From NCBI RefSeq assembly GCF_011038785.1, contig NZ_JAAKDT010000003.1, positions 62,001 through 126,000 of the forward strand: a DNA stretch of 64,000 nt, written 5' to 3'. The stretch is from Parabacteroides sp. ZJ-118. Lineage in GTDB: Bacteria > Bacteroidota > Bacteroidia > Bacteroidales > Tannerellaceae. The notes beneath the pieces were generated by a model. The model was not told the DNA's origin and made no database searches. It saw only the letters and a program-made list of their open reading frames with translations. Shown here one piece after another: positions 1-64,000 of this stretch. Numbering within the stretch: position 1 is the first letter of the stretch; each line of letters starts with the position of its first letter. A program made the position numbers and the translations under genes.

Positions 1-1
1 C

Positions 2-1000
2 GTCGTTATTTTGGACTTCGACGATGAGAAGAAACGTATCGCTCTTGGCTTGAAACAATTGACTCCGCACCCATGGGATGCCCTGGATCCGGACTTGAAG
101 GTTGGTGACAAAGTTAAGGGTAAAGTTGTCGTTATGGCTGACTACGGTGCGTTCATCGAGATCGCTGCCGGCGTAGAAGGTTTGATCCACGTTTCTGAAA
201 TGTCTTGGACTCAGCACTTGCGTTCCGCTCAAGACTTCATGAAAGTTGGCGACGAGATTGAAGCTGTTATCCTGACCTTGGATCGCGACGAGCGCAAGAT
301 GTCTCTTGGTATCAAGCAGCTGAAGGCTGATCCTTGGGAAAACATCGAGGAGCGCTTCCCGGTAGGTTCTCGTCATATGGCTAAGGTTCGTAACTTCACT
401 AACTTCGGCGTATTCGTAGAAATCGAGGAGGGTGTTGATGGCTTGATCCATATCTCTGACTTGTCATGGACGAGGAAGATCAAACACCCGTCTGAATTTA
501 CTCAGATCGGTGCGGAGATTGAGGTCCAGGTATTGGAAATCGACAAGGAAAACCGTCGCTTAAGCTTGGGCCACAAGCAATTGGAAGAGAATCCTTGGGA
601 TGTATTCGAGACAATCTTCACGGTTGGTTCCATCCATGAAGGTATGATCATCGAAGTATTGGATAAGGGCGCTGTTATCTCATTGCCCTACGGCGTAGAA
701 GGTTTCGCTACTCCGAAGCACCTTGTAAAAGAAGATGGTTCTCAAGCTCAAGTAGATGAGAAACTTTCATTCAAGGTAATCGAGTTCAACAAGGAGGCCA
801 AACGCATCATCCTTTCTCACAGCCGTATCTTTGAAGATGAGCAAAAAGGTGCTAAAGCCACTTCTGAGAAGAAAGCTTCCTTTAAGCGCGGTGGTAAGAA
901 AGAAGAGGAAGCCGCGATGGTAACCGGTTCGGTTGAGAAGACTACATTAGGAGACATTGAGGAATTGGCTGCTTTGAAAGAGAAACTTTCCGGTAAGTAA
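2..1000 (+). CDS. rpsA: 30S ribosomal protein S1, 3' part (5' end outside window)
   Basis: The reading frame is open at the left edge (GTC GTT ATT before the first in-frame TTG), so this is the C-terminal part of S1, about 330 residues. S1 binds mRNA on the 30S subunit and helps initiation. Three consecutive S1 (OB-fold) repeats are visible, each with the VGDKVKGKV...GAFIEI...GLIHVSEMSW type pattern: roughly residues 30-105, 115-192 and a more divergent one at 200-275. The linkers carry the typical LGxKQLxxxPW element. The tail is lysine/glutamate-rich and low in complexity, as usual in Bacteroidetes S1. Family assignment is secure; only the start is missing. Confidence 0.97.
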   Translation, partial: VVILDFDDEKKRIALGLKQLTPHPWDALDPDLKVGDKVKGKVVVMADYGAFIEIAAGVEGLIHVSEMSWTQHLRSAQDFMKVGDEIEAVILTLDRDERKMSLGIKQLKADPWENIEERFPVGSRHMAKVRNFTNFGVFVEIEEGVDGLIHISDLSWTRKIKHPSEFTQIGAEIEVQVLEIDKENRRLSLGHKQLEENPWDVFETIFTVGSIHEGMIIEVLDKGAVISLPYGVEGFATPKHLVKEDGSQAQVDEKLSFKVIEFNKEAKRIILSHSRIFEDEQKGAKATSEKKASFKRGGKKEEEAAMVTGSVEKTTLGDIEELAALKEKLSGK

Positions 1001-1024
1001 TCGATCCTTCTTTAAGATTATAAC

Positions 1025-1058
1025 AAAAGGAGATATCTGGTCCAGGTATCTCCTTTTT
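1025..1058 (+). terminator. Rho-independent terminator after rpsA
   Basis: Inverted repeat AAAAGGAGATA / TATCTCCTTTTT around TCTGGTCCAGG, followed by a T run, 25 bases after the rpsA stop. The A run on the left means it could also act on the opposite strand, where a convergent small gene ends nearby. Confidence 0.85.
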
Positions 1059-1081
1059 CAATTCCTGCCGCGGGGCTTTAT

Positions 1082-1324
1082 TTAGGAGAAACATTCTTCC
1101 GTGACACGTGCCTCACCGGGGTCGAAAATACCTAACAAATCATTGATCTCCTTCCTTTTCTCTAAATCCGTGAAATAAGTCTCTACAACTTTATAGATAT
1201 CAAAACCTCCCGTAGAACCGGCCGCTAAGTTTAATGACTCTACCAACTTACCTGTAGCTTTGTGAATCTCAGCTTGTTTCAGTAAATGAAATTCATTCCC
1301 GTGAATTAATTGATTCTTTGCCAT
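1082..1324 (-). CDS. Small hypothetical protein (80 aa)
   Basis: I do not recognise this family. The product is a soluble, charged 80-residue protein starting MAKNQLIHGNEFHLLKQAE, with a central glycine-containing segment (LAAGSTGGFDIYK) and a tail ending in CFS. No signal peptide or membrane segment is visible. It converges on rpsA and is divergent from the HAD phosphatase gene, so it is a single-gene unit. Sequence composition is like its neighbours and the ATG start is unambiguous, but there is no functional clue; it could be a lineage-specific small protein. Confidence 0.6.
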   Translation of the reverse strand: MAKNQLIHGNEFHLLKQAEIHKATGKLVESLNLAAGSTGGFDIYKVVETYFTDLEKRKEINDLLGIFDPGEARVTEECFS

Positions 1325-1466
1325 GATACTCTAATTTTAGGTTATACAATATTATTCCTGTCCTAAAGATACAAATATCTTGTATATGACCTAATACTTT
1401 TATCTATTTTTTAATCGATTCATCTATTTTATCAGCCGAAAGGGGAAATATGTCTCCATATTCCAT

Positions 1467-1474
1467 TAATTTTG
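1467..1474 (+). promoter_or_regulatory. Candidate -7 box for HAD phosphatase gene
   Basis: TAATTTTG matches the Bacteroidetes TAnnTTTG -7 box. It lies only 13 bases before the ATG. No convincing TTTG -33 box is seen 19-21 bases upstream, so this is tentative. Confidence 0.35.
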
Positions 1475-1487
1475 CCAGAAAACGGAA

Positions 1488-2135
1488 ATGAAAAAGTTAG
1501 TCATATTCGATCTTGACGGAACACTATTAAATACGATCGCAGATTTAGCCCATAGTACGAATCATGCGTTACGGCAAAACGGCTTTCCGGCGCATGACGT
1601 AAACGAGTATAACTTCTTCGTAGGAAACGGCATCAACAAGTTATTTGAACGTGCCTTGCCTGAAGGCGGGAAAACGGAAGAGAATATATTAAAGGTAAGG
1701 AAGGAGTTCTTAAAGCATTACGATCTGCATAACACGGATCGCAGCGTTCCCTACCCCGGTATCCCGGAGTTATTAGCCATGTTGCAGGAAAGAGGAATAA
1801 AACTGGCGGTCGCTTCTAATAAATATCAAGCCGCTACTCGTAAGCTCATCGCCCATTTCTTTCCTTCTATACAATTTACGGAAGTTCTCGGGCAACGTGA
1901 AGGAATAAAGGCGAAGCCGGATCCCGGTATCATCCATGAGATTGTAGAACAAGCGGGCATCTCCAAAGAGGACACTCTTTATGTCGGAGACTCGGGCGTA
2001 GACATGCAAACCGCAATCAACAGTGAAGTGACATCCTGTGGGGTAACATGGGGATTTCGCCCTCGCACGGAATTAGAGAAATACGCGCCCGATCATATAG
2101 CGGAAAAGGCAGAAGATATACTCAAGTTTGTCTAA
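1488..2135 (+). CDS. HAD-family phosphatase, phosphoglycolate phosphatase-like
   Basis: A 215-residue haloacid dehalogenase-superfamily hydrolase. Motif I is IFDLDGTLLNT at residues 5-15 (nucleophile Asp and acid/base Asp). Motif II is the VASNKY threonine/serine site near residue 107. The KAKPDP lysine motif III is near residue 150. Motif IV is the YVGDSGVDMQTA metal site near residue 165. The helical cap between motifs I and II is of the C1 type, as in Gph/PGMB enzymes, and the length fits Gph. The exact substrate (2-phosphoglycolate, a sugar phosphate or pyrophosphate) cannot be told from sequence. It is a single gene; the following 150 bases carry no gene. Confidence 0.85.
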   Translation: MKKLVIFDLDGTLLNTIADLAHSTNHALRQNGFPAHDVNEYNFFVGNGINKLFERALPEGGKTEENILKVRKEFLKHYDLHNTDRSVPYPGIPELLAMLQERGIKLAVASNKYQAATRKLIAHFFPSIQFTEVLGQREGIKAKPDPGIIHEIVEQAGISKEDTLYVGDSGVDMQTAINSEVTSCGVTWGFRPRTELEKYAPDHIAEKAEDILKFV

Positions 2136-2289
2136 AAGACGATTCAAGCCAGTCGTGCGAGGTTTGCGCCAGCACATATTCCATCCAGTTCGCACAGCCA
2201 TTAGAAATACAGTCGTCCCTAACATTCCCTCCAACTTTCCAAAGGACTTTTAAGTGCGCACCCAATTTGCTGAAAGAGATCAATAAATG

Positions 2290-2326
2290 AAAAATAAAGG
2301 GCCAGCTCCACCAGGAACCGGCCCTT
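2290..2326 (-). terminator. Rho-independent terminator for the exported TIM-barrel gene
   Basis: Read on the minus strand, AAGGGCC...GGCCCTT encloses a partly paired loop (GGTTCC/GGAGCT region) and is followed by TTTATTTTTC. It lies about 45 bases after the stop of the minus-strand gene. Confidence 0.75.
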
Positions 2327-2370
2327 CCGTCATACCCCTTAATGACGTACCAAAGACAACATTCTATAAT

Positions 2371-3465
2371 CTACATCAATATCTGTCGAGCGTATTTCAC
2401 GCAAGTACCTACCTCTTTCACGGAATCAGACCAAGGCTTGATAGCATATTCCAGCTCTATATCGCAATAGATAGGCCATTTCTCTTGTTTGATCAACAAG
2501 AGCACGTCTTCCAACGGCATCTCACCTTGTCCCCATACCTGATTCGTATTCGGCTGATCCCCTGTCGTAGGTCCTGTCTTGTCTTTCAGGTGGATACTAT
2601 AGATCCGGTCATGGTATTTCTTGATCATCTCATTCGGATGGATACCTGTAGAGCCAAAGAAGTGACCCGCGTCAAAATTCAACATAATAGAAGGAGAGAC
2701 CGCTAAGATCGGATCGCAACTAAACCCCTCCTCGGCATATTGCATATGATTGTGGAAAGCCATATACATCCCATGCTTTTCGGCGAATGGAGCGACTCTT
2801 TTCGCTGTCTCCAAATTAATCTCGTCCGTTACGGCTTTAGCACCCATGGCCTTGGCCACCTTGAAGGCATAATCAATCTCTTCGTCCGAACCCATACCGG
2901 AAGGTTGCATTTTTACGATATGCACTGATATTCCGGCGTCATTCAATAATTTACGGGCACCTTCTACCTTCGACAGATCTAAGCCGAGACGCCACGCTTT
3001 CAGCTCATCTTTATACTTATCGATCTCAGCCTGCTGCTCCGGAGTAAACTTCGGGGGACCCATCCGACGGGGAGCCGCCGGTTTCTCACCGGGTTTCGCC
3101 GCAGGTTGAGGAGCTTGCTGGCGGAAGAATCGCATCATCGGATTCTCCGGAGCTCCTAAATAAGTTTCCAGATCACTTCCCATCAACTCGATGGAACTGA
3201 TATTCGCCTTTTGGCAATACCTGACGATATTCTCCAATCCACCCGGCATGGAGCGCCAACTGTAAGTGATCGTGCCGATTTGCACGCCACCGAACTTCGA
3301 GTTAACCTTGCCTGCCTCCGTCTCAACCGGAGCGGGAGCCGTCTCTCCCTTTCCCGTACAAGAGAAAGCACTCGGAAGGAAAGACACAGCCGCCAAAGCG
3401 GCGACCGATCTCCCTAGAAACTCACGTCTGGACTGACCATTGTTCACATCTTCATTCATAACCAT
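2371..3465 (-). CDS. Exported sugar phosphate isomerase/epimerase-like TIM-barrel protein
   Basis: A 364-residue protein with a twin-arginine-like leader (SRREFLGRSVAALAAVSFLP) ending in a lipobox-like AFSC, so it is probably exported folded and possibly lipid-anchored. The rest follows the xylose isomerase-like TIM-barrel pattern: FGGVQIGTITYSWRS at the first strand, MAFHNHMQY in the middle, LNFDAGHFFGS, IYSIHLKDK and a late CDIELEY carrying the Glu/Asp/His metal-ligand positions. An insert rich in proline and alanine (about residues 120-150) breaks the barrel after the first third. Related proteins act on 3-keto sugars, inosose or hydroxypyruvate; the substrate here is not known. Two ATGs (MVM) are possible starts. 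Single-gene transcript. Confidence 0.75.
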   Translation of the reverse strand: MVMNEDVNNGQSRREFLGRSVAALAAVSFLPSAFSCTGKGETAPAPVETEAGKVNSKFGGVQIGTITYSWRSMPGGLENIVRYCQKANISSIELMGSDLETYLGAPENPMMRFFRQQAPQPAAKPGEKPAAPRRMGPPKFTPEQQAEIDKYKDELKAWRLGLDLSKVEGARKLLNDAGISVHIVKMQPSGMGSDEEIDYAFKVAKAMGAKAVTDEINLETAKRVAPFAEKHGMYMAFHNHMQYAEEGFSCDPILAVSPSIMLNFDAGHFFGSTGIHPNEMIKKYHDRIYSIHLKDKTGPTTGDQPNTNQVWGQGEMPLEDVLLLIKQEKWPIYCDIELEYAIKPWSDSVKEVGTCVKYARQILM

Positions 3466-3782
3466 TCAATTTATAAATTAACTTTAACTCTTAGAAGAAA
3501 GGCCCCCCCATTCGCCAGCGACACAATCTCCGCCAATTTAGCGGATGCCTCAAATTCATTAGCGGCGAAAATATATAATAGTAAAAAACACAACTTCGCT
3601 TCCTCGTGCGAAACAACGAGAGCAAATATAGAGATGAGCAGTAAACTATGAGTTAACAAACACTAAACAAGGCATTAATACAGGACTAATTTAAGGCTAA
3701 TTTCGTATCTGTGTAAAGCTTAATTCGCACAATAACAGTGAAATAAATAAACTGAAAAATAGTTATAAAAATCTTCGGACAC
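3466..3782. other. Intergenic stretch with one candidate minus-strand -7 box
   Basis: About 317 bases between two minus-strand genes without a credible gene. The only signal I see is TATATTTG on the minus strand at 3623-3630, which fits the -7 consensus for the downstream exported TIM-barrel gene. The nearest TTTG is 26 bases further upstream, longer than the usual 19-21. Short open frames here show no protein-like features. Confidence 0.4.
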
Positions 3783-6440
3783 TTACCGGGTAGATTGCTG
3801 ACTCATCAGCGAAGACGGCACGATTTGCTCAAAAGAGGAGGGGAAAGCCTCGCCATACATCTCCTGGTATAAATCGCAAAAGCGGTCGTACGCATAACGG
3901 GCCAATTTGAAGTTGTTCTGGTAAATCAAGGCTTTGATCTTATAGATCAAAGCCTCCTCGTTGCAAGGATCGTTCAGAAGGATCTGATCGGCTATCTGGA
4001 TCACCCGATCCGCCTCGTTCTCGATCGAGTAGGTGCCGATAAAGCGAGACAAGACATCCACCGTACTATTACAGATATAACTTTTAAAATCATCCATCCA
4101 ATCAAACGATTCCCCTTTGAACACTTCTCCTTTGCTGATAATATCGTAGAAATATTCAAAGTCCGGCTGAGTCCGTACCCGTTTATCTTTCAGCCAATCC
4201 AAGCAAACCAGATAATCGCAATAGACATCTTCCGAAAGCTGGAGGATATATCGATTCGCATTGAATAGGACCTCGATCGTGTCGATACGTTCCAATATCT
4301 TCCGGAGTTTCAATATCGATACGCTTCGAAGGCTCTTCGTACTTTTCGAGGGGTTGTCATTCCCCCAAATCATCCGTGTCAAGTCTCTGCTCGATATTCC
4401 GAACCTCCCGGGGGAAGAGTGAAGCATAATCAAGATAAACAGCTGTTTTAATTTGGGGGTAAATAGAGCGGTTATATCATTTCCATCCCGGTCCAACACA
4501 TAGAACTCTCCAAACAACCGGATGTAATTGCGCAGAACCGGGGCCTCCTCGATCTTCTCCAGCATTTCTTGCGAAGAACGATCCGGCTCCTCGATTTCTT
4601 GCTCGATTCCCTCTTCCGCAACCGTTCCCGCATCAACCTCCTTCTGCCTTGGCTTTCTGTTCACCTTCCGATAGCCTAGATAAGCCATAAAGGCCAAAGC
4701 CATCAAGATCAACCCCATTCCAAGGATATCCAACCAAGTGATCGTATTCGATATATGCAAATCCAATAACTGGTTGCTCAATCCCAATATCTCCTTATCG
4801 CTCAACACACGAGACCAAATACAAAGATTATCCAGCACACCTGCGAAGTTCGAGGACTGACCGAAATTCACGAAGCCGACATATAAGCTATCACTACCTA
4901 GGTAAGCCGGACGATCAAAAGAGACTGCGTCCAGTTTTCCATTCACGAATATAGCCTGCTCCCCATTCCTCTTATTGTACCGCCATACGACATTGTACCA
5001 TTTGCCCGGCTCGATCTCCGTGTTACCAACCAGATCGTTGTTAAAGAATCCCATATACGGTTTCCGGTTCCGTATCAACAGATGCAACGCTTGTTGATAA
5101 GCGCTGTTCTTAGCTCCCAGAATACAATAATCCTCCTTCTCCGGCAGGTACTTAGGTATTTTCAACCAAACGCCGACGGTGAAATCATGATCCCGCATAT
5201 GAAGTTCCGAAGCAGTCGGCAAGTCCACACGGGCCTGATTTTCCAAGGAAGCGACCCGCCCCCGTATAGGATCCTGAATAAACTCGACATGCCTGGATAC
5301 CGTGAGATTGTGATTGGACGAACCATCTTTCTCGTCGCCCTCAAACGGTAAATAAATCTCTATATCCTCGTCGATCCGCAAAGGCCTGGCCTTAAAATCA
5401 CCGGCGAAAGCCTTCCTTCGGATACCGGAAACATAAACCGTGGCTGGCTCTATCCTATAGCCCGGAGAGGTAGGGGAAAGCATCAACTCGGCCCCGGGCT
5501 CTAGCGGGAAACAATATTTACCCGTCGTATAATTAGACATCCCCTCCCAATTCACGTAGTTAAGCAGTTCATTGTTATTCGTAACCGATCCGTAGATGAT
5601 ATCGAAATTCCGGAAAGTGACCAACGAGACATCCAACCACGGGTAATACTTATCTACCAAGACAAAATTGGGAATCCTTCCATCCCGGATCCACGCTCTT
5701 TTAAACGATTCTATTAAATAAGGCGTCTGTCGGGCTAGAGCCGAGATATCATTGCTATTTCCCCGGGAAGTCTCCAGAAACTTATATCCGGTAAATAAAG
5801 ACAAATTCTTTTTCAGCCGTTCATCAAAACCCTCAATTCCTTTCGGTTGGTTTCCCCAATCAGCGTCCGTATGCTCCACGAAATCCCTCATATTATGTAA
5901 CCATGAAGGATTGTTCAAATGCTTCTGAACCTCGAAAACGACCAGTCGCTTTCCGGAACTCAACATATCCTTCAGGGATGGCCATCCATTTTTCGTATCA
6001 TACTCCAGTATATACTCCATCAAGCCTGTTTCCTTAAAAGAGGATTCCAGCCCCGTCTCCACATGAAAATCAAGGAAAAGCGTCATAACCTTGGAGGAGT
6101 CCGCATCCAAGGCCGTTTTAATGGCCTCCAATGATTCACTGAAAGGAGTAAACGTACCATCGGGTTTCCTTAGTAACAATACATTTGTCTCCGCATCCCG
6201 CTTCAAATAGAAATAAAAACCTTCGATCGGTTTCCGCAGCAACTCGTCCAAAGAAAGTTTTTCCGGGAAATTGGAGGATAGACAGGAATAATTAGATAGG
6301 ACATAGACGCTCTCGTTGTATAAAAGACCGGCCTCCACATCCTCTTGACGTTGAGAAACCAAACGTTGTGCCGAAAGTAATTCCGGCATAGTGGTTATAA
6401 TGCTGACAATTAAACATATATAACGAAACTGCGCTATCAT
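3783..6440 (-). CDS. Transmembrane regulator: PI-PLC-like domain, LamG domain, TM helix, SARP-like winged helix
   Basis: An 885-residue protein. I start it at the second ATG, because the promoter match lies downstream of the first one and because this start gives a clean signal peptide (MIAQFRYICLIVSIITTMPE). Residues about 35-270 resemble the PI-PLC X-type phosphodiesterase fold: SLEAIKTALDADSSKVMTLF, then WPSLKDMLSSGKRLVVF, then IPNFVLVDKYY. The positions expected to hold the two catalytic histidines read LSNYS and LLLRK, so it is probably inactive. Residues 355-560 form a LamG/concanavalin-like jelly roll (FTVGVWLKIP, WYNVVWRYN, FVNGKLD). A membrane helix follows at about 565-590. The cytoplasmic part has a winged helix (LFGEFYVLDRDGNDI, LTRMIWGNDNP) and a helical BTAD/TPR-like end, as in SARP regulators. 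Likely an envelope-sensing one-component regulator; the ligand is unknown. Confidence 0.7.
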   Translation of the reverse strand: MIAQFRYICLIVSIITTMPELLSAQRLVSQRQEDVEAGLLYNESVYVLSNYSCLSSNFPEKLSLDELLRKPIEGFYFYLKRDAETNVLLLRKPDGTFTPFSESLEAIKTALDADSSKVMTLFLDFHVETGLESSFKETGLMEYILEYDTKNGWPSLKDMLSSGKRLVVFEVQKHLNNPSWLHNMRDFVEHTDADWGNQPKGIEGFDERLKKNLSLFTGYKFLETSRGNSNDISALARQTPYLIESFKRAWIRDGRIPNFVLVDKYYPWLDVSLVTFRNFDIIYGSVTNNNELLNYVNWEGMSNYTTGKYCFPLEPGAELMLSPTSPGYRIEPATVYVSGIRRKAFAGDFKARPLRIDEDIEIYLPFEGDEKDGSSNHNLTVSRHVEFIQDPIRGRVASLENQARVDLPTASELHMRDHDFTVGVWLKIPKYLPEKEDYCILGAKNSAYQQALHLLIRNRKPYMGFFNNDLVGNTEIEPGKWYNVVWRYNKRNGEQAIFVNGKLDAVSFDRPAYLGSDSLYVGFVNFGQSSNFAGVLDNLCIWSRVLSDKEILGLSNQLLDLHISNTITWLDILGMGLILMALAFMAYLGYRKVNRKPRQKEVDAGTVAEEGIEQEIEEPDRSSQEMLEKIEEAPVLRNYIRLFGEFYVLDRDGNDITALFTPKLKQLFILIMLHSSPGRFGISSRDLTRMIWGNDNPSKSTKSLRSVSILKLRKILERIDTIEVLFNANRYILQLSEDVYCDYLVCLDWLKDKRVRTQPDFEYFYDIISKGEVFKGESFDWMDDFKSYICNSTVDVLSRFIGTYSIENEADRVIQIADQILLNDPCNEEALIYKIKALIYQNNFKLARYAYDRFCDLYQEMYGEAFPSSFEQIVPSSLMSQQSTR

Positions 6441-6470
6441 CCTATACAATATCCCAATTATAAGATCATC

Positions 6471-6501
6471 CAAAAGTAAGGTTTTAATATGACATAACAA
6501 T
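6471..6501 (-). promoter_or_regulatory. Bacteroidetes promoter for the transmembrane regulator
   Basis: On the minus strand ATTG, 19 bases, TACTTTTG. The predicted transcript would begin near 6464, downstream of the first possible ATG (6500), which argues for the ATG at 6440 as the true start. Confidence 0.65.
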
Positions 6502-6561
6502 GCTTTTGGATGATTATCTTCGCATTAGGCAGCTTCCCTGTATGTATGTTTCAGTAGGATA

Positions 6562-6594
6562 ATTGTAGATGTTGTCGAAAAATGTATATCTTTG
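6562..6594 (+). promoter_or_regulatory. Bacteroidetes promoter for the outer-membrane barrel gene
   Basis: ATTG, 21 bases, TATCTTTG, ending 23 bases before the ATG. It is divergent from the regulator promoter about 60 bases away, so the two genes share one short control region. Confidence 0.65.
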
Positions 6595-6617
6595 CTTACT
6601 GTTAGAAGGAAAAGCAA

Positions 6618-7262
6618 ATGAGGAAGTTTATGAGAAAAATCGGAATGTCGCTGATTGCCGTGATGCTGATTGTACCGGCGATGGCCCAGGTCTCTTTCGG
6701 CGTACGTGCCGGAGGCGCTTATTCTTCGTTGATCCAAAAGGTAGACGATCGGTATGAGTCGGGAGCCCGCTTCGGTTTCAGCGTAGCGGGTTTGGCGGAC
6801 ATCCCTTTGAGCAAGAATAAGAAATGGTCGCTTCGTCCCGAGGTGGCGTTCGTGAACCAGGGTGGCGCTTATTACTCGAATCAGGATATGCATGGAATGG
6901 CGCTTTATAACAAATGTTGGTATTACTCTCTGCAGATACCCGTGAATGTGGCATATACATTTACCCTCGCGGATGTTTATCTGTCCGTATTCGTCGGCCC
7001 TACCTTCGATTGGTCCTTGTTTGGCGAGATGAAGAGCCGGGAGACCAATCCGGATCTCCATTTCGGCGTGTCCGAGGAGAAGGATTTGAAACCTTGCGAT
7101 TTTGGTTTGAGTGTTGGCCTGTCGGTGGAGTATAGTAACTTCTTCTTCTCCGTAAGCTCCCTGTGCGGCATGATAGACCGCCGTGCTCTGAAGCGTGACG
7201 GCGAGACTTCCGTTTACCAGAACAACGTGACACTTTCTTTGGGATATTACTTCCGGAAGTGA
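6618..7262 (+). CDS. Outer-membrane beta-barrel protein (PorT/OMP_b-brl-like)
   Basis: A 214-residue protein with a signal peptide (KIGMSLIAVMLIVPAMAQ) and then alternating polar/hydrophobic strands: VSFGVRAGGAYSSL, FGFSVAGLADIPL, LRPEVAFVNQGG, LQIPVNVAYTF, YLSVFVGPTFDW, FGLSVGLSVEY and a terminal VTLSLGYYF. This fits a small eight-stranded outer-membrane barrel of the kind common in Bacteroidetes. The C-terminal aromatic residue pattern agrees with Bam-dependent insertion. It is transcribed divergently from the large membrane regulator, so control by that regulator is a reasonable guess but only an inference. No function is known for this specific barrel. Confidence 0.75.
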   Translation: MRKFMRKIGMSLIAVMLIVPAMAQVSFGVRAGGAYSSLIQKVDDRYESGARFGFSVAGLADIPLSKNKKWSLRPEVAFVNQGGAYYSNQDMHGMALYNKCWYYSLQIPVNVAYTFTLADVYLSVFVGPTFDWSLFGEMKSRETNPDLHFGVSEEKDLKPCDFGLSVGLSVEYSNFFFSVSSLCGMIDRRALKRDGETSVYQNNVTLSLGYYFRK

Positions 7263-7306
7263 CGGAAGTGACGCCTTCATAATAACTTGAAAAATAATTA
7301 GATTTG

Positions 7307-7337
7307 TTTGGTATTTCGGATAAAACCCGTACCTTTG
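7307..7337 (+). promoter_or_regulatory. Consensus Bacteroidetes promoter of the rplM operon
   Basis: TTTG, 19 bases, TACCTTTG: an almost perfect match. The start point would be near 7344, leaving a leader of roughly 120 bases before the GTG of rplM. Confidence 0.8.
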
Positions 7338-7343
7338 CGAGCC

Positions 7344-7462
7344 GATTGTTATCAAATTGTACTAAGAGTTTAGTTCTTAGCACGTTGTTGCGTCATGTGT
7401 CCGTTGCAACAATGTTGGTAAGGCTGGTTTTTTGAGTTATTAATTAATTTAATTTTTAAGCA
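7344..7462 (+). promoter_or_regulatory. Structured 5' leader of rplM
   Basis: The leader holds two clear hairpins: CTAAGA/TCTTAG (7362-7380) with a 7-base loop, and TTGTTGC/GCAACAA (7385-7412) with a 14-base loop, followed by a GGTTTTTT run. Ribosomal protein operons are often autoregulated through such leaders; that L13 or S9 binds here is only an inference. Confidence 0.45.
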
Positions 7463-7918
7463 GTGGATACTTTAAGTTTTAAGACCATTTCTGCAAACAA
7501 GGCAACTGTAAACAAAGAGTGGGTCATTGTTGACGCCGAAGGCCAGACGTTAGGTCGCCTTTGCGCTAAAGTAGCGAAGCTTTTGCGCGGTAAGTACAAA
7601 CCCAATTTCACTCCGCACGTTGACTGTGGTGATAACGTAATCATCATCAATGCAGACAAAGTCGTTCTGACTGGTAATAAGTGGAACGATCGTATTTATT
7701 TGAGATATACCGGATATCCCGGTGGACAGATTGAGTATACTCCGGCTGATCTCTTGAAGAAAGGCGGCGACCGTCTGTTCCGTAAAGTAGTAAAAGGTAT
7801 GTTGCCGAAGAACCGTCTTGGCGCTAAATTGTTAGGCAACATGTACGTGTATGAGGGTACGGAGCACAAGCACGCGGCTCAACAACCCAAGTTAATCGAT
7901 ATAAACTCATATAAATAA
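7463..7918 (+). CDS. rplM: 50S ribosomal protein L13
   Basis: A 151-residue early-assembly protein of the large subunit. It has the family hallmarks VIVDAEGQTLGRLCAKVAKL near the N-terminus, FTPHVDCGDNVIIINA in the middle, and the MLPKNRLGAKLLGNMYVYEG segment followed by HKHAAQQP at the C-terminus. The start is GTG, the first in-frame start after the leader; no ATG fits better. First gene of the rplM-rpsI unit, five bases before rpsI, which is the usual arrangement in bacteria. rpsB and tsf follow on the same strand. Confidence 0.97.
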   Translation: MDTLSFKTISANKATVNKEWVIVDAEGQTLGRLCAKVAKLLRGKYKPNFTPHVDCGDNVIIINADKVVLTGNKWNDRIYLRYTGYPGGQIEYTPADLLKKGGDRLFRKVVKGMLPKNRLGAKLLGNMYVYEGTEHKHAAQQPKLIDINSYK

Positions 7919-7923
7919 TCACG

Positions 7924-8310
7924 ATGGAAGTAGTAAATGCAATAGGAAGACGTAAGGCGGCAGTCGCTCGCGTATTCGTTAGCGAAGGTACGGGAAAGAT
8001 CACGGTCAACAAGCGTGAGCTGGAAAAATACTTCCCTTCTTCAATCCTTCAGTTTATCGTAAAGCAGCCGTTGGCAAAGTTGAACGTCGCGGAGCAATAT
8101 GATATTAAGATCAACCTTGACGGTGGGGGTTTTAAAGGTCAGTCTGAGGCTGCCCGTTTGGCTATCGCTCGTGCGTTGGTAAAGATTAATCCGGAAGACA
8201 AGGCCGTCTTGAGAGCGGAAGGATTCGTAACGCGCGATCCTCGTGCTGTTGAGCGTAAGAAACCGGGGCGTCCGAAAGCTCGTAAGAGATTCCAGTTCAG
8301 TAAACGTTAA
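7924..8310 (+). CDS. rpsI: 30S ribosomal protein S9
   Basis: A 128-residue small-subunit protein whose basic C-terminal tail reaches the P-site tRNA. Recognised by AIGRRKAAVARVFVSEGTGKI at the start, GGGFKGQSEAARLAIARAL in the centre, and the terminal RDPRAVERKKPGRPKARKRF ending in QFSKR, the conserved tail. It is five bases downstream of rplM and clearly cotranscribed with it. Length and sequence are normal for Bacteroidetes. Confidence 0.97.
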   Translation: MEVVNAIGRRKAAVARVFVSEGTGKITVNKRELEKYFPSSILQFIVKQPLAKLNVAEQYDIKINLDGGGFKGQSEAARLAIARALVKINPEDKAVLRAEGFVTRDPRAVERKKPGRPKARKRFQFSKR

Positions 8311-8450
8311 TGTTATTTGTGAGTCCCTTACAAGTAAAGCGAAGCGTTTAGTATCTAAATTGTCGGGATTCTTTTTACATGCGGACATGCGGAAAGACTA
8401 CCTGATGGTTGAAATTAAACAAAGAAAGTAAACGATTTAAGAAAAAAACA

Positions 8451-9290
8451 ATGTCAAGAGTAAATTTTGATCAATTATTAGAGGCTGGTGTACACTTCGG
8501 ACACTTAAAAAGAAAGTGGAATCCTGCTATGGCTCCTTATATCTTCATGGAGCGCAATGGTATTCATATCATTGATCTTTATAAAACAGTTGCTAAAGTA
8601 GACGAAGCTGCTGAAATAATGAAGAACCTGGCTAAACAGGGTAAGAAGGTTCTTTTCGTGGCTACCAAAAAACAAGCTAAACAAGTTGTCGCTGATAAGG
8701 CTGCTTCCGTAGGAATGCCTTACGTTATCGAGCGCTGGCCGGGTGGTATGTTGACCAACTTCCCGACGATCCGCAAAGCGGTCAAGAAGATGGCTGCTAT
8801 CGATAAGATGACAAAAGATGGTACATTTGATAATCTTTCCAAGAGAGAAAAACTTCAAGTCACTCGCCAACGCGCTAAGTTGGAGAAGACGTTAGGTTCT
8901 ATCGTAGATCTTACTCGTCTTCCGTCGGCTTTGTTCGTCGTAGACGTGATGAAAGAGCATATCGCTGTTCGAGAGGCTAACCGTTTGGGAATCCCTGTAT
9001 TCGGTATGGTTGATACGAACTCTGATCCGAACAATATTGACTACGTTATCCCGGCTAACGATGACGCTACAAAGTCTGTAGAGGTGATCTTGGGCGCTAT
9101 CTGCGAGGCTATGAACGAAGGCCTGCAAGAGCGTAAGGCCGAAAAAGTTGACACGGCGGAGGCTGCCGAAGAGGCTCCCAGGAGAGAGCGCAAGGCAAAG
9201 GCTGCTGTCAAGAAAGAACGTACGAAGAAAGAAGACGGCGATGCGTTGAACGCTAACGTTGCCGGTAAGTTCGCGAAAGACGAAGAATAA
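8451..9290 (+). CDS. rpsB: 30S ribosomal protein S2
   Basis: A 279-residue protein starting MSRVNFDQLLEAGVHFGHLK. An upstream in-frame ATG exists at 8409 but would add a lysine-rich stretch that is not part of S2. Family landmarks are KWNPAMAPYIFMERNGIHII, KKVLFVATKKQAK, ERWPGGMLTNF, LPSALFVVDV and GIPVFGMVDTNSDP. After the normal S2 end comes a charged extension of about 50 residues (ERKAKAAVKKER...), common in Bacteroidetes. The 140-base gap after rpsI could hold leader structure, but I see no consensus promoter there. tsf follows 39 bases later, the usual rpsB-tsf order. Confidence 0.96.
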   Translation: MSRVNFDQLLEAGVHFGHLKRKWNPAMAPYIFMERNGIHIIDLYKTVAKVDEAAEIMKNLAKQGKKVLFVATKKQAKQVVADKAASVGMPYVIERWPGGMLTNFPTIRKAVKKMAAIDKMTKDGTFDNLSKREKLQVTRQRAKLEKTLGSIVDLTRLPSALFVVDVMKEHIAVREANRLGIPVFGMVDTNSDPNNIDYVIPANDDATKSVEVILGAICEAMNEGLQERKAEKVDTAEAAEEAPRRERKAKAAVKKERTKKEDGDALNANVAGKFAKDEE

Positions 9291-9329
9291 AATTCGGTTG
9301 ACATTTTAAAAGATAAAAGAAATAAAATT

Positions 9330-10319
9330 ATGGCTGTAACAATGGCTGATATTACCAAGCTGCGCAAAATGAGTGGAGCTGGTATGATGGACTGTAAGAA
9401 GGCTTTGACCGAGTCTGGCGGTGACATCGAGAAAGCAATGGAAATTATCCGTAAAAAAGGACAGGCTATCGCCGCTAAACGTTCTGATCGTGAGGCCGCC
9501 GAGGGTTGTGTATTGGCTAAGAAGGATGGCGAGTTCGCCGCTATCATCGCATTGAAGTGCGAGACGGACTTCGTGGCTAAGAACGAGGATTTCGTAGCTT
9601 TGACTCAAGCGATCTTGGACGCTGCCGTGGCTAACAAATGCCGTACTTTGGACGAGGTGAAAGCTTTGCCTATGGGTAAGGGTACGATCCAAGACGCCGT
9701 TACGGATCGTAGCGGTATCACGGGCGAGAAAATGGAGTTGGACGGTTACTGCGTAGTTGAAGGTACTTATACTACCGTATACAACCATATGGGTAAGAAC
9801 CAACTTTGTACAATCGCCGCTTTCAACAAGGAGTCTGAGGTTGCCGCTCACAATGTCGCTATGCAAATCGCCGCTATGAACCCGATCGCTATCGATGAGG
9901 CCGGTGTTCCTGAGTCTGTAAAAGAGAAAGAGATCCAGGTCGCTATCGAGAAGACGAAGGCTGAGCAAGTGCAGAAGGCTGTGGAGGCTGCGTTGAAGAA
10001 GGCCGGTATTAATCCTTCGCATGTAGACAGCGAGGCTCACATGGAAAGTAACATGGATAAGGGTTGGATCACGGCTGAGGATGTAGCGAAGGCAAAAGAG
10101 ATCATCGCTACTGTTTCTGCCGAGAAGACCGCTAACCTACCTCAACAGATGATCGAGAATATCGCTAAGGGTCGTCTGGGCAAGTTCTTGAAAGAGGTTT
10201 GCCTGTTGAACCAAGAAGACATCATGGATGGCAAGAAGACGGTAAGGGAGACCATGAAGGAGATCGATCCTGAGTTGCAGATCTCGGCGTTCAAACGGTT
10301 TACCTTGCGTGCTGAATAA
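9330..10319 (+). CDS. tsf: Elongation factor Ts
   Basis: A 329-residue guanine nucleotide exchange factor for EF-Tu. The N-terminal UBA-like domain reads KLRKMSGAGMMDCKKAL and continues to MEIIRKKG. The contact motif for EF-Tu appears as KCETDFVAKNEDF, and a second core subdomain ends with the C-terminal LNQEDIMDGKKTVRE motif. Length is that of the long two-subdomain EF-Ts type. Last gene of the ribosomal cluster, closed by a strong terminator. Confidence 0.96.
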   Translation: MAVTMADITKLRKMSGAGMMDCKKALTESGGDIEKAMEIIRKKGQAIAAKRSDREAAEGCVLAKKDGEFAAIIALKCETDFVAKNEDFVALTQAILDAAVANKCRTLDEVKALPMGKGTIQDAVTDRSGITGEKMELDGYCVVEGTYTTVYNHMGKNQLCTIAAFNKESEVAAHNVAMQIAAMNPIAIDEAGVPESVKEKEIQVAIEKTKAEQVQKAVEAALKKAGINPSHVDSEAHMESNMDKGWITAEDVAKAKEIIATVSAEKTANLPQQMIENIAKGRLGKFLKEVCLLNQEDIMDGKKTVRETMKEIDPELQISAFKRFTLRAE

Positions 10320-10345
10320 TTACGGTAAATGCATGAGATAGAAAG

Positions 10346-10378
10346 AAAAGGCTGTCGGATCCGATCCGACAGCCTTTT
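10346..10378. terminator. Bidirectional terminator between tsf and aspartate aminotransferase
   Basis: Perfect inverted repeat AAAAGGCTGTCGGATC / GATCCGACAGCCTTTT with a one-base centre. A and T runs at both ends mean it can end both the tsf transcript and the convergent minus-strand operon; the minus-strand stop codon is only two bases away. Confidence 0.9.
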
Positions 10379-10379
10379 C

Positions 10380-11573
10380 TTATTTTAATGCGGCCAACGC
10401 ATCCTTAATGCGTTTGATCGCCTCCGTGATATTCTCATCGCTGGTAGCATAGCTCATGCGGATACATTCAGGCGCACCGAAAGAGGTACCGCCTACGCAG
10501 GCTACATGCGCTACTTCCAAGAGATACATCGCTAAGTCGTCCGCGTTATTGATCACCCGGGGTCCATCGGTCTTACCGTAGTAATAACTACATTTGGGGA
10601 AGAGGTAGAAAGCGCCTTCCGGTTTGTTAACCTCCAGGCCCGGAACTTCTTTCGCCAAATTGACGATTAAGTCGCGACGGCGTTCGAAAGCCTTGCGCAT
10701 CTCCTCGACGGGTTCCTGTGAGCCCGTATAAGCCGCTTCCGCCGCTTTTTGAGATACGGAGCAAGGGCCGGAGGTATATTGTCCTTGTAGTTTATTAACC
10801 GCTTTCACGATCCATTCCGGTCCGGCGATGAAACCGATACGCCAGCCGGTCATCGCGTACGCTTTGGAAACGCCGTTTACGATTACCGTACGGTCTTTCA
10901 TCCCTTCGATAGAAGCGATACTGTTGTGTTTGCCGATATAGTTGATATGTTCATAGATCTCATCCGCGATAACGATGATATCCGGATGTTTTTTCAATAC
11001 GTCCGCCAAACCTGCCAGTTCCTCGGCGCTGTAAACAGAACCCGTCGGGTTGGAGGGTGAGCATAGGATCAACGCTTTTGTCTTGGGTGTAATGGCCGCT
11101 TCCAACTGAACCGGAGTGATCTTGAAATTCTGCTCGATACCAGCCGGGACGATAACGGGAGTGCCTTCCGCCAGCTTCACCATCTCCGGATAGCTTACCC
11201 AGAAAGGAGCTGGGATGATAACCTCGTCCCCCGGATTTACCAATACCATGACTGTGTTACAAACGGATTGCTTGGCGCCGTTCGCGCAAGAGATCTGGCC
11301 TGCTGTATATTCCAGTCCATTCTCGTTCTTCAATTTGGCGACGATGGCATCGCGCAATGCCGGGTAACCCGCTACGGGAGAATAACGCGAGAAGTTGTCG
11401 TCAATCGCCTTCTTCGCGGCTTCTTTAATGAAGTCGGGAGTATTGAAATCGGGTTCTCCCACACTTAAATTGATAATATCGATGCCTTGAGCTTTCAACT
11501 CGCCGCTCTTTTGTGACATCGCCAATGTTGCTGAGGGCGATAAACTCGCTAAACGATCTGAGACTTGTGTCAT
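10380..11573 (-). CDS. aspC: Pyridoxal-phosphate aspartate aminotransferase (class I)
   Basis: A 397-residue fold-type I aminotransferase interconverting aspartate and oxaloacetate, or a close relative. Seen: the N-terminal IINLSVGEPDFNTP, the cofactor contact NPTGSVYSAEE, VIADEIYEHI with the Asp that holds the pyridine nitrogen, the Schiff-base lysine in GVSKAYAMTGWRIGF, and the substrate-carboxylate arginine in the CIRMSYA tail. This is the I-gamma (thermophile-like) subgroup pattern. Substrate range could also include prephenate or kynurenine. It sits nine bases after ribBA, at the end of an operon lptF-ribBA-aspC. Confidence 0.9.
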   Translation of the reverse strand: MTQVSDRLASLSPSATLAMSQKSGELKAQGIDIINLSVGEPDFNTPDFIKEAAKKAIDDNFSRYSPVAGYPALRDAIVAKLKNENGLEYTAGQISCANGAKQSVCNTVMVLVNPGDEVIIPAPFWVSYPEMVKLAEGTPVIVPAGIEQNFKITPVQLEAAITPKTKALILCSPSNPTGSVYSAEELAGLADVLKKHPDIIVIADEIYEHINYIGKHNSIASIEGMKDRTVIVNGVSKAYAMTGWRIGFIAGPEWIVKAVNKLQGQYTSGPCSVSQKAAEAAYTGSQEPVEEMRKAFERRRDLIVNLAKEVPGLEVNKPEGAFYLFPKCSYYYGKTDGPRVINNADDLAMYLLEVAHVACVGGTSFGAPECIRMSYATSDENITEAIKRIKDALAALK

Positions 11574-11582
11574 AATTGTATA

Positions 11583-12800
11583 TTATTTAATGTTGTGCAG
11601 TACATGACCCATGCGTTCTTTCTTCGTTTTCATGTAGAATTCGTTATAGGGATTCGGTTTTATCTCGATAGGAACATTCTCTACCACCTCAAGTCCATAA
11701 GCTTCCAGGCCTACACGTTTTACCGGATTATTGCTCATCAAGCGCATTTTCGTTACGCCGATATGACGTAAGATCTGTGCTCCGACACCATAATCTCGCT
11801 CATCCGCTTGATGGCCTAAATGCAAGTTCGCGTCCACCGTATCCAAACCATCCTCTTGGAGCTTGTATGCTTTTATCTTCTCCATCAATCCGATGCCTCG
11901 TCCTTCTTGGCTCAGGTAAACGATAACCCCTTTGCCTGCTTGTTCGATGCGGCGCATGGCCTCGTGCAGTTGCTCTCCGCACTCGCAACGCATGGAACCG
12001 AAGATATCACCGGTAGCGCAAGATGAGTGTACGCGTACTAAGATAGGCTCATCTTTCTCGAGTTTACCTTTTATCAAGGCGATATGTTCCAATCCATTGC
12101 TTTTCTGGCGGAAAGGAATAAGATGGAAATGTCCGTACCGGGTGGGGAGATCTACCTCTACTCCGTTCTCTACGATCGATTCGGTTCGGAGGCGATAAGC
12201 GATCAGATCCTTGATGCAAATGATCTTGATGCCGAATTTCTTGGCTACCTCGATTAATTGCGGCAGACGTGCCATGGTCCCATCCTCGTTGATGATCTCG
12301 ATCAAGGCCCCGGCGGGATATAAACCGGCGAGTCGGGCCAAATCCACGGCTGCCTCTGTATGACCCGCACGGCGAAGCACGCCGCGAGAGCGAGCACGGA
12401 GCGGATTGATATGCCCGGGACGTCCCAGATCGGATGGCTTGGTCTTTGGATCGGCCAATGCCAAGATCGTTTCCGCACGGTCGTACATGGAAACGCCGGT
12501 CGTGCACTTCCCGCCTAATTTATCGACTGTTATCGTGAAAGGAGTACCCAGTAAAGAGGTGTTATTGGCAACTTGCATCTCCAGTTCCAGCTCTTGGCAA
12601 CGTTCTTCCGTGATCGGGGCGCACAATACACCTCGTCCGTTTTTCAGCATGAAGTTGATTTTTTCCGGGGTTACTTTCTCGGCTGCGATGATAAAGTCTC
12701 CTTCATTCTCCCTGTCCTCGTCGTCTACAACGATTAAGAACTTTCCTTCGCGGAAATCCTCGATAGCCTCTTCGATGGTGTTTAATTGAATCTCGCTCAT
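11583..12800 (-). CDS. ribBA: Bifunctional riboflavin enzyme: DHBP synthase / GTP cyclohydrolase II
   Basis: A 405-residue fusion that makes both riboflavin precursors. Residues 1-200 form 3,4-dihydroxy-2-butanone-4-phosphate synthase, with the acidic [11 protein letters not shown] metal site and the [14 protein letters not shown] loop. Residues about 205-405 form GTP cyclohydrolase II, with the zinc cysteines in [19 protein letters not shown] and the [11 protein letters not shown] active-site loop. Both halves look intact. It lies nine bases after the LptF-like gene and nine before aspC. No FMN riboswitch is seen upstream because it is internal in the operon. Confidence 0.95.
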
Positions 12801-12809
12801 GTGTATTGA

Positions 12810-14780
12810 TTATTTTATATCCGAGTTATTTTTCAGCAAATGTAGTGAATATATCATATGGATCAGCTCCTTGCTGGTCTTTTGAATCATGACGATATCA
12901 TGCCGTAGCCATTTGCGTTGGTATGTAGCCAATAGGTAGATCGGCAATCCCAGCGGGAGGAAAAGGCCGATAGCCAGCGCAAGCCTCCCATTTAGATATT
13001 TGCTTAGCTTGTTACTGTAACCTCCGATGACCGGGTAGTCCATCAATTTGTTCAGGAGCAGATTCTGGTCGGAATTACTTAATTCCTCCACGATATCTTC
13101 GGTGTCTTGAGCTAACAGTTCCGCTGTGCGATCTTTTCCTCCTTGTTTCCAAAATGTCAGATAATGGATCCAGCGTTTATGGTTTGTCAGATAAGTCGTA
13201 CTCTCTTCCACCAATTTCTCCAGTCGGGGAAGAGTGGCCTCATAATCCGGGGTGTATATGATCACCTCTTTTCGTGCCACTTTTCGCCCTTCACGCTTGC
13301 CGATTAAGTTTTTCAAGGCATTCACGTAAGTGTCTGCATTCAAGATAACCGAATCTTTTACCGCTTTATAGGTCAAGAATATACCCATAGGCGTTAGGAC
13401 TGCGGAACTGAGCCACATACCCTCCCATGCGTCCCAAACGCCGTCGCGCGCCATCTTGAAGCCCATATTATCTATAATATAATAAAAGATAAACAAGATT
13501 ACCGAGATAACAACCGGTACGCCCAATCCTCCTTTGCGGATGATGGCTCCTAAGGGCGCCCCTATAAAGAAGAACATGATACAAGCGAACGATACCGTGA
13601 ATTTCTTATGCCATTCCGTCAAATGGCGGCGTACCTTATAAGCCTCATCGCCAACCGTGGCCGCACGGAAATAATAATCTGTCTTGATATTCTCGATCGA
13701 GGATTTGGCCCGACCTAATAAGGCGGCCTGGCTACTCGCTGCCTGCGCTTGGTAAAGACTGTCGAAATCCAACTGGATGGTAGGAGTGATTACTGGCGGT
13801 TTTTCCTGCCGCTCGTCGGGTTGTCCCTCGATTTCACGTTCTTTTTTAGCTTGTAAGAACTTTAGTGTCTTTACATAGGAGGCATCGTAAATGTTTCTTG
13901 CGTTCACGTTCTTGATGCTATCCAAGCGTACGCCCATCGAGTCGATAGAGGTTTGTAAATCTTCCAAGTTCTTTCCCATATATTGGTTCTGCATGAAAGA
14001 TTCGTCGGTACGGTTGAAATTCCCGTCGAATTCAATCAAGATATCCTTGCTGCTGAATGATTCCCGTCGGTAGGGGACGGCGGTTCTCGTTTGCGTCGTG
14101 TTGGTCTGGCTTTTACCTACGTTCTCGAAAGATTCACCGTTGAATAAGGATAGGACAAGGAATAATTTATCGGCGGATGTCTTTAGCCGTCCGGAATCCG
14201 CTACGATTACGCGTGCGTTATTGAACCCTTCCGAATAATCATAGATCATCACGTCTTTTAGTAAACCGTCCTTCGGCTCCTTTTTCTTCACATATACGTT
14301 GAATCCGGGAATATCTTTATAGAATGAACCTTCCGGAATATCCAATTCCGGCGATTTCTGGCGCATGGAATATAATAATGTATATAGCTTGACCTGGACA
14401 ACGGGCATTACGTTGTTTTGGAAGAAAAAGGCCCCCACGCTCACGAATAGGAGCGTTATGATTAAAGGACGCATGATATGTATCAATGATACCCCGGCCG
14501 ACTTCATGGCCAGTAATTCCAGGCGTTCCCCCAAATTCCCGAAAGTCATCAATGAGGCCAATAGAATAGCCAAGGGGAGTGCCATCGGGACAAGGAATAG
14601 GGCCGCGTACATAAACATCTCCGCCAATACGGGGATGCCAAGGCCTTTTCCTACCATATCGTCGATGTATCGCCAGAGGAACTGCATCAACACAATAAAC
14701 AGACAAATACCGAATGTCATAAGAAACAACGGCAGGAATGTCTGCAGCATAAATGTATATAATCGTTTTATCCTCAACAT
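12810..14780 (-). CDS. LptF/LptG-family lipopolysaccharide export permease
   Basis: A 656-residue inner-membrane protein with the YjgP/YjgQ pattern: two membrane helices at the N-terminus (LQTFLPLFLMTFGICLFIVL, then LPLAILLASLMTFGNLGERL), a large periplasmic part, and more helices near residues 385-470 (CIMFFFIGAPLGAIIRKGGLG). This family, with the LptB ATPase, extracts LPS from the inner membrane. It is much longer than the roughly 360-residue proteobacterial versions: there is a longer periplasmic domain and a C-terminal extension with another helix pair near residue 610. Which of LptF or LptG it equals cannot be decided here. First or second gene of a minus-strand operon with ribBA and aspC. 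Confidence 0.85.
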   Translation of the reverse strand: MLRIKRLYTFMLQTFLPLFLMTFGICLFIVLMQFLWRYIDDMVGKGLGIPVLAEMFMYAALFLVPMALPLAILLASLMTFGNLGERLELLAMKSAGVSLIHIMRPLIITLLFVSVGAFFFQNNVMPVVQVKLYTLLYSMRQKSPELDIPEGSFYKDIPGFNVYVKKKEPKDGLLKDVMIYDYSEGFNNARVIVADSGRLKTSADKLFLVLSLFNGESFENVGKSQTNTTQTRTAVPYRRESFSSKDILIEFDGNFNRTDESFMQNQYMGKNLEDLQTSIDSMGVRLDSIKNVNARNIYDASYVKTLKFLQAKKEREIEGQPDERQEKPPVITPTIQLDFDSLYQAQAASSQAALLGRAKSSIENIKTDYYFRAATVGDEAYKVRRHLTEWHKKFTVSFACIMFFFIGAPLGAIIRKGGLGVPVVISVILFIFYYIIDNMGFKMARDGVWDAWEGMWLSSAVLTPMGIFLTYKAVKDSVILNADTYVNALKNLIGKREGRKVARKEVIIYTPDYEATLPRLEKLVEESTTYLTNHKRWIHYLTFWKQGGKDRTAELLAQDTEDIVEELSNSDQNLLLNKLMDYPVIGGYSNKLSKYLNGRLALAIGLFLPLGLPIYLLATYQRKWLRHDIVMIQKTSKELIHMIYSLHLLKNNSDIK

Positions 14781-14801
14781 TGCCTAATCGGGTTGAAGGG
14801 G

Positions 14802-14809
14802 CAAAAGTA
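14802..14809 (-). promoter_or_regulatory. Candidate -7 box for lptF-ribBA-aspC
   Basis: TACTTTTG on the minus strand, 22 bases before the ATG of the permease gene. No good TTTG -33 box is seen, so this is only a partial match. Confidence 0.4.
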
Positions 14810-14852
14810 GTGTAAAAAACGATAACACCCCACGGATTTCTGTAAAACTACT

Positions 14853-15236
14853 CTAAATACCAAGCGTTCGCTTCAAATCCTCCACTTGTGAGTCCCATAA
14901 GTTAATGGAATCCTTTTTCTCCCCGGGGTCGGAGAAATCCGTAATCTCAAGCGCCGTAGAGCCCGTTAATTCGATCGTGTGGATTATAAATTCGAAATAG
15001 GCATTCTCATCTTCCTCATCCACCCAGCGGTAACGGACAAAGTTCTCCGGCTTGGAGTCGATCACTGTTGCCTCCTGGATCTCTTTGCTCCATTTAAAGG
15101 TATAGTGATTACCCCTTATAATGACCTCGTCGGCGAACCAAGCGGAAAGTCCCAGAGCGGTGGTTAGGTGATTCCACAAGCTTCGTCGCGAAACTTTATC
15201 GAAGATGTATTCGATATGAAACTTTTCTTTTTTCAT
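14853..15236 (-). CDS. START-like (SRPBCC) domain protein
   Basis: A 127-residue soluble protein. The layout (KFHIEYIFDKVSRRSLWNHL, LSAWFADEVIIRGNHYTFKW, then ENFVRYRWVDEEDENAYFEF and a terminal helix WDSQVEDLKRTLG) is that of the AHSA1/START-like helix-grip fold, which encloses a hydrophobic cavity. Bacteroidetes carry a short stand-alone version of this fold with unknown ligand. It is 72 bases upstream of the LptF-like gene on the same strand, so it may be the first gene of that operon. The domain call is from pattern, the ligand is unknown. Confidence 0.65.
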   Translation of the reverse strand: MKKEKFHIEYIFDKVSRRSLWNHLTTALGLSAWFADEVIIRGNHYTFKWSKEIQEATVIDSKPENFVRYRWVDEEDENAYFEFIIHTIELTGSTALEITDFSDPGEKKDSINLWDSQVEDLKRTLGI

Positions 15237-15371
15237 TGCTCTTATCCTTATATTTGCCGCAAGTTACATAAAAGATTTGAAAACGACTAATTTTAACGCT
15301 GAAAAAAGGAACTAACAACTAATTGTTTAGATGAATGCCTTAAAAATTAGGCGATTTTTTCATTGAAAATG

Positions 15372-15402
15372 TTGTGTAATTCAAAAATAACCCCTACCTT
15401 CG
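15372..15402 (+). promoter_or_regulatory. Candidate promoter of tRNA-Met
   Basis: TTGT, 19 bases, TACCTTCG, about 36 bases upstream of the tRNA. Both boxes differ from consensus by one base. Confidence 0.5.
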
Positions 15403-15438
15403 CACCGTCAATGAGAGAAACGGTGACAGCAACAAGAT

Positions 15439-15512
15439 GGCGAGATAGCTCAGCTGGTTAGAGCGCATGATTCATAATCATGAGGTCCCCGGTTCAATCC
15501 CGGGTCTCGCTA
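15439..15512 (+). tRNA. tRNA-Met (anticodon CAT)
   Basis: A complete cloverleaf. The acceptor stem GGCGAGA pairs with TCTCGCT (one G-T pair at the end). The D arm is GCTC/GAGC, the anticodon stem CATGA/TCATG carries loop TTCATAA, and the T arm is CCCGG/CCGGG with loop TTCAATC. The anticodon is CAT. It lacks the GC triplets of initiator tRNA, so it is an elongator Met, or possibly the lysidine-modified Ile form. CCA is not encoded after the discriminator A. Confidence 0.93.
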
Positions 15513-15526
15513 CTGAAGAGGAGAGA

Positions 15527-15555
15527 GGTTTACGAGAGATCGTAAGCCTTTTTTT
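15527..15555 (+). terminator. Terminator after tRNA-Met
   Basis: GGTTTACGA / TCGTAAGCC nine-base-pair stem with GAGA loop, followed by seven Ts. It separates the tRNA from the rimP operon. Confidence 0.88.
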
Positions 15556-15614
15556 GTCAGCCCAGCACCGACGTGCCATTCGGATTAATTTTTTCCGCAA
15601 AAAGATAAGGATAT

Positions 15615-15645
15615 TTTGGGAACTCATTGAGTTTTCGTATATTTG
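15615..15645 (+). promoter_or_regulatory. Consensus promoter of rimP-nusA-infB-cvpA
   Basis: TTTG, 19 bases, TATATTTG: an exact match to the Bacteroidetes pattern, about 60 bases before the rimP ATG. The short leader includes a GGGGCGGG...TCCCC pairing near 15671-15686. Confidence 0.8.
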
Positions 15646-15706
15646 CGGGCGATTGAGTGAAGTTGAGGAGGGGGCGGGTAGTCCCCTTCTTTTGTTCTTA
15701 ACAGAT

Positions 15707-16180
15707 ATGTGTATGATAGAAAAGAAAGTGATAAGCCAATTCATAGAGGAAAAATTAGCCTCTTCAAGCAATTATTTAGTAGACGTAGTGATTAAACCGG
15801 GAAACCTGATCGTCGTTGAGATTGATAGCGATGAGGCGGTAAGCATCGATGACTGCGCTGAGTTGAGCCGGTATCTGGAGGAGCATCTGGATCGTGACGT
15901 CGAGGATTATGAGCTGGAGGTTGGCTCCGCCGGTATTACATCTCCCTTCAAGGTGCTTCGCCAATATGTCAAGAACATCGGGAATGAGGTGGAGATGCTG
16001 CTGAAAAACGGCTCGAAGCTGACAGGCGTGTTGAAATCCGCCGACGAGAACGGCGTGGTGGTCTCTGTCGAGAAGAAGGTGAAGCCGGAGGGCGCTAAGC
16101 GGAAGGTGACCGTGACAGCGGATCAGTCGTATATATTTGATGAAATAAAATATACAAAATACGTAATAAGATTCAAGTAA
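15707..16180 (+). CDS. rimP: Ribosome maturation factor RimP
   Basis: A 157-residue protein (155 if the second ATG, six bases later, is used) needed for 30S maturation. It has the N-terminal alpha/beta domain with VVEIDSDEAVSIDDCAELSR and the LEVGSAGITSPFKVLRQY motif, a degenerate form of the family's EVSSPGLxRPL, followed by an Sm-like C-terminal domain. A longer open frame runs back into the tRNA but its upstream part is upstream of the promoter and cannot be translated. First gene of the rimP-nusA-infB set; nusA begins four bases after its stop. Confidence 0.93.
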   Translation: MCMIEKKVISQFIEEKLASSSNYLVDVVIKPGNLIVVEIDSDEAVSIDDCAELSRYLEEHLDRDVEDYELEVGSAGITSPFKVLRQYVKNIGNEVEMLLKNGSKLTGVLKSADENGVVVSVEKKVKPEGAKRKVTVTADQSYIFDEIKYTKYVIRFK

Positions 16181-16184
16181 GATT

Positions 16185-17450
16185 ATGGCCAAGAAAGAGG
16201 AAACAATCAGCATGATTGACACCCTTGCGGAGTTCAAGGAGTTGAAGAATATCGATAAGGATACGATGATTAGCGTTTTGGAAGAATCGTTCCGTAACGT
16301 GATCGCCAAGATGTTTGGTACGGATGAGAACTATGACGTGATTATCAACCCTGAGAAAGGGGATTTCGAGGTCTGGAGAAACCGTACGGTTGTGGCTGAT
16401 GATAAGTTGGAGGATGAGAACTTGCAGCTCACGTTGACAGAAGCCCGTAAAATTGACGCCGACTGTGAGGTGGGCGAGGAAGTGACCGACGAGGTGCATT
16501 TCGCGGAATTCGGGCGCCGCGCGATCTTAAACTTGCGCCAGACTTTGTCCTCGAAGATACTTGAATTGCAGAAAGACAGCTTGTTCGCTAAGTATAAGGA
16601 TAAAATCGGTCACATCATCGCCGCCGAGGTCTATCAGGTGTGGAAGAAAGAGATCCTGTTGCTGGATGACGATGGGAATGAGTTGCTGCTGCCGAAATCC
16701 GAGCAGATCCCGACCGATTTCTACCGTAAGGGAGAGACCGTACGCGCGATCGTCCAACGTGTGGATAACCTTAATAACAACCCGAAGATCCTTCTCTCCC
16801 GTACGGATAAGGTCTTCTTGCAACGGTTGTTCGAGTTGGAGGTCCCGGAGATCAACGACGGCTTGATTACGATCAAGGCGATCGCCCGTATCCCGGGAGA
16901 GCGCGCCAAAGTGGCTGTCGAGTCATACGATGACCGCATCGATCCGGTAGGCGCCTGCGTAGGTATGAAAGGCTCTCGTATCCATGGTATCGTTCGCGAG
17001 CTGAGAAACGAGAACATCGATGTGATTAATTACACCTCAAATCTCTCTCTGTTTATCCAGCGTGCCTTAAGCCCGGCCAAGATCTCTTCCATCCGCGTAA
17101 ATGAGGAGGAGAGGAGAGCGGAGGTTTATCTGCGCCCGGAGGAGGTCTCTTTGGCGATCGGTAAGGGCGGTCTGAACATTAAGTTGGCTTGCATGCTGAC
17201 CGAGTATACGATTGACGTGTTCCGCGATATCGAGGGCGCGGACGAGGAGGATATCTACTTGGATGAGTTCGCCGACGAGATCGACAGCTGGGTGATCGAC
17301 GCGCTGAAGAATATGGGATGCTATACGGCGAAGAGTGTCCTGGCTATGAGCCGCGATGAGATTATTGAACGTGCCGATCTGGAAGAGCAGACCGTGGACG
17401 ATCTTCTAGCCATCTTGGCCGCGGAATTTGAAGATGAAGGTAACGAATAA
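16185..17450 (+). CDS. nusA: Transcription termination/antitermination factor NusA
   Basis: A 421-residue RNA polymerase-binding factor. Order of domains: N-terminal polymerase-binding domain (about 1-130), an S1 domain around 135-205 (IGHIIAAEVYQVWKKEILLL), then tandem KH domains with VGACVGMKGSRIHGIVREL and SLAIGKGGLNIKLACMLTEY. A short acidic C-terminal helix-hairpin region ends the protein. Length is that of NusA lacking the two full acidic repeats of enterobacteria. Placed between rimP and infB as in most bacteria. Confidence 0.97.
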   Translation: MAKKEETISMIDTLAEFKELKNIDKDTMISVLEESFRNVIAKMFGTDENYDVIINPEKGDFEVWRNRTVVADDKLEDENLQLTLTEARKIDADCEVGEEVTDEVHFAEFGRRAILNLRQTLSSKILELQKDSLFAKYKDKIGHIIAAEVYQVWKKEILLLDDDGNELLLPKSEQIPTDFYRKGETVRAIVQRVDNLNNNPKILLSRTDKVFLQRLFELEVPEINDGLITIKAIARIPGERAKVAVESYDDRIDPVGACVGMKGSRIHGIVRELRNENIDVINYTSNLSLFIQRALSPAKISSIRVNEEERRAEVYLRPEEVSLAIGKGGLNIKLACMLTEYTIDVFRDIEGADEEDIYLDEFADEIDSWVIDALKNMGCYTAKSVLAMSRDEIIERADLEEQTVDDLLAILAAEFEDEGNE

Positions 17451-17469
17451 GTAGTACGCAAAGTTAGAT

Positions 17470-20331
17470 ATGCCTATAAAATTAATTCAAGTACAACGAA
17501 AATTGAACGTGGGAATCAACACGGTGGTTGAGTTCCTGCACCGGAAAGGGTTCTCGGTCGAGGATAATCCCAACACGAGGATCAGTGATGAACAGTATGC
17601 TTTGCTCGTAAAAGAGTTTGGAAAGGATCTGCCCGCGAAAGAGCCTGATCGCGCGGCGGATCGCGCGCGGAAAGAGGTGCCTTCTGTGAAAGAAGAGAAG
17701 ACCGCGGAAATAAAGACCGTGATACCGGAAGAATTCAGACCTAAGATCGTGAAGAAGGGTTATATCGATTTGGAGAGCGGACAACCTAAAAGACAGCAGG
17801 AAGAGCCGAAGGTGAAGGAGGAGCCGGTGGTGAAAGAAGAGCCAGTTAAAACCGTGCGGCCTGCGCAGGCTCCCGCGGAGGAAAAAGAAGAAAAAGTTAT
17901 AGTAGTGGAAGTAGAAAAAGAGAAACCCGTAGAGACGCGACCGGTTGCCGCGGAACCCAAGGTGGAAAATGTGATGCCGGAACAGGAAGTAGAGAAGACC
18001 GCGGAAAAGGATGATAATCTTTTCCGTTTGACCTCGGTTAAATTGGAGTCGAAGATCAAAGTGACCGGTAAGATTGACCTGGACGCGCTCAACCAATCGA
18101 CCCGCCCGAGGAAGAAAACGAAGGAGGAGAAGCGGAAAGAGCGCGATGAGAAGCAGCGGTTTAACGCGAACCGGCCGGGCAATACGGGCAACGCCTCGGG
18201 AGCGCCCCATAAAAATCCGAACGCGCCTGCCTTGGTTAAACCGAACGCGCCCGCTAAACCGGGGGAGGCCGGTGACGCGAAGAAGAAACGTAAACGGATC
18301 AAGAAAGATCGGATAGACGTGAATAATGTGGCGGGTACGAATTATCCGCGCCCCAATCGCGACGACCGTCCGAATAACGACCGTAAGCCTCGCCTGAAGA
18401 AGCCGGTGAAGGCGGAAGTGAGCGAAGAGGATGTTCAGAAGCAGATCAAGGAGACGCTGGCTCGCCTGACCAACAAGAATACGAAGAATAACAAGGGCGC
18501 CAAATACCGCCGCGACAAACGCGACGCCGCGGTGAAACGCGAGCACGAGTTGATGGAACAGGAGGAGCGGGAAAGCAAGGTATTGAAGCTGACCGAGTTC
18601 GTTACGGCCAACGATTTGGCGAACATGATGGACGTATCGGTAACGGAGGTCATCGGCACTTGCATGAGTATAGGCATCATGGTTTCGATCAACCAGCGTC
18701 TGGACGCGGAGACGATCAATATCGTGGCTGAGGAGTTCGGCTTTAAGACGGAATACGTAAGCGCGGATGTGGTCGAGGCGATCAACGCGGATGATGAGGA
18801 GGATAACGAGGAGGATTGGGTAGCCCGTCCGCCTATCGTGACGGTGATGGGACACGTTGACCATGGCAAGACCTCCCTGTTGGACAATATCCGTAACGCG
18901 AACGTAATCGCCGGTGAGGCCGGTGGCATCACGCAGCATATCGGAGCCTACAACGTGAAGTTGCCGAATGGCCGCCGTATCACCTTCTTGGATACGCCGG
19001 GGCACGAGGCGTTTACCGCGATGCGTGCCCGCGGCGCTAAGGTGACGGATATCGCCATCATCATCGTGGCCGCCGACGATAGCGTGATGCCCCAGACGGT
19101 TGAGGCGATCAATCACGCTTCGGCAGCCGGTGTCCCGATCGTTTTCGCTATCAATAAAATCGATAAGCCACACGCTAATCCGGAGAAGATCAAGGAGGAG
19201 CTGGCGAATATGAATTACCTGGTGGAAGACTGGGGAGGCAAGTACCAGAGCCAGGAGATCTCCGCGAAGAAGGGGATCGGTGTCGAGGATCTGTTGGAGA
19301 AGGTATTGCTGGAGGCCGACCTGTTGGACTTGAAAGCGAACCCGAAGAAACGCGCGGTGGGCTCTATCATCGAGTCTTCGTTAGACAAGGGACGCGGCTA
19401 TGTATCTACCGTATTGGTGGAGAACGGTACGCTGAGGATGGGAGATATCGTCTTGGCGGGGACGCACCAAGGACGTGTCAAGGCGATGTTCAACGAGCGT
19501 AATCAACGGGTGGAGAAGGCCGGCCCTTCCGAGCCGGTATTGATCCTCGGCTTGAATGGCGCTCCCCAGGCCGGTGACACCTTTAATGTATTGGAGACGG
19601 AGCAGGAGGCGCGCGAGATCGCGAACCGGCGCGAGCAGCTGCAACGCGAGCTAGGCCTGCGTACGCAGAAGATGCTTACGTTGGATGACATCGGACGGCG
19701 TATCGCCGTAGGCAACTTCCAGGAGCTGAACGTGATCGTGAAGGGTGACGTGGATGGCTCCGTAGAGGCCTTGTCCGACTCGTTGATCCGCTTGTCTACC
19801 GAGGAGATCCAGGTGAACGTGATCCACAAGGCGGTCGGCCAGATTTCCGAGTCGGACGTGGTCCTGGCGGCGGCTTCGAACGCGATCATCATCGGATTCC
19901 AGGTGCGCCCCTCCCTGCAGGCGCGTAGAAACGCCGAGAAGGAGGGTGTGGAGATCCGTCTGTACTCGATCATCTACGACGCGATCGAGGAGGTGAAGAG
20001 CGCGATGGAAGGCATGCTCTCTCCGGAGATCAAGGAGGAGATTACCGCTTATGTGGAGGTCCAGCAGGTGTTCAAGATCTCCAAGGTCGGCACGGTTGCC
20101 GGATGTATGGTGAAGGAGGGCAAGATCAAGCGTACGAACAAGATCCGCCTGATACGCGACGGCATCGTGATCCATGCCGGCGAGCTAGGCTCCCTGAAAC
20201 GTTTCAAGGACGACGCGAAAGAGGTCGTGGCCGGCTTGGATTGCGGCCTGAATATCGCGAACTTCAACGATATCCGGGTGGGCGACATGATCGAGGCTTA
20301 CGAAGAGACAAAAATCAAGAAGACGTTATAA
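17470..20331 (+). CDS. infB: Translation initiation factor IF-2
   Basis: A 953-residue GTPase that brings initiator tRNA to the 30S subunit. The first 430 residues are a low-complexity Lys/Glu/Pro/Asn-rich linker after a short N-terminal IF2_N motif ([20 protein letters not shown]). The G domain starts at about residue 452: P-loop [15 protein letters not shown], then [30 protein letters not shown] and SAKKG. C-terminal domains II, III and IV follow ([26 protein letters not shown]). A second IF2_N-like helix lies near residue 375. Cotranscribed with nusA upstream and cvpA downstream. Confidence 0.97.
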
Positions 20332-20333
20332 CG

Positions 20334-20825
20334 ATGAATGGGTTGGACATTATATTGCTATGTCTGGCGGGAATCGGATTTGTGAAAGGCCTGTTTGATG
20401 GAATCATCAAACAGGTTGTTTCGCTTATAGCCCTGGTGGTCGCGATCTTTTTCTGCGGGAAAGCGGCTGCCTGGCTGAAGGGATATATCCTGGCGCTGGG
20501 CTGGTTCCCGGAAGAGGGGGTCGCGATCTTGAGCTATATAGCGGGTTTCATCCTGATCATGGGGGTGTTTATCCTGGCGGGAGAGCTGGTTACCCGGGTG
20601 GTCGGGGCGACCCCGTTGAGCGTTTTCAACCATTTGTTCGGCGGCTTTTTCGGGCTGCTGGTCGTGTTGGTCTTTACCAGCTTGTTGTTGAACGTGCTGG
20701 AGTTCGTAGATCGCGAATCGGTCTTGATCCGTCGCCAATCGAAGGTGGAATCCCGTTTTTATTACAGCGTGAAGCAGATCGTGCCAACCATTTTCCCCCG
20801 TAACTTGTTTTCGTTGGGAGAATGA
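20334..20825 (+). CDS. CvpA-family membrane protein
   Basis: A 163-residue inner-membrane protein with about four hydrophobic helices: LDIILLCLAGIGFVKGLFDG, VSLIALVVAIFFCGKAAAW, ILSYIAGFILIMGVFILAGE, and LFGGFFGLLVVLVFTSLLLN. The first helix plus IIKQVVSLIALVVAI pattern is typical of CvpA (colicin V production) proteins, whose biochemical role is unclear. It starts two bases after the infB stop, so it is translationally close to the initiation factor genes. A longer frame beginning inside infB is open, but its extra part overlaps IF-2. Confidence 0.85.
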   Translation: MNGLDIILLCLAGIGFVKGLFDGIIKQVVSLIALVVAIFFCGKAAAWLKGYILALGWFPEEGVAILSYIAGFILIMGVFILAGELVTRVVGATPLSVFNHLFGGFFGLLVVLVFTSLLLNVLEFVDRESVLIRRQSKVESRFYYSVKQIVPTIFPRNLFSLGE

Positions 20826-20855
20826 TGGGCTTTTATCAATGGTTAATTTTAAATT

Positions 20856-22301
20856 ATGCAGGATTCAAATCATATAATTGATGAGGTGACGAGCGGGGAT
20901 TACAAATACGGCTTCGTCACCGATATTGATACGGAGGTGATCCATCGCGGGTTGGACGAGGAGACGGTCCGTATCATTTCCGCCAAGAAGCGCGAGCCGG
21001 AATGGTTGCTCGAGTTCCGTTTGAAGGCTTTTCGCCATTGGCAGACGCTGGAGATGCCTACATGGCCGCACCTGAATATCCCGCCGATCGACTATCAGGA
21101 TATTATCTATTACGCCGCCCCGCGGAAAAAAGAGGCGCCGAAGAGCCTGGATGAGGTAGATCCCGAGCTGTTGAGAACGTTCGACAAGCTGGGCATCCCC
21201 TTGGAAGAGCGGAAGCACCTGAGCGGGATGGCGGTAGACGCCGTGATGGATAGCGTCTCCGTGAAGACGACTTTCAAGGAGAACCTCGCGGAGAAGGGGA
21301 TTATCTTCTGCTCGTTCAGCGAGGCCGTGCGGCATCATCCGGACCTGGTGCGGAAGTACCTGGGCAGCGTGGTCGGTTATCGCGACAACTTCTTCGCCGC
21401 CCTGAACTCGGCCGTCTTCTCCGACGGTTCGTTCGTCTATATACCGAAGGGCGTGCGTTGCCCGATGGAGCTGAGCACCTACTTCCGGATCAACGCGGCG
21501 AATACCGGGCAGTTCGAGCGTACCCTGATCGTCGCCGACGATGAGGCGTATGTGAGCTATCTGGAGGGCTGCACGGCGCCGATGCGCGACGAGAACCAGC
21601 TGCACGCCGCCATCGTGGAGATCGTGGCGAACGAGCGCGCCGAGGTGAAGTACTCCACCGTGCAGAACTGGTACCCGGGCGACAAGGAGGGGAGAGGCGG
21701 TATCTACAACTTCGTGACGAAACGAGGCCTGTGCAAGGGGGAGGGCAGCAAGATCTCCTGGACGCAGGTAGAGACCGGCTCGGCGATCACCTGGAAATAT
21801 CCGAGCTGCGTCCTGGCGGGCGATAACTCGGTGGGTGAGTTCTACTCGGTGGCCGTGACCAATAACTACCAACAGGCGGATACGGGCACGAAGATGATCC
21901 ATCTGGGCAGGAATACGAGAAGTACGATCGTATCCAAGGGAATCTCCGCCGGTCATAGCCAGAATAGTTATCGGGGGCTGGTGAAGGTATCCGCCCGCGC
22001 GGAGGGCGCCCGCAACCATAGCCAGTGCGACAGCCTGCTGCTCAGCTCCACTTGCGGGGCCCATACGTTCCCTTACGCCGATATCCGGAACGAGACGGCG
22101 ATCGTGGAGCACGAGGCCACGACGAGCAAGATCAGCGAGGAGCAGTTGTTTTACTGCCGGCAGCGGGGCATCTCGGTCGAGGAGGCCGTCGGCCTGATCG
22201 TGAACGGATACGCCCGCGAGGTGATGAACAAGCTGCCGATGGAGTTCGCCGTCGAGGCCCAGAAGCTACTGACGATCTCGCTGGAAGGCAGCGTGGGATA
22301 G
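20856..22301 (+). CDS. sufB: Fe-S cluster assembly protein SufB
   Basis: A 481-residue subunit of the SufBC2D scaffold that builds Fe-S clusters. Seen: [71 protein letters not shown], and the beta-helix core ending in [17 protein letters not shown]. The conserved cysteine in SQCDSLLL, used for cluster assembly, is present. Codon third positions are strongly G/C, unlike the flanks of the window. Followed by sufC and sufD in the classical order. Confidence 0.97.
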
Positions 22302-22344
22302 AATGGTTTTCAATTTTCAACGTTCAATTTGCAATCAGAAAAAG

Positions 22345-23100
22345 ATGTTAGAGGTTAAGAATTTGCATGCCAACGTGAATGGCAAAGAGATATTGAAGGG
22401 TATCGACCTGTCGGTGAGGGCGGGTGAGGTACACGCGATCATGGGGCCGAACGGCTCCGGGAAAAGCACCTTGAGCAGTGTATTGGTAGGTAATCCCGCG
22501 TTTGAGGTGACGGAAGGAGAGGTCCGCTTCAACGGCAAGGACCTGCTGGCCCTTTCTCCGGAGGATCGGAGCCGCGAGGGGATCTTCCTGAGCTTCCAGT
22601 ATCCGGTCGAGATCCCGGGGGTCAGTATGGTGAACTTCATGCGCGCGGCGTTGAACGAGCATCGTAAATACAACGGCCTGGAACCGGTCTCGGCCACGGA
22701 CTTCTTGAAGTTGATGCGCGAGAAGCGCGCGATCGTCGAGCTGGATACGCGACTGGCCAGCCGCAGCGTGAACGAGGGCTTCTCCGGCGGAGAGAAAAAG
22801 CGGAACGAGATCTTCCAGATGGCGATGCTGGAGCCGAGGCTGGCGATCCTGGACGAGACGGACAGCGGCCTGGATATCGACGCCTTGCGCGTCGTGGCGC
22901 AGGGCGTGAACCGCTTGAAGACCCCGGAGAACGCCGCGATCGTGATCACGCACTACCAGCGTCTGCTGGATTACATCAAGCCGGATGTGGTGCACGTGCT
23001 TTACAAAGGCCGTATCGTGAAGACCGCCGGCCCGGAGCTGGCCTTGGAGCTGGAGGAGAAGGGATACGACTGGATCAAGAAAGAGATGGGGGAGGAGTAG
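22345..23100 (+). CDS. sufC: Fe-S cluster assembly ATPase SufC
   Basis: A 251-residue ABC-type ATPase that powers the SufBCD scaffold in the cytoplasm. Walker A is GPNGSGKST, the signature appears as GFSGGEKKRNEIFQMAML, Walker B as LAILDETDSGLDIDAL, and the switch histidine is in IVITHYQRLLDY. The open frame extends upstream to 22303 but the ATG followed by LEVKNLHANVNGKE is the normal start. The 43 bases between sufB and sufC contain an AT-rich TTTTCAATTTTCAACGTTC stretch that contrasts with the GC-rich genes. Confidence 0.97.
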   Translation: MLEVKNLHANVNGKEILKGIDLSVRAGEVHAIMGPNGSGKSTLSSVLVGNPAFEVTEGEVRFNGKDLLALSPEDRSREGIFLSFQYPVEIPGVSMVNFMRAALNEHRKYNGLEPVSATDFLKLMREKRAIVELDTRLASRSVNEGFSGGEKKRNEIFQMAMLEPRLAILDETDSGLDIDALRVVAQGVNRLKTPENAAIVITHYQRLLDYIKPDVVHVLYKGRIVKTAGPELALELEEKGYDWIKKEMGEE

Positions 23101-23101
23101 C

Positions 23102-24448
23102 ATGAGGGCCGAGCAACAATACATCGATCTTTTCGCCCGCTACGAGGAGCTGGTATGCCGTCACAGCACGCCGGTGATGAACGCCCTCAGGGCCGGGGCC
23201 TTGGCGGACTTCGAGCGGCTCGGGTTCCCCTCCGCGAGCGGCGAGGACTATAAACATACGGATGTGGCCCAGGCCTTCGCGCCGGACTACGGGTTGAATA
23301 TCAACCGGGTCGCGATCCCGGTGAATCCGTACGACGTGTTCCGTTGCGACGTGCCGAACCTGAGCACGTCGTTGTACTTCGTCGTGAACGATACGTTCTA
23401 CGAGCGGGAATTGCCGAAGGCGCGCCTGCCGGAAGGCGTGTACGCCGGAGGCCTGAGGGCCTTTACGGAGCGCTACCCGGAGATCGCCTCCAGGTATTAC
23501 GGGAAGGCGGCGCCGAGCGGCAAGGATGGCCTGATCGCGTTGAATACGATGCTGGCCCAGGACGGTTTCGTGGTGTACGTGCCGGAGAACGTCGCGGTGG
23601 AGCGCCCGATCCAACTGGTGAACATATTCCGCGGTGACGTGGATACGCTGGCGAGCCGCCGTATCCTGGTGATCCTGGAGCCTCATTCGGAGGCGAAGCT
23701 GCTGGTCTGCGACCACAGCGTCGACGACGTGAAGTTCCTGGCGAATCAAGTGGTCGAGATCTTCGCGGAGGAGGGGGCTTGCTTCGATTATTACGACCTG
23801 GAGGAGAGCAACGAGTCTACGACCCGCTTCTCCTCCGTACACGTAAGGCAGGCGGCCGCGACCCGCGTCCTGGTGAACGGCATTACGTTGACGAACGGCC
23901 TGACGCGCAACAACTATTACGTGGAGCTGAACGGCGAGCGCGCCGAGTCCTCCCTGTGCGGGATGTCCGTCCTCGACGGGGAGCAACAGATGGATACCTA
24001 TAGCCATATCACCCACGCGGTCCCGAACTGCACGAGCGACGAGTTGTTCAAGAACGTGCTGAACGACCGCGCCGTAGGCGTCTTCAGCGGACGTATCCTG
24101 GTGAAGGCGAACGCCCAGAAGAGCGTCGCCTGCCAGACGAACCGGAACCTGTGCGCCACCCGCGAGGCCCGTATGTACAGCAAGCCGCAACTGGAGATTT
24201 ACGCGGACGACGTGAAATGCTCGCACGGCATGACGACCGGCCAGTTGGACGAGAACGCGTTGTTCTACATGCAAAGCCGCGGCATCCCGCGCGACGAGGC
24301 CCGCATGCTATTGAGCGTGGCCTTCACCTCCGACGTGATCGACCGCGTACGCCTGGAGGCGTTGAGAGACCGGCTGCGCCGGCTGGTGGAGAAGCGCTTC
24401 CGCGGGGAGCTGGCCAAATGCGCCGGTTGCCGCGCCTGCGAATCCTAA
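23102..24448 (+). CDS. sufD: Fe-S cluster assembly protein SufD
   Basis: A 448-residue SufB paralogue of the SufBC2D complex. The N-terminal helical part (residues 1-110) has FPSASGEDYKHTDVAQAF. The beta-helix core includes LLVCDHSVDDVKFLANQVVE, SSLCGMSVLDGEQQMDTYSH and NLCATREARMYSKPQLEIYA. The C-terminus has the conserved CSHGMTTGQLDENALFYMQS motif with the His of the SufB-SufD interface. It starts one base after sufC. It is the last gene of this part of the suf set; sufS lies 2.3 kb further on, beyond a repeat array and an amylase gene. Confidence 0.96.
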   Translation: MRAEQQYIDLFARYEELVCRHSTPVMNALRAGALADFERLGFPSASGEDYKHTDVAQAFAPDYGLNINRVAIPVNPYDVFRCDVPNLSTSLYFVVNDTFYERELPKARLPEGVYAGGLRAFTERYPEIASRYYGKAAPSGKDGLIALNTMLAQDGFVVYVPENVAVERPIQLVNIFRGDVDTLASRRILVILEPHSEAKLLVCDHSVDDVKFLANQVVEIFAEEGACFDYYDLEESNESTTRFSSVHVRQAAATRVLVNGITLTNGLTRNNYYVELNGERAESSLCGMSVLDGEQQMDTYSHITHAVPNCTSDELFKNVLNDRAVGVFSGRILVKANAQKSVACQTNRNLCATREARMYSKPQLEIYADDVKCSHGMTTGQLDENALFYMQSRGIPRDEARMLLSVAFTSDVIDRVRLEALRDRLRRLVEKRFRGELAKCAGCRACES

Positions 24449-24494
24449 GGAAATCCGGGCGGGGAGCCGCCTTGGAGGTCGTCGCGGGCCGCTC

Positions 24495-24704
24495 CGCGAT
24501 TTTTAAACGGCCCCTCGCGGGGTGTCGCGGCCGTTTCGCGACTTTTAAACGGCCCGCGCGGGTGTCGCGAGCCCGCTTCGCGACTTTTAAACGGCCCGCG
24601 CGGGTGTCGCGAGCCTGTTTCGCGAATTTTAAACGGCCCGCGCGGGTGTCGCGAGCCCGTTTCGCGACTTTTAAACGGCCCGCGCGGGGTGTCCGCGGGC
24701 CGCG
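24495..24704. repeat. Tandem repeat, five copies of a 42-bp GC-rich unit
   Basis: Units begin at 24495, 24537, 24579, 24621 and 24663 (CGCGACTTTTAAACGGCCCG...). The middle three are nearly identical, the outer two more divergent. Each contains a TTTTAAA core flanked by GC-rich palindromic blocks (CCCGCGCGGG; TCGCGA between units) and can form AAACGG/CCGTTT stems. The array fills the gap between the convergent sufD and amylase genes and stops exactly at the amylase stop codon. Confidence 0.9.
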
Positions 24705-26552
24705 TTACATCTCCAGCACGTAGATGCCCTTCGGCGCCAGGGTCAGCTCCTTCTCCAGCCGGATGGTTTGGCCGGTCAATACATCCTTCCCCGAGCTCTT
24801 CCCCCTCAATACCTCGGCGTAGCGGGCCAGCGGGAGGCTCACCTCCTTGGAGCTGCCGTTCAGCAGGATCAATACGCTCCGCCCCTCCAGGCTGCGCTCG
24901 TACACGTAGACGCCTTGCTGCACCATGAAATGCTTCATCTTGCCCTTGGCGATGACGGCGTTGCCCCTGCGCCATCGCAACAGGGTGCGGAGGAAATTCC
25001 ACGCGTCGTTCCGCACCTCGCCGCGGCCGGATGCCTCGAACCAGCTCTCCGGGTCGCCGGGCCAGCCGCCGGGAACATCCAGGCGGATGTATCCGTCGCC
25101 CTTCTCCTTGCTGCCGTTCATCAGCAACTCCTGCCCGTAATAGAGCTGGGGAATGCCGGGGATCGTCAGCAGGAAGGTCACCCCCTGCTTGAACGCGTAC
25201 AGCTCGTCGACCGACCGGGGCAGGGCGGGCAGAAAACGATCCGTGTCATGGTTCTCCAGGAAACGCAACACGTTGTAGATGTCGGGGTATACGTAGTCGT
25301 AGCACATATGCTCGAAGATCGTGTGCAGGCCCCCGGAATACCCGGTCTCCTCGTGAAACGCCTTGCTCGCGATCCCCATCAGGCGGAAATCCATCACCGA
25401 TTTCAGCCCCGTGTCCTGCCCGAAGTTCAACCGGCTGCCCCTTTGCCAGTAGGCGGAACCGATCGTGTGGTTCATCCACGCCTCGCCCACGATGTTATAC
25501 TCCGGATACTCGCTCATCACCTCCGCGCACCACCGGCGCATCATCTCCGCGTCGGCATACGGGTAGGTGTCCTGGCGGATACCATCCGCGCCGCTATACT
25601 CGATCCACCAGATCGAGTTCTGGATAAGGTATTTGGCCACGTGCGGGTTCCTCTGGTTCAAGTCCGGCATGCTCCGGACGAACCAGCCGTTCAGCATCCT
25701 CTCCTTGTCGTAGTCCGACACGTAAGGATCGAAATAGGCCTCCTTGTCGTGGTTGGTCTGGACGTAGTTGTCGAGGTGATTGAACCAGTCGCGGCTGGGG
25801 AGGTCCCTCATCCAGGGATGCTCGCTCCCGCAATGGTTGAAGATCATGTCCATCACGACGCGCATGCCCCGCTCGTGCGCCTTCCCGATCAGGCGGACGT
25901 AGTCCTCGTTCGTGCCCAGGCGCGGGTCTATCCGGTAATAGTCCGTCGTGGCGTACCCGTGGTAAGAGCCCCCCTCCATGTCGTTCTCCAGTACCGGGTT
26001 CAGCCAGATCGCGGTGACGCCCAGGTCCTCGATATAATCCAGGTGCTGCTCGATGCCGGCCAGGTCGCCCCCGTGGCGGGCGTTCGGGTTGTCGCGGTCT
26101 ACCCGGTAGGCGGCGCGCGTCGGGACCCGGTCGTTCGCGGGATTCCCGTTCGCGAAGCGATCCGGCATGATGAGATAAAGCACGTCGGAGGAGTCGAACC
26201 CCTTGACCCGGCGGGCCTCCGGCCGGCGGGCCTTCAGCTCGTACGGGCAGGTGAAGCGCTTCTCGCCCTTCGTGAACGTGATGTCGAACCGGCCGGGCCC
26301 GGCGTCTCCCACCTCCAGGTAGATCAACAGGTAATTCGGGCTCTCCAACGCCACCGCGCTTTTCAACCGCACGCCGGGATGGCTCACGCTGGGGCGGTAC
26401 CCGGCGATATCCTTACCATACACCATCAGCTGGAGTTCGGGGTTCCTCATGCCGCTCCACCAGAAGGCCGGCTCGATCTTGAGGTTGTCGGCCGAAAGCG
26501 TGCCGGAAGCGAAGAGCGCCACTAAAAGGCTCAAGAATAGATGTCTGTTCAT
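24705..26552 (-). CDS. susA: Periplasmic alpha-amylase family GH13, SusA-like neopullulanase
   Basis: A 615-residue exported glycoside hydrolase. Signal peptide (HLFLSLLVALFASGTLSA), N-terminal starch-binding beta domain to about residue 115, then the GH13 barrel. The four conserved regions are visible: DMIFNHCG, GADGIRQDTYPY with the nucleophile Asp, IVGEAWMNHT with the acid/base Glu, and LENHDTDRF. A C-terminal beta domain ends the protein. This is the cyclomaltodextrinase/neopullulanase group to which SusA of the starch utilisation system belongs. Unlike susA, it has no SusC/SusD, SusR or other glycan genes beside it; instead it lies between sufD and sufS on the opposite strand. Substrate assignment is by family. 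Confidence 0.88.
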   Translation of the reverse strand: MNRHLFLSLLVALFASGTLSADNLKIEPAFWWSGMRNPELQLMVYGKDIAGYRPSVSHPGVRLKSAVALESPNYLLIYLEVGDAGPGRFDITFTKGEKRFTCPYELKARRPEARRVKGFDSSDVLYLIMPDRFANGNPANDRVPTRAAYRVDRDNPNARHGGDLAGIEQHLDYIEDLGVTAIWLNPVLENDMEGGSYHGYATTDYYRIDPRLGTNEDYVRLIGKAHERGMRVVMDMIFNHCGSEHPWMRDLPSRDWFNHLDNYVQTNHDKEAYFDPYVSDYDKERMLNGWFVRSMPDLNQRNPHVAKYLIQNSIWWIEYSGADGIRQDTYPYADAEMMRRWCAEVMSEYPEYNIVGEAWMNHTIGSAYWQRGSRLNFGQDTGLKSVMDFRLMGIASKAFHEETGYSGGLHTIFEHMCYDYVYPDIYNVLRFLENHDTDRFLPALPRSVDELYAFKQGVTFLLTIPGIPQLYYGQELLMNGSKEKGDGYIRLDVPGGWPGDPESWFEASGRGEVRNDAWNFLRTLLRWRRGNAVIAKGKMKHFMVQQGVYVYERSLEGRSVLILLNGSSKEVSLPLARYAEVLRGKSSGKDVLTGQTIRLEKELTLAPKGIYVLEM

Positions 26553-26702
26553 GCTATAGGTTTATTTTATGGGTCGATACGACCCAGGTTGCACATCCCC
26601 GCGAAGATAGCATAAAAATCGCGAGAACGTTCGCGGGCTGCCGCACATTCAGCGTGTCCCGCGCGGGCGGGATCCCTCTCTCCCCCTCTGCCGGCGAATG
26701 AT

Positions 26703-26738
26703 AAAAAAGGCATCCTCCCGGCGGGAACGCCTTTTTTT
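26703..26738. terminator. Strong hairpin between the amylase and sufS starts
   Basis: AAAAAAGGC...GCCTTTTTTTT with an inner CCC/GGG pairing. It looks like a rho-independent terminator on either strand although it lies between divergent genes; the T run on the plus strand runs straight into a -7-like box for sufS. Its role may be insulation or leftover from an earlier gene order. Confidence 0.6.
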
Positions 26739-26740
26739 TG

Positions 26741-26748
26741 TATCTTTG
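26741..26748 (+). promoter_or_regulatory. Candidate -7 box of sufS
   Basis: TATCTTTG, 35 bases before the sufS ATG. The place of a -33 box is taken by the preceding hairpin, and no TTTG is found there. Confidence 0.4.
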
Positions 26749-26783
26749 GCTCCCGTAATCTCAAGACAAAAAGCAGTAAGACT

Positions 26784-28004
26784 ATGTTAGACGTTCAAGC
26801 GATCCGAAAAGACTTCCCGATCTTGGATCATAAGATATACGACAAACCGCTGATATATCTCGATAATGGCGCGACGACCCAGAAGCCGCGTCAAGTGGTG
26901 GAAAAGATAGCGAATGGATATTATAACGTGAACGCGAATATCCACCGGGGCGTGCATTTCCTGAGCCAGGCGGCGACGGAGGCGCACGAGGAGGCCCGCG
27001 AGACGGTACGGCGTTTCTTGAATGCCCGTTCCTCGAACGAGATCGTCTTCACCCGGGGGACGACGGAATCCATTAACCTGATCGCCTCCTGCTTTACGGA
27101 CGCGTGCATGTCGGCGGGGGATGAGGTGATCCTGTCCGTGATGGAGCATCATTCCAATATCGTCCCTTGGCAGATACAGGCGGCCCGGAAAGGCATCGCG
27201 CTGAAGGTGATCCCGATGGACGAGAAGGGCGTGTTGAACCCCGACGCGTACCGCGAGCTATTCTCGGATAAGACGCGTCTGGTCTCCGTGACCCACGTGT
27301 CGAACGTACTGGGTACGGTGAATCCGGTGAAGGCGATGATCGAGACCGCCCACGAGCGGGGCGTCCCGGTGTTGATAGACGGGGCCCAGGCCGTCCCGCA
27401 TACGCGGGTGGACGTGCAGGACCTGGACGCGGAGTTCTACGTCTTCTCCGGGCATAAGATTTACGGCCCGACGGGCATCGGGGTCTTGTATGGCAAGGAG
27501 GAGTGGCTGGACAGGCTGCCTCCGTACCAGGGCGGCGGCGAGATGATCGCCACGGTCTCGTTCGAGAAGACCGCGTTTAACGAGCTCCCCTTTAAGTTCG
27601 AGGCGGGAACGCCGGATTACATCGGCAGCACGGCCCTGGCGGAGGCCTTGCGGTATGTGGACCGGATCGGCATGGAGAACATCGCGGCCTACGAGGAGGA
27701 GCTCCTGCGCTACGCGACCGCCGGCTTGCGTACGATCGAGGGCGCGCGCGTTTTCGGGCAGGCCGACCGGAAAGGGGCGGTGCTCTCGTTCCTGGTGGGC
27801 GAGATCCATCCTTACGACATGGGGATGTTGCTGGACCGTCTGGGGATAGCGGTGCGCACGGGGCATCATTGCGCCCAGCCTTTGATGCGCGCCCTGGGGA
27901 TCGAGGGTACGGTGCGGGCCTCTTTCTCCTTTTATAACACGAGAGAGGAGATCGACGCGTTCGTCGCGGGTGTGGAACGTGTCCGGAAAATGTTTCGCGT
28001 ATGA
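26784..28004 (+). CDS. sufS: Cysteine desulfurase SufS
   Basis: A 406-residue PLP enzyme that takes sulfur from cysteine for Fe-S cluster building. Family marks: IYLDNGATTQKPRQVV near the N-terminus, NIHRGVHFLSQAAT, EHHSNIVPWQ, the PLP lysine in FSGHKIYGPTGIGVLYG, and the persulfide cysteine in AVRTGHHCAQPLM. The type II (SufS/CsdA) pattern is clear, and it would work with SufE, which is encoded nearby on the other strand. Its ORF end overlaps the following VanZ-like gene by four bases. Confidence 0.96.
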   Translation: MLDVQAIRKDFPILDHKIYDKPLIYLDNGATTQKPRQVVEKIANGYYNVNANIHRGVHFLSQAATEAHEEARETVRRFLNARSSNEIVFTRGTTESINLIASCFTDACMSAGDEVILSVMEHHSNIVPWQIQAARKGIALKVIPMDEKGVLNPDAYRELFSDKTRLVSVTHVSNVLGTVNPVKAMIETAHERGVPVLIDGAQAVPHTRVDVQDLDAEFYVFSGHKIYGPTGIGVLYGKEEWLDRLPPYQGGGEMIATVSFEKTAFNELPFKFEAGTPDYIGSTALAEALRYVDRIGMENIAAYEEELLRYATAGLRTIEGARVFGQADRKGAVLSFLVGEIHPYDMGMLLDRLGIAVRTGHHCAQPLMRALGIEGTVRASFSFYNTREEIDAFVAGVERVRKMFRV

Positions 28005-28411
28005 TGTATTATATCAAGAAATATCCGTTCTCGCTGGCGATTATCGGGATCGTTATCTACTTGTCGTTCTTTAATCCGCCGCAGATGGATGATATCCCTC
28101 TGTTCCCGGGAGTGGACAAGCTGGTTCATTTCTGTATGTATGGAGGGGTGTCGGGCATGCTGTGGCTGGAGTTCCTGCGGAATCACCGGAAGTATGAGAC
28201 CGTGTTGAGGCACGCCTGGATCGGGGCGGTTCTCTGCCCGGTCGCCATGAGTGGGATGATTGAGATATTGCAAGCCTATTGTACGACGTATCGGGGCGGG
28301 GATTGGCTGGACTTCCTGGCGAATACCTGCGGGGTGGCCGCCGCCACGGCATTCGCCTGGCTCGTGCTCCGCCCTTGGTTCCTTCGGAGAATGCCGGAAG
28401 ACCCGTCGTAA
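28001..28411 (+). CDS. VanZ-like membrane protein
   Basis: A 136-residue membrane protein with about four helices: SLAIIGIVIYLSFFNPP, LVHFCMYGGVSGMLWLEFL, HAWIGAVLCPVAMSGMIEIL and FLANTCGVAAATAFAWLVL. The DKLVHFCMYG and EILQA...RGGDWLDFLANTCG motifs are typical of the VanZ family. The role outside teicoplanin resistance is unknown, and there is no glycopeptide resistance context here. It overlaps the sufS stop by four bases (ATGA), so it is translationally coupled. Confidence 0.85.
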   Translation: MMYYIKKYPFSLAIIGIVIYLSFFNPPQMDDIPLFPGVDKLVHFCMYGGVSGMLWLEFLRNHRKYETVLRHAWIGAVLCPVAMSGMIEILQAYCTTYRGGDWLDFLANTCGVAAATAFAWLVLRPWFLRRMPEDPS

Positions 28412-28479
28412 AAAAAGAACGTTGGAATGCCCCTCGCGAGAAGGGGGCCGTATGAACCCTATAAAAAAAGAGAGACGCG

Positions 28480-29088
28480 ATGTTATTACCTTATAGAGAA
28501 GCCGGGCGCGTGGAGGCCGGGTGCGACGAGGCGGGAAGGGGCTGCCTGGCGGGCGCGGTATTCGCCGCCGCCGTGATCCTTCCGGCGGATTTCAAGAACC
28601 CGGATTTGAACGACAGCAAGCAATTGAGCGAGAAGAGGCGGTACGCGCTTCGTCCCGTCATCGAGCGTGAGGCGATCGCTTGGGCGGTAGGCGTTGTCAG
28701 CCCGGAGGAGATCGATCGGATGAATATCTTGAGAGCCTCTTTCCTGGCCATGCATCGCGCGATCGAGCGGCTGGGAGTACGGCCGGAGCATCTGTTGATC
28801 GACGGGAACCGCTTCACCCCCTATCCCGGTATTCCGCATACCACCGTGGTAAAAGGCGACGGCAAATACCTGAGTATCGCCGCCGCCTCTGTATTGGCCA
28901 AGACCTACCGGGATGATTACATGAACGAATTGGCCCTGGAGTACCCCGCTTACCATTGGTCGGACAATAAAGGTTATCCTACCCAGGCCCACCGGGAAGC
29001 GATCCGTACCCACGGCGTCACGCCCTATCATCGCAAGACATTCGCGCTGTTGCCGGAGGAGCGACAGCTTGCGCTCTTCGCCTGGTAA
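28480..29088 (+). CDS. rnhB: Ribonuclease HII
   Basis: A 202-residue endonuclease that cuts RNA in RNA-DNA hybrids and removes misincorporated ribonucleotides. Motif [16 protein letters not shown] carries the first two acidic residues; [12 protein letters not shown] follows; LLIDGNRF holds the third Asp; [21 protein letters not shown] is the classical block. The end ([17 protein letters not shown]) is complete. Its last 61 bases overlap the end of sufE on the opposite strand. Confidence 0.96.
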
Positions 29089-29489
29089 GCCACCGCGTAC
29101 AGGCGCATTTGCTTCACCATCGCCACCAACCCGTTGGAACGGGTAGGGGATAAATGCTCCCTCAATCCTACCTTGTCTATAAAGTATAGATCCGCGTCCA
29201 GGATCTCTTGGGGGGTGTGGCCCGACAAGATCCGTATCAGCAAGGATACGATCCCTTTTACGATCACGGCGTCGCTTTCCCCCTGGAAAATGATCTTGCC
29301 ATCCGCGTAATCCGCCTGGAACCAAACCCGGCTTTGGCAGCCCTCGATCAGGTTGCTTTCCGTTTTATAGCGCTCGGCGAGCGGGGGGAGCGAGTTCCCC
29401 AGATCGATTAATAACGCGTATTTGTCCATCCAATCATCGAAGGCAGAGAATTCCTCGATTACCTGGTCTTGAAGTTCATTGATTGTCAT
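29028..29489 (-). CDS. sufE: SufE-like sulfur acceptor protein
   Basis: A 153-residue protein that accepts persulfide sulfur from SufS and passes it to SufB. The acceptor cysteine is in [12 protein letters not shown], around residue 51; the rest ([50 protein letters not shown]) is standard. The C-terminal 20 residues ([17 protein letters not shown]) lie antisense to the end of rnhB and are probably not conserved. It is the last of five closely spaced minus-strand genes starting with gyrB. Confidence 0.93.
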
Positions 29490-29501
29490 TTTATCAGTAT
29501 T

Positions 29502-30491
29502 TTATCGGTTGTATAGTACTTCCAGTACGGTTTGGCCGACCGCTTTCAGCGTCTCGCGGCCGATGTTCTCCATCGTGTCTTCTTGCGTGTGCCAATAACC
29601 GGCGAAACCGGTCGCTGACTCCGGGTCGTAGTTGATGATGTCGATACTCGGGATATTTCGTCCGCCAATCACATATTGATGATCGTCTGTGATCGCCCCG
29701 CCGGTGGCGTTGATGAAATATTTGCCATAGCCCAGGTCGCGGGCCGCGCCCCATACCATCTCGACGATCGGGGCAGCCGCGCGCAAGGATTGTCGCTCCT
29801 TGAAAAACGTGGCGTTCTTGCCGCCCACCATATCCAATAAGATCCCGTATTCCGCCGTATAACCGGAGACATGCGGGTTCCTTGCCCAGAACTGGGCTCC
29901 CAGGCACCAGCTATCCGGCGTATAATCGGTTACGAATTCCGGCGTACCGTAATCCTCCGCGTCGAAGAAAATAATGTCGATGCCGATACCCGGGGCCTTC
30001 TGCCCGATTTGGCGGGCGATCTCCAATAAGACACCGACACCGCTGGCGCCATCGTCCGCCCCGTCCAGCGGCATCCGGTGCTTGGAAGGATCGGGGTCGT
30101 GGTCCGAATAGGGCCGGCTGTCCCAATGCGCGAACAGTAAAACGCGTTTACGGTTCCCCGGATCAAACGAGCCTATGATGTTTCTCGCTTCCAGCCTCGT
30201 CCCGTCGTAGGCGGTCAGCAGGGCCTCCTGCTGGTAGACGTCGGCGCCGAAGCGCCTCAATTCGGACGCCAGGTAATCCCCGCATGCTTTATGAGCCGCC
30301 GTGTTCGGTACACGGGGGCCCAAAGCGACTTGGCTCGCCACATAGGCGTAAGCGCTGTCCGCGTTGAAATCGGGGACAGCTGAAGCGATCGGTTGTTTTT
30401 TGATCTCCGGCATATGATCTGTCTCTTTGGTTCCTTTGGCTCCACAGGATAAAAGAACAAAACTCAATAACGCAAAAAATAATCGGGTCAT
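29502..30491 (-). CDS. M28-family glutaminyl-peptide cyclotransferase-like lipoprotein
   Basis: A 329-residue zinc enzyme. It has a lipobox (LLSFVLLSCGAK), so it is anchored in the periplasm or at the outer membrane. The M28 fold shows LLFAHWDSRPYSD, MPLDGADDGASGVGVLLEIA, DIIFFDAEDYG, and ITDDHQYVIGG, which place the single-zinc ligands (Asp, Glu, His) as in bacterial type II glutaminyl cyclases such as those of Porphyromonas. These convert N-terminal Gln to pyroglutamate on exported proteins, whose N-termini in Bacteroidetes are often Gln after signal cleavage. An aminopeptidase function cannot be fully excluded. Sixteen bases after the upstream fusion gene. Confidence 0.8.
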   Translation of the reverse strand: MTRLFFALLSFVLLSCGAKGTKETDHMPEIKKQPIASAVPDFNADSAYAYVASQVALGPRVPNTAAHKACGDYLASELRRFGADVYQQEALLTAYDGTRLEARNIIGSFDPGNRKRVLLFAHWDSRPYSDHDPDPSKHRMPLDGADDGASGVGVLLEIARQIGQKAPGIGIDIIFFDAEDYGTPEFVTDYTPDSWCLGAQFWARNPHVSGYTAEYGILLDMVGGKNATFFKERQSLRAAAPIVEMVWGAARDLGYGKYFINATGGAITDDHQYVIGGRNIPSIDIINYDPESATGFAGYWHTQEDTMENIGRETLKAVGQTVLEVLYNR

Positions 30492-30507
30492 AAATCTTCT
30501 GTCTGGT

Positions 30508-32358
30508 TTAGAATGTTCTTACGGAGGCGGCCGCTTGAACCTCGTCCAATACGCGCATCAGGTTTCCGCCCCATATCTTGGCGATATCCTCCTCGGTATA
30601 TCCCTTCTCTATCAATCGCACCGTGATCTGTATGAGATCGTTGTCACTCTCGCAGCCGATAATTCCGCCACCGCCGTCAAAGTCGGAACCGATACCGACA
30701 TGATCGATACCGGCGACTTTCACCATATGGTCGATATGCTCGATCGCGTCGGCAAGGCATGCCTTTTTAGAATCCTTGTTGATGTAGCGGTTGAGCAGGC
30801 AGACTTGCGCCACGCCTCCATTCTTGGCAAGCGCCCTCAGTTGATCGTCGGTCAGGTTGCGGTCGTGCTCGCACATCGCCATGGAGGAGGAGTGCGAGCA
30901 GATGATCGGGGCCTTGGACAATCGGATAACGTCCCAAAATGACTTTTCCGAGGCATGAGACATATCCACCATGATGCCTTGGCGGTTCATCTCTTTCACG
31001 ACCTCCTCGCCAAACGGGCTTAAACCGTCCCACTCGTTCTTCGTATGGGTGGATGAGTCGCAAATATCGTTGTCGTAGGAGTGGCAGAGCGTGATGTAGT
31101 TGACACCCATCGCCTTGAACCTGGCGATATTCGCCAGGTCCTTGCCCACGCCGTACCCATTCTCGATACCGATAAAGAACGCCTTTTTCCCCTCATTCTT
31201 CAGGCGGATGAAGTCTTGGCTCGTGACGGCGATGCCGCATATATCCTGGTTCAACTCAGCTTGCTTGCGAATCCCCTCGATCAGGCCCGTCACTTTCCGT
31301 ACGGCCTCTTGTAAAGAGGCCTCGTCGCGTTTACCTTGCCCGATGAAGGCCGCGAGGAATACCCCGTCCAGTTTCCCCTCTTGCATCTTCGGGATGTTTA
31401 CCCGGTTACGTTCCCGGTCGGCGATGTTGAATCCGGCGCGTCTGAACCAGAAGGGAGTATCGGTATGTGTATCCACAGAAAGGAAGCGTTTGTGCATCTC
31501 CTTGGCTTGGTGGAAAGTCTCGGCCTTCCCTACCAGGTGGCGGAATAGCTTTAACATCGTCGTGTCGCCTCCGTAGGTCAACGTTTCCGGATGCCATTGA
31601 ACGCCAAGGATGGATCGATTCGGATAAGCCTCGATCGCCTCGATAATGCTGTCGGACGCGTAGGCGGCGACCTTGAAGATCGGCGCTAGATCCTTGATCG
31701 CCTGGTGATGAAAAGAGTTTATGGTCAAGGTATCTTTCCCCAAGATAGAGGCTAGCTGCGACTTCGCACCAACGAAGACGCGGTGCGAGCCATACGAACC
31801 GGGTAAATCTTGCCGATGCTTGACGGCGTGATTGCCCCGTTGTGAGGGGATGTCCTGGTAAAGCGTGCCGCCAAAGGCCACGTTCAGCAGTTGCAAGCCC
31901 CGGCATATACCTAAGACCGGGATATTCTGGTCGGTAGCCATCTTGATGAGTTTCAACTCATACAGATCGCGTACCGGGTCGACTTCCTCCAGCCTTTCCC
32001 GAGGCTCCTCCCCATACCACAAGGGGTTTACATCCGCTCCTCCCGTAAGGACCAATCCGTCTACATTCGATACGATATTCCTGAGTACCTTGCCGTCGGT
32101 GACAGCCGGGATGATAACCGGAGTGCCCCCTGCCTTTACGATGGATTGGATATAGGTGGCTCCTACCCGCGAAGCCTCATTTGAGATACTGGCGGAAATC
32201 CCGATCAAGGGGGAGAATCGTGCCCGTACGTTTACGTCGCAAGAGTCTGTCAACTCATATAACTTTTTCAAGTTGGGTACCTCCGATCCGGGAGCCTGTG
32301 CCTGTGCTCCACACAAGATGCCACAGGCGCAGATTGCTGTGTATAAGATCTTTTTCAT
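30508..32358 (-). CDS. Exported fusion: gamma-glutamyl hydrolase (C26) + M19 dipeptidase
   Basis: A 616-residue bifunctional protein with signal peptide (LYTAICACGILCGAQAQA). Residues about 45-275 are class I glutamine-amidotransferase-like peptidase C26, as in PuuD: GLVLTGGADVNPLWYG, nucleophile in VLGICRGLQLLNVAFGG, and the His/Glu pair in GVQWHPETL. Residues about 290-610 are membrane dipeptidase M19: VDTHTDTPFW, GIENGYGVGK, VDMSHASEKS, PIICSHSSS and GIGSDFDG give all metal ligands. Both active sites look intact. C26 enzymes cleave gamma-glutamyl bonds and M19 cleaves dipeptides such as Cys-Gly, so one polypeptide could fully hydrolyse a gamma-glutamyl tripeptide. Substrate is inferred. 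It follows its paralogue by 22 bases. Confidence 0.88.
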   Translation of the reverse strand: MKKILYTAICACGILCGAQAQAPGSEVPNLKKLYELTDSCDVNVRARFSPLIGISASISNEASRVGATYIQSIVKAGGTPVIIPAVTDGKVLRNIVSNVDGLVLTGGADVNPLWYGEEPRERLEEVDPVRDLYELKLIKMATDQNIPVLGICRGLQLLNVAFGGTLYQDIPSQRGNHAVKHRQDLPGSYGSHRVFVGAKSQLASILGKDTLTINSFHHQAIKDLAPIFKVAAYASDSIIEAIEAYPNRSILGVQWHPETLTYGGDTTMLKLFRHLVGKAETFHQAKEMHKRFLSVDTHTDTPFWFRRAGFNIADRERNRVNIPKMQEGKLDGVFLAAFIGQGKRDEASLQEAVRKVTGLIEGIRKQAELNQDICGIAVTSQDFIRLKNEGKKAFFIGIENGYGVGKDLANIARFKAMGVNYITLCHSYDNDICDSSTHTKNEWDGLSPFGEEVVKEMNRQGIMVDMSHASEKSFWDVIRLSKAPIICSHSSSMAMCEHDRNLTDDQLRALAKNGGVAQVCLLNRYINKDSKKACLADAIEHIDHMVKVAGIDHVGIGSDFDGGGGIIGCESDNDLIQITVRLIEKGYTEEDIAKIWGGNLMRVLDEVQAAASVRTF

Positions 32359-32380
32359 GCTATGTTGTTGTTTTCGTTCG

Positions 32381-36140
<3,760 letters not shown>

Positions 36141-36167
36141 TTATCTATGTCTTCAAAAAAAATCTAA

Positions 36168-36198
36168 CAAATGTAGTGATTTTTATCGAGATAGCGAA
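36168..36198 (-). promoter_or_regulatory. Candidate promoter of gyrB and downstream genes
   Basis: On the minus strand TTCG, 19 bases, TACATTTG, 55 bases before the gyrB ATG. The -7 box is good, the -33 box poor. Confidence 0.45.
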
Positions 36199-36240
36199 GT
36201 GGGGGATGTGAAAATAGCGAAAAAAGGACGGAAGGATACC

Positions 36241-36280
36241 AAAAAAGGAGAGAGATAAGCCATGAACTTGTCTCTCTCCT
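36241..36280 (-). terminator. Terminator after the tRNA-Glu / rpsT unit
   Basis: Minus-strand AGGAGAGAGACAAG / CTTATCTCTCTCCT stem (one G-T pair) followed by TTTTTT. It ends transcription of the proximal tRNA-Glu and shields gyrB. Confidence 0.85.
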
Positions 36281-36288
36281 CTGGGTGG

Positions 36289-36360
36289 TAGCCCATAGGG
36301 GAATCGAACCCCTCTTTCAAGAATGAAAATCTTGCGTCCTAGCCGATAGACGAATGGGCC
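36289..36360 (-). tRNA. tRNA-Glu (anticodon TTC), copy 1
   Basis: Cloverleaf with acceptor GGCCCAT/ATGGGCT, anticodon stem CAAGA/TCTTG and loop TTTTCAT, T-loop TTCGATT. The anticodon TTC reads GAA/GAG. The discriminator A is followed by CCA, so this copy happens to carry the 3' CCA in the DNA. It is identical over 72 bases to copy 2 on the other side of rpsT. Confidence 0.95.
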
Positions 36361-36368
36361 ATTGGGTT

Positions 36369-36402
36369 AAAAAAAGCCGGGCTTGTTGAGAGTCCGGCTT
36401 TA
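36369..36402 (-). terminator. Terminator between rpsT and tRNA-Glu copy 1
   Basis: Minus-strand AAAGCCGG ... CCGGCTTTTTTT hairpin starting about 27 bases after the rpsT stop. Confidence 0.85.
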
Positions 36403-36428
36403 TACTTGTAAAAGTATCTACCTCCTGC

Positions 36429-36683
36429 TTACGCTAGCGCGTTGACGCGCTTAGCCAACTTAGATTTCAGATTGCCAGCCTTGTTCTTGTGGATAACGTT
36501 CTTTTTCGCAAGCCTATCCAACATAGAGCACACCTTAGGGAACAAAGCTTGTGCTTCATTCTTGTCTTCAGTAGCGCGCAAAACTTTCACAGCGTTTCTA
36601 GCTGTCTTCGCGTAATACCTGTTACGCAGACGCCTCGCGCTTGTCTGTCTGATTCTCTTGATTGATGACTTATGATTTGCCAT
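36429..36683 (-). CDS. rpsT: 30S ribosomal protein S20
   Basis: An 84-residue, lysine- and arginine-rich helical protein of the small subunit. Typical pattern: [20 protein letters not shown] at the start, the [17 protein letters not shown] helix, and the C-terminal [20 protein letters not shown]. It lies between two identical tRNA-Glu genes on the same strand; the upstream promoter before tRNA-Glu copy 2 is the only good one nearby, so it is probably cotranscribed with that tRNA and released by tRNA processing. Confidence 0.95.
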
Positions 36684-36724
36684 TTCTAGATCTTCTCTTT
36701 ATTGTTTTTTAATCCTGTTTATTG

Positions 36725-36796
36725 TAGCCCATAGGGGAATCGAACCCCTCTTTCAAGAATGAAAATCTTGCGTCCTAGCCGATAGACGAATGGGCC
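36725..36796 (-). tRNA. tRNA-Glu (anticodon TTC), copy 2
   Basis: Same 72 bases as copy 1. Here the discriminator A is followed by CAAT, so CCA is not encoded. It lies 42 bases upstream of rpsT and directly downstream of a consensus promoter. Confidence 0.95.
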
Positions 36797-36854
36797 AAAC
36801 TGCCAAAGCTCTCACTTTTAACGTCCTAAGAAAATGATTTCCTAATTGCGAGCG

Positions 36855-36885
36855 CAAAGATAGACGATCTCTTTGAACCGGCAAA
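36855..36885 (-). promoter_or_regulatory. Consensus promoter of tRNA-Glu copy 2 and rpsT
   Basis: On the minus strand TTTG, 19 bases, TATCTTTG. An exact match to the Bacteroidetes pattern, about 60 bases before the tRNA. Confidence 0.8.
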
Positions 36886-36912
36886 ACATTTCGAAGGAAA
36901 AATTAATATTAC

Positions 36913-37317
36913 TCATTGTTTTAACTTCTCTTTAGAACTTATATCTTCCAGATGAATTTCCAAGGCTTTAACGGAAATATTTATTTCCCAAATACATACA
37001 CATAACGATGCCGCCAATAGCAACAGGGCTATGCCAAATATCCATGCGGCGAAAATCTGCCACGATACGTAAATGAGGAACATAGCGATTACGCAGAGCA
37101 GCAAACTGAGTATTCCCAATATTTGCATGGAACGGGTCAGATAGAGCCTTTTCCGCAGGTTTGCGATCTGGGCGATATCCCTGGGATCACGGGTTTGCTG
37201 ATGCTTTTCTTTCAAGGCGCGCACTATGCTGGCGTATGAAAGGAAGCGATTCGTATAGGCCAACAATATCAACGATATGGCGGAAAATAATAAAGAAGGG
37301 GTCGTTAAGTCCAACAT
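36913..37317 (-). CDS. DUF2721-like membrane protein
   Basis: A 134-residue protein with three hydrophobic helices: LLFSAISLILLAYTNRFL at the N-terminus, then ILGILSLLLCVIAMFLIYV and IFAAWIFGIALLLLAASLCV. The connecting segment (NRFLSYASIVRALKEKHQ, then LRKRLYLTRSMQ) and the short charged tail match the DUF2721 pattern. Function unknown. It is transcribed alone, divergently from recO. Confidence 0.65.
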   Translation of the reverse strand: MLDLTTPSLLFSAISLILLAYTNRFLSYASIVRALKEKHQQTRDPRDIAQIANLRKRLYLTRSMQILGILSLLLCVIAMFLIYVSWQIFAAWIFGIALLLLAASLCVCIWEINISVKALEIHLEDISSKEKLKQ

Positions 37318-37356
37318 AATTCTACACTTTAATTACATGTATAACATTAATTTGAG

Positions 37357-37364
37357 TATCTTTG
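37357..37364 (+). promoter_or_regulatory. Candidate -7 box of recO
   Basis: TATCTTTG, about 30 bases before the recO ATG. The TTAC 20 bases upstream is a poor -33 box. Confidence 0.45.
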
Positions 37365-37394
37365 TTCGTAATCATCGTCGTAAAGCTACGAATT

Positions 37395-38120
37395 ATGTTG
37401 TGTAAAACGAGGGGGATTGTCTTGCATACGATTCCTTACAATGATAAATACGCTATTATATATATGTATACGGAGGCGTTTGGCCGAGCCTCGTATCTGG
37501 TTAGTCGTAGCCGTGGGAAGAAAAGCACGGTATCGAAGGCATTGTTTATACCTTTGTCCGTTCTGGAGATGGAGGTGGAGCACTTGAATAAGCGGGATTT
37601 GCACCGGATTAAGGAGACCCGCGTTTGTTTTCCGCTGAATGAGGTTTGTCGCGATCCGGTTAAGAGTGTATTGGCGCTTTTCCTCTCGGAGGTTCTTTTT
37701 AGGGTCGTGAAGGATACGGAACCGGATCCCCGTTTATTTGATTACCTATACGAGTCTATACATTTATTGGAATACGCGGATAAAGGTATCGCTAATTTTC
37801 ATTTGGTTTTCTTGTTAGGCCTTCTCCATCATCTCGGTATTTTCCCGAACATGGAATCGCACCGGGCGGGGTATTATTTCGATATGTTGAATGGGGTGTT
37901 TACGGATCATGTCCCGATGCATCAGCATTATTTAAATAGGGTGGAGAGCGCTTTCTTCTCTCGTTTGCTGCGTATTCGCTTTGAGAATATGTCGCTTTAT
38001 GGCTTTTCCCGTCAAGAGCGGGTCCGTATTATTCGTCGTATTCTTGAATATTACCGTCTACATCTCCCGGATTTCCCGGAAATCAAATCGTTATCGGTGA
38101 TGCAAAGCTTATTTGATTGA
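37395..38120 (+). CDS. recO: DNA repair protein RecO
   Basis: A 241-residue recombination mediator that helps RecA load in the RecFOR pathway. The N-terminal OB fold (MLCKTRGIVLHTIPYNDKYA, YTEAFGRASYLVSRSRGKKS, FIPLSVLEMEVEHLNKRDLH) is clear. The C-terminal helical domain includes FLLGLLHHLGIFPNMESH. The four-cysteine zinc site of some RecO proteins is not visible, which is normal in Bacteroidetes. The open frame extends upstream to 37362, overlapping the promoter box, so I use the ATG at LCKTRG. Confidence 0.9.
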   Translation: MLCKTRGIVLHTIPYNDKYAIIYMYTEAFGRASYLVSRSRGKKSTVSKALFIPLSVLEMEVEHLNKRDLHRIKETRVCFPLNEVCRDPVKSVLALFLSEVLFRVVKDTEPDPRLFDYLYESIHLLEYADKGIANFHLVFLLGLLHHLGIFPNMESHRAGYYFDMLNGVFTDHVPMHQHYLNRVESAFFSRLLRIRFENMSLYGFSRQERVRIIRRILEYYRLHLPDFPEIKSLSVMQSLFD

Positions 38121-38151
38121 TCTTTCCGGACCGTAAAAACATACGATAACG

Positions 38152-38183
38152 GTTGCCTATTTGAGGAAAAGATTATACTTTTG
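38152..38183 (+). promoter_or_regulatory. Candidate promoter of tRNA-Arg
   Basis: GTTG, 20 bases, TACTTTTG, 16 bases before the tRNA. Consistent with the pattern, one mismatch in the -33 box. Confidence 0.6.
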
Positions 38184-38199
38184 CGATCTCAAAGGAGTT

Positions 38200-38271
38200 G
38201 CCCTTGTAGTTCAACGGATAGAATAGTGGTTTCCTAAACCATAGATTTGGGTTCGATTCCCAACGAGGGTA
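38200..38271 (+). tRNA. tRNA-Arg (anticodon CCT)
   Basis: Acceptor GCCCTTG/CGAGGGT with two wobble pairs, anticodon stem GTGGT/ACCAT, loop TTCCTAA, T arm TTGGG/CCCAA with loop TTCGATT. The anticodon CCT reads AGG. No encoded CCA (ACAAGA follows). Confidence 0.93.
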
Positions 38272-38331
38272 CAAGACGGCGTGGGAGAGGTACTCGAGGT
38301 GATGAAACGACAATTAAAATCATAAGCTACC

Positions 38332-39144
38332 ATGAAATTCAGATTATTTGCTGTCGCGGCACTGATGATTGCCGCGCTGTGCGGTTGCTCGACATCCGCC
38401 AAGAAGAACAAGACGCTCGTCTTCTACTATTCGCAGACGGGCGCGACAAAGGCTGTCGCCGAGGAGTTGCAAAGCCAACTCGGTGCGGATATCGCCTGCA
38501 TCGAGGTGGTAGAACCTTATAATGGAGACTATGCCGCTACGGTGGCGCGTTGGCGGCGGGAGCGCGAGGCGGGTGTCAAGGTCGCCATTCAGCCGCTGGC
38601 GGTCGATCTCGACCAGTACGACACGATTTTCCTTGGCTTCCCTATTTGGGGTGGAACGTTCGCTTCGCCCATGGCTACCTTTCTCGACGATCACTCGTTG
38701 GCCGGCAAGACGGTCGTAACCTTTGCCACCTTTGGCAGCGGTGGTATCGACTCGGCGACTGCTGATGTCGCCGCGGCACAGCCCGACGCGAAAGTCATCA
38801 AGGGTTACGGCGTGCGCAATGCCCGCGTAGCAAAGGCTCCTGCCGAAATCTCACGATTCCTGATCGAGAACGGATATGTAGAGGGTGAGATTGCCCCGCT
38901 GCCGGAGTATGGCGAGGCAGTACCGGTAACCGATGAAGATGTTGCGGTGTTCGATGCGGCCTGCGGCGATTACCAGTTCCCGCTCGGCACGCCCGTGACG
39001 GTGGCCAAGCGCAGCTATGATGGGACACAGGACTACCGCTTCGATGTGAAATCGCAGACCCGCGATGGCGGCGAGGCCTTATCGACCATCTATGTCGTTG
39101 TTCCGCAGGGCGGTACGCCGGAGTTTACGCAGGTGCTGAAATAG
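38332..39144 (+). CDS. Flavodoxin-like lipoprotein
   Basis: A 270-residue protein with signal peptide and lipobox (LMIAALCGCSTS). The mature part has the flavodoxin FMN phosphate loop (VFYYSQTGATKAVAEEL), an IFLGFPIWGGTFASPM isoalloxazine-binding segment and TFATFGSGG, as in the Flavodoxin_4 family. A C-terminal extension of about 80 residues has no clear domain. An exported, lipid-anchored flavodoxin is unusual because flavodoxins are normally cytoplasmic. Codon use is more G/C-rich than the neighbours and it begins 60 bases after a tRNA, both possible signs of transfer, but no integrase or repeat is seen. Confidence 0.75.
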   Translation: MKFRLFAVAALMIAALCGCSTSAKKNKTLVFYYSQTGATKAVAEELQSQLGADIACIEVVEPYNGDYAATVARWRREREAGVKVAIQPLAVDLDQYDTIFLGFPIWGGTFASPMATFLDDHSLAGKTVVTFATFGSGGIDSATADVAAAQPDAKVIKGYGVRNARVAKAPAEISRFLIENGYVEGEIAPLPEYGEAVPVTDEDVAVFDAACGDYQFPLGTPVTVAKRSYDGTQDYRFDVKSQTRDGGEALSTIYVVVPQGGTPEFTQVLK

Positions 39145-39251
39145 TTGCGATAGTCAGTGAATTCCATTGAGATACGGCGCCAAGTCAATGGAACGCGAGA
39201 CGGATTCCAGTGACTTAGCCTCCCGATTCCAGGCGGATATCACCCGGCTCT

Positions 39252-39282
39252 GTTGTTTCCTCGATCTTTTTTTATACCTTTA
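39252..39282 (+). promoter_or_regulatory. Candidate promoter of the RsbW-like/STAS pair
   Basis: GTTG, 19 bases, TACCTTTA. Each box differs from consensus by one base; it ends 19 bases before the ATG. Confidence 0.5.
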
Positions 39283-39301
39283 GCGCAAAATTTTCAGATG
39301 T

Positions 39302-39715
39302 ATGCAAAAAACATTACGCATTAAGAACGATATTCATGAGCTTTCCACGATGAATCAGTTCTTGGAAGAAGCTGGAGAAGAATTGGGATTAAGCACCGCT
39401 TTCAGGATGAGCCTGAATCTGGTGATGGAAGAAGCTGTCTCGAATATAATTCTTTATGCGTATAAGGGAGATGTGGAGGATGCCGTAGACATTTCGTTAG
39501 TCAGGGAAGGCGGGGAGCTGATCGTGACTTTGATAGATCATGGGATCGCTTTTGATCCGACCTTACGAAAAGACCCCGATATTACCCTACCTGCCGAAGA
39601 CCGTCCGATCGGAGGGTTGGGCATTTTCTTGATCAAGAAGATGATGGATGAGGTCTCTTATCAGAGAGTAGATGAGCGGAATGTCTTTATCATGAAGAAA
39701 AAAATAACCGAATAA
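39302..39715 (+). CDS. Anti-sigma-factor-type ATP-binding serine kinase (RsbW-like)
   Basis: A 137-residue GHKL ATPase of the RsbW/SpoIIAB group. The N box is MEEAVSNIILYAYKG (the Asn binds magnesium), the G1 box IDHGIAFDP, and the G2 box IGGLGIFLIKKMMDEV. In partner-switching systems such kinases phosphorylate a STAS antagonist on serine and otherwise hold a sigma factor or other target. The STAS protein is encoded 11 bases downstream. No PP2C phosphatase or sigma factor is found in the window, so the target is unknown. Confidence 0.85.
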   Translation: MQKTLRIKNDIHELSTMNQFLEEAGEELGLSTAFRMSLNLVMEEAVSNIILYAYKGDVEDAVDISLVREGGELIVTLIDHGIAFDPTLRKDPDITLPAEDRPIGGLGIFLIKKMMDEVSYQRVDERNVFIMKKKITE

Positions 39716-39726
39716 AATAGAAAGAT

Positions 39727-40038
39727 ATGGAAGTAGTTATTGATCGAAAAGGCGAGGAGACTGTAATCAAGATCAAAGGAAGATTGGATACGAATACGGC
39801 TCGCGAATGCGAGGAAAAGGTCTTGCCGGTATGGAAGAATCCGGGAGTGAAGGTTTGTGTCGATTGTTCTGATTTGGAATATGTGAGTAGCGCGGGCCTC
39901 CGATTGTTTTTAGTATTGCAAAAAACGACGACTGCCCAGAAAGGGGCTTTACGCTTGGTCGGCCTGCGGGATGTGGTTCGTGAGACGTTTAGTTTGACGG
40001 GATTTAACGCTCTCTTCAAGATAGAAGACGTGAAATAG
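39727..40038 (+). CDS. STAS-domain anti-sigma factor antagonist
   Basis: A 103-residue protein with the STAS fold of SpoIIAA/RsbV. The phosphorylatable serine lies in CSDLEYVSSAGLRLFLVLQ. The first strand pair (VIDRKGEETVIKIKGRLDTN) and the final KIEDV are typical. It is expected to be phosphorylated by the kinase encoded immediately upstream, with which it forms a two-gene transcript. What it releases when unphosphorylated is not shown by the context. Confidence 0.88.
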   Translation: MEVVIDRKGEETVIKIKGRLDTNTARECEEKVLPVWKNPGVKVCVDCSDLEYVSSAGLRLFLVLQKTTTAQKGALRLVGLRDVVRETFSLTGFNALFKIEDVK

Positions 40039-40061
40039 GTGTGAAGGTTGGGGAAAGAAGT

Positions 40062-40094
40062 AAGCCGGTGTGTCAAATTTGTGGTACACCGGCT
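40062..40094. terminator. Terminator between STAS gene and FimB-like gene
   Basis: AGCCGGTGT...ACACCGGCTTT hairpin between convergent genes; the T-rich side on the plus strand suggests it ends the STAS transcript, but it can act both ways. Confidence 0.75.
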
Positions 40095-40099
40095 TTGTA

Positions 40100-41059
40100 T
40101 TAATCTTTCAGATTTTCGTCGATGGTGCCCTCCCATTTGCCGCCGTTTACTACATCAAGGGTGAAGGTGTCGTCTGACACCCTTGGGGTGTAGAGAAGCC
40201 CGGTATAACGAATAATGTGATTCATGAGAGGCTGGATGTCATTGACCGCTCTTTCCCGGGTTACTTCGTTCCTCTGGTTTTGGGCCGAGAGGTGTGCTTC
40301 GAGCATGGATCCCGGAGCCGGGATAAACGTGAAGAAGGAATGGGTGAACCTTGTTTTCCCGATATCGGAGTCGTTAAAAGTGTAGGTTTGCGTATAAGGC
40401 GTGTTTCGCGAAATGCCATTCCCGGAGGTTAAGTCAATCTCGTTTTGATAGTTGGATACATTTATCGTGAGGCTTTTCAAGAATTCAGGTACGGCATCGG
40501 TGGATATGAACTCTATTTTACTGACGATTCGCTGTAAGGTGATATCTTTAATGATACTTTCTCCCGCTTGTACTTCTTGTGTCAGAAAAAGATGAAACGT
40601 ATCCGATACTTTACTGAATAGCGCGGTTTGTCCGGACACGGAGATATTCCTGTCCGAGTGGGCTAGGAAACAAACATGGTAGTTGCCGGGAGGCAGCGAA
40701 TCATAAATGATCGTGAAATCCGGGTCCTGAGGCGTGAATTGCCTATGCTTTACCAGAATGTCCGGGTTTCCGCTTTGGTATACGATATAATCGATCCGGT
40801 TGTATAGATGATCCGGATCGATCTCCGGAGTGGAAGGATCTTCCTCGGCATCGGGGTTTTGGGAAATAGGCTCGGGGATATTCAACTCGGGGATGCTCTT
40901 GGTTACGGGAAAGGGCAATATCTCCTTTTGTAAACCGATCGTAAACTGTACGGGTGATAATTTCACGTGTAGGTCGGGGGCAGGAACCTCCTTCTCCGTT
41001 CTATTACAACCGCAAAAACAAAACAGACAGGCGATGGCCACTAATTCTTTTTTCTTCAT
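40100..41059 (-). CDS. FimB/Mfa2-like fimbria-associated lipoprotein
   Basis: A 319-residue lipoprotein (signal MKKKELVAIACLFCFCGC with the lipobox cysteine at residue 18). I use this ATG because the open frame before it (24 more residues) would bury the signal peptide. The mature part begins with a proline-rich linker and then two beta domains with YHVCFLAHSD and ITLQRIVSKIEFISTD, the arrangement of the FimB/Mfa2 anchor or minor-tip proteins of Bacteroidetes fimbriae. No fimbrilin gene is next to it. The family call is from general pattern and not certain; a generic surface adhesin lipoprotein is the alternative. Confidence 0.5.
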   Translation of the reverse strand: MKKKELVAIACLFCFCGCNRTEKEVPAPDLHVKLSPVQFTIGLQKEILPFPVTKSIPELNIPEPISQNPDAEEDPSTPEIDPDHLYNRIDYIVYQSGNPDILVKHRQFTPQDPDFTIIYDSLPPGNYHVCFLAHSDRNISVSGQTALFSKVSDTFHLFLTQEVQAGESIIKDITLQRIVSKIEFISTDAVPEFLKSLTINVSNYQNEIDLTSGNGISRNTPYTQTYTFNDSDIGKTRFTHSFFTFIPAPGSMLEAHLSAQNQRNEVTRERAVNDIQPLMNHIIRYTGLLYTPRVSDDTFTLDVVNGGKWEGTIDENLKD

Positions 41060-41222
41060 AGTTACTATTCTTTTGGTAAATGTTTGACGCGAAAATACGA
41101 ATAAAAAGTGAAACGAAGAAGAATGTAGCATTCATTATTGATTTAACACTGTGAAGGAATGATATATTTTGTGAATTAAAAAATATTAAGCTGTTAAAAT
41201 GGCGTACACCGGTTATTTTTCA

Positions 41223-41230
41223 TAGCTTTG
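41223..41230 (+). promoter_or_regulatory. Candidate -7 box of the Gfo/Idh/MocA gene
   Basis: TAGCTTTG about 50 bases before the ATG. No convincing -33 box. Confidence 0.4.
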
Positions 41231-41279
41231 CGAATCAACAATGTAATTACCTCGCAGTTTAATAAAACGGAATAATACC

Positions 41280-42434
41280 ATGAAACGAAAAATCAGAATG
41301 GGAATGGTCGGCGGTGGAAAAGGCTCGTTTATCGGGGCCGTTCATCGTGTCGCCGCCAATTTAGACGGACAGATCGAATTGGTCTGTGGATGTTTTAGTT
41401 CTCACCCCGAGAATTCATTGGCTACCGGACAATCTTTATTTTTACCGGATAATCGTATTTACGCATCTTATCAGGAGATGATAGAGAAAGAGGCCGCCCT
41501 GCCTGAAGGTGAACGGATGGATTTTGTGTCCATCGTTACCCCGAATCATGTGCATTTCGGCCCGGCCATGATGGCGTTGGAACATGGTTTTCATGTCGTG
41601 CTGGATAAACCGATGACATATACCTTGGACGAGGCGAAGCAATTGCGAGACAAAGTGAAGGAAACCGGGAAACTGTTTATGCTGACTCATACCTATACCG
41701 CTTACCCGATGGTGAAGGAAGCTCGGGAAAGGGTGCGCAGGGGCGATTTAGGTAAGATACGCCGTATTTATGTGGAATATCCTCAAGGTTGGCTATACAA
41801 TGACTGCGCGGATGTTAACAAGCAAGCGGCTTGGCGGGTGGATCCCCTTCGGTCGGGTAAGGCCGGTTGCATGGGGGATATCGGGACGCATGCGTTTAAT
41901 CTGGCGGAATATATAACCGGGCTGAAGGCCGTGGAATTGTGCGGTGAATTGAATGCCTTTGTGCCGGATCGTCTTTTGGATGACGACGGGGCGGCGTTGA
42001 TCCGCTATGAGGGAGGCGCGAAAGGGGTGCTGACCGCCAGTCAGATCGCCGTAGGCGTGGAGAATGGCTTGAATATTCGTGTGTATGGAGAGAAAGGCGG
42101 GTTGGAATGGCGTCAAGAAGAGCCGAATACGATGGTTATGCGTTGGCCGGATCGTCCGGCGGAGATCGTCCGTACTTCCAATGGATATATGTCGGGTATC
42201 GCCGCTCATAATTCCCGTACGCCGGGTGGGCATCCGGAGGGCTATATCGAGGCATTCGCCAATTTGTATCGGAATTTCGCCTTGGCTTTGCAATCGGTTC
42301 TGGCTGGAGAAGAACCGGCTCCTGAGACCTTGGATTTCCCTTCCGCCGAAGAAGGTGTCCGCGGCATGCGCTTTATCGAGACGATTGTAGCAACCGGATC
42401 GACAGAGAATAAATGGATAAAAATAATCGACTAA
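41280..42434 (+). CDS. Gfo/Idh/MocA-family NAD(P)-dependent oxidoreductase
   Basis: A 384-residue sugar-type dehydrogenase. Rossmann fold at the start ([18 protein letters not shown]), then [20 protein letters not shown] and the [15 protein letters not shown] catalytic-lysine motif (EKP in most members; here DKP). The C-terminal beta-sheet domain includes [19 protein letters not shown] with the Asp/His pair. There is no signal peptide, so it is cytoplasmic. The substrate is likely a sugar or inositol; the next gene is an isomerase-type TIM barrel, 14 bases on, which suggests one pathway (for example myo-inositol or keto-sugar metabolism). Confidence 0.85.
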
Positions 42435-42448
42435 AAATAAGACTATAT

Positions 42449-43447
42449 ATGGCACGTCCTGTAACATTGTATACCCTCCAGTGGGGAGATTTATCACTGG
42501 AAACAGTTTGTCAAAAAGCGAAAGAATTCGGATATGACGGTGTAGAATTGGGCCTTCCCGATCATGTGGATGTCCGACGTACGGATACGGCTTATTATCA
42601 AGGGATCAAGGACCTGTTAAAGAAATATGACTTACGGCTTTATGCGATCTCTACCCATCTGGTGGGACAAGCTGTTTGCGATAATATCGACGAGCGCCAT
42701 AAGGCGATCTTGCCGGATTATATTTGGGGAGATGGCGATCCGGAAGGCGTTCACCGACGGGCTGCCGAGGAGATGATCCGGACCGCCCATGCGGCGAAGA
42801 TGCTGGGAGTCGATACGGTCGTAGGTTTTACGGGTAGTTCTATCTGGCATTATTTGTATTCATTCCCTCCGGTAACGGACGCTATGATACAACAGGGGTA
42901 TGACGATTTCGCCCGTCGCTTTACGCCCATCTTGGACGAGTTTCAGAAACTGGGTGTACGTTTTGCGTTGGAGGTACATCCTACAGAGATCGCGTTCGAT
43001 ACTTTTTCCGCACGCAGGGCATTGGAGGCGGTAAATAACCATCCCGCTTTCGGTTTTAACTATGATCCGAGTCATCTGGGATACCAAGGGGTGGACTATG
43101 TGGATTTCATCTATCAGTTCCCGGAGCGTATCTTCCATGTGCATATGAAGGACGTATATTGGAGTGATACCCCCAAGCAGGTGGGTATATTCGGCGGTCA
43201 TGTCACTTTCGGCGATCCCCGTCGATATTGGAACTTCCGTAGCTTAGGGCGAGGAAAGATTAATTTTGAGGAGATTATCCGCGCTTTGAATTCAATAGGT
43301 TATCAAGGTCCGCTTTCCGTGGAGTGGGAAGATAGCGCTATGGATCGGGAACATGGGGCACGGGAATCTTGCGAGTTGGTGAAGAGAGTGGATTTCCAAC
43401 CTTCCGCGCATGCGTTCGACGCCTGTTTCGGGAAGGATAAATTATGA
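42449..43447 (+). CDS. Sugar phosphate isomerase/epimerase (xylose isomerase-like TIM barrel)
   Basis: A 332-residue TIM-barrel enzyme. The frame opens at 42413 inside the preceding gene; I choose the ATG followed by [17 protein letters not shown]. Metal ligands are visible: Glu in [14 protein letters not shown], Asp in [11 protein letters not shown], His in [11 protein letters not shown], Glu in [11 protein letters not shown]. Such enzymes isomerise or epimerise sugars, inososes or hydroxypyruvate. Its pairing with a Gfo/Idh/MocA oxidoreductase is common in Bacteroidetes and points to a small oxidation-isomerisation unit, substrate unknown. Confidence 0.85.
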
Positions 43448-43468
43448 ACACAAAAAATATGAGATTCG

Positions 43469-44473
43469 ATGAATTGCCGCAGGCTTAGGATATTTGCCGG
43501 GGCCTTGTTATTGGCCGCCGGCTTGAGCTCTTGGGTATTTGCCCAAAAGCCGGGGTTGAAGTTTAATCCGGATAAGAAGTTTAAGATCGTACAGTTTACG
43601 GACTTGCATGTGAAATGGCAAGACCCTCGCTCGGACATCGCCTTTGAGCGTATGAACCAAGTATTGGATGACGAGAAACCGGACTTGGTGATTTTTACGG
43701 GAGATATTATCTATAGCAAGCCTGCGTTGGAAAATATGCGGAATGTATTGAAGACAGTCTCCGACCGTAAAATACCGTTCTCTCTCGTTTTCGGGAACCA
43801 TGACGATGAGCAGGGGGCGACAAAAGAGGAGTTGCTGAAAGTAGCCGAAAGCCTGCCGTATAGTTTGATGGCGGATGAGGTCCCCGAGATCCCGGGCGTA
43901 GGCAATTACGCCCTGACCGTACGTTCGTCCGATGGAAAGAAGGATGCTTGCGTCTTGTACTGCATCGACTCGAATGCCTATTCAACGATCAAAGGGGTAG
44001 AAGGATACGATTATATCAAGCGTGACCAGATCGATTGGTATTGTAAGAAGAGCGCGGAGTTTACCCGGAATAACGGAGGAGAGCCGGTTCCTTCCTTGGC
44101 CTTTTTCCACATCCCGTTGCCGGAGTTTAATCAAGCGGCTTCCGACGAGAATGCCCAGCTATATGGCATACGCAGGGAGAAGGCATGTGCCCCGGCCCTG
44201 AATTCCGGTTTGTTTACGGCGATCAAGGAGAACGGGGACGTGATGGGCGTATTTGTCGGTCATGATCATGATGACGATTACGCGGTTTGCTGGTACGATG
44301 TTTTATTGGCTTACGGTCGTTTTTCCGGGGGGCCGACGGAATACATGCATTTGCCCAACGGCGCTCGTGTAATCGAATTGAACGAGGGAGCCCGCGCCTT
44401 CAAGACGTGGATCCGTACGAAAGCCGGCGTGGAGCAGCTTACGGCCTATCCGGATTCATTCGTGAAAGAGTGA
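43469..44473 (+). CDS. Exported calcineurin-like metallophosphoesterase
   Basis: A 334-residue protein with a signal peptide (FAGALLLAAGLSSWVFAQ). The metallophosphoesterase motifs are all present: FKIVQFTDLHV (D-x-H), VIFTGDIIYS (GD), VFGNHDDE (GNHD), AFFHIPLPE and FVGHDHDDDYA (GHxH). It fits the purple-acid/Icc-type periplasmic enzymes of Bacteroidetes (similar to P-type calcineurin phosphoesterases). It follows the isomerase gene by 21 bases and may belong to the same transcript. Substrate unknown. Confidence 0.85.
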   Translation: MNCRRLRIFAGALLLAAGLSSWVFAQKPGLKFNPDKKFKIVQFTDLHVKWQDPRSDIAFERMNQVLDDEKPDLVIFTGDIIYSKPALENMRNVLKTVSDRKIPFSLVFGNHDDEQGATKEELLKVAESLPYSLMADEVPEIPGVGNYALTVRSSDGKKDACVLYCIDSNAYSTIKGVEGYDYIKRDQIDWYCKKSAEFTRNNGGEPVPSLAFFHIPLPEFNQAASDENAQLYGIRREKACAPALNSGLFTAIKENGDVMGVFVGHDHDDDYAVCWYDVLLAYGRFSGGPTEYMHLPNGARVIELNEGARAFKTWIRTKAGVEQLTAYPDSFVKE

Positions 44474-44516
44474 GGATCTATATCATTCTGAAAATGATAT
44501 AAAAACTGTATTCCGT

Positions 44517-44548
44517 ATTGTTAAAGCTCTAAATTATACCTAACTTTG
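44517..44548 (+). promoter_or_regulatory. Promoter of ddh
   Basis: ATTG, 20 bases, TAACTTTG, 28 bases before the ATG of ddh. Good match to the Bacteroidetes pattern. A TATATCATT/AATGATATA hairpin just upstream may end the preceding transcript. Confidence 0.65.
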
Positions 44549-44576
44549 CGGTTGGTTGAAAAGTAAAAACGAAAGT

Positions 44577-45473
44577 ATGAAGAAAATTAGAGCTGCCATC
44601 GTAGGTTATGGCAACATTGGAAAGTATGTGTTGGAGGCCCTTGAGGCTGCCCCGGATTTTGAGGTTGCGGGTATTATTCGTCGTAATCCGAATGATATCC
44701 CCGACGAGTTGAAGGCATATACGGTTACTGATAGCATCACCCGGTTAGATAAGGTTGACGTAGCGGTTTTGGCTACTCCCACACGCAGCGTGGAGGCGCA
44801 CGCGAAAGAGATTCTGGCTTTAGGCATCAATACGGTCGACAGTTTCGACATCCACGGAGGTATCGCGGATTTGCGTCGTTCTTTGGATGCCGTGGCGAAG
44901 GCTCACCATTCGGTGGCTGTCATTTCTGCCGGTTGGGATCCGGGAAGCGACTCTGTGGTACGCGCTTTGTTGGAGGCGATGGTGCCGAAAGGCATTACGT
45001 ATACGAATTTCGGCCCGGGCATGAGTATGGGGCATACGGTTGCCGTGAAGGCTGTAGAAGGCGTGAAGGCGGCTTTAAGCATGACGATTCCTTTGGGGAC
45101 GGGCGTGCACCGTCGTATGGTTTATATCGAGGTGGAAGAGGGATACGATTTCAAGCAGGTGTCTGCCGCCATCAAGGCGGATGATTATTTCGCTCATGAT
45201 GAGACCCATGTAATGCAGGTTGAATGTGTCGATAATCTGTTGGATATGGGGCATGGCGTGAACTTGGTCCGTAAAGGCGTATCGGGCAAGACTCAGAACC
45301 AGTTGATCGAATTCGATATGAAGATCAATAACCCTGCTCTGACTGCTCAGATCCTGGTCTCTGTCGCCCGTGCGAGCTTGAAGCAACAGCCGGGCGCGTA
45401 CACGATGATCGAGTTGCCGATAATCGATATGCTGTACGGCGAGAGAGAGAACTTAATTAGAAGACTCGTTTAA
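44577..45473 (+). CDS. ddh: meso-Diaminopimelate D-dehydrogenase
   Basis: A 298-residue NADPH-dependent enzyme that makes meso-diaminopimelate directly from tetrahydrodipicolinate, for lysine and peptidoglycan. It has the Rossmann motif AIVGYGNIGKYVLEALEAAP, DVAVLATPTRSV, AVISAGWDPGSDSVVR and GPGMSMGHTVAVKAVEGVKA, characteristic of Ddh. The open frame begins seven codons earlier at a TTG; the ATG (KKIRAAIVGYGN) fits the promoter and the family. A one-step Ddh route is typical of some Bacteroidales. Confidence 0.93.
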   Translation: MKKIRAAIVGYGNIGKYVLEALEAAPDFEVAGIIRRNPNDIPDELKAYTVTDSITRLDKVDVAVLATPTRSVEAHAKEILALGINTVDSFDIHGGIADLRRSLDAVAKAHHSVAVISAGWDPGSDSVVRALLEAMVPKGITYTNFGPGMSMGHTVAVKAVEGVKAALSMTIPLGTGVHRRMVYIEVEEGYDFKQVSAAIKADDYFAHDETHVMQVECVDNLLDMGHGVNLVRKGVSGKTQNQLIEFDMKINNPALTAQILVSVARASLKQQPGAYTMIELPIIDMLYGERENLIRRLV

Positions 45474-45562
45474 TATAAGTTGATAGTTGACAGTTGGCAA
45501 TTGACCGCTCGGGAAATCCTGACCCTGCGGTTGCCGACCGTCGATTGCCAAGTGAGATAATT

Positions 45563-46396
45563 ATGCTTGATTTTATTACATGGACGGCCGATCCCGCCAT
45601 CTTTACGATCGGGTCCCGAGAGATTCGCTGGTATGGATTGGCTTTCGCGATCGGTTTCGCTATTGGCTATATGATTGTAGAGCGGATGTGGAAAAAAGAG
45701 GGACTGCCGCCCGCGTGGATCGATTCCCTTTTGATTTATACGATGCTCGGTACGGTGATTGGTGCCCGTTTGGGGCATTGTTTGTTTTATGCGCCGGGAT
45801 ATTATTTAGCCAACCCTGTCGAGATGCTCAAGATCTGGGAGGGAGGATTGGCTAGCCATGGCGGTACGTTAGGTATAATTATCGCCATTTATTTCTACTC
45901 GAGGCGAGTAAGCCATAAAAGCATGTTGTGGACTTTCGATAAGTTGGTGGTCCCGACCGGATTGGTGGCCGCTATGATTCGTTTGGGAAACTTGATGAAT
46001 CACGAGGTTTACGGTCATCCTACGGATCTGCCCTGGGGATTTCGTTTTATCGATAATCTGCACGCGTGGAGAATGGGGGCGGAGCCTCTCTTTACCGCTC
46101 CGAGCCATCCGACACAATTGTATGAGGCCGCTTGCTACCTGGTGGTGTTCGTTATCTGTATGTGGCTCTATTTTAAGAAAGAGGCATGGAAAAAGCAAGG
46201 GTTTATCTTCGGCGTGTTTATGACATGCGTATTCGGGTCTCGTTTCTTCATAGAATTCGTGAAAAATGACCAAGAGCCTTTCGAGGCCGGAATGATATTG
46301 AATATGGGGCAATGGCTAAGTATCCCGTTTGTTTTGGCAGGGTGCTGGTTTGTCTGGAAAGCGTTAGGGAAAGGGAAATTAAAAGTTGAGAATTGA
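45563..46396 (+). CDS. lgt: Prolipoprotein diacylglyceryl transferase
   Basis: A 277-residue, seven-helix inner-membrane enzyme that attaches diacylglycerol to lipobox cysteines. Motifs: IRWYGLAFAIGFAIGYMIVE, GARLGHCLFYAPGYYL, GGLASHGGTLG with the catalytic His, IRLGNLMNHEVYGHPTDLPW and HPTQLYEA. The frame is open upstream to 45494 but the ATG at LDFITWTADP is the usual beginning. The 90 bases before it contain repeated GTTGA/CAATTG words and a TTGGCAAT...ATTGCCAA inverted repeat. Followed by the flavodiiron gene 12 bases later. Confidence 0.95.
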   Translation: MLDFITWTADPAIFTIGSREIRWYGLAFAIGFAIGYMIVERMWKKEGLPPAWIDSLLIYTMLGTVIGARLGHCLFYAPGYYLANPVEMLKIWEGGLASHGGTLGIIIAIYFYSRRVSHKSMLWTFDKLVVPTGLVAAMIRLGNLMNHEVYGHPTDLPWGFRFIDNLHAWRMGAEPLFTAPSHPTQLYEAACYLVVFVICMWLYFKKEAWKKQGFIFGVFMTCVFGSRFFIEFVKNDQEPFEAGMILNMGQWLSIPFVLAGCWFVWKALGKGKLKVEN

Positions 46397-46408
46397 GAAT
46401 TGGAAAAG

Positions 46409-47602
46409 ATGTACAAGTTAAAAGAAATTACGGATAAAGTTTATTATGTAGGAGTCAACGACCGTCAAAAGGCCCTCTTCGAGAATATGTGGCCGTTGCC
46501 GTACGGCGTTTCCTATAACTCGTACTTGATCGTAGACGAGAAAACTGTATTGATCGATACGGTCGATGTTTGTTACTCTGATATTTTCTTGAAAAAGGTA
46601 GCGGATGCCTTGGACGGGCATTCTTTGGATTATCTCGTGGTAAATCATATGGAGCCGGATCACGCGGGTAGTATCCGTCTGTTGCGTCAGCAATATCCGG
46701 ACGTACGGATTGTCGGAAACAGTAAGACTTTCGGTATGCTGGATGGCTATCATGGCATCCGGGAAGGCTTATATGAGGTGAAAGAGGGTGACACTTTGCA
46801 TACAGGCCGTCATGAGCTTGTCTTTTATATGACTCCGATGGTACACTGGCCGGAAGTGATGGTTACTTATGACGTTACGGATAAAATCGTATTCTCCGCG
46901 GATGCGTTCGGTACGTATGGCACATTGGATGGTGGAGTGATCGACACGGAGATGAACGTGGAGCATTATTGGGAAGAGATGATTCGCTATTACTCCAACA
47001 TTGTCGGGAAATATGGAAATCCCGTACAAAAGGCATTACAGAAGCTTTCGGGCTTGGATATCCAGACGATTTGCCCTACCCATGGGCCTGTTTGGCGTGA
47101 ATACGCGTCGAAGGCGATCGATATTTATGACCGTATGAGCCGCTACGAAGGTGAGGAAGGCGCGGTTATCATTTATGGCAGCATGTATGGTAATACGGAG
47201 CAGATGGCAGAGGCGATCGCCGCTTCGTTGGCTGATAATGGCATCAAGAACATCGTGATGCATAATGTTAGCAAAAGCCCCTCTTCCTACATCTTGAAAG
47301 ATGTGTTCAAATATAAAGGCGTTATCGTAGGCAGCCCGACTTATAGCAATCAGCTATTCCCCGAGGTGGAGGCTGTGTTGAGCAAGATCGAGCTGCGGGA
47401 GGTGAAAAATCGTATTTTCGGTTATTTCGGATCTTTCACATGGGCCGGGGCCGCCGTGAAACGTTTGGCGGCTTTTGGTGAGCGGATGAAGTGGGAGACG
47501 ATCGGCGCGCCGGTTGAGCAGAAGCAGGGTTTAAGCGCCGCTAAATACGAGGAGTGTGTGGCTTTGGGCCGGGAAATGGCCGGGAAATTGAGAAACTATT
47601 AA
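46409..47602 (+). CDS. Flavodiiron protein (FprA-type, oxygen/NO reductase)
   Basis: A 397-residue protein, ATG at YKLKEITDKVYY (the frame starts earlier at a TTG). The N-terminal metallo-beta-lactamase domain holds the diiron ligands: NHMEPDHAGSI (HxExD), PMVHWPEVM, FSADAFGTYG, and CPTHGPVW. The C-terminal flavodoxin domain (residues about 255-395) has the FMN loop IIYGSMYGNTEQMAEAIA. Flavodiiron proteins reduce O2 to water or NO to N2O and protect anaerobes; which one is favoured here is not visible. No rubredoxin domain is fused. Confidence 0.92.
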   Translation: MYKLKEITDKVYYVGVNDRQKALFENMWPLPYGVSYNSYLIVDEKTVLIDTVDVCYSDIFLKKVADALDGHSLDYLVVNHMEPDHAGSIRLLRQQYPDVRIVGNSKTFGMLDGYHGIREGLYEVKEGDTLHTGRHELVFYMTPMVHWPEVMVTYDVTDKIVFSADAFGTYGTLDGGVIDTEMNVEHYWEEMIRYYSNIVGKYGNPVQKALQKLSGLDIQTICPTHGPVWREYASKAIDIYDRMSRYEGEEGAVIIYGSMYGNTEQMAEAIAASLADNGIKNIVMHNVSKSPSSYILKDVFKYKGVIVGSPTYSNQLFPEVEAVLSKIELREVKNRIFGYFGSFTWAGAAVKRLAAFGERMKWETIGAPVEQKQGLSAAKYEECVALGREMAGKLRNY

Positions 47603-47662
47603 CGACAAATCTAATTTATAAACAAGAAAGTTGATTCGACTTTCAATTAAAAGCGTAACGTT

Positions 47663-48475
47663 ATGAGACTAATTATCGAACCTAATTACGAGCAACTCTC
47701 AAAATGGGCTGCCAATTATGTAGCAGCGAAGATTAAAGCCGCGAATCCAACCGCTGAAAAACCATTCGTGCTGGGCTTGCCTACCGGGTCTTCTCCGCTG
47801 GGTATGTACAAGAACCTGATTGAATTGAACAAGCAGGGGGTTGTATCGTTCCGGAACGTGATCACTTTCAATATGGATGAATATGTCGGTCTTCCGAAAG
47901 ATCATCCGGAAAGCTATCATTCGTTCATGTGGAATAATTTCTTCAGTCATATCGATATCAAACCGGAGAACGTAAATATCTTGAATGGTAACGCCGAGGA
48001 TTTGGAGGCCGAGTGTGCGTCTTATGAGGCTCGCATGAAGGCGGTCGGTGGCGTAGACCTGTTCTTGGGAGGTATCGGTCCGGATGGCCATATCGCGTTC
48101 AATGAGCCGGGTTCATCTTTGAGCTCTCGTACTCGTGTCAAGACATTAACTACGGATACGATTATCGCCAACTCCCGTTTCTTTGATAATGATGTGAATA
48201 AAGTCCCGAAGACCTCAGTAACGGTAGGTGTAGGCACGGTTCTTGACGCAAAGGAGGTATTGATCATGGTAAATGGCCATAACAAGGCGCGTGCGTTGCA
48301 ACAGGCTGTTGAGGGTGCGGTAAACCAAATGTGGACAATCACCGCCTTGCAGCTGCATCCGAAGGGAATCATCGTTTGCGATGAGGCGGCTTGCGCGGAT
48401 CTTAAGGTAGGTACTTATAACTATTTCAAGGATATCGAGAAGGATCATCTTTGTCCCTGTTCATTACTGAAATAA
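47663..48475 (+). CDS. nagB: Glucosamine-6-phosphate deaminase
   Basis: A 270-residue enzyme converting glucosamine 6-phosphate to fructose 6-phosphate and ammonia. The family blocks [28 protein letters not shown] (catalytic Asp), [15 protein letters not shown] (Asp, His, Glu) and [20 protein letters not shown] are intact. Length equals that of the E. coli type. No consensus promoter is seen in the 60-base gap after the flavodiiron gene, so it may be cotranscribed with it; a weak GAAAGT/ACTTTC pairing occupies the gap. Confidence 0.95.
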
Positions 48476-48500
48476 ACGAATCTCGGAGAGGGCTTTCCTT

Positions 48501-48579
48501 GAATGCCCATTGTAAGAAGTTAAGAATGCCCATCGTAAGGAGTTTATGATGGGCATTCTTATAACCTTACGATGGGCAT
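48501..48579. repeat. Four-part direct/inverted repeat with alternative hairpins
   Basis: Two direct copies of AATGCCCAT(T/C)GTAAG (from 48502 and 48525) are followed by two inverted copies. TAAGAATGCCCATC (48521-48534) pairs exactly with 48548-48561, and ATGCCCATCGTAAG (48526-48539) pairs exactly with 48566-48579. These two 14-bp stems share bases and exclude each other. The element sits between the convergent nagB and S9 peptidase genes. Confidence 0.85.
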
Positions 48580-48637
48580 CGTTGTTTGGGGGCAATGGTC
48601 GGCTGCCATACTTCGCGGGCAAAGCCGCCGTTACTCC

Positions 48638-51055
48638 TTATTTTTTCACGTTCTTGACGTAACGGTCCAGCCATAGATCACATTCATACAATAGATGTAA
48701 TATGTTCTCTTTGGCGGCGTAGCCATGACTCTCATAGGGCAATACCACATAACGTGCGATCGCCCCGTGGCCTTTCAGGGCACTGAACAGGCGCTCGGAT
48801 TGGATCGGGAAGGTCCCGGAGTTGTTATCCATCTCACCATGTACGATTAATAAAGCTCCATGTAGTTTGTCGGCCGACATGAATGGCGACATGGCATTGT
48901 ATATTTCCGGAACTTCCCAATACGTACGGGTCTCTGTCTGGAAACCGAATGGGGTAAGCGTACGGTTGTAAGCTCCGCTACGTGCGATGCCGGCTTTGAA
49001 CAGTTTGGTATGCGTTAATAAATTCGCCGTCATGAAAGCTCCATAGGAATGTCCTCCTACGGCTACACGATTCGGATCGCCTACACCCATCTCGGAAATA
49101 ACTTTTACGGCCGCCTCGGCGTTCATTGTCAATTGCTCGATGAAATCATCGTTCGGCTCCGCTCCCTCTTTGGTACTAACGATCGGCATCTCGACATTTT
49201 CCATTATACAGAATCCGCGTAAAACCCAATAGACGGGAGAACCGTAGTTGATATTCGTAAACATGTATTGAGAACCCCGTACCTGCGAAGCCTCGGCTTT
49301 CGTTTTATATTCTCTCGGATAGGCCCACATTAAGACAGGCAACGGGCCGTCTTTCGCTTTATCATATCCGGCAGGGAGGTATACGGTCGCTGTCAGGTCC
49401 AAGCCATCCGCACGTTTATATTTAATCTTTTGCTTACTGACGTTTGCCATGGCCGGGTATGGATTGGCGAAATGAGTCAATTGAACGAATTTTTTCTTCT
49501 TCAAGTCGCGAGAACAGAGATTCGCCGGTTCTGAGATGGATTGACGCGAAGTGATCAATTGAAGCTTTACCGGATTCGCTACCTTCAGGATGGTCTCATA
49601 ATATCCGTCCTCACAGCGCCAAAGCTCCGTGTTCTTTTTTGTTTTCAAGTTGTAACGGCTAAGGTAGGGCATATCTCCTTTTGGAGAGGCACCTTGGGCA
49701 AGCATCAATAACTCATTGTGGGCTTTATTGGTATATACGATAGATTTGCCATACGCGTTTTTAATCGTAAGTGGATTTCCCGGATTGTTGTAATTATCGT
49801 CGGTGGATACGTCGAACAATAGAACCGGAGATTCAGAAGAGCAAGGCTTAAAAGCAAATGTCCTTCTTTTGCGAGTCTTCCGGGAAGTCTCGGTCAATAA
49901 AGCGAAAGTATCGTCATGCCACAGGATGTTGCGGAAACGTTTCTCTGTCTTCGCGACTTCCTGTTTCTCGCGGTTGAACGGATAGCTTATTTGGTAGATA
50001 ATATCCATGAAATCAGTCTTGTTTTGCTTAGGATCTCCTTTGTCTTGCGCTTCCGCCCAGTAAACGGTAGCCGGTTTATCCGATCTCCATCCGAACTGGC
50101 GGGGATAAGGCGAGCTCGTGTCATATCCCATCGGGACATTGACGGTCGGATTATCCGCTAACGTATAAACGGAATTGCCTTGTAAGTCCATGACCTCGAA
50201 CTTTTGTGGGAAGTTACGGACCGTTACTTGGTATGAATAGGGACGATGAACGGTAGCGACCAGCAATAAGGATTTGTCGGGAGATAGAGAAAGCGTACCG
50301 GCATATATGGCCGGTTTCCCTAACTCATTGACAATACCCTCTTTTATACGCACCAGTTGTGCGGTGAAATAATGATCGAACAATTCTTCGTCATACGGGC
50401 TTTTCAGTAAATCTTGATAAGTACGTGCGGGCATAACCTTTCCCGTACTTTCTTGAATAACAGGACCGGAAGGCACGGCTGGCTTTTGAGGTGTCTTACC
50501 CAGATTACCGGGAACCATTAGCGTGATAAAATCATTATCGTTGATCCACAAAATCATCGCTCCTGTTGTCGCGTTGATTTTCCGAAGGCTTACTTTTTGT
50601 GCGGTTGGTTGTTCCGGCGTGCAGGTATAAAGATATACTCCATCCGCTTCCTCCACAAAAAGAGCGACTTTGTTTGATGAGGGAGAAAAAGAGGTTTCCG
50701 TAATCACTGCGTTCTCAGGAATCCCTTGTATCGTTATTTCCTCCTGTGTAGCGATATTCATTAAACGGGCACCGGTATACTCGGCTTGCCGACTGGCATT
50801 GAATGTCTCCGGACAGATACGCGTTCCCGCTAATTTAAGTTCCGGCTGCGCAAGCTTGGCGATAGACCGGTAGGGGGAACGCTCTAACTGAAGTGCCCAT
50901 TGATTGTTATCACTGATTCGGATAACCGGAGATAGTTTGGTCAAGGCCACTTCCTCTATTACGGCCGGAGGCCTTTGGTAATGGGTCTCTTGTGCCATTC
51001 CCGGGCAGGCCAGAGCCAAGGACAGCAGGGCGGAGAACAGATGGTTTGTTTTCAT
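48638..51055 (-). CDS. S9-family serine peptidase (prolyl oligopeptidase / glutamyl endopeptidase-like)
   Basis: An 805-residue exported peptidase with signal peptide (HLFSALLSLALACPGMAQ). The first two thirds form a beta-propeller-like domain. The C-terminal alpha/beta-hydrolase domain carries the nucleophile in VAVGGHSYGAFMTANLL, the LIVHGEMDNNSGTFPIQSE block with Asp, and the catalytic His in VLPYESHGYAAKENI. The pattern is close to the S9D group (glutamyl endopeptidases) seen in Bacteroidetes and chloroplasts. It follows the SusC/SusD pair, which suggests that this locus handles peptides, but a terminator-like hairpin separates them. Confidence 0.85.
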   Translation of the reverse strand: MKTNHLFSALLSLALACPGMAQETHYQRPPAVIEEVALTKLSPVIRISDNNQWALQLERSPYRSIAKLAQPELKLAGTRICPETFNASRQAEYTGARLMNIATQEEITIQGIPENAVITETSFSPSSNKVALFVEEADGVYLYTCTPEQPTAQKVSLRKINATTGAMILWINDNDFITLMVPGNLGKTPQKPAVPSGPVIQESTGKVMPARTYQDLLKSPYDEELFDHYFTAQLVRIKEGIVNELGKPAIYAGTLSLSPDKSLLLVATVHRPYSYQVTVRNFPQKFEVMDLQGNSVYTLADNPTVNVPMGYDTSSPYPRQFGWRSDKPATVYWAEAQDKGDPKQNKTDFMDIIYQISYPFNREKQEVAKTEKRFRNILWHDDTFALLTETSRKTRKRRTFAFKPCSSESPVLLFDVSTDDNYNNPGNPLTIKNAYGKSIVYTNKAHNELLMLAQGASPKGDMPYLSRYNLKTKKNTELWRCEDGYYETILKVANPVKLQLITSRQSISEPANLCSRDLKKKKFVQLTHFANPYPAMANVSKQKIKYKRADGLDLTATVYLPAGYDKAKDGPLPVLMWAYPREYKTKAEASQVRGSQYMFTNINYGSPVYWVLRGFCIMENVEMPIVSTKEGAEPNDDFIEQLTMNAEAAVKVISEMGVGDPNRVAVGGHSYGAFMTANLLTHTKLFKAGIARSGAYNRTLTPFGFQTETRTYWEVPEIYNAMSPFMSADKLHGALLIVHGEMDNNSGTFPIQSERLFSALKGHGAIARYVVLPYESHGYAAKENILHLLYECDLWLDRYVKNVKK

Positions 51056-51106
51056 GGATTTAATTACTTGAATTATTTTAATGATTTGGAATAACCTCTT
51101 TTAGTT

Positions 51107-51148
51107 CTTAAAAAATTCCCGCCTAAACCGGTTAAGGGTATAGGCGGG
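51107..51148 (-). terminator. Terminator between susD and the S9 peptidase gene
   Basis: Minus-strand CCCGCCTA...TAGGCGGG stem followed by AATTTTTTAAG, 35 bases after the SusD stop. It may attenuate, not fully separate, peptidase expression, as I see no clear promoter for the peptidase gene in the remaining 50 bases. Confidence 0.8.
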
Positions 51149-51182
51149 GACTTTTTGATACAATTAGTAAGGAACAGCGCGA

Positions 51183-52673
51183 TTATTTATTCTGAGTCAT
51201 AAGACTGTTCGCGTTCATTTCGTCATCCGGAATCTTGAATTGCCATTCAGGAGAACCGGCATCTACGTGCATCTTTATCGCGATACCCTTATCGTGATTC
51301 GTGTTATTTCTATCCAACGGTAAGTTTAAACGTTTCAAGTCCGTGAATCGGAATCCTTCTCCCCACAACTCGACACGACGTTGGATCATGATCTCTTCCG
51401 TTAATTCGGCCGCTGTTTTGCTCGTCTCTTTGTATTCAGGATCGCGAGTCAAGGCAAATGCGGTCAACGTCTTTTGTGCTTCTTGAAGTTGATTGCTACG
51501 AGCCAATGCCTCCGCTTTCATCAAGTAGAGCTCTGCCAAACGCATGAAAGGAAAGTCTCCGACCGCATTGGAAGAAGATTTGGCCGTGAATTTACGATTC
51601 TGATACGGGAACCGTTTGAAATTGCTTTTGGGAACATCTGCTTTACCTGTCGGATCCCACCATTGTTTGCGGACATCTGTATCTGATATTTTATCATACA
51701 AAGCCGAGTTTATACATCTGGGGACGGCACGTATCGCGGACGCGTTGAAATTCCAAGACATATATGCATAGAAAGAATAAAAATAGATGGTTTGGTCTTC
51801 CTGCGTATTGGCTGCCCATATAGCCTCCTTATTATCTGTCAGCATGGAAGCGAAGCCTCCCATTAATTCTTCTTTGCCGGTCATCAATTTATGGCCTTCT
51901 CCCTCCGCGGTTTGTATTGCCAAATCCGCGTATCTCGCGGCTTCCGCATAATTTTGCTGTGCCAGCAGGACACGAGCCTTTAAACCATAAGCCACTTTCA
52001 AAGAGAAGTGAGTGACCTCTTTTGCCTCGTAGTTTTTCAACAACTCAATAGCGGCATCGAGATCTTCGTTAATATATTGATAGCATTCCTCTACCGTATT
52101 ACGAGCGACTTCTCCTGTTTCCGGGGCCTTACGGTAAGGTATGCCCAATTGTGTATTGCCACCTCCCGCTTTATAACGTTCCGCGTAGAGCTGCACGAGT
52201 TGAAAATGGCCAAACGCACGGAAGCAAAGTGCCTCCCCTTTTACGCCGGCGTATAAATTTTCATCCGTACGATCCACCGCATCCACATTATTAAGAAGTA
52301 TGTTACTGTTCAATATTAATTTGTAATAGAAGAAGAAACCATACTTGGTCAATGTTGATTTTGAATTTCGATGATCTACCCATTGAAGCGTTCTTAAAAA
52401 CCAAGTGTTACCGGAAGATGGGTGTACCAGATCTTCGCCTAATACATCTCGATCGATATTCCAAGAAGGTTCTCCACCACAACTTTGTGAAGATAAGTAT
52501 TGCTTAACCATGGCCCGATGTGTTCCGTTTAGAGCAATGTATAGGTTTTCCAAAGATGAAGCGACTGTTGTTTCGCCAACCTGGTCGGTTGGACTTGTTT
52601 CCATGAACGTATCGGAACAAGCCGTCAGACCTGCGACGCATAAGGCTAGAATTGTATATTTGAATCTTTTCAT
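51183..52673 (-). CDS. SusD/RagB-family nutrient-binding lipoprotein
   Basis: A 496-residue surface lipoprotein (signal KRFKYTILALCVAGLTACSD; the cysteine is the acylation site). I use this ATG because the earlier start is a TTG. Family marks are DTFMETSPTDQVGETTVASS near the N-terminus, GEALCFRAFGHFQLVQLYAE, the TPR-like helices, FPFMRLAELYLMKAEAL and the terminal RRVELWGEGFRFTDLKRL. It forms a lid over the SusC transporter encoded 28 bases upstream. The ligand cannot be told; with an S9 peptidase next to it, a peptide is plausible. Confidence 0.93.
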   Translation of the reverse strand: MKRFKYTILALCVAGLTACSDTFMETSPTDQVGETTVASSLENLYIALNGTHRAMVKQYLSSQSCGGEPSWNIDRDVLGEDLVHPSSGNTWFLRTLQWVDHRNSKSTLTKYGFFFYYKLILNSNILLNNVDAVDRTDENLYAGVKGEALCFRAFGHFQLVQLYAERYKAGGGNTQLGIPYRKAPETGEVARNTVEECYQYINEDLDAAIELLKNYEAKEVTHFSLKVAYGLKARVLLAQQNYAEAARYADLAIQTAEGEGHKLMTGKEELMGGFASMLTDNKEAIWAANTQEDQTIYFYSFYAYMSWNFNASAIRAVPRCINSALYDKISDTDVRKQWWDPTGKADVPKSNFKRFPYQNRKFTAKSSSNAVGDFPFMRLAELYLMKAEALARSNQLQEAQKTLTAFALTRDPEYKETSKTAAELTEEIMIQRRVELWGEGFRFTDLKRLNLPLDRNNTNHDKGIAIKMHVDAGSPEWQFKIPDDEMNANSLMTQNK

Positions 52674-52701
52674 TGTAATCAACGTTTAATATAATAATGA
52701 A

Positions 52702-55700
52702 TTAAAATGTGAAATTCAGTCCGAATGTAAATGAACGAGCGGGGATATGAGCATTGTTCGTAATACCGCTGAACTGTTGTTGTGGATCCATACCTTTCAT
52801 GGAAGTAAGCAGGAATAGATTCTCGCCACTCAATGATACGCGCGCGTTCTTTATCGCGAACTTAGAAAGGAAGGCCTTTGGTAACGTATAAGCGAATGTC
52901 AAAGACTTCATGCTTAGATAATCAGAACTCATCAACCAACGATCCGACTGTGCATTGAAATTAGTAGCTTCACTGCCGTCTAGACGAGGAACATTCGTTA
53001 TATCTCCCGGTTGTTGCCAACGATCGTAGATATCCGTATGCATAGCCGCTCCATATTTGTTTACACTCATAAGAGATAGATAGCTGGAGTTATAAACCTT
53101 TCCTCCCAACGCGTAAGAGAATACGGCGGATAACTCAAAATCCTTGAATTTTACGCGTGTATTGAAACCGCCATATACTTTAGGAATCGCGCTACCTGCA
53201 TAATGGTATTTTGCTTTTTCCTGGTTCGTTGTCACTTTCTCTCCGTTTACGGTACGACAATCTTCGTCATCCCAGTTTTGTGCCGCGTTTCCATTCTCAT
53301 CTACCGTATCGTCGAAACGATAAAGAGCCGCTCCATCTTGAGGATCTACACCCACATATTCCTTTAACCAGAATTCGTAGATAGACTTGCCTGCCATGAT
53401 CTTCTTTGTACCGTCAATGATCTCTTTTTGGGGTAAGCTTTTTACCTCGTTCTTGATGAATGTGGCGTTCGCGCCGACGTTCCATGTCCAATCCGTATTT
53501 TTTAAGATGCGGTAATCCAAGGAGATTTCCACACCACTATTCGTTACTTTACCGATGTTCTTCCAGATAGACGCGGTTCCTCTATAGTCTACCGCTCCGG
53601 AAGAAAGAGGTAGAGGTACGTTGAACAACAGGTCTTTGGATTGTTTGTTGAAATACTCGATGCTACCGGTCAAACGATCGAACAGTCCGAATTCGACTGC
53701 CACGTCGGAAGAAACCTGAGTCTCCCATTGCAAATCGGGGTTTCCAAAAGAGTTGAATAACACACCTGCTTCCAACGCGTTATTGCGGTTCATGTCATAT
53801 AAAGTCTGATAGGGATAATAGTTCGTTGATCCACTGGTCGTTAATACTTGGTCGTTACCGGTTTGTCCATAAGAACCTCTCAGCTTCAAACTGTTGACCC
53901 AAGTCAACGGCTCCATGAAACTTTCTTGGTCTATACGCCAAGAGGCTCCGAAAGACCAGAAGTTACCCCAACGGTTATCTTTGTGGAAGCGTGAGCTGCC
54001 ATCGCGGCGGTAGGAGGCCGACGCGTAATATTTATCCATGAAGTCGTAATTGATACGGGCAAAATAACCCTCTTTTTTGTATTCGTCCGTAAAGGAGTAG
54101 GCCGAATTGATTGTCGTGAAGTTTCCTAGCTCCATCAGCCCATCCATAACCTGACCTTGCCTCATGGTGTAGTTGTATTGGTATTTGTAGGCGAAACTTT
54201 CATGACCTAATAATACATCAAAGTTATGATCTCCGAAGTTCGTATTATAGTTTATCAATTGGTTGAAAGTCGTTGTTGTCCGGCGGGTATTCTCAAGGCT
54301 GAAACGTCCACTCGGAGAGCCGTCACCTACAAACTTATTATCATAGCCGGAATTACGGCTGTTGGATGTCTCCAAACCTCCGTTCAATGTAACTTTCAGA
54401 CCTTCGTACAAATTGAAATCCATATAAGCGCGTGAGTTCATCACGTCACGTACAAACTCTTCGTCGTTCCATAATGTCTCCGCTACCACGTGGCGGCCCG
54501 AATAAGCGGAACCTGCGCGTACGCCATCATAGTCGTATTGCGTCTGTCCCAGGTTATCCAAGAGATAATCACCTGTTTCCGGATCATGTTTGTGGATCGG
54601 GTAGATCGGGCCGATAGTACGGGCAAACATAAAGTGATTTGAATAACCACTTGAATTATCTCTTGTATTGGCTATTTGAGATTGAGAACGGCTGGCTGAA
54701 ATGTTCAAGCCTGTCTTAAACCATTTCACGGGATACACATTTACATTCGCACGGGCAGAGTAACGCTCAAAATCGGATTTGATCACATAACCGTTATCTT
54801 TTAAATAGCCTAATGAAACATACGTATCGCTTTTCTTTCCCTTGGTGGAATAAGACAAGTTATATTCTCCACGATAGCCGGTACGTTCCATCGCGTCATT
54901 CCAGTCGGTATCATCTCCCCATAACAATTGGGTGGCCGCAGGATTTAATTTCCCGTCCGTCCCTACGATTTGATCATTGGCAACTCCCCGGTATGGGTTA
55001 TACATCAATTGGTTATAAATTTTGGCAGAGGCCTCTGTCGCCGCTTCTGCCGCAGACATTCCATTCGCGGAGATATACTGGTTACGAAGCATCTCCCACT
55101 GCAAAGGGTAATAGTCCCATACACCTACACGGTTATATTCCTTGATCGCACGGGAAGAGATACCTTGAGAAGTGCTGAATGTAACTTGAGTATCATCGCT
55201 TTTTGCTTTCTTAGTGGTAATTAATACAACACCATTACCCGCGCTGGATCCATAAAGAGAAGTCGAGGCCGCATCTTTTAAGATAGACATTGACTCAATA
55301 TCGTTCGGATTGATATCCGCGATCTCTCCATTGTAAATGGATCCGTCCACAACATAAAGAGGACTGTTTGAAGCATTAATCGAACCGAATCCTCTGATAC
55401 GGATATTAGGGGATTCACCCGGACGTCCGCCACCCGTACCGACTTGTACACCGGATACGTTACCTTCCAAAGCTGCGGTTGCGTTTGTTAATGGACGCAT
55501 GTCAAGGTCTTTTGTCCCGACAACACCCGCGGAACCCGTGAAAGACGATTTCTTAGCGGTACCATAAGCGACAATAATGACATCGTCGAGCTCCTGCGCG
55601 TCAGAAGAGAGAACGATTCGCATGTTTGCTTGTGCGGTGGTTTCTAATGTTTTTAAGCCGACATAAGATACAATCAACTTGGCGTTCTTGTCTGCCTCCA

Positions 55701-55887
55701 ATTCGAATTTACCATCCAGATCCGTGATGGTACCAACAGTGGTTCCTTTTACTACGATGGATGCACCTATAACAGGCTCCCCATCATCTTCATTGATCAC
55801 TACACCGGTCACCTTCATTTGCTGGGCGACCATACACTGCACTCCCAGAAAGAATGAGAGTAGTACAAGCGTTAATTTGTACTTCAT
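52702..55887 (-). CDS. SusC/RagA-family TonB-dependent outer-membrane transporter
   Basis: A 1061-residue TonB-dependent receptor. Signal peptide (KLTLVLLSFFLGVQCMVAQ), a carboxypeptidase-regulatory-like domain (GEPVIGASIVVKGTTVGTIT), the TonB-box/plug part with IIVAYGTAKKSSFTGS and GNVSGVQVGTGGGRPGE, then LYVVDGSIYNGEI and a large beta-barrel ending in an aromatic residue (SFTFGLNFTF). An earlier ATG would add ten residues before the signal and is less likely. Partner of the SusD lipoprotein. No extracytoplasmic sigma factor, anti-sigma or hybrid regulator lies next to it, so regulation is not visible apart from its own promoter. Confidence 0.95.
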   Translation of the reverse strand: MKYKLTLVLLSFFLGVQCMVAQQMKVTGVVINEDDGEPVIGASIVVKGTTVGTITDLDGKFELEADKNAKLIVSYVGLKTLETTAQANMRIVLSSDAQELDDVIIVAYGTAKKSSFTGSAGVVGTKDLDMRPLTNATAALEGNVSGVQVGTGGGRPGESPNIRIRGFGSINASNSPLYVVDGSIYNGEIADINPNDIESMSILKDAASTSLYGSSAGNGVVLITTKKAKSDDTQVTFSTSQGISSRAIKEYNRVGVWDYYPLQWEMLRNQYISANGMSAAEAATEASAKIYNQLMYNPYRGVANDQIVGTDGKLNPAATQLLWGDDTDWNDAMERTGYRGEYNLSYSTKGKKSDTYVSLGYLKDNGYVIKSDFERYSARANVNVYPVKWFKTGLNISASRSQSQIANTRDNSSGYSNHFMFARTIGPIYPIHKHDPETGDYLLDNLGQTQYDYDGVRAGSAYSGRHVVAETLWNDEEFVRDVMNSRAYMDFNLYEGLKVTLNGGLETSNSRNSGYDNKFVGDGSPSGRFSLENTRRTTTTFNQLINYNTNFGDHNFDVLLGHESFAYKYQYNYTMRQGQVMDGLMELGNFTTINSAYSFTDEYKKEGYFARINYDFMDKYYASASYRRDGSSRFHKDNRWGNFWSFGASWRIDQESFMEPLTWVNSLKLRGSYGQTGNDQVLTTSGSTNYYPYQTLYDMNRNNALEAGVLFNSFGNPDLQWETQVSSDVAVEFGLFDRLTGSIEYFNKQSKDLLFNVPLPLSSGAVDYRGTASIWKNIGKVTNSGVEISLDYRILKNTDWTWNVGANATFIKNEVKSLPQKEIIDGTKKIMAGKSIYEFWLKEYVGVDPQDGAALYRFDDTVDENGNAAQNWDDEDCRTVNGEKVTTNQEKAKYHYAGSAIPKVYGGFNTRVKFKDFELSAVFSYALGGKVYNSSYLSLMSVNKYGAAMHTDIYDRWQQPGDITNVPRLDGSEATNFNAQSDRWLMSSDYLSMKSLTFAYTLPKAFLSKFAIKNARVSLSGENLFLLTSMKGMDPQQQFSGITNNAHIPARSFTFGLNFTF

Positions 55888-56010
55888 AGAATGAATTTGT
55901 TTGTTAATTAGACACACATAGCTTTTTCAGGAGACCATAGTCTGCACAGGGCCACAGTTAAAGTACGATATGAAAAATGCACATACCAAGATCCTGAAAA
56001 ATCACTGCCG

Positions 56011-56042
56011 CAAATATATTATTTTTATTATAAAAAAGCAAA
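56011..56042 (-). promoter_or_regulatory. Consensus promoter of the SusC/SusD operon
   Basis: On the minus strand TTTG, 20 bases, TATATTTG. An exact match; the transcript would start near 56004, giving a leader of about 115 bases. Confidence 0.78.
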
Positions 56043-56104
56043 TGGTTACAAATCATTCTAAAACTAATACAATATTGGTTGATAGTTACGGATCCAATTG
56101 GGTT

Positions 56105-56250
56105 CTACGGGGGAAGCTCTTGCATAATGATAGCCGACAGGCAGTTCTTGATCCAATCTGTCCGGTTGTTGACCTTAGTTTTGCGCAGGCTGAACTTAAT
56201 GAATGCAGAAAGGGAAGATGCCTGTAAAGACCGTCTTCCCTCAAACTGCG
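56105..56250 (-). pseudogene. Possible remnant of a coding sequence (C-terminal fragment)
   Basis: A minus-strand frame without a start codon reads RRSLQASSLSAFIKFSLR then KTKVNNRTDWIKNCLSAIIM and ends QELPP before a TAG. The composition is protein-like (alternating charged and hydrophobic residues), unlike the other frames, but the family is not recognised and it has no promoter or start. It may be the decayed tail of a displaced gene. Low confidence. Confidence 0.25.
56212..56240 (-). terminator. Hairpin after the TolC-like gene
   Basis: GGGAAGA ... TCTTCCC seven-base-pair stem about 45 bases beyond the stop of the TolC-like gene, followed on the minus strand by TTTCTG. Weak T run, so termination is tentative. 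Confidence 0.5.
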
Positions 56251-56285
56251 TGTGTGTAATGAAAAAATGATGTATTAATTAATGT

Positions 56286-57644
56286 TTACAAACGGATCGG
56301 GTTGCCATTATAGAAATCCAGGATCTTCGTACGGAAGATAAAATCATATTTGGCCTGTGCCTGTTCCGCCAGACTTTGCGCGTATTTTGTTTTAGCCTCA
56401 TTAAATTCAAAGACCGTGCTTTTACCTGCGTTGTAACGTTCCTGGGCATAATTGAGCGCCTCCTTGCTCGCCGTGACGGATTTGTCGGAAGCCATATATT
56501 TCTCTTGGGAAGCTGTCGCGTTATAGTACGCTTGCTGGATTTCCTTGTATAAAGTTTTCTTTGTATTTTCCATCAGCAATTCCCGGTTGATAATGTTAAT
56601 CCTTGCGGTACGGACACTGTTGCGTACCTGGAAGCGGTTGAAAAGTGGAATACTCAATGAGAATCCGACGATCTTTTGCCCATTCTGCTTAAGCTGCTCG
56701 CTAAAGGAACGCATATCGGCAAATTCACCTCCCGAAGTAGAATGATAATATCCATTGCTGTAACTAGCCCCGAAATTTAACTTGGGGTAATAGCCCGCTT
56801 GCGCGACACGCAACATTTTCTTTTGGCTCTCTAGCAAATACTGCTGTTCCTTGATCTGGGGCTTGAATGTAACCGCATGATCGTAAATGTCTTCCGGGGG
56901 TAGTATACTGCTCATATGATCAGCCACCACATCTTCAATCGCAGGCGTCTGTATGTCGAAACTCCGATCGCTTCGCTCCAGTTCCAGGCTTTGCGCCAGA
57001 TCCAGCAAAGCGAGGTTCACATTGTTTTGCGACTCGGTTAGCGTGACCTCATCTTTCGCCAATTGGGCTTTCATGTCATACAGTTGGGAAAGAGGTACCT
57101 TTCCGGCGTTCACCAGAGCCTCCGTTTTATTCACTTGCTCTTTGTCCAGCTCCACTTGCAATTGCGCTATTTTCAGTAGCTCTTTATTGTAAAGTACTTG
57201 CAGGTAGTAGGAGGCTATATTGATGGATAGGTCTTCTCTCGCTTTATTCAAGTTCTCTACAGACGCTTTTAGATCAAGTTTGCGGGCGGCGATATCGTTC
57301 GGTATTTTTAACCCGTCAAATAAAGGCATGTCCAGATTGATCCCCAATGTGGAGTTGGCGGCGTTCTGGTCTACGATTACCCCGGATTTAGACGTGGAGC
57401 GTCCGAACTGGAAGCTCTGTCCGAGATTGCCGTTCAAGGCCGGGAGCCAGCTGTATTTGCTGGTATGCAGGTCTACCTTTCGGCTTTCCTGTTCCTGCTC
57501 TTTTTGTTTTAAGTCGATATTATGCTCGATGGCATATTGGATGCACTCCTCCAGGCTCCATCGCCTCACTGTATCTTGAGCGAGAACATAGTTCCCGGAC
57601 AGGAGGGAAGCGATTGCCAGTATATATAAGTTCCTTCTCATCAT
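56286..57644 (-). CDS. TolC-family outer-membrane efflux protein
   Basis: A 452-residue outer-membrane channel component. Signal peptide (NLYILAIASLLSGNYVLAQD), then the repeated TolC pattern: WSLEECIQYAIEHNIDLKQK and LPALNGNLGQSFQFG in the first half, ARKLDLKASVENLNKARED coiled helices, and the second-half YYPKLNFGASYSNGYY and ALNYAQERYNAGKSTVFEFN. It forms the duct of the exporter encoded in the preceding genes of the operon. Twelve bases separate it from the adaptor gene. Two ATG codons (MM) at the start. Confidence 0.92.
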   Translation of the reverse strand: MMRRNLYILAIASLLSGNYVLAQDTVRRWSLEECIQYAIEHNIDLKQKEQEQESRKVDLHTSKYSWLPALNGNLGQSFQFGRSTSKSGVIVDQNAANSTLGINLDMPLFDGLKIPNDIAARKLDLKASVENLNKAREDLSINIASYYLQVLYNKELLKIAQLQVELDKEQVNKTEALVNAGKVPLSQLYDMKAQLAKDEVTLTESQNNVNLALLDLAQSLELERSDRSFDIQTPAIEDVVADHMSSILPPEDIYDHAVTFKPQIKEQQYLLESQKKMLRVAQAGYYPKLNFGASYSNGYYHSTSGGEFADMRSFSEQLKQNGQKIVGFSLSIPLFNRFQVRNSVRTARINIINRELLMENTKKTLYKEIQQAYYNATASQEKYMASDKSVTASKEALNYAQERYNAGKSTVFEFNEAKTKYAQSLAEQAQAKYDFIFRTKILDFYNGNPIRL

Positions 57645-57656
57645 ACTATCTTTCTT

Positions 57657-58778
57657 TTATTTCTTATTCGGATCAATCGCTGCGCCCCGGACTTTATCGG
57701 CCGCGGCCAATCCCTCTTGAATCTCGATCTTGATACCGTCGGACAGACCTACCTTTACAGGATGTTTCTCGAAGACTTGCTCCGGTTGCTCTTGTTTAAC
57801 CAACTGAACGAACGCGGAATCCCCCTGGAACTCTACCGTGCTTTCCGGGATCGTAAGGACATCCTCCGCACGTTTTAGCACGATCTCGGCATTGGCGCTA
57901 TAGCCCGCGCGGATGAACGCGTCTTCGGGGATCGTCACGGCCGCCTTGATCTCAAATTGAATGGCTCCATTCTTGTCTACTCCCTTGGGCGATACATATT
58001 CCAGCAAAGCGTCGAATGAACGGCTCTCCATGGCGCCGACGGTCAGTTTGATCGGCATTCCCTCGTGGATGCGTCCGATCTCGGTCTCATCTACGTTTCC
58101 TTTGAAGATCATGTCGTTCATATTGGCTACGGTAGCGATCGTCGTGCCATCATTGAAATTGTTCGCTTGAATAACCGAGTTACCTACTTTAACGGGGATG
58201 TCCAAGATCATCCCGGTAATGGTACTGCGGATTTGGGTCGTACTGGCTACGTTTGAGTTCTTGGCTATACCGTCGCGGATAATCTCCAGGGCACTTTGCG
58301 CGTTATCCTTTTCCTCCACGGCTTTCAGGTAGTTCGCCTTGGAAAGGTCGAAATCTTCTTGGGCGATAACACCCTGCTTAAATAATTGCGTATCCCGCTT
58401 ATACGTCTCTTCCACTTGCTTTAAAGAGATATTGGCAAGGTTCACGCGTGATTCGGCGCTGTTGAGCTGTACCATCTCGGGGATTACCTTGATAGTGGCG
58501 ATAATCTCTCCCGCCTGGACCGTCTGCCCCGCCTCTTTCTTCAGCTCGGAGATGATACCGGAAATCTGCGGTTTGATCTCCACTTCGAAACGAGGCTCTA
58601 CGTTCCCGGTAGCGACCGTCTTGGTTTCCACATCTCCTTTTTCAGGAGTTACGATCTCATAAACGGTGACGACCGGTTGCGCTTTCCTCCATAAGAAATA
58701 GAATGTACCGATTACCGCTGCTCCCACAAATACTAACAAGGTGATACGCAGGATTTTTTTTACAATGCGATTCTTCAT
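57657..58778 (-). CDS. Periplasmic adaptor (HlyD/MacA-type membrane fusion protein)
   Basis: A 373-residue adaptor with an N-terminal membrane anchor (ILRITLLVFVGAAVIGTFYFL). Barrel-sandwich lipoyl halves frame a coiled coil: VEIKPQISGIISELKKEAGQ and ITGMILDIPVKVGNSVI, with the hairpin around NLANISLKQVEETYKRD. The beta-barrel (MIFKGNVDETEIGRIHEGMP) and membrane-proximal domains follow. It links the inner-membrane ABC permease to the TolC-like channel; MacA is the nearest model. Confidence 0.92.
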   Translation of the reverse strand: MKNRIVKKILRITLLVFVGAAVIGTFYFLWRKAQPVVTVYEIVTPEKGDVETKTVATGNVEPRFEVEIKPQISGIISELKKEAGQTVQAGEIIATIKVIPEMVQLNSAESRVNLANISLKQVEETYKRDTQLFKQGVIAQEDFDLSKANYLKAVEEKDNAQSALEIIRDGIAKNSNVASTTQIRSTITGMILDIPVKVGNSVIQANNFNDGTTIATVANMNDMIFKGNVDETEIGRIHEGMPIKLTVGAMESRSFDALLEYVSPKGVDKNGAIQFEIKAAVTIPEDAFIRAGYSANAEIVLKRAEDVLTIPESTVEFQGDSAFVQLVKQEQPEQVFEKHPVKVGLSDGIKIEIQEGLAAADKVRGAAIDPNKK

Positions 58779-58810
58779 GATTATATAGTTTTATTAATTG
58801 ACAATTGTAT

Positions 58811-60067
58811 TTATTCTTCCCGTATGGCATCTATCGCCTTGATTTGCATGGCTCGCCACGCGGGAATCAGCCCGGCCAGCAGACCACTGAACAATAAGAT
58901 CACCGTGGCCGCTACCGCTACTTGAATGCTTACCTCCGGATGCGCTATGGTTCCGTCCGAGGCCGGCTGGGCGCTCATGATCTTATCTACCAGATCGAGC
59001 AGGAACACCCCGACGCTTAACCCCATCAAACCTGCGAAGGCCGTCAGTAACAGGCTCTCGCTCATGATTTGCGAGATAATATTCCAAGGTCTTGCTCCCA
59101 AGGCCCTGCGCACGCCGATCTCCCGGGTACGCTCCTTGACCGTTACCATCATGATATTACTTACACCGATAATACCCGCCAATAACGTACCCATGCCTAC
59201 GAGCCAGATCAAGATATCGATACCGATAAATAGCATATCGAAGGTCTCGAACTGAGCCGCCAGGTTGATCACCGTCACGGCCTGCGGGTCGGTAGGCGAG
59301 ATCTGGTTCTGGCTCTTTACGATATCCTTGACCTGTGTGATCACCGGATCGATCTTATAACCGGGCTTGGCGCTCACGCACAAGAAGTGAATGATATCCC
59401 CTTGGTTCAACGTCTGTTGCATGGTGCTGAAGGGAAGGAATACGCTCTCCTCGGCCCGTCCGCCGATACTGACGTTAGAAGCCAGTTGCTTCATGACGCC
59501 TACCACTTGATAGTAAATCCCGTTTACCCGGGCATATTTCCCGCAAGGATCCTTCCCTTTGAACAATACTTCGTTCACCTCGGCACCGATCAGACAGACC
59601 TTACGCTTCTCGATCTCGTCGATCTCGTTCAGTAACCGTCCGTAATAAAGTTGTTGGGTCTCGATCTTGAAATAATCGGGCTGCACGCCTTTCACATTAT
59701 AAGTACCGCTTAATTGGCCGAAAACGATATTCTTGTCCGAGGAATTTCCCCAGATGATGGGGGAGACGGCCTCGATGTCCTTCACCTGTCTCCGGATGCT
59801 CTCCACGTCTCGGTTTCGCATGTTCCATTGGCGGCCCTTGTTAAAGCCTTTGTACGATTCGCTGGTCCGGTCGGAGAAAAAGAAGGCGGAGTTCGTGGCG
59901 AATCCGTTGATATTCGAGAACATGGCGTTCTTCATCCCGTTCCCGGCCCCCAATAGGATCACCAGCATCAGGATGCCCCAAAATACACCGAAGCAGGTCA
60001 ACAAGCTGCGTGTCTTGTTTCGGGTGATCGTCACCCATATCTCTACCCATCTGTCTATGTCAAACAT
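58811..60067 (-). CDS. MacB-type ABC transporter permease (second permease)
   Basis: A 418-residue FtsX/MacB-like permease. N-terminal helix (RSLLTCFGVFWGILMLVILL), a periplasmic MacB_PCD domain, then three C-terminal helices (LVGMGTLLAGIIGVSNIMM; MSESLLLTAFAGLMGLSVG; VAVAATVILLFSGLLAGLIP). The VKERTREIGVRRALGARP coupling-helix motif is intact. It resembles the next permease in architecture, suggesting a heterodimer or duplicated permease. No fused ATPase; the ATPase is encoded separately. Confidence 0.9.
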   Translation of the reverse strand: MFDIDRWVEIWVTITRNKTRSLLTCFGVFWGILMLVILLGAGNGMKNAMFSNINGFATNSAFFFSDRTSESYKGFNKGRQWNMRNRDVESIRRQVKDIEAVSPIIWGNSSDKNIVFGQLSGTYNVKGVQPDYFKIETQQLYYGRLLNEIDEIEKRKVCLIGAEVNEVLFKGKDPCGKYARVNGIYYQVVGVMKQLASNVSIGGRAEESVFLPFSTMQQTLNQGDIIHFLCVSAKPGYKIDPVITQVKDIVKSQNQISPTDPQAVTVINLAAQFETFDMLFIGIDILIWLVGMGTLLAGIIGVSNIMMVTVKERTREIGVRRALGARPWNIISQIMSESLLLTAFAGLMGLSVGVFLLDLVDKIMSAQPASDGTIAHPEVSIQVAVAATVILLFSGLLAGLIPAWRAMQIKAIDAIREE

Positions 60068-60087
60068 GGTTCTTCTCTTTTTTATTA

Positions 60088-61362
60088 TTATTCCGTTCTC
60101 ATGGCTTCGATCGCCGTGACTTTTACCGCCTTGCGTGCCGGGAAATAACCCGCCAATACGCCGGCTATGATGATCAAGACCGTAGCGGAGCTAGCTATCG
60201 CCAGGTTGACGGTCGGGTTGCGGAAGATCGTCAGGTCCTCTCCTATATTCCCCCCGGACTGGGCCCCGGCTTGGGCCATTTCCATGGCGTGATTGATGAG
60301 TTCCGTAATCCCGATCCCCATGATCATCCCGACATAGCCGAAGACGGCTGTTACGAGGATAGACTCGGTTATCACCAATGCCAGGATCGAGCCGGGCTTT
60401 GCTCCCAAAGCCTTGCGTATGCCGAACTCCCGGGTCCGTTCCCGTACGGTGATCAGCATGATGTTGCTCACTCCCACGATGCCTGCCATCAGGGTCCCGA
60501 TACCGATAATCCAGATAAATAGAGTAATCCCGTTCAGCATATTGTCGAACATGAGGAACTCATTCGCCATGTTCCACATACCGATAGCGTTCTTGTCTGT
60601 CGGATCGAATTGGTGGCGGCGTGCCATCCATTTCCGGAAGCTTTCCTCGAAGGCCTCATTCTCCTTTTCGGTAGTTACCCCTTTCAAGGTAAACGTTAGC
60701 GATCCGAAACCGTATCCTTTATTATAGAGTAGTTGGGCAACGGAGAATGGAATGTAAGCGGGAGCGTTGTTGCTTTTGTCATCATCGTTATACACGCCGA
60801 CTACTTGATACATCATATTGCCGCATTTCACATATTTACCCAGCGGCTTCTCGTCTCGAAACAAGACCTCGGCCATACGGGGACTGATCACGATCACCTT
60901 TCTTCGGTCCCTCATGTCCTGTTCATTGATGAAGCGGCCGTTATGTGTCTCTACATTCACGTAATTGATCGGGGCATGGTCCGGATATACGCCATGGGTC
61001 TGTCCTGTCACATACTCCTCGTTGTAAGTGATCGTGTCATTGTGGGAAATGGTAGCCGAGCAGAGATCCACCTCTTTGAAGTTTCTCTTCAGGGCGCTTA
61101 AGTCCTCTTCCTTGAAACTGATGCTGCGGTTGGGTAGCATACCCTTCCAGGGCTTGGTGGTATAGCGTGTCCATACCTCGACCCGGTTGGTAGACATATT
61201 CCTGAAGTTGTGCATGATACCGTTGCGCAACCCGTTTCCCGCTCCCAATAACACGATCAACATGAAAATACCCCATGAGACCGAGAAGCCGGTCAAGAAG
61301 GTACGGAGCTTATTCTTTTTGATGGTGCTCCATATTTCCCTGAAATTATCAAAGTCAAACAT
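60088..61362 (-). CDS. MacB-type ABC transporter permease (first permease)
   Basis: A 424-residue permease, paralogous to the one downstream. N-terminal helix (LRTFLTGFSVSWGIFMLIVLL), periplasmic domain with YVKCGNMMYQVVGVYNDDD, and three C-terminal helices; the coupling motif reads VRERTREFGIRKALGAKPGS. Its start overlaps the end of the ATPase gene by 8 bases. Two separate permeases with one ATPase, an adaptor and a TolC protein give a complete tripartite exporter. Cargo may be peptides or antimicrobials; not shown by sequence. Confidence 0.9.
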   Translation of the reverse strand: MFDFDNFREIWSTIKKNKLRTFLTGFSVSWGIFMLIVLLGAGNGLRNGIMHNFRNMSTNRVEVWTRYTTKPWKGMLPNRSISFKEEDLSALKRNFKEVDLCSATISHNDTITYNEEYVTGQTHGVYPDHAPINYVNVETHNGRFINEQDMRDRRKVIVISPRMAEVLFRDEKPLGKYVKCGNMMYQVVGVYNDDDKSNNAPAYIPFSVAQLLYNKGYGFGSLTFTLKGVTTEKENEAFEESFRKWMARRHQFDPTDKNAIGMWNMANEFLMFDNMLNGITLFIWIIGIGTLMAGIVGVSNIMLITVRERTREFGIRKALGAKPGSILALVITESILVTAVFGYVGMIMGIGITELINHAMEMAQAGAQSGGNIGEDLTIFRNPTVNLAIASSATVLIIIAGVLAGYFPARKAVKVTAIEAMRTE

Positions 61363-62041
61363 GATTCTCCCCTTTTTCGATACGTTCGATCAGCCCGTCC
61401 TTAACCCGGATAATCCGGTCTGTAGCCTCCGCTACGGAGGGTTCGTGGGTAACGATCACCATGGTCATACCCTCCAGGTTTACCTTGCGTAGCAGTTCCA
61501 TTACCTCCACGGTCGTCTTGCTGTCCAACGCTCCGGTCGGCTCGTCGGCCAATATGACTTGAGGTTTCGCGATCAAGGCCCGGGCGATCGCCACACGCTG
61601 CTTCTGTCCGCCGGACATCTCGTTCGGCATATGTTCCGCCCAATCTTTCAAACCCACCATGTCCAAATATTCCAGTGCCATGGCATTCCTCTTCCTTCGG
61701 CTGACCCCTTGGTAATAGAGTGGGAGGGCGACGTTCTCCATGGCATTCTTGAATGAGATTAAGTTAAAAGATTGGAATACGAAGCCGATCATCCGGTTCC
61801 GGAGCTCGGCGGCACGAGTTTCGCTGAGACGCTGAATCAATTGTCCGTTTAATAGGTAGGTGCCCGTGTCGTACGTATCCAATATCCCCAGGATATTCAA
61901 TAAGGTTGACTTACCGGAACCGGACGCTCCCATGATAGATACCATCTCTCCCTTCTCTATATCGAGGTCGATACCTTTTAAAACGTGCAGTGGGGCTCCA
62001 TTAAAGTACGTTTTGTTTATTCCTCTCAGTTGAATCATCAT
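61355..62041 (-). CDS. ABC transporter ATP-binding protein (MacB/LolD-type)
   Basis: A 228-residue ATPase. Walker A GASGSGKSTLLN, Q-loop FQSFNLISF, signature MSGGQKQRVAIARAL, Walker B VILADEPTGALD and the switch His in IVTHEPSVAEAT. It belongs to the MacB/LolD/FtsE group that works with FtsX-type permeases, two of which follow it in the same operon. First gene of the five-gene exporter; a TATCTTTG -7 box lies 80 bases upstream on the minus strand. Confidence 0.94.
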   Translation of the reverse strand: MMIQLRGINKTYFNGAPLHVLKGIDLDIEKGEMVSIMGASGSGKSTLLNILGILDTYDTGTYLLNGQLIQRLSETRAAELRNRMIGFVFQSFNLISFKNAMENVALPLYYQGVSRRKRNAMALEYLDMVGLKDWAEHMPNEMSGGQKQRVAIARALIAKPQVILADEPTGALDSKTTVEVMELLRKVNLEGMTMVIVTHEPSVAEATDRIIRVKDGLIERIEKGENHV

Positions 62042-62122
62042 ATTATGTAATTACTTTACCTATTAGACGTACAATTTGCTAAAAAAGTTACACGGTTGGT
62101 AAACATCTTTATCATCCGGGCG

Positions 62123-62130
62123 CAAAGATA
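62123..62130 (-). promoter_or_regulatory. Candidate -7 box of the ABC exporter operon
   Basis: TATCTTTG on the minus strand, about 80 bases before the ATPase ATG. No good -33 box at the expected distance. Confidence 0.45.
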
Positions 62131-62245
62131 AGTCTTACTAGAATACCTTGTATCGCAAGGTACTCATAATTATACAATATTAACAGAGGACTTTGATAGA
62201 ATAGGCCTGGCTCTCTTATCCCTTACCTTTGTGGAAGAATTGTAC

Positions 62246-63724
62246 TTATTTTACAGGGATTCCTTTTGTATTTCGCATGGTTTCCATCACGGCATGCGTG
62301 TCTATTTGAGCCTTTTCTTGTATAAACTCCGGGAGGTTGTAGGTCCACAACAAGTCTTTATAATATTTTACGGGATTCCTTTGCGGCAGGAGGAATGGTT
62401 TATGAGCCGTGCCGCTATCATCGATATAGGTAAAGAACGGACGCGTGTATAATCCATCCAACCTGCGACTGCTGAATACCAGCCAACGGTTGTTGCGGCT
62501 CCACGAATGATAGCTTTCCCCTTCGGGGCTGTTCGCCTCGGTCAGCGGGTACGTCTTTCCGTCGGACAAGCGGATCATATATAATTCGGCATCTTTATGC
62601 CAAACCCCAAAGCCGCCATATTCCTGTAAAGTGAAAGCCAGATAGTTGCCGTCAGGTGAGATCCGAGGGAAGGATACGCTTTTGTGGTTGGCCCGGCCAT
62701 GGTATAAAGTATCTACTTGCCGGCTTAGGGCGCGGGTTTCCGGGTCAAAGCCTACACGACATAGGCTATAGGTCATTTGTCTGAAATTCTTGGAAATAGA
62801 ATCTACGGCAGCGGTCGAGCTGAAATAGAGGCTCTTCCCGTCAGGAGAGAATGCGGGAAATATTTGCCATGCGTCTTTTGAATTTAACGCTTCGCAAGAG
62901 AATAGCTCGTTCTTCTTCACGTCGTAGATCACGATATCGGAGTTATGATCCAATACTTCCAGTGTATTGGGATTATTGATGAAGAAGTTTTGATAGGTAT
63001 CGCATACGGTGGCCGCCAGATAGTTACCATTCGGATGCCAATACATGTAGACAAAGTTTGAGACTGTCTCGGGCGTCTTGGTATTTAGCTTGGTTATTTT
63101 CCTTCCATCAATCAGTACGGAACCGGCGTGCTTGCCTCGCATATGGAAGATCAGTTTATCCGGGTTCCCGGAGGGAAACGTGTGGCAGTTTACGCAATTA
63201 TAGTCGGTCAAGCTATTCTCGTAAATCACGCTTTGGTCATAATTCTCCAAGTTTCGTTGATAGATACCCATCCTGTTCCACATATCATTGCTCAAGGCTA
63301 ATAACCGATAGGCTATATATTTATCGATGGAGTCCTTCACGATGTCCATATGAAAAGGCATATAGGCATTCCATTCGCCCCGTATGCGTTTAGCGATGGT
63401 CAGTTCTATTTGCTTTCCGGCATTCTCTTTCAACAGGGCTTTCCATCTCCTTTGTGGGATCTCAAAGAGCCCCTCATCGCTATAGACTTGGAATTGAGTC
63501 TTTTCCCCTTTAATGATAAGGCAGTGCTCACTGCTATCGGCGATAGAGAAATTGAGCGGGGCGATGTTCACAGGAATGGTCACCTCCTTGTAATCCGGAT
63601 AAATGGTTATTTCCTCATTCAAGCTTTTGGCGATCTGTATGTCGTTTTGGGAGCATGAAACCATCAAGGCGATGAGAAAAAGGAGAAAATATCGGTTTGT
63701 ATTCGTGTAAGTCTGTTTTTCCAT
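62246..63724 (-). CDS. Beta-propeller lipoprotein with a haem-binding CxxCH motif (TolB/PD40-like)
   Basis: A 492-residue lipoprotein (signal FLLFLIALMVSCSQ with the acyl cysteine). The N-terminal 150 residues form a beta domain. Then YNCVNCHTFPSG, around residue 185, shows a c-type haem attachment motif. The second half is a WD40/PD40-type propeller with blades such as WQIFPAFSPDGKSLYFSST, FPRISPDGNYLAFTL and YHSWSRNNRWLVFSSRRL. Cytochrome-like TolB-type lipoproteins occur in Bacteroides, with unknown function. It lies seven bases after a gene whose end is at the right edge, so the two are probably cotranscribed. Confidence 0.7.
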   Translation of the reverse strand: MEKQTYTNTNRYFLLFLIALMVSCSQNDIQIAKSLNEEITIYPDYKEVTIPVNIAPLNFSIADSSEHCLIIKGEKTQFQVYSDEGLFEIPQRRWKALLKENAGKQIELTIAKRIRGEWNAYMPFHMDIVKDSIDKYIAYRLLALSNDMWNRMGIYQRNLENYDQSVIYENSLTDYNCVNCHTFPSGNPDKLIFHMRGKHAGSVLIDGRKITKLNTKTPETVSNFVYMYWHPNGNYLAATVCDTYQNFFINNPNTLEVLDHNSDIVIYDVKKNELFSCEALNSKDAWQIFPAFSPDGKSLYFSSTAAVDSISKNFRQMTYSLCRVGFDPETRALSRQVDTLYHGRANHKSVSFPRISPDGNYLAFTLQEYGGFGVWHKDAELYMIRLSDGKTYPLTEANSPEGESYHSWSRNNRWLVFSSRRLDGLYTRPFFTYIDDSGTAHKPFLLPQRNPVKYYKDLLWTYNLPEFIQEKAQIDTHAVMETMRNTKGIPVK

Positions 63725-63731
63725 ACGAGTT

Positions 63732-64000
63732 TTATTTAGAGAACATCAAATAGTACCAAAAAGTAGGCCGATAGTCGGCTATTCCAGTCGCTACCGCTTG
63801 TCGGGCATGCCTTAGTTCCAATACACGTCGCCTGAATAGCGAGAACTCGGACAGGACTTTATCGGTTACCCCATACCTGCGGCAATAATCCGGGTCATGC
63901 TCCGCGTAAGAGATCACGGCCTGTTGCAAAGGCTCGGGCAATGTAGGGAGTACTTCCGTCCCACTGAATCTTTCGACAAACATTTTTATGGCGGGCAGGT
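63732..64000 (-). CDS. 3' part of an unidentified gene (C-terminal 89 aa seen)
   Basis: The frame remains open beyond the right edge: five codons before the ATG at 63983 (LPAIK) continue it, so this is a C-terminal fragment. The visible end (MFVERFSGTEVLPTLPEP, then QQAVISYAEHDPDYCRRYGV and a final FWYYLMFSK) looks like a helical tail of a larger protein, in line with the DUF6057-type membrane proteins that often sit beside such propeller lipoproteins in Bacteroides. That name is a guess from context. Confidence 0.5.
   Translation of the reverse strand, partial: LPAIKMFVERFSGTEVLPTLPEPLQQAVISYAEHDPDYCRRYGVTDKVLSEFSLFRRRVLELRHARQAVATGIADYRPTFWYYLMFSK

Follow-up and report, generated by a model that had tools for sequence, protein, structure and literature searches.

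SARPs, among them AfsR, EmbR, PimR and ActII-ORF4, are known from Actinobacteria. Their operators consist of heptads at 11-bp steps, with the 3' repeat placed 8 bp from the -10/-7 box (PMC10936776; PMC5930380). Bacteroidetes have sensor regulators special to them, the SusR-like and HTCS proteins, which control sugar genes according to PMC3878776, where BT2160 is also called SusR-like. A tie between the present regulator and that of the BT2156-BT2160 cluster was suspected first, then dropped. Two PF06439 proteins, BT2157 and CCNA_01705, figure in work on a 3-keto-glycoside pathway (PMC9007349). In the literature, neither a membrane-bound or Bacteroidota SARP nor a PI-PLC-headed regulator was found among the matches listed, a weak support for their absence.

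Here we consider a gene located in a window of 64,000 nucleotides, the whole stretch of DNA analysed, from Parabacteroides sp. ZJ-118. We favour, with a probability of roughly 0.7, the view that it encodes a membrane-spanning one-component activator of SARP type, which would combine a receptor made of a dead PLC fold and a LamG domain with a six-heptad operator and a downstream target. The regulator most likely activates genes for sugar breakdown, binding to six evenly spaced repeats located just behind its own gene.

The regulator and its ectodomain

The regulator gene (P0001, 3783..6440) runs on the minus strand, as do the other features given below for the protein, the array and its predicted target. 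Its 885 codons (885 aa), from the ATG at 6440 to the stop ending at 3783, agree with the reading frame of the preliminary description. From N- to C-terminus, the protein displays a PI-PLC-fold domain, a LamG domain, one membrane helix and an AfsR/EmbR-like end. A probable signal peptide (residues 1-25, 6366..6440), read from the sequence as a hydrophobic run ending in SAQ, would precede this series. The barrel is followed by a short beta-rich linker domain (residues ~283-352, 5385..5594), seen as strands in a low-pLDDT model, which by eye may be transthyretin/Ig-like. The membrane helix (residues ~566-590, 4671..4745) is the sole strong internal hydrophobic stretch in the hydropathy profile, in keeping with the single pass proposed at the outset; SusR-like and HTCS regulators also span the membrane.

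Relatives spanning the full length, with 93-50% identity, are present in seven of 35 same-genus genomes (its own counted), and the seven closest full-length sequences make up alignment A1. In a phylum-level sample of 395 genomes, where at most five candidates per genome were scored, a match at E<=1e-4 came from its own genome only, so the family looks narrow; a scan of viral contigs gave zero relatives. Some relatives have only the membrane and DNA-binding end in common and carry a different sensor head (Kelch-like in L010, the one tested), which suggests a larger class with exchangeable sensors.

The N-terminus had been likened to PI-PLC. In Pfam, the regulator itself has no match to PF00388 (PI-PLC-X) at E<=10 and stays short of its gathering score. 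L037, by contrast, clears the PF00388 cut-off (38.6 vs 23.1 bits); the regulator-family profile matches it at E 3.6e-17, and the reverse search, with L037 alone as query, returns the window protein at E 1.1e-14. The ectodomain profile A2 had no match among PDB sequences at E<=10, and therefore the comparison had to be one of folds. With the ectodomain model, confident in its first half only, the top 17 Foldseek matches in the PDB all belong to PI-PLCs of bacteria or phosphoinositide PLCs of eukaryotes (best E 1.6e-3, probability 1.0), and VIA has PLCs in all 50 matches listed (Z 7.6-10.0); neither this model nor that of the cytoplasmic end has a Foldseek match reaching E 1e-3. Taken together, these matches bear out the PLC-like TIM barrel (residues ~26-282, 5595..6365).

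The barrel is a catalytically dead pseudoenzyme. In 15 related enzymes, five positions of the active site (His, Asn, Arg, Asp and His) show little or no variation; all five are replaced in the window protein, which keeps the fold residues, and a third His column and the Asn following His1 are likewise replaced. Asn50 (codon 6291..6293) occupies the first catalytic His column (His in 15/15 enzymes) and Leu90 (codon 6171..6173) the second (His in 14/15). The preliminary description had located these losses in LSNYS and LLLRK, correctly within one residue, as Asn50 lies inside the former and Leu90, beside Arg91, inside the latter. Neither an absent PLC fold nor superimposed histidines, either of which would speak against the proposal, were seen in the fold comparison and the alignment. 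The LamG jelly roll was also rightly recognised: Laminin_G_3 covers residues 402-551 (4788..5237) at E 1.1e-14, with 55.2 bits for a Pfam gathering score of 27.6, and the region has matches to pentraxin-3.

How these two domains would share the task of sensing can be understood in several ways. With its active site gone, the barrel could be a mere structural spacer, with the sensing proper left to LamG or to a partner protein. This is a possibility to be taken seriously, if short of even chances, as LamG is the most conserved part of the protein: in A1, 87 of its 150 columns do not vary (58%), compared with 70 of 257 in the barrel (27%). Against it, Bacteroidales at large have retained the barrel, and 21 of the 31 sequences aligned have Asn where the enzymes have their first His, a pattern suggestive of a preserved pocket; the 31 take in L088, not a sensor, which has THN and a His, a Por_Secre_tail secretion tail and no regulator end. 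In another version, Bacteroidales would possess membrane-spanning SARP activators using the dead PI-PLC as the glycoside or cyclitol receptor, six protomers of which, assembled at the membrane by the ligand, would read the six-heptad operator with its 11-bp phasing and fire a 3-keto-glycoside operon. We hold this version to be doubtful, rating it lower because LamG shows much stronger conservation than the barrel. That the ectodomain is still enzymatic via other residues is scarcely credible: two sensors, L038 and L083, do retain the first His and Asp, and the conserved Glu column of the enzymes is Asp in 23/31 sequences (Asp124 in the window protein), but the latter is devoid of His1, the following Asn, Arg, Asp, His2 and the third His. 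In the reading preferred here, both barrel and LamG would contribute to the receptor.

The cytoplasmic end and the six-heptad array

The winged helix with a BTAD-like tail, as first proposed, resembles AfsR/EmbR in its Foldseek matches, while the BTAD part stays sub-threshold by sequence. For the cytoplasmic model, Foldseek puts AfsR and EmbR in ranks 1-5 (E 2.6e-3 to 3.3e-2), and VIA has them level with unrelated TPR proteins. The winged-helix-like DNA-binding region (residues ~637-745, 4206..4532), sub-threshold by sequence and matched to AfsR/EmbR by Foldseek, is the weak half of this model, much of it at pLDDT <50. The BTAD/TPR-like region (residues 770-856, 3873..4133), supported by Foldseek and VIA, is under the Pfam cut-off in the window protein (domain E 0.041); the BTAD search finds 5/7 members of A5 at E<=1 (best 4.7e-5) and 3/22 of a wider set at E<=0.1 (best 0.0078). 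The AfsR model scores far under its cut-off on the window protein, and the cytoplasmic profiles A5 and A6 matched no SARP in the PDB.

Between the regulator gene and the downstream operon lies a candidate operator (3631..3700), in which six heptads follow one another at 11-bp intervals without exception and are succeeded by the 8 bp leading to the -7 box; lag, matrix and genome scans delineate it. The promoter box TATATTTG (3623..3630) is assigned from its position after the array and from the -7 consensus TAnnTTTG, as given in PMC7366714. The site 3623-3700 is the window's only array of this kind and, with <=3 mismatches allowed, the single one of the genome. A lag of 11 is top among 15 lags in W, L018, L019, L023, L031, L051 and L052; among 63 spacing grammars, (11,8) reaches a mean of 14.0 vs -2.6 for the runner-up. 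A leave-one-lineage-out matrix gave 0/300 shuffles in eight of ten loci; L023 fails the rigid grammar (100/300 shuffles) and passes with variable steps. The matrix built on earlier loci, with steps of 10-12 bp allowed, then found the array in 10/10 new operon loci (0/100 shuffles each), a set that amounts to nine independent loci because L077 nearly duplicates L051 (97% in the gene that follows). With rigid steps, a whole-locus scan recovered 8/10 of the new set; the two missed, L078 and L081, pass with variable steps. Over 19 arrays, the near copies L018, L019 and L077 being left out, 86 of 95 steps are of 11 bp, 17 of 19 box distances are of 8 bp, and the heptad signal ends after six.

The scan was negative at L050a, L088 and L090-L094, as well as at L020 and L021, where the regulator is kept and the operon is absent. 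L091-L094 are weak negatives, with gaps of merely 92-110 bp; L092 and L093 lack the array despite an adjoining Gfo gene, across just 92 and 109 bp. L089 is borderline (score 11.9, 0/100 shuffles, shuffle maximum 11.2) and is not claimed as an array. In L022, the best score was 2.2 in the 12.5 kb scanned; the contig ends within the regulator gene and the array side lies beyond it. Loci that have the DNA-binding end alone in common (L024, L072-L076) show no array of comparable score (best 6.4), and the array is therefore claimed for the PLC-headed group only.

The downstream operon as predicted target

Downstream of the regulator, on the same strand, relatives carry an operon of 3-keto-glycoside type, which is probably the controlled target. 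It codes for Gfo/Idh/MocA, ThuA-like and AP_endonuc_2 proteins and for a NapC/NirT cytochrome fused to an FGE domain; PF06439 is present in both operon loci where tested. Of the 24 loci from genera other than Parabacteroides, 15 have the NapC/FGE gene (L030, where a contig end cuts the locus, is left out of neighbourhood counts), and L082, additional to these, has a Gfo/PF06439/AP_endonuc_2 set. Chance adjacency should be rare, as there are just 13-36 Gfo genes per genome (nine genomes). In the window, a 57-bp remnant (3510..3566) marks a deleted Gfo/Idh/MocA oxidoreductase gene that is intact in L018, so the target here would be the AP_endonuc_2 gene alone (2371..3465), identified by Pfam and neighbourhood comparison; its product, of 364 aa, is sugar isomerase/epimerase-like, with a Tat-like signal seen by eye.

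Two other assignments of regulator, site and target have to be weighed. The weak SARP membership by sequence leaves room for the array being the site of a different DNA-binding protein. We think this unlikely: the array adjoins the regulator gene in 21 loci (it is two genes downstream in L050), its spacing is that of SARPs, and it is missing at the orthologue loci L020 and L021, both without the operon. Divergent gene pairs often associate a regulator with its target, and the preliminary description had offered the divergent barrel gene as an example of a target. This outer-membrane barrel gene (6618-7262) is transcribed divergently across a 177-bp gap. That it is the main target is very improbable, since it is not adjacent to the regulator in the other relatives examined and the window's only array lies on the opposite side, none such being found at 6441-6617.

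In the activator reading that we prefer, the dead PI-PLC barrel together with LamG would form a ligand receptor outside the inner membrane. The operon conserved beside the regulator gene suggests glycosides, and the ligand would most likely be a glycoside or a related cyclitol; an inositol lipid, suggested initially, is possible. The single helix would relay the signal to the cytoplasmic SARP-like domain, winged helix and BTAD. Several such domains might then align on the six 11-bp-spaced heptads, lying along the same side of the double helix and extending over the -33 region, and bring RNA polymerase to the TAnnTTTG box located 8 bp further downstream. The gene or operon that follows the regulator gene would thereby be switched on, namely the 3-keto-glycoside-type operon in most relatives examined and the AP_endonuc_2 gene only in this genome.

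This offers a concrete, testable circuit for a 3-keto type glycan route, made of sensor, operator and operon. If the reading is true, the SARP operator rule, set for soluble activators of Streptomyces, also applies to membrane sensors of gut and environmental Bacteroidota, and a pseudoenzyme has become a receptor, or part of one. The six-heptad array would further make targets predictable straight from sequence, as seen in the new locus set.

Comparison with known systems

Bacterial PI-PLCs and PLC-like phosphodiesterases (PF00388) share with the regulator the TIM-barrel fold and the WP..RLVVF and PNF motifs; they differ by their catalytic His, Asn, Arg, Asp and His, replaced here, and the present barrel is fused to LamG, a membrane helix and a DNA-binding end. 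The operon resembles the 3-keto-glycoside genes (3-ketotrehalose/3-ketolactose, DUF1080/PF06439) in its Gfo/Idh/MocA, ThuA-like and AP_endonuc_2 components, with PF06439 in two loci, and differs in adding the NapC/NirT-FGE fusion and the regulator. Like the SusR-like and HTCS proteins of Bacteroides, the protein is a predicted sensor regulator of sugar genes. However, Pfam finds in it no kinase or receiver domain at E<=10, which sets it apart from HTCS, and in PMC3878776 the sites of predicted SusR motifs are separated by 67 or 77 bp, vs 11 bp here.

The SARPs are a further counterpart, with AfsR and EmbR the top Foldseek matches of the cytoplasmic end and an array, putatively bound by the regulator, that follows the 11-bp/8-bp spacing described for Streptomyces operators. 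Unlike them, the regulator spans the membrane and has an extracytoplasmic sensor; its DNA-binding part is not N-terminal, being C-terminal behind the membrane helix; its sequence similarity is sub-threshold; and its site has a Bacteroidota -7 box and six heptads, where two or three are described for SARPs in the papers cited.

Regulator, ectodomain and DNA-binding end

The regulator gene (3783–6440, minus strand, ATG at 6440) is intact, with 885 codons, and is present as a single copy in its own genome (search at E ≤ 10). Full-length relatives, 93–50% identical, occur in seven of 35 same-genus genomes, its own included, and can be aligned along their entire length, with one of them (L006) partial at a contig end. 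A Parabacteroides distasonis record contains a 92.5% copy annotated merely as a LamG-like jellyroll protein. The preliminary description proposed that the N-terminus resembles PI-PLC, and this is borne out by several searches. A profile of seven ectodomains retrieved, across 393 order-level genomes sampled, a protein above the Pfam cut-off for PF00388 (L037, E 3.6e-17), and the reverse search, with L037 as lone query, returned the window protein at E 1.1e-14. The AlphaFold model of the ectodomain (eight sequences) has a mean pLDDT of 50, with ten-residue blocks averaging 70–93 from 41 to 120 and a poor second half; in a Foldseek comparison with the PDB each of its first 17 matches is either a PI-PLC from bacteria or a phosphoinositide PLC from eukaryotes (best E 1.6e-3), and its VIA matches are all PLCs among the 50 listed (Z 7.6–10.0).

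The same description saw the catalytic histidines as apparently replaced, as indeed they are. When 15 PLC-like enzymes, found by searches of the protein's own order and class, were aligned with 13 sensors, six enzyme columns stood out (His, Asn, Arg and Asp in 15/15, His and a further His in 14/15), where the window protein has, in the same order, Asn50, Tyr51, Glu73, Tyr78, Leu90 and Gly218, while retaining the fold residues Trp153, Pro154, Arg165, Phe169 and Asn258. With 18 sequences added, 31 in all, the first histidine column holds Asn in 21 and His in three (L038, L083 and the enzyme-like L088), so that active-site loss is general, not total. L038 and L083, which keep that His and the Asp, may from their sequences be intermediates in this loss. 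L088 (7683–9137), whose gene is preceded by a SusD-like gene, is a PLC-like protein of 484 residues that carries both THN and His motifs as well as a Por secretion tail, and is a possible active, secreted relative.

LamG (residues 402–551, E 1.1e-14 in Pfam) has 58% invariant columns in the seven-sequence full-length alignment, against 27% for the barrel, 50% for the winged-helix region and 43% for the BTAD region. As LamG is better conserved than the barrel, the proposal that it is the main sensing part gains a little weight, though it stays less likely than not, and the probability that we give to the boldest reading (membrane-spanning SARP activators in which a dead PI-PLC has become the receptor for a glycoside or cyclitol, six protomers assembling on the operator to switch on a 3-keto-glycoside operon) falls from about 0.35 to about 0.30.

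At the cytoplasmic end, the predicted winged helix with a BTAD-like tail finds some likeness in fold and falls short in sequence. The AlphaFold model (seven sequences, mean pLDDT 60) is good in the BTAD part (80–92) and largely below 50 in the winged-helix part; AfsR (three chains) and EmbR (two) head its Foldseek matches (E 2.6e-3 to 3.3e-2), but VIA places them level with TPR proteins, and BTAD remains under the Pfam cut-off in the window domain (E 0.25 with the whole protein; best family member 4.7e-5). We therefore label this end SARP-like. The membrane and DNA-binding end is shared by L009–L011, L013 and L014, from other Bacteroidales, with different sensor parts (Kelch-type matches in L010, the one checked), perhaps forming a wider class with exchangeable sensors.

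A candidate operator

Between the regulator and the downstream gene lie six heptads on the sense strand, each step being exactly 11 bp, and 8 bp separate the end of the last heptad from TATATTTG (3623–3700, minus strand). With up to three mismatches allowed, the pattern has no second occurrence in the genome (3.17 Mb). In a model-free test (lag matches in 66-bp windows, 15 lags, 500 shuffles), lag 11 was best, reached by 0–3 shuffles, in the window locus, L018, L019, L023, L031, L051 and L052; it was unclear in L048, L049 and L050b (121, 42 and 43 shuffles), where the first step is 12 bp. A heptad matrix trained on other lineages only, from boxes and heptads hand-picked in these same loci, exceeded all 300 shuffles in 8/10 loci, its score being reached by 1/300 in L051 and 100/300 in L023; of the 63 period–distance pairs compared, 11 and 8 bp gave a mean of 14.0, the runner-up −2.6. 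In whole-locus scans (12.9–64 kb), in-sample since the matrix came from all these loci except L023, the array was the top match in nine training loci, scoring 15–30 where nothing else rose above 6; the one exception is a second match in L052 (14.7), which is its array read on the opposite strand. This rigid scan missed the L023 array; in L053, outside the training, it gave 14.4 versus 7.1 elsewhere.

In a new set of 18 loci, all belonging to the family that includes genome G177, the rigid scan put the array on top in eight of ten operon loci. A scan with looser spacing, confined to the gap behind the regulator (10–12 bp steps, 7–9 bp distance, deviations penalised, 100 shuffles) found it in all ten, with 0/100 shuffles each, and also in L023, L053 (10173–10468) and L087 (7528–7830), the last two being arrays of paralogues, pointed at glycoside hydrolase and sulfatase genes. 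Loci lacking such an operon showed no array in this gap scan, L089 being borderline and four of the gaps not long enough to judge fairly; the orthologue loci L020 and L021 have neither operon nor array. Across 19 arrays, 86/95 steps are 11 bp and 17/19 distances 8 bp, values that the fit favours. Matches to the TAA core (of three) average 2.76 inside the array but 0.53 at the next position upstream and 0.74 at the one beyond it, so that the array consists of six heptads and no more.

Position, co-occurrence and fold lead us to infer that the window regulator binds this array. No such array lies upstream of the divergent barrel gene (6618–7262), suggested earlier as its target, and the place of that gene next to the regulator is not conserved. 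By eye, tandem TGCCA...TGGCA units separate regulator stop and operator in L018 (~7830–7985) and L019 (~10668–10823) and are absent in the window. The orthologues L020, L021 and L022 sit behind a PorV-like gene (sub-threshold in Pfam; L020 checked).

The neighbouring operon

Outside Parabacteroides we considered 24 regulator loci (L031, L048–L053 and L077–L094 minus L088), assigning operon genes by BLAST against reference genes, with Pfam run on three NapC/NirT–FGE fusions. In 15 of them the same-strand downstream genes begin with a relative of this fusion, followed by two Gfo/Idh/MocA relatives; two small genes intervene in L050. The leading gene, joining a NapC/NirT cytochrome to an FGE-sulfatase domain, is an unusual fusion (L048, 6641–8182; L051, 5542–7080; L031, 8774–10300; and relatives at the 15 loci). 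The presence of ThuA, AP_endonuc_2 and further members differs among loci; the PF06439 3-keto-disaccharide hydrolase is present in both loci checked, L082 and L084, and L082 has Gfo, PF06439 and AP_endonuc_2 and no cytochrome. In L053 and L087 the regulator faces a glycoside hydrolase relative and sulfatases. L089–L094 are distant paralogues in other settings, a Gfo gene adjoining L092 and L093.

Within Parabacteroides, an AP_endonuc_2 gene lies behind the regulator in four of six loci with downstream sequence. Two of these, L018 and L023, have the Gfo gene intact; in two close relatives of L018, the window (remnant 3510–3566) and L019 (10963–11343), it is deleted, with different break points and remnants left, while regulator, operator and AP_endonuc_2 gene are retained. 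Nine of these genomes carry 13–36 Gfo genes apiece, about one per 0.19–0.35 Mb, so that adjacency to the regulator by chance is rare.

Proposed mechanism and likeness to SARP operators

A ligand would bind the pseudo-PLC/LamG ectodomain, protomers would assemble, as the six repeats suggest, and the SARP-like domains, by analogy with AfsR, would dock on the array and bring in RNA polymerase, whereupon 3-keto-glycoside genes would be expressed; in the window genome the AP_endonuc_2 gene alone remains behind the operator. The glycoside route is supported by BT2157, a PF06439 protein described as a 3-ketotrehalose hydrolase (PMC9007349). Each module is already known; among the literature matches listed there was no description of this combination or of a six-heptad Bacteroidota operator. 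SARP target promoters carry direct repeats 11 or 22 bp apart, the 3′ repeat lying 8 bp from the −10 element (PMC10936776), PimR has heptads with 4-bp spacers (PMC5930380), and the Bacteroidetes sigma factor uses a −7 box, TAnnTTTG (PMC7366714). The window array fits this operator grammar, with six repeats.
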